Assembly: GCA_945865315.1 (NCBI GenBank) | Contig: CAMBDK010000022.1 | Location: forward strand, 1 to 32,134 | Direction: 5' to 3' | Origin: Chitinophaga pinensis | Lineage (GTDB): Bacteria; Bacteroidota; Bacteroidia; 2-12-FULL-35-15 | Length of the DNA: 32,134 nt | Shown here: positions 1 to 32,134 of the stretch, in pieces | How the letters are laid out: each line of letters begins with the position of its first letter | How positions within the stretch are numbered: position 1 is the first letter of the stretch | Program-made: the position numbers and the translations under genes | Notes under the pieces: generated by a model | Databases searched by the model: none | What the model saw: only the letters and a program-made list of their open reading frames with translations | Told to the model about the DNA's origin: nothing

Positions 1-33
1 TTTTATTTTTATTTTTATTTTTATTTTTATTTT
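1..33. repeat. TTTTTA microsatellite at the window edge
   Basis: Five A residues are spaced exactly six bases apart (positions 5, 11, 17, 23, 29) in an otherwise all-T tract, giving about five TTTTTA units. The array touches the first base, so its true length is unknown. The remainder up to 324 is AT-rich non-coding DNA in which I see no gene or RNA. Confidence 0.8.
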
Positions 34-324
34 ATGATTTGATATATAATTGCAGGAGCAAATAAATCAGAATCATTTATTGATTTTTTTATATTTTAGA
101 ATTTTTTATTGTAAAAATTTGTCTTCAAAGATAGAAATTTATAATTTATTAATTTATTAATTTATTTATGATTTTAATGGTCCTCTGATCTATTATTCTT
201 AAATCGTTTTACTTTGTTAATTTTGCATCAATTATATTAGTTGAAAATAAATTTTTATTATGATTTATTTTTTGAATTCAAAAACTACAAACAAATATTT
301 ACATCTCAATTTTTTTATTAATTA

Positions 325-1566
325 ATGGCATCATTTTTAATTGAAAATATTAAATTATCTCTTGTGTCAATCAAAGGGCAACTTTTGAGAACAACGCTCA
401 CCGTATTAATTATTTCCATTGGCATTTTGGCTCTGGTAGGTACCTTAACAGCAATTGATGCAATAAAATCCTCTATCAACAGTAATTTTACAAATATGGG
501 GGCTAATACCTTTACTATCCGCAATAGAGAAATGAAAATACAGATAGGCGAAAATGGTAAAAAACCCAGAAAGTTTAAAAATATTACTTATGATGAAGCA
601 ATTAGTTTTACTAAAGATTATTTTTTTCCTGCAAAACCTTCAGTATCCACAATGGCTTCTCGTGCAGGAACAATCAAATACGCATCAAAAAAAACTAATC
701 CCAATATACGACTCTTCGGAGCCGATGAAAATTATATTTCTATCTCTGGTTATGAATTAGAGCGGGGGCGTAATTTTTCAAGTCAAGAAGTATTGTATGG
801 AAGTCCTGTAGTAATTTTAGGTAAAGAAGTGATTAATTCTTTATTTAATAAAGATGAAGATCCTATTAATAAAGTTATAACAATAGGCGGCGGTAAATAT
901 AAAGTAATAGGAGAATTAAAATCTAAAGGAAATAGCTCAGGATTTGGAGGGGATAAGGTTGGAATATTAACTTTAAACAATGTGCGGCGGTATTTTTCGA
1001 TGCCAAATATGACCTTTACAATAAATGTTCTTACAAATAATGCCCAACAAATGCAAGCTGCTATTAATGAAGCAATAGGTACTTTTCGGGTGATTAGAAA
1101 AGTGAAAATTGGCGAGGAAAATAATTTTGAAATAACAAAAAGTGATAATTTAGCTAATATGTTAATTGGCTTAATTGGAAAAGCAACTACTGGCGCAACT
1201 ATAATTGGAATTATCACACTGCTTGGTGCCGCAATTGGCCTTATGAATATAATGCTAGTATCTGTTACAGAGCGCACTCGCGAAATAGGAATACGAAAAG
1301 CTGTTGGCGCTACTAAAATTGCAATTCGAAGCCAGTTTCTGATAGAGGCAATTGTTATTTGTCAAATTGGCGGTCTAATTGGTATTGTTTTTGGAATGGT
1401 GATTGGTAATCTTATTTCTTATCAGTTAGGTGTTGGTTTTGTAATACCATGGATTTGGATTATTAGTGGGGTTATCCTTTGTACTTTTGTTGGTTTATTT
1501 TCTGGTTTATACCCTGCAATTAAGGCCTCTAAATTAGATCCGATAGATGCCTTAAGATTTGAATAA
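325..1566 (+). CDS. MacB/FtsX-type ABC transporter permease
   Basis: This 413-residue inner-membrane protein has the MacB layout. One N-terminal membrane helix (about residues 20-45, ending in a TLTAIDAIKSSI-like segment) is followed by a large periplasmic MacB_PCD-type domain (about 50-280) and three C-terminal helices forming an FtsX domain. The segment TERTREIGIRKAVGAT (about 314-329) is the family signature just after the second helix. The protein ends in DALRFE, also typical. Members couple ATP hydrolysis by a separate LolD/MacB-like ATPase to mechanical work in the periplasm, such as lipoprotein or macrolide/peptide efflux. No ATPase gene is visible here, so the partner must lie to the left or elsewhere. 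The substrate cannot be inferred. The ATG at 325 has no obvious Shine-Dalgarno sequence, as is usual in this phylum. Confidence 0.9.
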   Translation: MASFLIENIKLSLVSIKGQLLRTTLTVLIISIGILALVGTLTAIDAIKSSINSNFTNMGANTFTIRNREMKIQIGENGKKPRKFKNITYDEAISFTKDYFFPAKPSVSTMASRAGTIKYASKKTNPNIRLFGADENYISISGYELERGRNFSSQEVLYGSPVVILGKEVINSLFNKDEDPINKVITIGGGKYKVIGELKSKGNSSGFGGDKVGILTLNNVRRYFSMPNMTFTINVLTNNAQQMQAAINEAIGTFRVIRKVKIGEENNFEITKSDNLANMLIGLIGKATTGATIIGIITLLGAAIGLMNIMLVSVTERTREIGIRKAVGATKIAIRSQFLIEAIVICQIGGLIGIVFGMVIGNLISYQLGVGFVIPWIWIISGVILCTFVGLFSGLYPAIKASKLDPIDALRFE

Positions 1567-1584
1567 TACTTTTTATGGATAAGT

Positions 1585-1820
1585 GAAGTTTTCGAAATAA
1601 CTCCCGCAAATTAAATGGTTCAAAAGCTGTGTGTTTTTCTTTCGTCTTGATACAAAAGAAACAAAAAATCAAGAACAAACGATTCCTCCCCACTTGCAAC
1701 CCTGCATCACGTTTGTTCATTCCTCCTGCGCGTTTTCATAAGGATGTTTTTTGCAAAAAAATGAAAACCTCTGTTTTTATTAATATATCTGTTTTGTCGA
1801 AATTATTTTGAAAGCTTTAC
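1585..1820 (+). repeat. Repeat element copy 1 (MITE-like)
   Basis: This 236-bp unit begins GAAGTTTTCGAAATAA and ends TTATTTTGAAAGCTTTAC. Reverse-complementing the right end gives AAAGCTTTCAAAATAA, which matches the left end at 13 of 16 positions, so the unit has imperfect terminal inverted repeats. A TAAG lies next to each end. The central part holds the stem TTTCTTTCGT / ACAAAAGAAA around CTTGAT and a downstream ATCAAG. About 94% of bases match copy 2 over the compared 180 bp. I recall similar CTTGATACAAAAGAAAC-type repeats in Bacteroidota genomes, but this is unverified memory. Confidence 0.85.
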
Positions 1821-1825
1821 TAAGT

Positions 1826-2059
1826 GCAGTTTTCAAAATAAATCCGCAAATTAAATGGTTCAAAAACTGTGTGTTTTTCTTTTGTCTTGATACAAAAGAA
1901 ACAAAAAATCAAGAACAAACGATTCCTCCCCACCTGCAATACTGCATCGCGTTTGTTCATTCCTCAGGCGCGTTTTCATAAGGATGTTTTTTGCAAAAAA
2001 ATGAAAACCTCTGTTTTTATTAATATAGCTGTTTTATCGAATTATTTTGAAAGCTTTAC
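1826..2059 (+). repeat. Repeat element copy 2 (MITE-like)
   Basis: This is a second unit in the same orientation, joined to copy 1 with only TAAGT between them (period 240-241 bp). The ends are GCAGTTTTCAAAATAA and TTATTTTGAAAGCTTTAC, and another TAAG follows. The internal stem TTTCTTTTGT / ACAAAAGAAA is perfect here. Apart from the unit ends, about ten substitutions separate it from copy 1. An open frame of about 60 codons runs through both copies, but its composition looks like translated repeat and I do not call it a gene. Confidence 0.85.
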
Positions 2060-2097
2060 TAAGAAAGCCCTGCATAGCAAAATTTCAATCAATTGTT

Positions 2098-2122
2098 AAA
2101 AAAAAAGGCTTCATGCGAAGCC
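2098..2122 (-). terminator. Rho-independent terminator of comEC
   Basis: Read on the minus strand this is GGCTTC, loop GCAT, GAAGCC, then nine T residues. It is a perfect 6-bp stem with a 4-nt loop and a U-tract. It lies 26 bp past the comEC stop codon and closes the long minus-strand gene run. Confidence 0.88.
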
Positions 2123-2148
2123 ATCGCAAAGATAAAATGAGAGTTTTA

Positions 2149-4248
2149 TTATAAGCTAACAATTAATGCACCTGAATCTACTACGGAATAATATGCCTGA
2201 TTTAATAATTTACATTCTGTTTTCCACTTTCTTATATTGTATATGGAGTTGGAAGAATCGAAAACTATTATTCTGGCATTATATTGTTTGAATATTTCAG
2301 AAATTTGGAGTTTTGGATTTTCTGAAATAATTAAATAGTCGAGGTGGATAGGGTCTTTTGCGACTATTTTAAAATTATTAATCGCATTTATTTTAGTCAT
2401 CCGTAAATCATAAAACTGAATAAAATTATTATTAATGGAAAGGTAATTTGTTTTAATATTTTCAGAAATTATTTTTGTATTATTAATTCCTAGGTTCCAT
2501 AGGTTATGCTTTACTCTATACAATAAAGCTTTTTCATTTTTAGCAAAGGCAGTATCTGTTAATAATATATTGCTTTTAGCACTAATAAAATCTATCGCAC
2601 TTGTTTTAGGAATATTATAAATAACAAAACTTTTTTGTTGATATTGGTTAAATTGCTCAATAAGTTGGGAAGATAATATTGTAATAAATAAAATAAATAC
2701 CATCAATAAGGAGATGAACTTTCGGGTGCTAAAATAAATTAATAGCGCAGCAATAAACAGGTAAAGAAGGAAGGTTTCGAAAGCAGTAATAGAAATGCCT
2801 TGAATTACAGCATACGGCCATTTTTCTATAGCATTTACCGATTGATTTAAAAACCAAACACCAAATCCAAATCCCATAGCAAGGTAACTTGTTATTAATG
2901 AGAACTTAGCAAAGGTAAATAATGCAATCCCTAAATAGATGATAGCCGTTGAAATAGGTATAACAATTAAATTGGAAAACAGGAAATAATTAGGAAACTG
3001 GTTGAAATAGTAAAACCCTAGTGGGAAAGTAGCTATTTGTGCAGCAATGGAAACAGAAGTAATTTTCCATATTTGATCTAGCAGCCAATTATCTAATTCA
3101 AACCAATCATAAATTTTTGGCTGTATATAAATAATTCCTATTACAGCAATATAGGAAAGCTGAAAGCCTACATCCATAATAAAATATGGATTAAAGAGTA
3201 ATAATAAAAAAGCTGATGCAGCTAAAGTATTATAAATATTGGTATTTCTAAAATAGGCTTTAGCAATAATTATAAAACTAAACATAGTAGCAGCCCTTAA
3301 CACAGAAGGAGATAATCCAGTAAGTGTAGCATAAGACCATAGCAGGAGAATAAGGATGATAGCTCTAATAATATTTCCATATTTAAATCTCAATAAAAAT
3401 GAAAGTAACCAGTTGAAAACGATATAAATAATGGCGACGTGCAAGCCGGAAACAGATAATATGTGTAAGGCCCCCGTACTTGCATATGCAGAAATAATAT
3501 CGGCATCTAACTTATCGACGTAGCCTAATAATAGAGCAGACCCCACGGCAAATTCGAGGCCATACAAATTATTTTCTGTTAGAATTTCCAATAAATTATT
3601 TCTTAATTTATAAGATTTTTTCAATAAGTAATTTCCCTTATTTTCACCACAATAAACCCAATCAGCATTTTTTATATATGCCTGATTATAAACATTATGA
3701 AACTGTAAAAAACGTTTATAATTAAATTCACCTGGATTTTGTGGAGGAGGAATATCATTTAAATTAGCATTAATGAAAAGCTGATCGCCATATTTCAGTT
3801 TTAATGAGAGGGAATCTTTTTTAAAAAAGAGCATTGCTTTTCCGGAAGTGTTTTTCCAATTCTTGCCTTGTTTAATAGCCTGTACTTGCACAATTACTTT
3901 TAAGCTTTTTTCTTTTTCTAAATATTGTTCAGTTAGTCTACAATAGGCTAGTTGTGTTCCATTTGTATATTTAGAGAAATGATTATCAGAAAATTTTTCT
4001 GTTTTTAAAATAGTAAGCTGAAAGGAGAATAAAAATAAGGAACCATTAACAAGTAATCCAAACCACCAGGATTTTCTATAAGAAGAGGTAAAAATGGGGA
4101 ATAACATTACTATGGCTAATATAAAAGCCATTATAATAATTATAAAAAGGCTGAATTTTATTTGAAATGGAAAATAAATGGCAATTAAAATGCCAAATAA
4201 AAAGGGGAGTATTAAGCGTATGAATGGTGCTTTATTCCAAATATACAT
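2149..4248 (-). CDS. comEC: ComEC/Rec2 family DNA-uptake channel protein
   Basis: This is a 699-residue polytopic inner-membrane protein. The N-terminal part has membrane helices (about 10-80) and a DUF4131-like soluble segment that ends in NPGEFNYKRF (171-180), a hallmark of the family. The Competence domain follows, with HILSVSGLHVAI at about 262-273 and many helices to about residue 530. The family carries single-stranded DNA across the inner membrane in natural transformation. The last ~150 residues are soluble and lack a recognisable HxHxDH metal site, so the metallo-beta-lactamase domain seen in longer homologues appears absent or degenerate. That is common for ~700-residue Bacteroidota versions as I recall. 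It is the last gene of the minus-strand run, before a strong terminator. No other competence genes are nearby. Confidence 0.93.
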   Translation of the reverse strand: MYIWNKAPFIRLILPFLFGILIAIYFPFQIKFSLFIIIIMAFILAIVMLFPIFTSSYRKSWWFGLLVNGSLFLFSFQLTILKTEKFSDNHFSKYTNGTQLAYCRLTEQYLEKEKSLKVIVQVQAIKQGKNWKNTSGKAMLFFKKDSLSLKLKYGDQLFINANLNDIPPPQNPGEFNYKRFLQFHNVYNQAYIKNADWVYCGENKGNYLLKKSYKLRNNLLEILTENNLYGLEFAVGSALLLGYVDKLDADIISAYASTGALHILSVSGLHVAIIYIVFNWLLSFLLRFKYGNIIRAIILILLLWSYATLTGLSPSVLRAATMFSFIIIAKAYFRNTNIYNTLAASAFLLLLFNPYFIMDVGFQLSYIAVIGIIYIQPKIYDWFELDNWLLDQIWKITSVSIAAQIATFPLGFYYFNQFPNYFLFSNLIVIPISTAIIYLGIALFTFAKFSLITSYLAMGFGFGVWFLNQSVNAIEKWPYAVIQGISITAFETFLLYLFIAALLIYFSTRKFISLLMVFILFITILSSQLIEQFNQYQQKSFVIYNIPKTSAIDFISAKSNILLTDTAFAKNEKALLYRVKHNLWNLGINNTKIISENIKTNYLSINNNFIQFYDLRMTKINAINNFKIVAKDPIHLDYLIISENPKLQISEIFKQYNARIIVFDSSNSIYNIRKWKTECKLLNQAYYSVVDSGALIVSL

Positions 4249-4336
4249 GTTGATGAAAATTATATAAAATATATTTTTTGCGTAAATAGAATACCTATTA
4301 AAAATAAAAATGTGTAAAATACCAGCCTTTATAGTG

Positions 4337-5143
4337 TTACTTCCATCGGTACTTAAAATTTTCGTATTTACCTTTTATAGCCATTGTAAGTTCTAATTGT
4401 GTTGCATTTTGGATATATTCGTCGCTTAGGTTTAAATATTTTATGAATGCCTCAAACTCATCTTCAGATAAATCAATTATTTCATGCTTGATATATAATC
4501 GAAATAAATCTTTCAAAATATCACGTTTTAAATCTTCATTTTCCCATTCAGCAACTTTTTGTTTTGATTTAGCAAATTTGCTAAATCTTTCATACAAATA
4601 TGTTATAGGGCTTTCTATAGCATATATTCCATTTACAGAAAATGATTTTTTTATTCCTATTTTATTAATATCAATTTCTATTTCATTTAATGAGCGAGAG
4701 GCAAAAACACTTATTTCCTTTAATGTAAAATACAATTTTTCGAGAGGAACAGTGATGTTAATTTTTTTTTGAAAGGTAGAATCTTTTAAGCATATATTTT
4801 TAATTTTGAAACCAAGTGCCGAAAGAATAATAGTATCCGTTAATTTTGCATTTATCGAAAAACAGCCATCAGCATCAGCAAATGTCCCTATGTTTGTTTG
4901 TTTATTAATTACCATTAATTGTGAAAGTGGTAATTTACTTTCCTTATCATAAGCTCGCCCTTTAATTTCACATACTAATGAGGAGTATGGAACATTTTTT
5001 TGTCCCAGAGCATTAAAATTGAACAAAGCCAGTAAAAATAAACAGATTAATATTTTACTGTGATAGTATAAATTTAAAGGTGGAATTATTGATTTGATCA
5101 TTGAATGATTTCGATAATATTTTTTAAATTGTTCGAACTTCAA
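4337..5143 (-). CDS. Exported CarboxypepD_reg-like domain protein
   Basis: This 268-residue protein has a hydrophobic segment (about residues 31-47, ending FNALGQ) that looks like a signal peptide. After it comes a beta-sandwich of about 75 residues. It starts EIKGRAYDKESKLPLS and continues through a GTFADADGCFSI turn to ILSALGFKI, the pattern of the carboxypeptidase regulatory-like domain (CarboxypepD_reg-like) used in many Bacteroidota envelope proteins. The C-terminal ~120 residues are charged and helical with no match I recognise. The first ATG leaves a long, basic N-terminus. The internal ATG at 5099-5101 (residue 15) is an alternative start. It probably acts in the periplasm or at the outer membrane; the specific role is unknown. 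Confidence 0.75.
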   Translation of the reverse strand: MKFEQFKKYYRNHSMIKSIIPPLNLYYHSKILICLFLLALFNFNALGQKNVPYSSLVCEIKGRAYDKESKLPLSQLMVINKQTNIGTFADADGCFSINAKLTDTIILSALGFKIKNICLKDSTFQKKINITVPLEKLYFTLKEISVFASRSLNEIEIDINKIGIKKSFSVNGIYAIESPITYLYERFSKFAKSKQKVAEWENEDLKRDILKDLFRLYIKHEIIDLSEDEFEAFIKYLNLSDEYIQNATQLELTMAIKGKYENFKYRWK

Positions 5144-5184
5144 TCTTCTGCTGTTTAAATTTAAAAGGTTTTAGTATCCTGCGA

Positions 5185-5409
5185 GAAGTTTTCGAAATAA
5201 ATCTGCAAATTAAATGGTTCAACAACTATGTATTTTTCTTTTCTCTTGATACAAAAGAAACAAAAAAACAAGAACAAACGATTGCAACCCTACATCGCAT
5301 TTGTTAATTCCTCATGCGCGTTTCCAAAAGGATATTTTTTTGCAAAAAAATGGAATCATCTGTTTTTATTAATATATCTGTTTTATCGAAATTATTTTGA
5401 AAGCTTCAC
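5185..5409 (+). repeat. Repeat element copy 3 (MITE-like, diverged)
   Basis: This is a third, 225-bp copy in the same orientation. It starts GAAGTTTTCGAAATAA and ends TTATTTTGAAAGCTTCAC. It lacks about 11 bp (the TCCTCCCCACT stretch) present in copies 1 and 2, which breaks the reading frame those copies share. The internal stem has one mismatch (TTTCTTTTCT opposite ACAAAAGAAA) and the loop partner reads AACAAG. The TAAG borders of the other copies are absent. The right end overlaps the plsY stop codon at 5406-5408. Confidence 0.82.
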
Positions 5410-6077
5410 TGCTCCGCATCAGTTGGATTATTTGGTAAAACGGAATTTTTTATCTTATTAATCAGTTGCGCTTTAGATTCTTCCCTTCTAATTAAGCGTT
5501 CTATATTTTTTTGATGTGTTATTAAAACCATAATGGCAATTAATATTGAAAATACTATCAAGGAATTGTTTGTAATATTAAATACTAAAATAACAATTAA
5601 AGGAAAAGCAACAGCAGCAATCATTGAACTTAATGAAACATAACCTGAAATAAGTAATACCAATATAAATATACCAATAGAAATAAAGGCAGCATAAGGC
5701 AAAACGGCTAAAATAATACCTAGTAAAGTAGCAATTCCTTTACCCCCTCTGAAGGATGCGAATATTGGAAAAATATGCCCAACAAGGGAAGCAATACCTA
5801 ATACCAACTGCAAATTAATAAACTGGTTAGAATGAATGGTATAATTGCTTAATGAGGCTAAACTAACTGCCAAGAATCCTTTGAAGATATCTAAAAATAA
5901 AACAGGGATGCCTGCTTTTTTCCCAAGTACTCTGAAAACATTTGTAGCACCGGCATTTCCACTACCATATTCTCGAACATCAATTTTGTAAAAATATTTC
6001 CCTATCCATACCGCAGTAGGAATGGATCCAAGAATATAAGCTCCTAATAAGAAAAGAGTATTAATTGATGTCAGCAT
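5406..6077 (-). CDS. plsY: Acyl-phosphate:glycerol-3-phosphate acyltransferase PlsY
   Basis: PlsY transfers an acyl chain from acyl-phosphate to glycerol-3-phosphate at the inner membrane, the first committed step of phospholipid synthesis. The 223-residue protein has the family's short multi-helix layout. Its motifs are GSGNAGATNVFRVLG (38-52), a KG pair at 66-67, GHIFPIFASFRGGKG (100-114) and SGYVSLSS (144-151). It starts 2 bp after the stop of the 1488-residue gene, which implies joint transcription and probably translational coupling. The last residues (about NNPTDAEQ) run into the right end of repeat copy 3, which supplies the TGA stop. The C-terminus may therefore have been altered when the element inserted. 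Confidence 0.96.
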   Translation of the reverse strand: MLTSINTLFLLGAYILGSIPTAVWIGKYFYKIDVREYGSGNAGATNVFRVLGKKAGIPVLFLDIFKGFLAVSLASLSNYTIHSNQFINLQLVLGIASLVGHIFPIFASFRGGKGIATLLGIILAVLPYAAFISIGIFILVLLISGYVSLSSMIAAVAFPLIVILVFNITNNSLIVFSILIAIMVLITHQKNIERLIRREESKAQLINKIKNSVLPNNPTDAEQ

Positions 6078-6079
6078 TA

Positions 6080-9000
6080 TTATTCTTCAGTTTTATTTTT
6101 ACGTAAAAACATTGCTTTTTTACTAGGTGGGCAAATGTTGAAATTATAATCAGGAACACCCTTTTCTCCAGCTTTTTTACGTTTATCTGATTTTAATTCT
6201 TTTATAATAGTGTTAAATGCTTCGAGGGAAGAAACAGCTAACATGGTTCCTCTTGTATAGTTAAAGTAATACCAATTATTTTCACTTAATTCCAAATATA
6301 TATTTAAAATATCGCCACTACGTTTTTTAATTAGCTCAATGTGTCCATCCACATATTTATTCAGCTGTGTCTTATTGATATTTCCAATACCTATTTGTCC
6401 TACCGAGGTATAAGAGCGAGTATTCTTGTTCCAAATCATTTTTATATCGTTAAAGAAAAAAGTTTTCTTTAATTCATCTGGAAATTTTTTGTAGGACCCG
6501 TATAAATTTAATTGGGAAATAAGTTTATCAGCCTTATCTTTACCTAACATTTCGCGCATACCTTTTTCAAATACTACTCTAGTTAAATCTACGGCACCCG
6601 AATTAACAGAAGCAACAAAAGCTTCGGTCATTTTATCAATAGCGTTGTCATCAAAATAAAAATCAACAGCCATTATTAAGTCGAATAAAGTAGAATCTGT
6701 TTTTAAAATATGAGTAGCATTGCCGAATGATTCTATTTTTAATTGGCCGAAGTCGCCACCTAAATTAACTGTTCCTTCTCCATACATTTTACATTTCGCA
6801 ATATTTAAGCTTAAATAATTACCTGGCAATGAATTTTCAACCAATTTTTCTTTATTCGCTATGCGATATTCACGACTAGCTTTATCAAAAAATAGAAAAC
6901 CGTCGGCTGGCAAAATAGATAGATCACTTATTGATTTTTTTGGCGATAAGAAAGCCGAATATAAATGTGCAGAATCGTTAGCTATCATAAGCGATGCTGC
7001 AATAGGTTTGTAGGATACATCAAGAGGTTCTTTTGAAATAGGTATATAAATTAAATTTGGATTAATTTCAGATTCAAATTTAAACCATGTTTTTGGTATT
7101 GCTGCGCAATCGTGAATAATACGGGCAGCCCCATCAAATACTAAAAAATTGTTAGCTGCTTTGAGTTTTACTTTTCCTTTATATTCAAAATTTGGACTTA
7201 AATTAAATTTTGAAGTATCCCTAATTACAGTTTCTGCATAAGTTTGATAGGTAGTATCGATACCAATGTTACTGAAGAAAAATGTACGCTTTGCCATTAT
7301 TTCATCAATATAATCGTAAAAACCTGATCCTTTATAATTTTTACGAGCGTAAGCATTTACTGTACAGTTGTATAAATTATGATATTTAGTAATTGAATTG
7401 GCAATAATTTTGGCATTGTTAAAAGTTCGTATAACAGCACCTCTGTCAACAAATACATTTCCACTATCAGGGTATACACGGGCATCAGCCAAATTGATAT
7501 ACGTAACACCTTTGGCAGTAATAACATGTTTTTTTAAATCATATTTACCTGAGGAGGCAAAAAATCGCAAGGAATCTTGCTTTGGATGAACCGATATAAA
7601 TTCAGGCCCTTCCAAATCCAGATCGTTTTTAGTATCCGTTGTTTGCCCTTTGTCGGAGCCTATTTCAACAGTTCCATTATCCATAAACCATTTAAAACTT
7701 TCCATAAAACAAATATATTGATTTTGAGGAAATTGAACAATAGAACCTTTTCCATTAGATTTGAATTCACCAATTCGTTTATCAAAATTAACTAATGCAT
7801 TTACATTGAATGTTACAAAAGCTAATGTATCGGTACCTACTACTTTTACAGCAAAATTTGCTGTATCGGAATTAAATTTACTAGATTTAAAGAATATCAG
7901 TTTAGAGTCTAATCTGGCACTTAAAAAATCAACAGTGCCATCACCTGTAAGTACTTTTGGTGTAAGTTCTAACTTCCCATTAAATTTTGAATTTTGATTG
8001 TATGCTGTAAATCTTTGCTCCTTATTATTAATAATACTCATCAAATCTTTATTTGGCATCCAATGTATTTTAACATTTTCGCCATGTATTACAGGGAATT
8101 CCGGAGGTGTTTTTTGTTCCTTTATATCAAAATTTTGAGCTATTGCTTTTGTAGAGTCAGGAAAAAACAAGAAATCGTTTGATTTTGTAACGGATGTAAC
8201 ATAATTAAGCGTACCATCTCCTCTTAAGCCTTGGTGGCTAAGCTTTATTTTGTTATTATAGGTTCCTTTCCCTCCATAGATAGGGTAGCCTGCTGGAGGA
8301 GCTTCGGTGATAAATCCTAAAGAATAATCTTGTTGTAATGTTAAGGACTCCTTGAAGACAGGGAAAATATCTGATGTTACCATTTCGCCCTTAAATCTAA
8401 GTCCTTCATTGGAAAAATTATCTAAACTATCTATTGTAAAAGGATCAAGGTGAAAATAAAATTTATCTTTTTGATATTTACCATTTTGAATTGACCTTTT
8501 ACTATAATAGGTATATGAATCATTAAAGCTATTGAAAATAGGGTATTTAGGGAATGGTTTTATGCCAGATTTATTTTTAGGTTCATCAATTTCTAAGTTA
8601 CCATTTATTTTTTCCACTACAGTTTTTACTTTTACTAAAGGGTATTCACCATACGCATTAGGTAAAAAAGATTTTACAGATAAACGGAGAGAATCAACAT
8701 TTTTTAGTTCAATTATAAATTTGTTATAATCAAATGAAAATTCCTTACCAAAAAAATCGAAACGACCGGCATGCACAACTCCAGCAAAAGAAAAATTAAG
8801 ATTTTTCCTTAAAATAATTTTCTGCTCGGCAGGGTATATCGTTACGTTTTGGGAATCGCTCATGAAAATTTGTTTCACCCCAAAGATTGTCATTTCATTG
8901 TTTAATAAATTTATACTTGCATTGGTTAATCCGCGGGCAACCGATGGAACTTGAATCACATCATAATCAAGCTTTGCCGAACGAAAGGCAATAAAATCAA

Positions 9001-10546
9001 ATAGTTTTTCATTAACATGTACCTCATCTTCTTCTGGGTTATAATTGATAAGACCAAGAGTAGATAAAATAACTAAATTAGACCTCACATCGTTAATTGA
9101 ATATTTCAAATAGCTTGCATATTCTTGACCATAAAAATCTCTGCTGTTATTATTTTTTTTAATAAAATCACGCATTAATAATAAAGGATTAATAGGATCA
9201 ATACCTTTTAGGCGGTCGTATATATAGGAACGGAAATAGTTTGAAGATTCAAAGGATGCATCTTCCTGAGTATTGCCAACAAGCATATGTATATCAATTT
9301 TAGGATCATCAATTTTCCATGATAATTCTTCAAAATACATATCTACATCATGGTATGAATTAAGAAAAGGTAATTTTGATATACCTTTATTAGTCCGTAT
9401 CAGCGACAGCATGCGAGTAGCAATTATAAATTTCATATTAATGCTTGGATGGGTAATAGAATCCTTTTCGAAATAGAATTTTATATTGGCGCCTTCTGCC
9501 GATAGTTTTTCTTTATTAATACCAATTATTTTTGCACCTACCACTAAAAATTTTTTGCCTCCATATTTGAAAATTAATGTGGCATCTTCTTTTTTACTGC
9601 CAGAACCTAAAAATTTTGATCCACGCATACTAAAACCTCCATCATAGTCCACACCTTCAGTAACATTAATTATTTGCATCCTTTTATTGTAAGAATCAAA
9701 ACGTGGGTATGAAATATTACTTCCTCTTTCGGAAATAACTTTTTCAGTTAATTGACCTAATAATGGTTTTTTAAAATAATTGTTGTTGTAAAATACTACA
9801 GAATCAGCTGTGAAACCGCTAGTTTTAAGAACAATTCTATAGTTTTTCAATTCAGCCCATACCATATTTTCTTCTAAACCGGCTCGCTTCCAATTTACAG
9901 TTCCACCATTACCAGTGAAAACCCCTGTATATGGGTAATAAACACCTGATGTATTATAAACTATTCCACTATCATTTTGATTGTTGAAACAACGTAAATT
10001 TAATTTCGGGAAAATGACTATTGGAACGCTATCATATTCAAATTTGTAATTAAAGTTATTGGATGCAAATTCCACTACAGAGGATCTGTAAAAAGTATTG
10101 GAAGCGAATAAGTTTTCACTCATCTCTAAATATTCGGAATAATACTTCATCACTTTGCCATTCAATATTTTATTGATACACTCTTGCCATGTATTAAAGT
10201 TATCTTCACTTTGATTCGATTGAACAAAATTCATCACTGATGTGAGGTAACTTTTATATTCAGGTAAAATGCGTAATTTTTTCTTAATCATTAAATTACA
10301 AGCGTTGTATGTTGATTTTTTGAATTCCTCTTTGTATTTAGGTGAGTTCCATGCTAGTGTGAACTGTTCCATAAATTCTTTTACTTCCTTTTTAGACATA
10401 TTCGTCACCTCTAACATCGCTTTTATTTCTTCAAGAAACTTAATAGGATCCTCGGTATATTGTTTAATAGGATTCAATTGCCCAACAGATTTTAATGTGA
10501 AGGCAAAAAGCATAAAAAGTATTAAAATATATCTGAAATTATTCAT
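6080..10546 (-). CDS. Very large exported protein of unknown function (1488 aa)
   Basis: A signal peptide is clear: MNNFRYILILFMLFAFTLKS, then VGQ at 21-23. Residues 24-165 are mostly helical. From about 170 to 1330 the protein is rich in short beta-strands, Asn, Lys and aromatic residues. Two stretches resemble each other: about 760-810 with LRGDGT at 774-779, and about 854-901 with LTGDGT at 866-871. Both end in (A/T)xNFxxK. A segment near 1010-1080 (YINLADARVYPDSGNVFV and following) recalls the strand-turn pattern of OstA/LptA-like or other stacked-sheet proteins, but I cannot assign a family. I see no transmembrane barrel signature and no C-terminal sorting domain. It is tightly coupled to plsY, so an envelope role is plausible. 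I do not recognise the gene with certainty and give no function. Confidence 0.9.
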   Translation of the reverse strand: MNNFRYILILFMLFAFTLKSVGQLNPIKQYTEDPIKFLEEIKAMLEVTNMSKKEVKEFMEQFTLAWNSPKYKEEFKKSTYNACNLMIKKKLRILPEYKSYLTSVMNFVQSNQSEDNFNTWQECINKILNGKVMKYYSEYLEMSENLFASNTFYRSSVVEFASNNFNYKFEYDSVPIVIFPKLNLRCFNNQNDSGIVYNTSGVYYPYTGVFTGNGGTVNWKRAGLEENMVWAELKNYRIVLKTSGFTADSVVFYNNNYFKKPLLGQLTEKVISERGSNISYPRFDSYNKRMQIINVTEGVDYDGGFSMRGSKFLGSGSKKEDATLIFKYGGKKFLVVGAKIIGINKEKLSAEGANIKFYFEKDSITHPSINMKFIIATRMLSLIRTNKGISKLPFLNSYHDVDMYFEELSWKIDDPKIDIHMLVGNTQEDASFESSNYFRSYIYDRLKGIDPINPLLLMRDFIKKNNNSRDFYGQEYASYLKYSINDVRSNLVILSTLGLINYNPEEDEVHVNEKLFDFIAFRSAKLDYDVIQVPSVARGLTNASINLLNNEMTIFGVKQIFMSDSQNVTIYPAEQKIILRKNLNFSFAGVVHAGRFDFFGKEFSFDYNKFIIELKNVDSLRLSVKSFLPNAYGEYPLVKVKTVVEKINGNLEIDEPKNKSGIKPFPKYPIFNSFNDSYTYYSKRSIQNGKYQKDKFYFHLDPFTIDSLDNFSNEGLRFKGEMVTSDIFPVFKESLTLQQDYSLGFITEAPPAGYPIYGGKGTYNNKIKLSHQGLRGDGTLNYVTSVTKSNDFLFFPDSTKAIAQNFDIKEQKTPPEFPVIHGENVKIHWMPNKDLMSIINNKEQRFTAYNQNSKFNGKLELTPKVLTGDGTVDFLSARLDSKLIFFKSSKFNSDTANFAVKVVGTDTLAFVTFNVNALVNFDKRIGEFKSNGKGSIVQFPQNQYICFMESFKWFMDNGTVEIGSDKGQTTDTKNDLDLEGPEFISVHPKQDSLRFFASSGKYDLKKHVITAKGVTYINLADARVYPDSGNVFVDRGAVIRTFNNAKIIANSITKYHNLYNCTVNAYARKNYKGSGFYDYIDEIMAKRTFFFSNIGIDTTYQTYAETVIRDTSKFNLSPNFEYKGKVKLKAANNFLVFDGAARIIHDCAAIPKTWFKFESEINPNLIYIPISKEPLDVSYKPIAASLMIANDSAHLYSAFLSPKKSISDLSILPADGFLFFDKASREYRIANKEKLVENSLPGNYLSLNIAKCKMYGEGTVNLGGDFGQLKIESFGNATHILKTDSTLFDLIMAVDFYFDDNAIDKMTEAFVASVNSGAVDLTRVVFEKGMREMLGKDKADKLISQLNLYGSYKKFPDELKKTFFFNDIKMIWNKNTRSYTSVGQIGIGNINKTQLNKYVDGHIELIKKRSGDILNIYLELSENNWYYFNYTRGTMLAVSSLEAFNTIIKELKSDKRKKAGEKGVPDYNFNICPPSKKAMFLRKNKTEE

Positions 10547-10645
10547 TTGAATAAATTAAATGTCTGTTAGTTTTATAGATATTACTTGTATAATTTATAA
10601 TTATTGATGGAATAAAAATGTTTAATTTTTATTTTCAAAAATTAT

Positions 10646-11476
10646 TTATTTTTTAAAATGCAACATTGCCCACTCATCAATAATTAATTTTTCTTCCATT
10701 TTAAGACCCAAGTCCGCAGCACTTTTGTTAATTTCTATGATATCCGTTTCAAAAAATCCACTCAACACTAAGTTTCCATTTTGTTCAAGCGAATTATTAT
10801 AAACTTTCATATCGCTGAGTAGAACATTTTTGTTAATGTTTGCTAGTATTGTATTAAATGATTTACCATTTAATATTTTAGAATCGCCTTTATAAACAGC
10901 AACATTTTTAATGTTGTTTTTTTGTAAATTTTCTATGCTGTTTTCATAACACCAGTCGTCGATATCAATCGCTGTTATGGGATTAGCACCAAGCATCGAT
11001 GCTAATATAGCTAATACACCGGTACCGCATCCCATATCTAATAGTGATTTATTGTTTAGGTTTAATTTAAGTAATTTCTTAATCATTAACTGAGTTGTAT
11101 TGTGATGCCCAGTCCCAAAGGACATTTTAGGCTCAATAATTATGTCATAATCAATATTTTTTTTCTTCTCATGAAATGGTGCTCTTATGGAACATTTCCC
11201 ATCTACATCTATAGCTTGATAATTACTTTCCCATTCTTTTGCCCAATTTTGTTTTTCGATTATTTTTGAAATATAGCTAATTTTTAAAATATGCGAATAA
11301 TTTAAAAACAATTTTTTTACATTTATTTCTGAATAGGCATCTTCTTTTATGTATGCATAAAATCCAGTTTCACTTTCAACGAAGCTTTCAAATTCAATTT
11401 CTGATAATTCCGCAATTAATATATCGCTACCTAGTTCTTGGGGTTCAACATTAACAATTAGTTCAACGTGATTCAT
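10646..11476 (-). CDS. prmA: Ribosomal protein L11 methyltransferase
   Basis: PrmA methylates lysines and the N-terminus of ribosomal protein L11 using S-adenosylmethionine. The 276-residue protein has a small N-terminal substrate domain (about 1-90). It is followed by a Rossmann-type methyltransferase with EPKMSFGTGHH (115-125, family signature), DMGCGTG (147-153, SAM-binding loop), an acidic DIDDW (171-175) and LANINKNVLL (211-220, the motif IV region). Length fits the family. It lies 128 bp downstream of tpiA in the same direction. A TAGCTTTG box just after tpiA could give it its own promoter. Confidence 0.95.
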   Translation of the reverse strand: MNHVELIVNVEPQELGSDILIAELSEIEFESFVESETGFYAYIKEDAYSEINVKKLFLNYSHILKISYISKIIEKQNWAKEWESNYQAIDVDGKCSIRAPFHEKKKNIDYDIIIEPKMSFGTGHHNTTQLMIKKLLKLNLNNKSLLDMGCGTGVLAILASMLGANPITAIDIDDWCYENSIENLQKNNIKNVAVYKGDSKILNGKSFNTILANINKNVLLSDMKVYNNSLEQNGNLVLSGFFETDIIEINKSAADLGLKMEEKLIIDEWAMLHFKK

Positions 11477-11569
11477 AAATTTATAGCAATATTAATTTTT
11501 AAATTAAAAATAGGAGCAAATGTTTTTAATATTATATTTTATATAATTTTTATAAAGACCGAAATTACA

Positions 11570-11577
11570 CAAAGCTA
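11570..11577 (-). promoter_or_regulatory. Possible Bacteroidota -7 box for prmA
   Basis: The minus strand reads TAGCTTTG, a full match to the TAnnTTTG consensus, about 95 bases upstream of the prmA start and just after tpiA. No TTTG or TTG -33 element is visible at the proper distance, so chance is a real alternative in such AT-rich DNA. Confidence 0.25.
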
Positions 11578-11604
11578 ATTCAGGCTTTTTGTTTTAATAA
11601 TAAT

Positions 11605-12372
11605 TTATTTTTTAATAGAATTAACTATCGCAAGATATTCGCTTCCAATAAGCGATGAACCACCTATTAAACCTCCATCTACATCAATACAATCAAATAA
11701 TTCTTTTGCATTTTTTGTATTGCAGCTGCCACCATAAAGTATTGAAATAGCAGTAGAAATTTCTTTCCCATATTTTTTATTTATTTCGGATCTAATATAA
11801 TTATGCATGCCCTGGGCCTGATGAATAGTGGCTGTAACACCAGTACCAATTGCCCAAACAGGTTCGTAAGCCAATATTAGTTTGATGAAATCTTTTGATG
11901 GTAAATGGAAGAGAGCCTCTTTCAATTGAATTTTAATTGCTTCTAAATGCATGTTTGCATTTCGTTCTATTAAATTTTCACCTATACAAAAAATAGGTGT
12001 TAAGTTGTTTGCCAGAGCGATATTTACCTTTTGAGCTAGTAAATTATTATTTTCTCCAGAATATAAGCGGCGTTCGGAATGTCCTATAATAACATACTTT
12101 GCACCTGTAGATTCTATCATCGCCGCTGATATTTCTCCTGTATATGCACCTTTTGGATTATGATGACAATTTTGAGCGGCTACTTCAAATCCATTTAAAT
12201 GTTCTAATTTATTGGCTATAGCAGCCAAATGTATGTATGGGGTAGCAATAATTTTTAACACGTCATCGGTGGAGTGGCTTAATGATTCTTTGATAATTTC
12301 ATCAACGAATTCAATTCCTTCGTTATATGTTTTGTTCATTTTCCAATTTCCGACAACTATTTTTTTTCTCAT
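11605..12372 (-). CDS. tpiA: Triosephosphate isomerase
   Basis: TpiA interconverts dihydroxyacetone phosphate and glyceraldehyde 3-phosphate in cytosolic glycolysis and gluconeogenesis. The 255-residue protein shows every key site. These are GNWKMN with catalytic Lys11, GHSERR with His98, the AYEPVWAIGTG strand and loop with catalytic Glu170, and the phosphate-binding turns ILYGGS (211-216) and GGLIGGSSL (233-241). Length is normal. It sits 50 bp downstream of the permease gene and upstream of prmA. I recall a tpiA, MauE-like protein and DUF1599 neighbourhood in other Bacteroidota, so this order appears ancestral apart from the inserted permease. Confidence 0.97.
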   Translation of the reverse strand: MRKKIVVGNWKMNKTYNEGIEFVDEIIKESLSHSTDDVLKIIATPYIHLAAIANKLEHLNGFEVAAQNCHHNPKGAYTGEISAAMIESTGAKYVIIGHSERRLYSGENNNLLAQKVNIALANNLTPIFCIGENLIERNANMHLEAIKIQLKEALFHLPSKDFIKLILAYEPVWAIGTGVTATIHQAQGMHNYIRSEINKKYGKEISTAISILYGGSCNTKNAKELFDCIDVDGGLIGGSSLIGSEYLAIVNSIKK

Positions 12373-12422
12373 AATATTAAACCTGGTGGCTTATATAATT
12401 AATAATAAAAGTGGTGTTATAC

Positions 12423-13502
12423 TTATACTAACCTTATGCGTGGATCTAAAATACCATAAATGATATCAACTGTAATATTAATAATAACAAAAATAAGAGC
12501 AAATACTAGCGTTGCACCCATAACAACAGGCAAATCATTTTTGTTTAGCGCATCTACTACTTCAAATCCAATACCTTTCCAATTAAAAACAATTTCAACA
12601 AATACTGCTCCTGCTATTAGACCAGCAAACCAACCTGAAATTGCAGTAATTACTGGGTTAAGGGCGTTTTTTAAGGCATGTTTTAAAATCACATTGTAAA
12701 AAGATACTCCTTTAGCTGTTGCAGTTCTTATGTAATCTTGGGAAAGTACTTCCAATAAAGTACTGCGAGTTAATTGAATGATTACTGCCAGGGGCCTTAA
12801 GCCAAGTGTAATGGTTGGTAATATTAAATTTTTTAAGGTAAGGTGTTCTTCTCCAAAATCGTTTGTTGTATATAAGGATCCTACGTTATTTAGGCCAGTA
12901 TAATCACGTAATATAAAACCAAAAAACCAAGCAATTATTAGTCCAATAAAAAAGGATGGCAATGCCATGCCTATTATAGCAAAAACCAGGGCTGACTTGT
13001 CAAACCATGAGTTTTTTTTCAATGCGGAATAGATGCCTAATAAAATCCCGAAAAATGAAGCAAAAAGTATGGATGAAAATGCTAATACAGCTGTTTCTGG
13101 GAGTGTCTCAATGATAATATCCGATACTTTTCGTTTTGAAATATACGACCTTCTTAAATAGGGGTATTTAAGTATTATTATTTTGCTGCTTGAAACAGAA
13201 ATTATTTTTTTAAAGGAGGTATATTTATTGGGATTTAAATATAAATAATGCTCTATATTAGTTGGGTCGTTTACAGAGATGGGGGATAAATCATTCAAAT
13301 ACATAAGAAATTGTATTGTCATTGTTTTATCGCGGCCTAAATCTTTATTGATGATATCAATAGAAGCTTTATCAGCACGCTGTCCAAGCATCATACGGGC
13401 AGGATCTCCAGGCAATACGTTGAATAGCAGAAATACTACAGTAATAACACCAAGTAATACAAGAAAACCGTAAAATAAGCGTTTTAATATAAATTTTATC
13501 AC
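12423..13502 (-). CDS. OppB/DppB-type ABC transporter permease
   Basis: This 359-residue inner-membrane protein resembles the first permease of dipeptide/oligopeptide/nickel ABC importers. The N-terminus (KRLFYGFLVLLGVITVVFLLFNVLPGDPAR, split between the first helix and the conserved LPGDPAR at 30-36) is typical. Five more helices follow. The cytoplasmic EAA-like loop DYIRTATAKGV...HALKNALNPV spans about 256-283, and the protein ends with DPRIRLV, also characteristic. An insertion of about 60 residues between helix 1 and helix 2 (about 65-125) forms the periplasmic part. Importers of this class need an OppC-like second permease, two ATPases and a binding protein. None is encoded next to it, so the partners must be elsewhere. 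Confidence 0.9.
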   Translation of the reverse strand: MIKFILKRLFYGFLVLLGVITVVFLLFNVLPGDPARMMLGQRADKASIDIINKDLGRDKTMTIQFLMYLNDLSPISVNDPTNIEHYLYLNPNKYTSFKKIISVSSSKIIILKYPYLRRSYISKRKVSDIIIETLPETAVLAFSSILFASFFGILLGIYSALKKNSWFDKSALVFAIIGMALPSFFIGLIIAWFFGFILRDYTGLNNVGSLYTTNDFGEEHLTLKNLILPTITLGLRPLAVIIQLTRSTLLEVLSQDYIRTATAKGVSFYNVILKHALKNALNPVITAISGWFAGLIAGAVFVEIVFNWKGIGFEVVDALNKNDLPVVMGATLVFALIFVIINITVDIIYGILDPRIRLV

Positions 13503-13651
13503 AATTCTTTGGCTAAATTTATTTTATAGAAATTTCGAAAAAAAGTGATACTAATAACATTTAATAAATTATAATAATGGGCAATTTATTTTTTTTACAT
13601 GCATCGTAATGTTAAGAGCTATAAAATAAAAAAATTGCTTTTAAAATGTAG

Positions 13652-14764
13652 CTATTTTTTAAAATACTTCTCTTTTAAATCACTATATGACGGAAATGAA
13701 TTATAATGCCACATGCCTATTACTGTGCCTGCTTTTAAAAGCATTAATCCCGGATTTGATCTTATCATTGTTTTTAAAACTGTCCCATCTGTATTATAAA
13801 AATCAATATTAGTTTTGGTCTCCAACTTAAATTTTTCAATAGTTTCTTTTGTAGAGGCGGTAAGTGTAATAAATGCAATACTATCTTGTTTACACAAAGT
13901 GGAGAAATCATTTATTTTACCAAAAATATCTTGCTCTGTTTTTTGTAGATCGTGACAAATTAATAAAAAATTATAATTTGGATTTCCAATAATATCTTCT
14001 GTATAATCAGAGCCTTCAAGGTTTGAAATACTGAAATCTTTAATTTTAGGTTCTACTCCTTTTTTTGTAACTTCAGTTCTGTTGCTTACATAATCATACT
14101 GCTGGTCCCAGTTAATAGGCCATTTGTCAACTTCTGTAGTTTCTCCTGTTTTTTTATCTTTTAATAAATAATAAAATTTTATCTCATCGGGTATACCTTT
14201 GGTTTGCTCCGGAATATTTTTCCCAATTGCATATGGGCGAAAATCTATTATTGGCAAATAACTATAGGTGTATATTGGAAAAGCTGCTGAGGCAATAGTT
14301 ATCATTACTAAAAGTGCGTTTTCAAATTTATTCCCAAAAATTGGCTTAATGTATTGTTTACCAATAAATAATAATATTATAAAGAATAATAATATTAAAT
14401 CTTTCGTAAATGATTGCCATGGGGTTAATGGTATAGCATCACCAAAACATCCGCAGCTTAATACTTTTTGATAATATGCCGAGTAAAAAGTTAAAAAGGT
14501 GAAAAATACAATCATTGCCAACAGCAACCATAAGGTTAATTTTATTCTTGCTCCCAACAATAAGGTGAAACCTAAAATGATTTCAAAAACACAAATAAAA
14601 ATTGCTAACGGCAGTGCAATTGGAATTAAAAAGTGAGTGTCGAAAACTTCAAAATATTCAACTAGTTTATAGGCAAAACCAACAGCATCATTAGCTTTTA
14701 TGAAACCTGAAAAAATAAATAATAGCCCTGTTAAAATACGAGTAATGTTTGTTATTGTTTTCAT
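13652..14764 (-). CDS. MauE/DoxX-like membrane protein with thioredoxin-like C-terminus (BT_3928 type)
   Basis: The 370-residue protein has two parts. Residues 1-165 form a four-helix membrane unit of the MauE/DoxX type, starting with ITRILTGLLFIFSGFIKANDAVGFAYK and carrying the conserved CGCFGD motif at 104-109. Residues ~245-370 look like a thioredoxin-fold domain: KDFSISNLEG, a strand YNFLLICHDL, and RSNPGLMLLKAGTVIGMWH, which matches the cis-Pro region. The usual CxxC is missing at the expected place, so a disulfide function would have to use the membrane-domain cysteines. MauE relatives supply disulfides or redox equivalents to periplasmic proteins; here the partner is unknown. It lies between the DUF1599 gene and the permease, all co-directional. 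Confidence 0.82.
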   Translation of the reverse strand: MKTITNITRILTGLLFIFSGFIKANDAVGFAYKLVEYFEVFDTHFLIPIALPLAIFICVFEIILGFTLLLGARIKLTLWLLLAMIVFFTFLTFYSAYYQKVLSCGCFGDAIPLTPWQSFTKDLILLFFIILLFIGKQYIKPIFGNKFENALLVMITIASAAFPIYTYSYLPIIDFRPYAIGKNIPEQTKGIPDEIKFYYLLKDKKTGETTEVDKWPINWDQQYDYVSNRTEVTKKGVEPKIKDFSISNLEGSDYTEDIIGNPNYNFLLICHDLQKTEQDIFGKINDFSTLCKQDSIAFITLTASTKETIEKFKLETKTNIDFYNTDGTVLKTMIRSNPGLMLLKAGTVIGMWHYNSFPSYSDLKEKYFKK

Positions 14765-14884
14765 TTTTAGTTTTTAATTTAAAATTTTAATTTCAGAATT
14801 GTGTTATAAATAACAGCAACTATTTTTAGTTTTTATTTTTATTATTAAGCTAGTAAATAAAATATATTAAAATAAGTTTATAAA

Positions 14885-15421
14885 TTATTCATTTAACTTG
14901 ATAAGAGCAAAAATAGCGTAATTAATCATGTCGTGAAAATTAGCGTCTACACCTTCTGATATAATTGTTTCACCTTTATTATCTTCTATTTGCTTAATGC
15001 GTAATAGTTTCATTAAAATTAAATCTGTTAATGAACTTATCCTCATATCTCGCCAGGCCTCCCCATAATCATGGTTTTTATTCTCCATCAAATTTCTTGC
15101 CTCATTTGCATGTTGATCGTATAATTTACTAACCTCATCGGCAGGTAAATCCATACGCATATCGTTTTTTAATTTTAATTGAATTAACCCTATTATTGAA
15201 TAATTAATAATACCAATATATTCAGACTGAATATTCTCACTTATTTTTTGAGTACCTTTGTCTTCTATATTTCTAATACGTTGTGCTTTAATAAATATTT
15301 GATCCGTAATAGAGCTTGTTCTTAATATACGCCAAGCTGTACCATAATCTTTCATTTTTTTAATGAAAATATTTTTACTGGATGTAATAGCTGTTTCGTA
15401 TTGAGTTTCAGTTTTATTCAT
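14885..15421 (-). CDS. DUF1599 (nucleotide-modification-associated) tandem-domain protein
   Basis: This 178-residue protein consists of two copies of the same ~58-residue unit. Residues 25-82 contain DYGTAWRILRTSSITD and RIRNIED; residues 118-176 contain DYGEAWRDMRISSLTD and RIKQIED. Each unit ends in a helix of the INY(S/A)I type followed by (G/A)LI(Q/K)L. This is the pattern of DUF1599, which I recall is also named nucleotide modification associated domain 1. No enzymatic role is established to my knowledge. It is the first gene of the minus-strand run and is divergent from folP across 153 bp, a neighbourhood I recall in other Bacteroidota. Confidence 0.88.
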   Translation of the reverse strand: MNKTETQYETAITSSKNIFIKKMKDYGTAWRILRTSSITDQIFIKAQRIRNIEDKGTQKISENIQSEYIGIINYSIIGLIQLKLKNDMRMDLPADEVSKLYDQHANEARNLMENKNHDYGEAWRDMRISSLTDLILMKLLRIKQIEDNKGETIISEGVDANFHDMINYAIFALIKLNE

Positions 15422-15574
15422 TTCTTTATAAAAAATGGAAGATTAAAATTAATTGTAAATTTACTAATTTTACTAATTTGGTTAGCCTTTCTAAATAGGA
15501 TTAAGTATCTATCTTTTAATACTATTTAGCTAGTTTAGTGAGTCATTTGAATCAACAACAGTCCAATTTAATAA

Positions 15575-16426
15575 ATGATTGCGCAAGATACAGTTTTTTA
15601 TGAAAAAATAGAACAGATTTTCAACAAGAATTCTGCTCCTTTGGTGATGGGTATTTTAAACGTAACGCCCGATTCTTTTTTTGATGGTGGTAAATTTACA
15701 TCAGAAAATAATTGGTTGGAGCATGCGCAACAAATGGTAGCTGATGGTGTTGATATTATTGATATTGGTGCATACTCTACCAGGCCCAATGCAATTGATG
15801 TTTCTGAAAAGGAGGAAACGCAACGTTTAATTAAAGTTATAAAATCGGTTAGGGAAAAGTTTCCTGATATCCTTATTTCTGTCGATACATTTAGAGCATC
15901 GGTAGCACTTAATGCAATAAATGCAGGGGCTAATATAATTAATGATATTTCGGGCGGAACAATGGATGATGAAATGTTTCCATTGGTTGCAAAACTTCAA
16001 GTGCCTTATGTTTTAATGCACATACAAGGAACTCCTGGTACAATGCAGCAAAATCCAACATATTCAAATGTAACGGATGATGTTTTTATATTCTTTGAAA
16101 GTAGACTTAATTTATTAAAATCATTGGGCGCTTCTCATATTATTCTTGATCCTGGTTTTGGATTTGGCAAGTCTTTGGAACATAATTATTTATTATTGAA
16201 GCACATGAATAAATTCAATTCATTTGGTTTGCCATTGTTGGCAGGTTTTTCGCGTAAATCAATGATTAATAAATTGTTAAATATTGATAAAAAAGAAGCA
16301 TTGAATGGAACCACCATATTAAATACAATTGCCTTAAAAAATGGTGCTAGAATAATTAGGGTGCACGACACTAAAGAAGCCAAAGAAGTGGTAAATATTA
16401 TAAATTATTTAAATAAATTAGATTGA
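15575..16426 (+). CDS. folP: Dihydropteroate synthase
   Basis: FolP condenses dihydropterin pyrophosphate with p-aminobenzoate to make dihydropteroate in folate synthesis, and is the sulfonamide target. The 283-residue protein contains the whole signature set: GILNVTPDSFFDGG (26-39), DIGAYSTRP (63-71), SVDTFRA (102-108), INDISGG (122-128), LDPGFGFGKS (191-200), GFSRKS (224-229) and RVHD (262-265). The usual DIGGESTRP loop reads DIGAYSTRP, a mild variant outside the most critical positions. It starts at ATG 15575 and is followed at once by bshC. Confidence 0.97.
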   Translation: MIAQDTVFYEKIEQIFNKNSAPLVMGILNVTPDSFFDGGKFTSENNWLEHAQQMVADGVDIIDIGAYSTRPNAIDVSEKEETQRLIKVIKSVREKFPDILISVDTFRASVALNAINAGANIINDISGGTMDDEMFPLVAKLQVPYVLMHIQGTPGTMQQNPTYSNVTDDVFIFFESRLNLLKSLGASHIILDPGFGFGKSLEHNYLLLKHMNKFNSFGLPLLAGFSRKSMINKLLNIDKKEALNGTTILNTIALKNGARIIRVHDTKEAKEVVNIINYLNKLD

Positions 16427-16431
16427 ATTTT

Positions 16432-18129
16432 ATGCCTTTCGAAAAATCAAAAATTACACTTACTGAAACAGGCCAATTTTCAAATTTTTTTCTTGATTAT
16501 ATTTGTAAATCCGATCTGTTGAGGGAATTTTATGCATATGAACCTAATATTGAAGTTTTTGATAAAGTTATAGAAGATAAAGTAAAGGAGAACATAAATA
16601 GGTTATTACTTGTAACTGTTATTAATGAGCAATATGCAAAAATAAAGAACTGCGAATTGCAAAAAAAAAATACTGCTCTTCTATTAAATAAAAATACTTT
16701 TACTGTTGCTACCGGACATCAGCTTTGTCTTTTTACTGGTCCTCTTTATTTTATTTTTAAAATAATTACTACCATTAATCTCTCTGAATCATTAAAGATT
16801 AGGTACCCCCAATATAATTTTGTACCTATCTATGTTATGGCTAGTGAGGATCATGATTTCGAAGAAATTAATAAAGTTAATTTATTTGGTAAAAAAATTA
16901 TTTGGGACAGTAAAAAAATGGAATCAAGTAAGGATAACACAGGGGATTTAGAATTTAATGAGAGCTCCAATAATATTGTTGGCAAGGGGCCTGTGGGTAA
17001 ATTAAATACCGAATCTATTAAATTTCTTATAGATGAATTAAGTGAAATTCTGGGAGAATCGGAAAATGCTCTCGAATTAATTCAACTTTATAAGGAATCC
17101 TACCTTAATAATGAAAACCTTGCCGATGCTACCCGACATCTTGTTCACCATTTGTTCTCGCAATATGGTTTAGTAATTATGGATAGCAACGACAAGCGTT
17201 TAAAAAACGAATTTTCTGATATTATTAAAGATGATATTATTAACCATTCAAATTATAAAATTGTTAAACAAACCATTCATAATTTAGAACAGATTGGAGT
17301 AAAAGCGCAAGCGAATCCTCGTGAAATAAATTGTTTTTATATGATTGACAATTTACGTGAACGCATTGAATATAATAATATTTCAAATCCTGAAAATACT
17401 GGTGAAGAACTATTTAAGGTATTAAATACTGCCATCACTTTTACTAGAGAGGAATTAATTGAAGAAATAAATAATTATCCGGAACGATTTAGTCCAAACG
17501 TTATTTTACGCCCTGTTTTTCAACAGAAAATACTGCCAAATATTGCTTATGTAGGTGGCCCCGGCGAAATTGCATATTGGCTGGAATATAAAAACATGTT
17601 TGATTTTCACAACATTAATTTTCCTGCATTAATACCTCGTAATTTTGCATTATTAACCAATAAAAAAATAGAGCTGCAATTACAAAAATTGGGATTTACC
17701 TTTCCCGATTTATTTAAAAATATGGACGTATTGATTAAAGAGTTTGTAATTAATAATGCTAGTTCCGACCTTTCATTTAAAGAGCAAGAGATTAATATTA
17801 TCAAAATATATTCCGATATGGCAGCAAAGGTATCCGCTGTAGATATTACTTTAAAAAGTAGCGTAGAGGCGGAATTGCAAAAAGCATTGAATGCAATAAA
17901 AAATATTGAGAATAAATTAACTCGCGCCGAAAAACAAAAACAAGCAGCAAATATCCTTCAGATTACTAAATTAAAAGATAAATTTTTCCCTGAAGGTGCA
18001 TTGCAGGAGCGTTATGAAAATATGACACCCTATTATTTAATGCATGGTAAAAAATGGATAGCTGATTTAAAAGAACATTTTAATCCTTTTGATTTTAATT
18101 TATTGATTTTAACCGAACAAAAGGATTGA
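16432..18129 (+). CDS. bshC: Bacillithiol synthase cysteine-adding enzyme
   Basis: BshC adds cysteine to glucosaminyl-malate in the last step of bacillithiol synthesis, the low-molecular-weight thiol that replaces glutathione in Firmicutes and many Bacteroidota. The family signatures are VATGHQLCLFTGPLYFIFK (a Rossmann-like core) and VMASEDHDFEEINKV, with a C-terminal coiled coil (about residues 475-515, AEKQKQAANILQ region). The ATG at 16432 is preferred. A TTG at 16423 is in frame and overlaps the folP stop, which would add three residues (MNF). Either way folP and bshC are very close and probably co-transcribed. bshA and bshB are not in the window. The end is 11 bp from the convergent TPR gene. 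Confidence 0.93.
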   Translation: MPFEKSKITLTETGQFSNFFLDYICKSDLLREFYAYEPNIEVFDKVIEDKVKENINRLLLVTVINEQYAKIKNCELQKKNTALLLNKNTFTVATGHQLCLFTGPLYFIFKIITTINLSESLKIRYPQYNFVPIYVMASEDHDFEEINKVNLFGKKIIWDSKKMESSKDNTGDLEFNESSNNIVGKGPVGKLNTESIKFLIDELSEILGESENALELIQLYKESYLNNENLADATRHLVHHLFSQYGLVIMDSNDKRLKNEFSDIIKDDIINHSNYKIVKQTIHNLEQIGVKAQANPREINCFYMIDNLRERIEYNNISNPENTGEELFKVLNTAITFTREELIEEINNYPERFSPNVILRPVFQQKILPNIAYVGGPGEIAYWLEYKNMFDFHNINFPALIPRNFALLTNKKIELQLQKLGFTFPDLFKNMDVLIKEFVINNASSDLSFKEQEINIIKIYSDMAAKVSAVDITLKSSVEAELQKALNAIKNIENKLTRAEKQKQAANILQITKLKDKFFPEGALQERYENMTPYYLMHGKKWIADLKEHFNPFDFNLLILTEQKD

Positions 18130-18140
18130 TTTTAATGCTA

Positions 18141-19313
18141 TTACTTTTTAACCTTTAGGTCATCCATATACTTTTTTAATACATTAAATTTTTCAGTATC
18201 CCCTGTTATTCTATAGGTCTTCATCAAAGATTGATTAACACTCATTTCATTGGGATTTATCTCGCGTACCTTTTCAAAATAGGGGATTGAATTTTTAAAA
18301 TCAATCATGGCTTTTTCATCAAATTCCTTCATTTTTTTTGATTCACTTAATGGCAGATTACTAGATTTATTGCTCCATTCTACTCCTTTATTAAAATATA
18401 ATACTCCTAGCTCAAAGTTAGCATCTAAATGGTCCGCTTTAAGTTCTATCACTTTTTTGTAGGATGTTTCTGCTTTTTCAAACTCTTTTTTGTCTTTGTA
18501 AATTAATCCTTGAGCATAAAACAGCAGTTCATTGTCGGGGGTCGATGCTATGGCTTTTTCTAATTTTACTAATAGTATATCGGTTTTACCAAGCTGAATA
18601 TAAAGTGTAAGTTCAGCATTAATTAATTTTATGTCATCATCAAATAAATTGCGGCCCATTTCAATATAATTTAAGGCTTTGGTGGTATCTTTTTCTGATA
18701 AGCATATCAAACTCATATCACTATATATTTTTGGACTTTTATATTTTGCATCAATTAATTTTTGAAGATATTCCTTAGCCTTTCCTATATCTTTCGCATC
18801 TCTTGAGATAGAGTACAAATCATAATTGAGGGATTCTGTAGTAATATTGCTGCGTGTAAGGGTTTTATCCTTATCAAATGGAAAAACATCAAATAAAATA
18901 TTTAAATTCTTTGCTGCATTAATAAAATCTCCGCTGCGGTATGCTGCCAAACTATAGTTATAAAGCCTTAATGCACTTGCAATAAGCAAGCCGGTAACTT
19001 CATCTTTATAAATATTGTCCTTATCACCTTTTAGGCAATTAATAAAACTAACCAATGATTTTAGGGCTGCCTCCGTATCCAAGCTTTTAAATTCTTTCGA
19101 CTCATATATTGCAAAATATGTTTTCCCACGGTAATACCACATTTTATTTAATTGCATAGTAGATTCATGCGCTGCTGCCAAATCGATTGCTTTTTTTGCC
19201 CTTTCAAGATCGCCTGACTTTAGTGCATTATTTGTATTCTGAATCTGATTTTGCTGAGCTACTACTGATAATCCAAGCAAGGATATGGATAGAATTAATA
19301 TGCTTTTTTTCAT
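18141..19313 (-). CDS. Exported tetratricopeptide-repeat protein
   Basis: This 390-residue protein has a signal peptide (MKKSILILSISLLGLSVVAQ) and is helical throughout. TPR-like helix pairs can be seen near 25-75 (residues such as ALKSGDLERAKKAIDLAAAH), 130-160, 170-215 and most clearly 260-300 (FYAQGLIYKDKKEFEKAETS and the following LKADHLDANFELGVLYFNKG). TPR proteins are scaffolds for protein contacts; in the periplasm of Bacteroidota they often serve envelope assembly. The partner is unknown. It lies 147 bp downstream of the M16 protease in the same direction, and the gap contains a perfect AT-rich inverted repeat (19367-19375 with 19385-19393) without a T-tract, so I do not call it a terminator. 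Confidence 0.85.
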   Translation of the reverse strand: MKKSILILSISLLGLSVVAQQNQIQNTNNALKSGDLERAKKAIDLAAAHESTMQLNKMWYYRGKTYFAIYESKEFKSLDTEAALKSLVSFINCLKGDKDNIYKDEVTGLLIASALRLYNYSLAAYRSGDFINAAKNLNILFDVFPFDKDKTLTRSNITTESLNYDLYSISRDAKDIGKAKEYLQKLIDAKYKSPKIYSDMSLICLSEKDTTKALNYIEMGRNLFDDDIKLINAELTLYIQLGKTDILLVKLEKAIASTPDNELLFYAQGLIYKDKKEFEKAETSYKKVIELKADHLDANFELGVLYFNKGVEWSNKSSNLPLSESKKMKEFDEKAMIDFKNSIPYFEKVREINPNEMSVNQSLMKTYRITGDTEKFNVLKKYMDDLKVKK

Positions 19314-19460
19314 AGTTGTATTATGTTTTTTTCTTGATTAATTTTTATAGAAATAATTTATTTGTGAAACTTTTTATTTTTTTAAAAAAGTTTTATAGCT
19401 CTCCTTTATTAAGTTATAAATAATAAGTTTTTTATGAAAAAATAGCTTGCCTCTTATCTA

Positions 19461-22325
19461 TTAATCAAAAGTAAAATCTTTAACTTTCTTTATTTTAAGC
19501 GATTCCTTTTCATCTTTCATATTTGCCATTTTTTCTAATTGGCCTCTAATTAAATCTTTATCACCAACAATAACAATTGTTAAATTAGTTTTATAATACT
19601 TTTTAATTTGTTGATTAAAATCTTCCTTAGTCATATTTTTTAATAATTGGGATTGCTGAGCAGTAAAATCTTTAGCTAAATTGTACCTACCTATTTTATT
19701 AAGAAATATGGCTTTATCATAAGATGTTTCATACTTTAAGGCCTCACTATTTAAGATAGAATTTTTAGTGAAATTAAGTTCTTCATCTGTAATGCCATTA
19801 TCAATGTAATTTTTTGTTTCCTTCATAATTTCTTTTAATGCCAGAGCTGTTGCATTTCTTTTAACAGAGGTAGAAATAGTATATGTTCCCTCATAGGAGT
19901 TACCAGAAAAGCCTGAACGGATGCCATAGGTATAACCTTTATTCTCTCTTAAGTTAAGGTTAATGCGACTATTGAACGCCCCTCCAAAAGAGAAATTTAC
20001 AACTGTATTTTTAAAATAATCTCCTGTAGCATCAAAAGCTAATGAATTATAGCCCATTTTTATTAACGATTGCGGTGCAAAATCTTTATTTACAATATAA
20101 ATTTGAGTCTCTTCTATTGGTAGTAATGTTATTAATGGTTTGATAATTAATTCTTTCGCTTCCCATTTTTCTAAAAAATCAAGTTTTTGTAGTATTTCTT
20201 TTTCAGAGATATCACCTACTATTGAAATTGTAGTCATGGATGGTGAGTAATACTTAGAATAATACTCTTTTATATCCTCTAGTTCAATTTTGTCAACATT
20301 TTTAAAAGTAGGAAATATACCGAATGGAGAATTCCCGTAAATCAGATTTTTATACGCTTTATTTGCAAGTATTTCTGGCTGAGTCTTTTCAGATTTTAGT
20401 TCTTCTTTAAACTGTTTTTTTACGCGTTTAAAATCTTCTGCATCAAATTTAGGTTTCAACAATTTTTCTTCCAGCAATTTGAGTGTTGCATCCATATTTT
20501 TTTTCAGACATTCCACAATTATTTCTGAATTTTCCTTGTCCCCACTAAATGCGATTGAACTTCCTAATTTTTCAAGCTCAGCGCTAATTTTTTCTGTCGA
20601 AAAATTTTGAGTGCCCTCATTCATAAGATTAGCCGTAAGTGAAGCAATTCCAGTTTTTTTTGAGTCTTCCGGTTTCAAAACAAGGTCGCCTCCTGCTATC
20701 TCTATGAATATTACTACCTTTGGAGTTTCTGACTCTACTGTACCTAATACCTTTAGGCCATTTTTAAAATTATGGGTGTAATAATCAGGTACTTTTGGTG
20801 TTTTTGATGCGCCCCCCTCTGGTTTTTTACTTCTATCAAATAAATCTATAGGTTTATTATATTTTAAATTAGCATATTCAGGATCCTTTACTAGTTTTAA
20901 TTCAGCGTATGGGTTATAGCTTTTTGCTGTATCTTTTGCACCTAATTTGGGATAAACGTCAATAATTGCAGCGCCAGCACCTTTTAAATATTTGTTTAAT
21001 ACACGTGCTATATCCAAATTTGTTACTTTGGTATAACGGTCTATTTCATCCATTAAGTTAAATGGTTTATCAAGTAACCTCTCCCATTCCGAAAGGGCAT
21101 AACTTTTACTTGAAACACTCGCAGTCAAATCTATAATTTTAGATTCTTGTTTTGCTTTTGCCCTCTGCAAAGCCTCTTCTGTAATTCCTGTTTTCTCAAA
21201 TTCATCAATTGTAGCTTTTACTTTTTCATCCAATTCATTAAACATTTTTGTGTAATTTAAATCTTCGGGAGGGAATGCCAAAACATACATTGAAAATTCT
21301 CCTGCAAGTTCCGATCCATCATGCACAACTGAAGCTTCTGCAGCATATTTACTTTTAATAAAATTTTTGTAAAAAATAGAATTATTCCCATCACCCATCA
21401 TTGCGGCTAATAGTTCTAATGCTGCTTCATCCCTATGGTAATGAGGCACTGTGGGATAAGTTCTGAAATTTAATGGTAGATAAATATTGTCTTTATAACT
21501 TTCATATTTATCTGCTGGCAATACAAAAGAAGGGGCTTTCATCTTTTTAGCTTCTGGACCGGCTTGTATTGTGCCGAAATATTTCTCAGTCAATCGCAAC
21601 ACTTCTTTTGGATCTACGTCGCCTGAAACATTTAAAATGGCATTGTTTGGACCATACCAACGAAGAAAAAAGTTCTTCACATCCTCCAAATTTGCTCTAT
21701 TCAAATCATCAATGAATCCTATTACCGGCCAGCTATAAGGATGCTTCAATGGATAAAGGGTTTGATCTTTTAGTTCCATTAGTAAACCATAAGGACGATT
21801 GTCCCCTTCTCCTTTTTCGTTTTTTACCGCATCCCGCTGATTTTCAAATTTTTTGGAGGTAAGGGAGTCTAGCAAAAGTCCCATCCTATCGGATTCCAAC
21901 CAAAGTGCTAACTCTAGTTGATTGCTAGGTACTGTTTCAAAATAAACTGTTCTGTCGCGCGTGGTATTTCCATTCATATTCCCTCCGGCAGAACTAATCA
22001 GTAAAAAATGCTCTTCGTCTTTTATATTTGTAGACCCTTGAAACATCATGTGTTCAAAAAAATGAGCAAAACCTGATTTCCCAATGCTTTCGCGATTAGA
22101 ACCTACCTTATAAGTTACATTAATATTTATTATTGGGTCGGAGTGATCCTCATGTATTATTATTGTTAGTCCATTTGCTAGTTTGTATTTTTCAAATGCA
22201 ATAGCCATTCCATCAGGTCTAGCCGATAGTTTATCAATTAATTGAGCTTGTGAATATAAATTATTTGATGCGCTAATGAGAAATAATAGAAATAGATTGC
22301 CAATAATTTTAAATGTTTTTTTCAT
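19461..22325 (-). CDS. M16-family zinc peptidase, two fused domains
   Basis: This 954-residue exported peptidase (signal peptide MKKTFKIIGNLFLLFLISAS) has a complete inverted zinc motif in the first half: HFFEH at 88-92 (zinc ligands His88 and His92, catalytic Glu91), with the third ligand Glu170 in VKNEKGEG. The second half (about 510-930) repeats the M16 fold, for example VVIFIEIAGGDLV and GVASLTANLMNEGT-like segments, but has no HxxEH, so it is the inactive partner half. Conserved substrate-binding elements appear late (NLRENKGYTYGIRSGFSG). Single-chain M16B/C proteins of this sort degrade peptides in the periplasm. It follows gldB after 154 bp. Confidence 0.94.
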   Translation of the reverse strand: MKKTFKIIGNLFLLFLISASNNLYSQAQLIDKLSARPDGMAIAFEKYKLANGLTIIIHEDHSDPIININVTYKVGSNRESIGKSGFAHFFEHMMFQGSTNIKDEEHFLLISSAGGNMNGNTTRDRTVYFETVPSNQLELALWLESDRMGLLLDSLTSKKFENQRDAVKNEKGEGDNRPYGLLMELKDQTLYPLKHPYSWPVIGFIDDLNRANLEDVKNFFLRWYGPNNAILNVSGDVDPKEVLRLTEKYFGTIQAGPEAKKMKAPSFVLPADKYESYKDNIYLPLNFRTYPTVPHYHRDEAALELLAAMMGDGNNSIFYKNFIKSKYAAEASVVHDGSELAGEFSMYVLAFPPEDLNYTKMFNELDEKVKATIDEFEKTGITEEALQRAKAKQESKIIDLTASVSSKSYALSEWERLLDKPFNLMDEIDRYTKVTNLDIARVLNKYLKGAGAAIIDVYPKLGAKDTAKSYNPYAELKLVKDPEYANLKYNKPIDLFDRSKKPEGGASKTPKVPDYYTHNFKNGLKVLGTVESETPKVVIFIEIAGGDLVLKPEDSKKTGIASLTANLMNEGTQNFSTEKISAELEKLGSSIAFSGDKENSEIIVECLKKNMDATLKLLEEKLLKPKFDAEDFKRVKKQFKEELKSEKTQPEILANKAYKNLIYGNSPFGIFPTFKNVDKIELEDIKEYYSKYYSPSMTTISIVGDISEKEILQKLDFLEKWEAKELIIKPLITLLPIEETQIYIVNKDFAPQSLIKMGYNSLAFDATGDYFKNTVVNFSFGGAFNSRINLNLRENKGYTYGIRSGFSGNSYEGTYTISTSVKRNATALALKEIMKETKNYIDNGITDEELNFTKNSILNSEALKYETSYDKAIFLNKIGRYNLAKDFTAQQSQLLKNMTKEDFNQQIKKYYKTNLTIVIVGDKDLIRGQLEKMANMKDEKESLKIKKVKDFTFD

Positions 22326-22460
22326 GACGCTTTTTTTGTTTAATTTATTAATTTTAGGTTTAAAGATAATTTATTATTTATTTTAAAATATAAATTTTAT
22401 TATTTTATTTTATTGACAAGCTTTTATGAGGCAATTGATTTTTTAAAATTATTTTATTTG

Positions 22461-22468
22461 CCCCCCCC
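22461..22468. repeat. C8/G8 homopolymer between gldB and the M16 gene
   Basis: Eight C residues in a row occur in otherwise very AT-rich spacer DNA, 11 bp past the gldB stop. On the transcribed strand it is a G8 run. It lies just downstream of a TAAATTTG box (22475-22482, minus strand). Confidence 0.7.
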
Positions 22469-22474
22469 TCATAG

Positions 22475-22482
22475 CAAATTTA
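22475..22482 (-). promoter_or_regulatory. Possible -7 box for the M16 peptidase gene
   Basis: The minus strand reads TAAATTTG, matching TAnnTTTG, and overlaps the gldB stop codon. A start site would fall in or next to the G8 run, about 140 bases upstream of the M16 ATG. No -33 element is visible. Confidence 0.22.
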
Positions 22483-23517
22483 TTTCCTTGGTTTATATTT
22501 TGCTTCCCTTAATATTTTTTGTGCATCAGCTTCTTTCATTAATTCATCCAAGGATAATTCGGGCTTGTTTTTCATATATTGTCTGATGATTTGCCAGCCT
22601 ATCCAATACCCTATGCGGGGAGGTGCATCCTTACTAAATGCACTAGTAAATGGGCCTTCACAGGTGTATTTTATTATCTCCGATTGGTTAGTAGTATATA
22701 TTAATTTTTGGTTAGCAAAATAACTCCATATATTAAATTCATTTTGTAAACAATAATTAAGTTGCTGCTCTGTATATTTTATCTTCACTGTGTCAGGAAC
22801 ATTAGGAAGTAATGCATCACACAGGTACATTATTTTACCCATATAGGTTATTTCACTTAAAAAATCAGTTTTGTCCATTTTATATGGAAATTCAGTAATC
22901 ATCCATGCTTGTGCAGCATCGGGTATAATATTTTCCTTATTCATAAACATTGTTTTATATTGCGGAAAGGCTAACATTTTATAAAACTTATTATCTCTTC
23001 CTAAATACATTTCCAGTCCTATAGCGAGTGTGTTATCTAGTAGCACCACCGAGTAATTAAAGCCCGACATCATGGTAATTATTTGGGGTGTTTTTTTTGT
23101 TTTAAAATAATAGGAATAATGTTTGAATAAGTCTGTAAATTGATTATTTAGTATTGTAGTATTTGGATACTCCTTTTGGCAATCATTATAGGCTTCATGC
23201 ATGTCCGGATCATTAATAAATTTATTAATCTGAATCATATTAGATGAATCATGTTCAGCACCATGGTTTATTATCCTATTGATAAATATGTTATAAAAAT
23301 TACCATATTTACTTTGCAATTCTATAAACGACTTATTTAATCCATTACTTAGTGTGTCATTACTATTATTATTTATTTTAAATAAATCCTGATCTAACCT
23401 ATTGATTTCAACTTCTGGAATAATCACCTTCGTAACATCAATATCTAAATGATTGCTGCCACAGGATGTAAAAAATAATATTAAAAATGATGAAAGATAG
23501 GCGATGTTAATTTTCAT
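22480..23517 (-). CDS. gldB: GldB-type gliding-motility lipoprotein
   Basis: GldB is an inner-membrane or periplasmic lipoprotein needed for gliding motility in flavobacteria, and homologues occur widely in Bacteroidota. From the chosen start the protein has 345 residues. It begins with a lipoprotein signal (MKINIAYLSSFLILFFTSCG, lipobox Cys19). An upstream in-frame ATG at 23577 would add 20 residues rich in Tyr and Phe before the signal and is rejected. The body shows GldB features such as NRLDQDLFKI (mature N-terminus), GAEHDS, YFK and PRIGYWIGWQIIRQYM near the C-terminus. No other gld gene is in the window. It is divergent from a PorT-like gene. Confidence 0.88.
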   Translation of the reverse strand: MKINIAYLSSFLILFFTSCGSNHLDIDVTKVIIPEVEINRLDQDLFKINNNSNDTLSNGLNKSFIELQSKYGNFYNIFINRIINHGAEHDSSNMIQINKFINDPDMHEAYNDCQKEYPNTTILNNQFTDLFKHYSYYFKTKKTPQIITMMSGFNYSVVLLDNTLAIGLEMYLGRDNKFYKMLAFPQYKTMFMNKENIIPDAAQAWMITEFPYKMDKTDFLSEITYMGKIMYLCDALLPNVPDTVKIKYTEQQLNYCLQNEFNIWSYFANQKLIYTTNQSEIIKYTCEGPFTSAFSKDAPPRIGYWIGWQIIRQYMKNKPELSLDELMKEADAQKILREAKYKPRK

Positions 23518-23590
23518 GTAAAAATTAAAATGATAAAAAATATACTTAATATTGTAATCAAAATAAACAATATCCAAATTTTTGAAAAAT

Positions 23591-23598
23591 CAAAATTA
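23591..23598 (-). promoter_or_regulatory. Possible -7 box for gldB
   Basis: The minus strand reads TAATTTTG, a full TAnnTTTG match, about 75 bases upstream of the preferred gldB start and 8 bp from the PorT-like ATG. No -33 element is seen. Confidence 0.28.
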
Positions 23599-23606
23599 GA
23601 AAAAAT

Positions 23607-24473
23607 ATGAAGAAGATCTTTATTATTACTTCAATTACATTAATATCAACCATATTAAATGCGCAAAATGCTGGTAACGAGAACAGTAAATACCGTTTTG
23701 GTTTGAAGCTTACTCCTTCCATAAATTGGTATGTACCCGAAGGTAAAATAATTTCATCGGATGGTCCAATAGTTAGGTATGGTGGTGGTTTAATTATAGA
23801 ATATAAATTGGCGAAAGTGGCATCGCTTCAAACGGGTATTCAAATTGATGTGGATGGTGGTAAAATTAAATATAATAACGGTGGACCAAATAATTCAAAT
23901 TCGAATACAATAAGCTACTATTATTATGGCTTGGATGATATTATTGTAAAGTATAATGCTGAAAGGTCTAGCCCTGCTTCCTATACCCATTATCAGCTAA
24001 ACGAACGTGCATATAAAGTAACTTATGTTACCATTCCTTTAGCCATCAAAATGAAAACCAAAGAAATTGGTGCATTAACTTATTATGGCCAAATTGGATT
24101 AAATAATTCTTTTAGGTGGAAAGCAAATGCTAATGACGAATTACAAGTGATTGATGATGTTACAAATGAATTAGGAACAAAGGATAGTAAATCTAAAATT
24201 AATATAACCCAGGACATTAGTATTTATACAGCGGCTCTTAATTTTGGCTTGGGTGGCGAACTAAATTTTTCTGGCAGTACCTCCTTTACTTTTGGTTTAA
24301 GTTATAATTTAGGTTTTACAAGTGTCGTTAAAAATGATTCCGATTATATAGGAAGAAGAGCAAATAACACAGATTTTAATCCTTCATTAAACCCAACTGG
24401 ATATTCTGTATCTAAAATGCCACAAAGCATTAAATCAAATGCTATTCTAATAAATTTAGGTGTGTTGTTTTAA
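23607..24473 (+). CDS. PorT-family outer-membrane beta-barrel protein
   Basis: The 288-residue protein has a signal peptide (MKKIFIITSITLISTILNAQ). The body consists of alternating amphipathic strands: YRFGLKLTPSINWYV, GGGLIIEYKLAKVASLQTGI, VTYVTIPLAIKMKTKEIG, YYGQIGLNNSFRWKA, AALNFGLGGELNFSGSTSFTFGLSYNLGF split over several strands, and a terminal NAILINLGVLF. This is the small 8- to 10-strand barrel of the PorT/OMP_b-brl_2 class. The VTIPLAIKMKT segment is typical. True PorT (SprT) belongs to the type IX secretion system, but the family is broad, so I do not assign that role. It is divergent from gldB across 89 bp. Confidence 0.82.
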   Translation: MKKIFIITSITLISTILNAQNAGNENSKYRFGLKLTPSINWYVPEGKIISSDGPIVRYGGGLIIEYKLAKVASLQTGIQIDVDGGKIKYNNGGPNNSNSNTISYYYYGLDDIIVKYNAERSSPASYTHYQLNERAYKVTYVTIPLAIKMKTKEIGALTYYGQIGLNNSFRWKANANDELQVIDDVTNELGTKDSKSKINITQDISIYTAALNFGLGGELNFSGSTSFTFGLSYNLGFTSVVKNDSDYIGRRANNTDFNPSLNPTGYSVSKMPQSIKSNAILINLGVLF

Positions 24474-24648
24474 TGTTTTTTTATATTTTTTTTTGTTTTT
24501 AAAATTGGAATATTTTTTTCAATAATAATGTACTTAAATATTTTTATTGTTAAATGGATATATTAAGGTATAGTTGATATTTTTATATTCCTTAATACAT
24601 AATATATAAGTTGCAAATTTATATTTCTATTACATAATTTATTTATTA

Positions 24649-25437
24649 ATGAGAAATTTTGAAATTATTGATTATATCGTTAATTGGTTAATTCAATATA
24701 GTGAGCATAGTAAAACCAGTGGTTTTATAATAGGAATTTCTGGCGGTATTGATTCTGCTTTAACTTCTACCTTATGTGCAAAAACTGGTAAACCTGTAAT
24801 TTGTTTAAATATGCCCATACATCAGCATAAAGCTGAATACGATAGGGCTCACGAGCATATCCATTGGCTGAAAAATAAATTTAATAATGTAACCTCACTA
24901 GAAGTTGACCTAACCGAAACTTTTAATAGCTATTGTAATGTTTTACCTGCTAGTATTCAGGATGGTTTAACCATGGCCAATACCAGGTCCCGCATAAGAA
25001 TGACAACTTTATACTCCTTTGCTTGTAATAAGAAAATGCTTGTGGTAGGTACTGGCAATAAAGTGGAAGATTTCGGTATTGGTTTTTATACAAAATATGG
25101 TGATGGTGGTGTTGATTTAAGTCCCATTGCCGATTTAATGAAATCAGATGTTTTTGCGCTTGCTAAAGAATTAAAAATTGTGGAATCAATAATCAATGCT
25201 AAACCTACCGATGGATTATTTGCTGATGGAAGGAGCGATGAGGAGCAGATTGGAGCTACCTATGATGAATTGGAATGGGCCATGCTTCTTTTAAGTAATT
25301 CGGCTGGTGATATTAAAAAATTGACTGATCGTGAACGTGTGGTTTTGGATTTATATAAATCTATGAACACAGCTAATCAACATAAAATGAGGCCTATTCC
25401 TGTTTGCCTAATTCCTCTAAAATATCAAAAAAATTAA
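24649..25437 (+). CDS. nadE: NAD synthase, ammonia-dependent
   Basis: NadE amidates nicotinate adenine dinucleotide to NAD with ATP. The 262-residue protein is of the short form, with no N-terminal glutaminase (nitrilase-like) domain, so it should use ammonia directly. It has the PP-loop SGGIDS (31-36), the helix ANTRSRIRM (about 110), GTGNKVED (about 139-146), YGDGGVDLSPIADLMKSDV (about 156-174) and the TDGLFADGRSDEEQIGATYDELE segment that binds the deamido-NAD. It is preceded by 175 bp of AT-rich DNA with no recognisable promoter box and followed by murF after 61 bp. Confidence 0.95.
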   Translation: MRNFEIIDYIVNWLIQYSEHSKTSGFIIGISGGIDSALTSTLCAKTGKPVICLNMPIHQHKAEYDRAHEHIHWLKNKFNNVTSLEVDLTETFNSYCNVLPASIQDGLTMANTRSRIRMTTLYSFACNKKMLVVGTGNKVEDFGIGFYTKYGDGGVDLSPIADLMKSDVFALAKELKIVESIINAKPTDGLFADGRSDEEQIGATYDELEWAMLLLSNSAGDIKKLTDRERVVLDLYKSMNTANQHKMRPIPVCLIPLKYQKN

Positions 25438-25498
25438 TTAAAAGTGTATCCATTATTTGTATCTTATTTTATTAGTTTGAATTAATATTTTTTTGCTT

Positions 25499-26803
25499 AT
25501 GATTCAATTGCTGTATAGCCATTTCCTCAATCATCCTCTAATTTGCACCGATACCCGCGATATAAAACCCGGCGCAATTTTTTTTGCATTAAAAGGTGAT
25601 AATTTCAATGCCAATAAATTTGCCGAACAAGCATTAAATATGGGCTGTTCACTAGCTGTTATTGATGAAATAGAATTTAAAAAAGACGACAGCTACTTAT
25701 TGGTGGACGATGTTTTATCTTCTTTACAAGCATTGGCAAATTATCACCGAAAAAAATTGTCAATCCCTGTTATTTGTATTACTGGTTCCAATGGAAAAAC
25801 CACTTCTAAAGAATTGTTATATTCAGTATTGAGCCAGAAATATAATGTGTTGGCAACAAAAGGTAATTTTAATAACCATATTGGTGTACCTCTTACTTTA
25901 CTTAGTATGGAGAAAAAACATGAAATCGCTATTGTTGAGCTGGGCGCAAATCACATTGGTGAAATAAAGATGCTTTGTGAAATTGCTGAACCCAATTATG
26001 GAATGATTACTAATATAGGAAAAGCTCACCTGGATGGTTTTGGTGGTATCGAAGGGGTGGTGAAAGCAAAAACCGAATTGTACAATTTTATAAAACAAAA
26101 TAATGGAAAACTTTTTGTGAATAGGGATAATGAATTGCTGCTGCAACTATCGGCTGGTATTGATAAAATTAATTTCGGAACATCGGATGATAACCAATAT
26201 TCAGGGAAATTTATTGAAAGTAATCCTTTTGTAATTCTTAAACTTAAGGCTGCTAATGATATGCAGTCAATGGATGAAAAGGTACTTATTAAAACAAATT
26301 TAATTGGGAATTATAACTTTGAAAATATTTTAGCTGCTGCTTGTATTGGTAATTATTTCGATGTTTCTGAAAATCAAATTAAAGCCGGAATAGAGAATTA
26401 TTTACCTTCTAATAATCGTTCACAAGTGATGCAAACCGATAAAAATTTATTACTGCTGGATGCATATAATGCTAACCCCTCTAGCATGCAAGCTGCAATA
26501 GAAAATTTTGCGCAAATGGATAAACCTAATAAAATGGTAATTCTTGGAGATATGCTGGAGTTAGGTGAGGATAGCGCAAAAGAACATGATAGAATTGTAA
26601 ATCTGCTTATCCAAAAAATGATACCAAATTTAATATTGGTGGGCCCATTTTTTAAAGAATCTGGTAAATCTATTAAGGCAAATATTTTTTTAAATACTGA
26701 TGAGGCACTCGATCATTTAAAACTACACCCCGTAATTAACGCTACTATTTTAATAAAAGGTTCTCGTGGAATTAAACTGGAAAAAGTTATTGCTGTTTTA
26801 TAG
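25499..26803 (+). CDS. murF: UDP-N-acetylmuramoyl-tripeptide--D-alanyl-D-alanine ligase
   Basis: MurF joins D-Ala-D-Ala to the UDP-MurNAc-tripeptide in the last cytosolic step of peptidoglycan precursor synthesis. The 434-residue protein has the Mur-ligase order. An N-terminal domain contains TDTRDIKPGAIFFALKG. The P-loop is TGSNGKTTSKE (about 95-105), then NFNNHIGVPLTLL, VELGANHIGEI and NIGKAHLDGF. The C-terminal domain has LLDAYNANPSSMQAA and ILGDMLELG. An in-frame TTG at 25493 could start two residues earlier; the ATG at 25499 is preferred. A terminator-like hairpin lies 66 bp downstream. Confidence 0.96.
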   Translation: MIQLLYSHFLNHPLICTDTRDIKPGAIFFALKGDNFNANKFAEQALNMGCSLAVIDEIEFKKDDSYLLVDDVLSSLQALANYHRKKLSIPVICITGSNGKTTSKELLYSVLSQKYNVLATKGNFNNHIGVPLTLLSMEKKHEIAIVELGANHIGEIKMLCEIAEPNYGMITNIGKAHLDGFGGIEGVVKAKTELYNFIKQNNGKLFVNRDNELLLQLSAGIDKINFGTSDDNQYSGKFIESNPFVILKLKAANDMQSMDEKVLIKTNLIGNYNFENILAAACIGNYFDVSENQIKAGIENYLPSNNRSQVMQTDKNLLLLDAYNANPSSMQAAIENFAQMDKPNKMVILGDMLELGEDSAKEHDRIVNLLIQKMIPNLILVGPFFKESGKSIKANIFLNTDEALDHLKLHPVINATILIKGSRGIKLEKVIAVL

Positions 26804-26869
26804 TTCCTTTTTTTTAGCTAAATATTAATTTTTTAAAACATGGCATTTAATTTTTAAAAAAACTTTCAT

Positions 26870-26918
26870 GGGCTATTATTTGCAATTAATCTATCAAATA
26901 GCCCGCTGGTTTTTTTTA
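26870..26918 (+). terminator. Probable terminator downstream of murF
   Basis: GGGCTATT (26870-26877) pairs perfectly with AATAGCCC (26897-26904) around a 19-nt loop. A tract of eight T residues follows (GCTGG, then T8). The long loop weakens it, but position and T-tract fit a rho-independent terminator. The rest of the 332-bp gap to the regulator gene is AT-rich with no gene seen. Confidence 0.6.
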
Positions 26919-27034
26919 TTAACAATTTAGTAATTTTTGTTTAATGTAAAAGTTACATTAAAAGTGTTAATTTGAATGTTATTTTGAGCCTTTTAATAAA
27001 AATAAAATATTTATTTAATAAAAAAGTAAATTTA

Positions 27035-27042
27035 TATTTTTG
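27035..27042 (+). promoter_or_regulatory. Possible -7 box for the response-regulator gene
   Basis: TATTTTTG fits TAnnTTTG about 95 bases upstream of the regulator ATG, in the gap after the murF terminator where a new promoter would be expected. No -33 TTTG is visible. Confidence 0.3.
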
Positions 27043-27135
27043 GAAAAAGAAATAATGGATTGAAAAATTAAAAGATTGTAAAAAAGATTTTATTATTTCA
27101 ATTATAAAAAAATCATTAAAATAATTTCAGCAATC

Positions 27136-27819
27136 ATGAATACAGGTAAAAAAATATTATTGGTAGACGATGAACAAGATATATTAGAATTTCTGAGCTA
27201 TAATCTAAAGAAAGAAGGGTATGATTTATATACCGCCAATAATGGTAACGAAGCATTAACTATTGCAAAAAATGTAATCCCCGATTTGATTATTTTAGAT
27301 GTGATGATGCCAGATATGGATGGGATGGAAACTTGCAGGATTTTACGTGAATTACCTGGCTTGCAAAATGTTATGATAGCATTCCTTACAGCTCGTAATG
27401 AAGATTATTCCCAAATTGCAGGTTTCGAAGTTGGTGCCGATGATTATATTAATAAACCTATAAAGCCAAGGGTTTTAATTAGCCGTATAAAAGCCTTGTT
27501 AAGAAGAGCGGAGGGCGATAATTCAGAAAAAATTGAAAAAATTGAAAGTGGTGGAATTAAAATTGATCGCGAACGATATCTTATCATTCAAGATGGTATT
27601 GAGCTAAATTTACCTAAAAAAGAATTTGAATTATTGGCCTTACTAGCTTCTAAGCCTGGTAAAGTATTTACCCGCGAATTAATATTGTATAGTGTATGGG
27701 GCGGAGATGTGGTAGTGGGCGATAGAACTATTGATGTCCATATTCGTAAATTACGCGAAAAAATTGGTGAAGATTTTATAAAAACAATTAAAGGAATTGG
27801 TTACAAATTTGAATTTTAA
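27136..27819 (+). CDS. OmpR/PhoB-family response regulator (RprY-like)
   Basis: This 227-residue DNA-binding regulator has a receiver domain (5-122) with the acidic pair Asp11/Asp12, phosphoacceptor Asp55 in LIILDVMMPDMDG, switch Thr85 and Lys107 before Pro108. A C-terminal winged helix (about 137-226) carries LPKKEFELLALLAS, RELILYSVWG, RTIDVHIRKLREKIG and TIKGIGYKFE. All receiver active-site residues are present, so it should be phosphorylated. No histidine kinase gene adjoins it; the next gene is convergent. Bacteroidota RprY is the closest type I recall, with the kinase possibly encoded elsewhere. Confidence 0.92.
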   Translation: MNTGKKILLVDDEQDILEFLSYNLKKEGYDLYTANNGNEALTIAKNVIPDLIILDVMMPDMDGMETCRILRELPGLQNVMIAFLTARNEDYSQIAGFEVGADDYINKPIKPRVLISRIKALLRRAEGDNSEKIEKIESGGIKIDRERYLIIQDGIELNLPKKEFELLALLASKPGKVFTRELILYSVWGGDVVVGDRTIDVHIRKLREKIGEDFIKTIKGIGYKFEF

Positions 27820-27864
27820 GGGCTAAGGCAATATTAATATAACTACCTTTTTATATTGATTTTA

Positions 27865-29334
27865 CTACTCAATATAAGGTATTGCAATCAATAGCTTTTC
27901 TATTTTCTTTTTCATTTTTTCTGGTGTACAGTCATAGTTATTTATTAAAAATGAAAAACATAGCAATTTACCTTTTTTGCTTTTTATATAACCAGCATAA
28001 CCTCTTACCCTTTCTATATATCCACTCTTCGCCCTTAGGTTATCCTGTGCAAAAGTTCCCTCACAAAAATTATCTAACGGACCTGGCAGCCCAGCAATAG
28101 GAAATGATTCGTAATAAATTTTGAAGTCTCTTTCATTCGCCATTAAACGTAAAATCTGCGCTTCTGTTTTTGTGGTAATGCCATTGGAACGGGATAAACC
28201 ACTGCCATCGGTCATAAAAAATCCATTTATATCTACTCCTTTATCTCCCCATAATTTAGTAACCATCTCTGTACCTAAGTTTTCTTTACCTATCCCATTT
28301 TTTTTATAAGCAATATATTTTAGCAAATGCTCGGCATACATATTATTGCTTTTATAGTTTGTCCAGTATATAATTTCTTTTAGCGGTGGCGAATAGTGGG
28401 TATGTAAATTATATTTTTTTATTATTTGTATTTTAGCTTCTTCTTTTAATATTCTATTCGTTGTCGACTCCTTTTTACATTTTATACCAATTTTATTTAA
28501 GGAATGTTCTAAGGATTGCGCACAAAACAAAGCAGGGTCTGGCATTGAACCTTCAATTTCATAATTGTTTTTATGAGCTGGAATAGTTCCTTGTATTTCC
28601 CTATAAAAGGAGTAGGGGGCCCCATAAATAAAAGCATTGTCATCTTCTCCATTGGATGTAACGTTGTTTATCAATTCCAAACCTTTAATTTCTGGTATTT
28701 TTTTTGTAATTTCTACTTTACTGCCGATGGCCCCCGATTTCATATATAATGAATATTTATTATCATGGTATGAAAGTCCGGAAGCTCCTGCTCCAAAGTA
28801 ATTGCCAATATCTGCCCATATCCATTGGGATGGTATCAAATTGTTTTCGAAGATGCTAGCATCAGCAATAATAGACCCTTCAATTGTTTTAATTCCTTTT
28901 TTTTGAAGTATCCTTGCCCACTTATCGCTGGTACTTAAACTGTCATTTTTATTTGCAAAATATTCAGAATCAATTGATGGATCCCCCCCGCCTATAATAT
29001 ATAAATTGCCTTTTATTGTGCCCGATGAGGTATCAAATATACCATCGTACTGAAGTCTTGTCTCAAATTTAAAATCGCTGCCCAAAAGCAATAAGGAGGC
29101 ACCTGTAGTAACTATTTTTAATGTGCTTGCTGGAATTAAACTAATTGAACTATTATATTCTGCAAGTATTGTATCTTTTTCTATTGGCATAATACAAATA
29201 CTCCAAGATGCACTTTTCAGTTCCGGATCATTTTTTATTTTTTCTATTTCAATATCCAGCTTCGATATTGTTTGTGAATTCAAAAAAGTAATTTGCAATA
29301 AAATCAGTATTGTGAAAATATATTTGAAAATCAT
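27865..29334 (-). CDS. dacB: D-alanyl-D-alanine carboxypeptidase/endopeptidase (PBP4, S13)
   Basis: PBP4-type enzymes trim or cleave peptidoglycan peptides in the periplasm. The 489-residue protein has a signal peptide (about 1-20, ending LNSQT) and the S13 active-site triad: SxxK as Ser70-Thr-Leu-Lys73 in PASTLKI, SxN as Ser328-Asn-Asn330, and KSG at 435-437 in RAKSGYIERVRGYAGYI. The MTDGSGLSR segment (373-381) and the GGGDPS turn (114-119) are also family features. A G7 run lies in the codons for GGGDP (plus-strand C7 at 28983-28989) and could slip. It is convergent with the regulator gene and downstream of the pterin dehydratase gene. Confidence 0.95.
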   Translation of the reverse strand: MIFKYIFTILILLQITFLNSQTISKLDIEIEKIKNDPELKSASWSICIMPIEKDTILAEYNSSISLIPASTLKIVTTGASLLLLGSDFKFETRLQYDGIFDTSSGTIKGNLYIIGGGDPSIDSEYFANKNDSLSTSDKWARILQKKGIKTIEGSIIADASIFENNLIPSQWIWADIGNYFGAGASGLSYHDNKYSLYMKSGAIGSKVEITKKIPEIKGLELINNVTSNGEDDNAFIYGAPYSFYREIQGTIPAHKNNYEIEGSMPDPALFCAQSLEHSLNKIGIKCKKESTTNRILKEEAKIQIIKKYNLHTHYSPPLKEIIYWTNYKSNNMYAEHLLKYIAYKKNGIGKENLGTEMVTKLWGDKGVDINGFFMTDGSGLSRSNGITTKTEAQILRLMANERDFKIYYESFPIAGLPGPLDNFCEGTFAQDNLRAKSGYIERVRGYAGYIKSKKGKLLCFSFLINNYDCTPEKMKKKIEKLLIAIPYIE

Positions 29335-29419
29335 TTTTTTGAAAAAAAATATTTAACAAGTTCTGCTCCGAAAAATTTCTTCGCCTTTATCCTAACAGTA
29401 ATAAAAAAATAAAAATTAT

Positions 29420-29677
29420 TTAACGCTTGAAAAGTGAATTTTTACCATTGAAAACTTTATCAATTTCATTTGCAAGTTTTCGGTCCTTTTCAGTAATAGT
29501 ATTGCCTTCATCATGGGTGCAAAGTGCAATTTCTACCTTGTTATATAGGTTACTCCATTGTGGATGATGATTTAACTTTTCTGCTACCATTGCCACTTTT
29601 GTCATAAAGGCAAATGCTTCAATAAAGTTGGTAAATTCAAAGCTCCGTTTAAGTACATTATTTTCTTCTTGCCACAT
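29420..29677 (-). CDS. phhB: Pterin-4a-carbinolamine dehydratase
   Basis: This small cytosolic enzyme dehydrates 4a-hydroxytetrahydrobiopterin formed by aromatic amino-acid hydroxylases; some bacterial members work in pterin recycling more generally. The 85-residue protein covers the whole fold. It has WQEENNVLKRSFEF, AFAFMTKVAMVAEKLNHHP (His37-His38-Pro39), NKVEIALCTHDEG (His55 in the THD motif) and ITEKDRKLANEID. No hydroxylase gene lies in the window. It is 85 bp upstream of dacB in the same direction. Confidence 0.9.
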   Translation of the reverse strand: MWQEENNVLKRSFEFTNFIEAFAFMTKVAMVAEKLNHHPQWSNLYNKVEIALCTHDEGNTITEKDRKLANEIDKVFNGKNSLFKR

Positions 29678-30063
29678 GTTTTTTTAAAATTAAGATATGT
29701 AATTATTAATGAAATTATTCTACTCAGTAAATTATGTTTTTTTTATATTTCAATGCTTCTCATTTGTTTTTTTCTATAAAAATAAATGCTCCTTTTGTAT
29801 TATTTTTCAACAAAATTAAGAAGAATTAGTTTAATGCTGTTTTTATATTGATCAATCTCTTATAATAAATCATGGCTTTCTTATAAAAAACGCTTCCTTT
29901 TTTACTTAATATTTTCAGCTAAATTGGTAATAAAAGATTGTAAAAAGATGCTATAATTGGGCTGGCGACTGAGCCAGAAAAGGTGGCTGGTAAAATTGTC
30001 TTGCCTTTTTTTAAAATAGAATTACTAGAAAAGCTAACAAAATCAAGGTATTAAACATGATAG
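29678..30063. other. 386-bp spacer with a G+C-rich island
   Basis: Most of this spacer is very AT-rich and looks empty. One block (29958-30007) is about 54% G+C. It holds CTGGC / GCCAG hairpin arms (29962-29966 and 29973-29977), then AAAAGG...CCTTTTTTT. On the minus strand a 40-odd-codon open stretch (29919 to about 30050) crosses the same block. I cannot decide between a decayed gene, another repeat family or a small RNA. Confidence 0.5.
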
Positions 30064-31428
30064 CTAAATATTTTTTTTGTTTATAATTTCAATATATTCA
30101 TTTTTAAACGTATCAAATTCTTCAATTATTTTATCTCTCTCTGAAATAAGGCTAGAAATAAAAACACTTTTTTTATAAAAAAGCATTATCAATAACCATT
30201 TGGTGCCAATTTTTTTTACAGTATGATAGTACCAATAAGCATAAATACCGCTTAATGGAAGGCTAATTGCATATACTAATGTTAATAGCTTCAGGTCTGT
30301 CAATTTCCATACTAAAACAATTTGAATAGAATAAAATATAAGAAATGTAAACATGCCTCCAACCATGCTTATTGCACCTCTGTATTCAATTGAATTACTA
30401 ATTATTTTTGCTATTCTACCTGGTATAAAATAGGTTAAATAATTATTTATTAAACCATATACATAAAAAGGAAATCCTAAAATTATTATCAATAAATATT
30501 TTATATTATTGCCAATAAATGATTTATTATTCTCATTTCTTGCAATATCCGTCTCTTTAAGTCCCAGACGACTTATACTTTTTAAATAGTCTTGTATTCT
30601 TTTACTTAAAATCGCTACCCGTTGTGGTTCATTTTGTACATAATAATTTACCGTTTCTATAATATTTTTCGTTAAAATAAAATCTGCATCTTTATCTTTT
30701 TTGTTAATTCCTAATTCTTTTGAAAGCTTATATTTATATATCGTTTCAATGTTATTTACTAATTCATCTATAGTAGTATCTTCTATTGCGATTATTAAAT
30801 TTTCAAGTTGTTTTCTGATTTTATCTGTTAATTCTTCAGTGGCGCTATGTTCATCAATGGCATATTTCTCCTTGTAATCATTCACCAGTATAGGTTCGCC
30901 AATGTTAATATACAGGTCGCGATTGTATTTATGCGGATTGGCATAATTTAATCCTATTGTGATAATATTTACCCCTAGTTCAAAATTGTTTTGTGCTTCA
31001 GCTCCTAGCGCTATTCTTGCAGCGCCAGTTTTTATTTGCCTTAGCCTTCGCTCTGTCACGCTTGTCCCTTCTGGAAACATTAGTAAAACACCATTTTTTT
31101 CTAAATGTTCGAAGCATTTTATGAATATTTTTTTGTTTTTAAACATTAAGGCTGGGTCATCCGTTTGCCGATAAATTGGTATCACATTAAATTTAGGTAA
31201 TAGCCATGCCCCTATTTTATTATTAAAAAGAACTCCCTTGCCTAAAAAAAATACTGTTCTATTGAGCATCGTGGCAACAACTATAGGGTCCATAAATGTG
31301 CTTGGATGATTTACAAGCACCATTAATGGACCATTATTGGGTATTAATTCTTTGTTTCGGATGGTGATAGAACGAAAAAATCCTCGTACAGTAATTTGTA
31401 ATAATATTTTTAGAATAGAATATAGCAT
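30064..31428 (-). CDS. PlsC-like glycerolipid acyltransferase with HX5D motif
   Basis: This 454-residue membrane protein has an N-terminal acyltransferase domain (about 20-210). Catalytic block I is NHPSTFMDPIV with His41 and Asp47, spaced as HX5D. Blocks II and III include GVLFNNKIGAWLLPKFNVIPIYR and LLMFPEGTSVTERRLRQIKTGAA (EGT at 120-122). A central charged region (about 215-300) and three to four membrane helices (about 310-425) follow. Plain PlsC proteins are near 250 residues with HX4D, so this belongs to a longer subfamily, similar in spacing to eukaryotic Gpt2/Sct1-type acyltransferases as I recall. It probably acylates glycerol-3-phosphate or a lysophospholipid; the substrate is unproved. 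It is divergent from metK. Confidence 0.87.
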   Translation of the reverse strand: MLYSILKILLQITVRGFFRSITIRNKELIPNNGPLMVLVNHPSTFMDPIVVATMLNRTVFFLGKGVLFNNKIGAWLLPKFNVIPIYRQTDDPALMFKNKKIFIKCFEHLEKNGVLLMFPEGTSVTERRLRQIKTGAARIALGAEAQNNFELGVNIITIGLNYANPHKYNRDLYINIGEPILVNDYKEKYAIDEHSATEELTDKIRKQLENLIIAIEDTTIDELVNNIETIYKYKLSKELGINKKDKDADFILTKNIIETVNYYVQNEPQRVAILSKRIQDYLKSISRLGLKETDIARNENNKSFIGNNIKYLLIIILGFPFYVYGLINNYLTYFIPGRIAKIISNSIEYRGAISMVGGMFTFLIFYSIQIVLVWKLTDLKLLTLVYAISLPLSGIYAYWYYHTVKKIGTKWLLIMLFYKKSVFISSLISERDKIIEEFDTFKNEYIEIINKKNI

Positions 31429-31515
31429 TTATTTATAATTATAAATAACGTAAGGTGTTAATAATTAATGATTTAAAATATTTTTATAAATTATTTATTA
31501 TTAAAGGTAGTACTA

Positions 31516-31523
31516 TATTTTTG
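31516..31523 (+). promoter_or_regulatory. Possible -7 box for metK
   Basis: TATTTTTG fits TAnnTTTG and lies 56 bases upstream of the metK ATG, a plausible distance. There is no clear TTTG -33 element. No SAM-riboswitch-like fold is apparent in the short leader. Confidence 0.35.
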
Positions 31524-31578
31524 ATTAATTAAATAATCGTATTTTAGCGCCCTGATAAATCTAAAACCATAAATATAC

Positions 31579-32134
31579 ATGTCATACTTATTTACATCTG
31601 AATCAGTTTCGGAAGGTCACCCGGATAAAATAGCTGACCAAATTTCTGACGCTCTAATCGATAATTTTTTAGCTTTCGATCCCCAATCAAAAGTAGCTTG
31701 CGAAACCTTAGTTACTACCGGGCAAGTGATGCTTGCAGGGGAAGTGAAATCAAAAGCTTACCTCGATGTTCAAACAATTGCTAGAGATGTTATCCGTAAA
31801 ATTGGGTATACCAAAAGTGAATATATGTTTGAAGCAAATTCTTGCGGCGTGCTCTCCGCTATTCATGAGCAATCTGCAGATATTAATCAAGGGGTAGATA
31901 AAAAGAAAAAAGAAGATCAAGGTGCCGGCGACCAAGGAATGATGTTTGGTTATGCAACCAACGAAACAGTCGATTTAATGCCTTTAGCATTGGATTTGGC
32001 ACATAAAATATTGATTGAGCTGGCTTTGATACGCAGAGAAAATAAAGAAATTAAATATTTGCGCCCTGATGCAAAATCTCAAGTTACATTGGAATATGAT
32101 AATAATAATGTTCCGGTACGTATTGATGCGATAG
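31579..32134 (+). CDS. metK: S-adenosylmethionine synthetase, N-terminal part (runs off the window)
   Basis: MetK makes SAM from methionine and ATP in the cytosol, the methyl donor for PrmA among others. The frame starts at ATG 31579 and stays open to the last base (185 codons plus one base). It begins [25 protein letters not shown] (13-17) is the ATP/methionine site. The [13 protein letters not shown] signature lies near 115-127, with [17 protein letters not shown] after it. About half of the usual ~420 residues is present. It is divergent from the acyltransferase gene with a 150-bp gap. Confidence 0.96.

Follow-up and report, generated by a model that had tools for sequence, protein, structure and literature searches.

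The longest gene in the window (the whole 32,134-nucleotide stretch of DNA that was analysed) encodes a 1488-residue protein that is predicted to be exported and to contain two regions with an LptA-like beta-jellyroll fold. We give a probability of roughly one half to the reading that this protein shields a hydrophobic substrate in the periplasm or gives it a path, in the manner of LptA, and acts beside the Lpt and TamB systems of the cell.

The gene and its product

The open reading frame (ORF) starts with ATG and is located on the minus strand. An earlier note on this DNA had called it the largest gene in the window, with a stop 2 bp before the start of plsY. Both points hold: the next longest ORF encodes 954 aa, and plsY starts at 6077. 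The identity of plsY is supported by Pfam (E 1.2e-55) and by TIGR00023, which scored above its cut-off. The features of the region are as follows.

6080..10546, minus strand: gene of the 1488-aa exported protein with predicted LptA-like fold (ORF call and relatives)
10481..10546, minus strand: signal peptide, residues 1-22, predicted cleavage before Q23 (Q-rule)
10100..10447, minus strand: six-helix N-terminal domain, residues 34-149 (AlphaFold2 model)
9239..9661, minus strand: LptA/LptH-like beta stretch 1, residues ~296-436 (LptH 4uu4, Z 9.6)
8966..9241, minus strand: inserted winged-helix domain, residues ~436-527 (Rio2 Z 8.5, MarR/OhrR Z ~7)
6650..8965, minus strand: long strand-rich region, residues 528-1299, 58 strands (AlphaFold2 models)
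7325..8314, minus strand: LptA/LptC/LptD-like stretch 2, residues ~745-1074 (Z up to 11.6)
8120..8287, minus strand: repeat A, residues 754-809, GLRGDGT (profile self-comparison)
7844..8011, minus strand: repeat B, residues 846-901, LTGDGT (profile self-comparison)
6083..6649, minus strand: C-terminal region, residues 1300-1488, with 3 helices, 6 long strands and short helices (model)
5406..6077, minus strand: plsY, 2 bp downstream (Pfam and NCBIfam)
10646..11476, minus strand: prmA, 99 bp upstream, the most constant neighbour (domain match and neighbourhood comparison)
11605..12372, minus strand: tpiA (triosephosphate isomerase), member of the conserved cluster (domain match and neighbourhood comparison)

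Because full-length relatives with 22-80% identity to the protein are found in many families, the gene is judged to be more than a chance ORF. These full-length members range from 1461 to 1857 aa. No match to the 1488-aa protein was found in sequence searches of Pfam, NCBIfam or PDB, and 31 family members gave no convincing Pfam match. Single-sequence and profile searches of the three collections returned only noise, apart from a weak hint of a winged helix. By sequence comparison, the protein belongs to an unnamed, unannotated and widely conserved family.

The N-terminus carries a hydrophobic stretch ending in ...SVG-Q. A hydrophobic N-terminal stretch is present in 79/81 family members, and 67/81 members have the Q-rule motif, a signal-peptidase-I cleavage motif of Bacteroidetes with glutamine at +1 (PMC5837995). 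No lipobox was found among the 81 members. These features point to a cleavable signal-peptidase-I signal, in agreement with the signal peptide that had been noticed earlier. The protein would then reach the periplasm by secretion and lose its signal. A T9SS sorting domain was not found at the C-terminus, with no NCBIfam family matching the protein.

Spread and descent of the family

Relatives were detected in 56/59 nearby genomes, representing 22/24 genera, and in most of the families sampled near the source genome. The gene is single copy in the nearby genomes, except where it is broken into pieces or over contigs, and the source genome has one copy. A first, deep family alignment proved too variable for a collection scan, and a closer one took its place. 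In an even draw across the phylum, the family was found in 14/392 genomes by sequence and in 15/395 by profile; one weak partial match aside, all of these belong to the same class. The named carriers include the cultured Salibacter halophilus and Acidiluteibacter ferrifornacis, and many further carriers are records labelled Flavobacteriales or uncultivated Bacteroidia. Complete genomes of the same class showed no gene of the family, and a search of plasmids gave no match.

The distances between family members track those between PrmA proteins (r 0.84 in 27 genomes; the best of 500 permutations reached 0.39), a result in favour of vertical descent. On the PrmA tree, the gene-less genomes are scattered, even inside carrier families, and 7 changes are required versus 11.1 in shuffles, a count that is approximate owing to the many weak forks of the tree. 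Since the gene-less genomes fall at several places, the gene has probably been lost repeatedly. Several families have no relatives of the protein, so it is not universally needed.

Predicted structure and repeats

AlphaFold2 was run on two pieces that overlap, one covering residues 20-960 (alignment of 79 sequences) and the other residues 640-1488 (78 sequences). The mean pLDDT was 90.4 and 89.4 and the pTM 0.70 and 0.64, respectively, and the two models agree in 98.8% of the secondary structure of their overlap. In the predicted order, the signal is followed by six helices (34-149), a first set of strands, the winged helix (436-527) and further strands up to ~1300, after which comes a mixed C-terminus of three helices, six long strands and short helices. 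Residues 150 to 1300 contain about 84 strands, and strands make up 51% of residues 170-1300. The models thus bear out a helical N-terminus followed by more than 1000 strand-rich residues, as the sequence alone had suggested. If all ~84 strands were stacked as two LptA-style sheets, an assumption that makes the figure simple arithmetic (42 x 4.8 A), the length would be very roughly 200 A. This is about the width of the periplasm, and the protein might span it. A count of hydrophobicity on the strand faces showed somewhat amphipathic strands, as expected of any sheet, and was given no weight.

The winged-helix domain (window 8966-9241, minus strand) interrupts the beta region of this exported protein. 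Its structural matches are the Rio2 winged helix (Z 8.5) and the MarR/OhrR regulators (Z ~7), with which the weak sequence hint agrees. The winged helix is usually a DNA-binding or protein-docking fold; here it would more probably dock a partner than bind DNA.

Two repeats of about 50 residues with an L(R/T)GDGT core had been pointed out before, and profile self-comparison recovered them: residues 846-901 align with 754-809 (probability 85.6, E 5.6e-6), and more strongly as cut units (probability 95.1, E 3e-8). The two LxGDGT segments are homologous by this measure. Residues 540-582 also resemble 997-1036 (E 0.0012 in self-comparison, 1e-5 as cut units). Asp-Ser/Thr is present in at least 70% of members at 13 columns. 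The last eight of them (618-1284) are spaced by 88-106 residues, a regularity absent from 50,000 uniform random placements in a test devised after the spacing had been noticed. This spacing suggests a putative repeated unit of ~95 residues. Units centred on the Asp-Ser columns aligned in register in 9/54 pairs versus ~5 expected, so the evidence for the ~95-residue unit is the spacing and one strong pair, not general similarity between units.

Regional likeness to Lpt proteins

When the models were compared with known structures by VIA-align, LptC, LptD, LptA and LptH were at the top for both models (Z ~8-11.6), above most other matches and mostly with rmsd 2-5 A over ~100-160 residues. These matches map to residues ~296-436 and ~745-1074, and the LptC-chain matches cover 115-126 of ~175 residues. 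Foldseek gave LptC 6mit with a probability of 1.00 and a TM-score of 0.64, and LptA 2r1a with a probability of 0.99 and a TM-score of 0.61 (both target-normalised). Full-length Foldseek alignments superpose poorly (rmsd ~20-50 A). Therefore, the likeness is claimed only regionally, and together with the pTM of 0.64-0.70 the poor superposition leaves the overall shape uncertain. The models support a regional LptA-like beta-jellyroll fold, and the likeness to OstA/LptA stacked strands that the earlier note saw in one stretch is predicted in these two regions. Its doubt, a structure lacking an elongated beta fold, is answered by a strand-rich model.

Other elongated beta proteins were also listed, namely OspA variants, ApoB and the CPAP TCP10 domain. 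They would fit a purely structural role as a stalk or matrix, not in transport, in which case the likeness to LptA reflects a common mode of strand stacking. Yet these matches mostly have lower Z than those of the LptA family, which span most of LptA or LptC and recur in two distinct parts of the 1488-aa chain, and we regard such a stalk as quite unlikely.

Comparison with known transport systems

The source genome has its own OstA/LptA-like protein (a 565 aa ORF), LptC, LptD and TamB on other contigs, so the 1488-aa protein is an additional one. Membership in the OstA/LptA family by sequence was tested and rejected: a profile comparison with Bacteroidota OstA scored no better than shuffled columns, no OstA match in Pfam was found among 31 family members, and an OstA_2 search of the genome found another gene only. 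Nor was there a signal above shuffles in profile comparisons with LptA and LptC of E. coli or with the LptD and TamB encoded in this genome. TamB/AsmA membership by sequence was likewise rejected, with no Pfam match and with a TamB profile that found only contig C26 of the genome. The evidence thus supports a fold likeness to Lpt proteins but not membership in the OstA, LptD or TamB families.

The protein resembles LptA, LptC and the periplasmic domain of LptD in predicted fold (~296-436 and ~745-1074; Z ~8-12) and in export. In contrast to E. coli LptA (185 aa), it is ~8 times longer and has additional winged-helix and helical domains, and its family lacks sequence kinship with the Lpt proteins, for which the genome keeps separate OstA, LptC and LptD genes. 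The protein might also be an additional branch of the lipopolysaccharide (Lpt) system, for instance a long bridge from LptC to LptD or a second route for a surface glycolipid; this would agree with the closest folds, which are LptC, LptA, LptH and the periplasmic part of LptD. We consider it improbable, because the canonical proteins are encoded in the same genome, no sequence similarity to OstA or LptD was detected, and absence of the family from complete genomes of the class means that it is not a core Lpt part.

With TamB/AsmA-like proteins, the protein shares its size (the TamB ORF of the genome is ~1500 aa) and a long strand-rich body. It probably differs in having a cleavable signal, predicted from the Q-rule motif, where AsmA-like proteins have an inner-membrane anchor. 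It shows no match to the TamB domain, and the genome's TamB is separate. TamB-type chains were absent from the structural matches listed, which does not exclude a likeness. A bridge-like action has been proposed for AsmA-like/TamB proteins (PMC12045153). With the eukaryotic bridge-like lipid transfer proteins of the VPS13 type, it shares in principle only the idea of a long repeated beta-groove; no match to Chorein_N or related Pfam families was found, and the putative repeat spacing is ~95 residues.

The neighbourhood of plsY and prmA

plsY is directly downstream in 34/71 named loci and in 21/40 loci of a second, partly overlapping genome set, across many families. prmA is the commoner neighbour, directly upstream in 53/69 and 27/40 loci of the same two sets. 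The conserved order is DUF1599-MauE-permease-tpiA-prmA-gene-plsY-comEC. In two gene-less genomes prmA directly precedes plsY with ~100 and ~70 bp between them, and these natural empty sites (L240:6247-7808 and L241:6190-7706) show the pair with no intervening gene. The linkage to plsY, judged by gene order, is old and real. As it belongs to a housekeeping cluster, it is weak evidence for a joint role. The linkage seen earlier extends beyond one species, but the step from it to a shared envelope or lipid role is not supported, given the older and wider cluster, the commoner prmA and the empty sites. Promoter-like sites in the region were no commoner than in shuffled sequence, so operon structure is read from spacing only.

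The ABC-permease, MauE-domain and DUF1599 genes (window 12423-15421, minus strand) are linked to tpiA/prmA across many families, and by this comparison form an old conserved cluster with them. Just downstream of plsY is a gene for a 268-aa protein (window 4337-5143, minus strand), which matches NCBIfam BamP over nearly its full length (E 5.8e-13, 48.8 bits versus a cut-off of 230). Much of this match may come from a shared CarboxypepD_reg-like domain. BamP homologues are described as detectable only in Flavobacteriaceae (PMC12611786), and the 268-aa protein may represent a diverged BamP-like form from a lineage outside that family. The BamP-like gene beside plsY occurs almost only within the genus of the window. 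A gene for the gliding-motility lipoprotein GldB lies ~12 kb away (window 22480-23577, minus strand).

The protein may instead be a large periplasmic scaffold or chaperone, for example for outer-membrane proteins or surface lipoproteins, in which LptA-like sheets hold proteins and not lipids. A part in helping outer-membrane proteins to assemble is also discussed for the TamB-type beta-taco proteins, and Flavobacterium TamL was judged an unlikely lipid mover (PMC12045153); the BamP-like gene, and a winged helix and helical ends that look like docking parts, would agree with this. On the other hand, no physical or genetic partner is known, the BamP-like neighbour is nearly confined to one genus, and the best structural matches are lipopolysaccharide-transport proteins rather than chaperones. 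By our estimate, a scaffold or chaperone is rather unlikely.

A candidate carrier beside Lpt and TamB

Returning to the periplasmic shield or path, the mature chain would fold into a long series of LptA-like beta-sheets, in part made up of repeats that have diverged, between two helical ends. A hydrophobic substrate would be shielded, perhaps by a hydrophobic groove, on part or all of the route from the inner to the outer membrane, and this route would run beside those of Lpt and TamB in the same cell. A lipid is the leading candidate for the cargo, and phospholipid is a guess. A bolder version is a new family of single-chain, periplasm-spanning lipid conduits, distinct in sequence from Lpt and AsmA, adjacent to plsY and docked through the winged helix, that would bring phospholipids or other lipids of Bacteroidota to the outer membrane; we hold this version to be doubtful.

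To our knowledge, how phospholipids and other Bacteroidota outer-membrane lipids transit the periplasm is not settled. The modelled fold makes the 1488-aa protein a good candidate for a new carrier of lipids between the membranes, and its conserved, single-copy and unannotated family of 1461-1857 residues makes this candidate concrete. Should the protein turn out not to carry lipids, its family would still be a large one of the envelope, unannotated so far and with a winged-helix domain that is exported.
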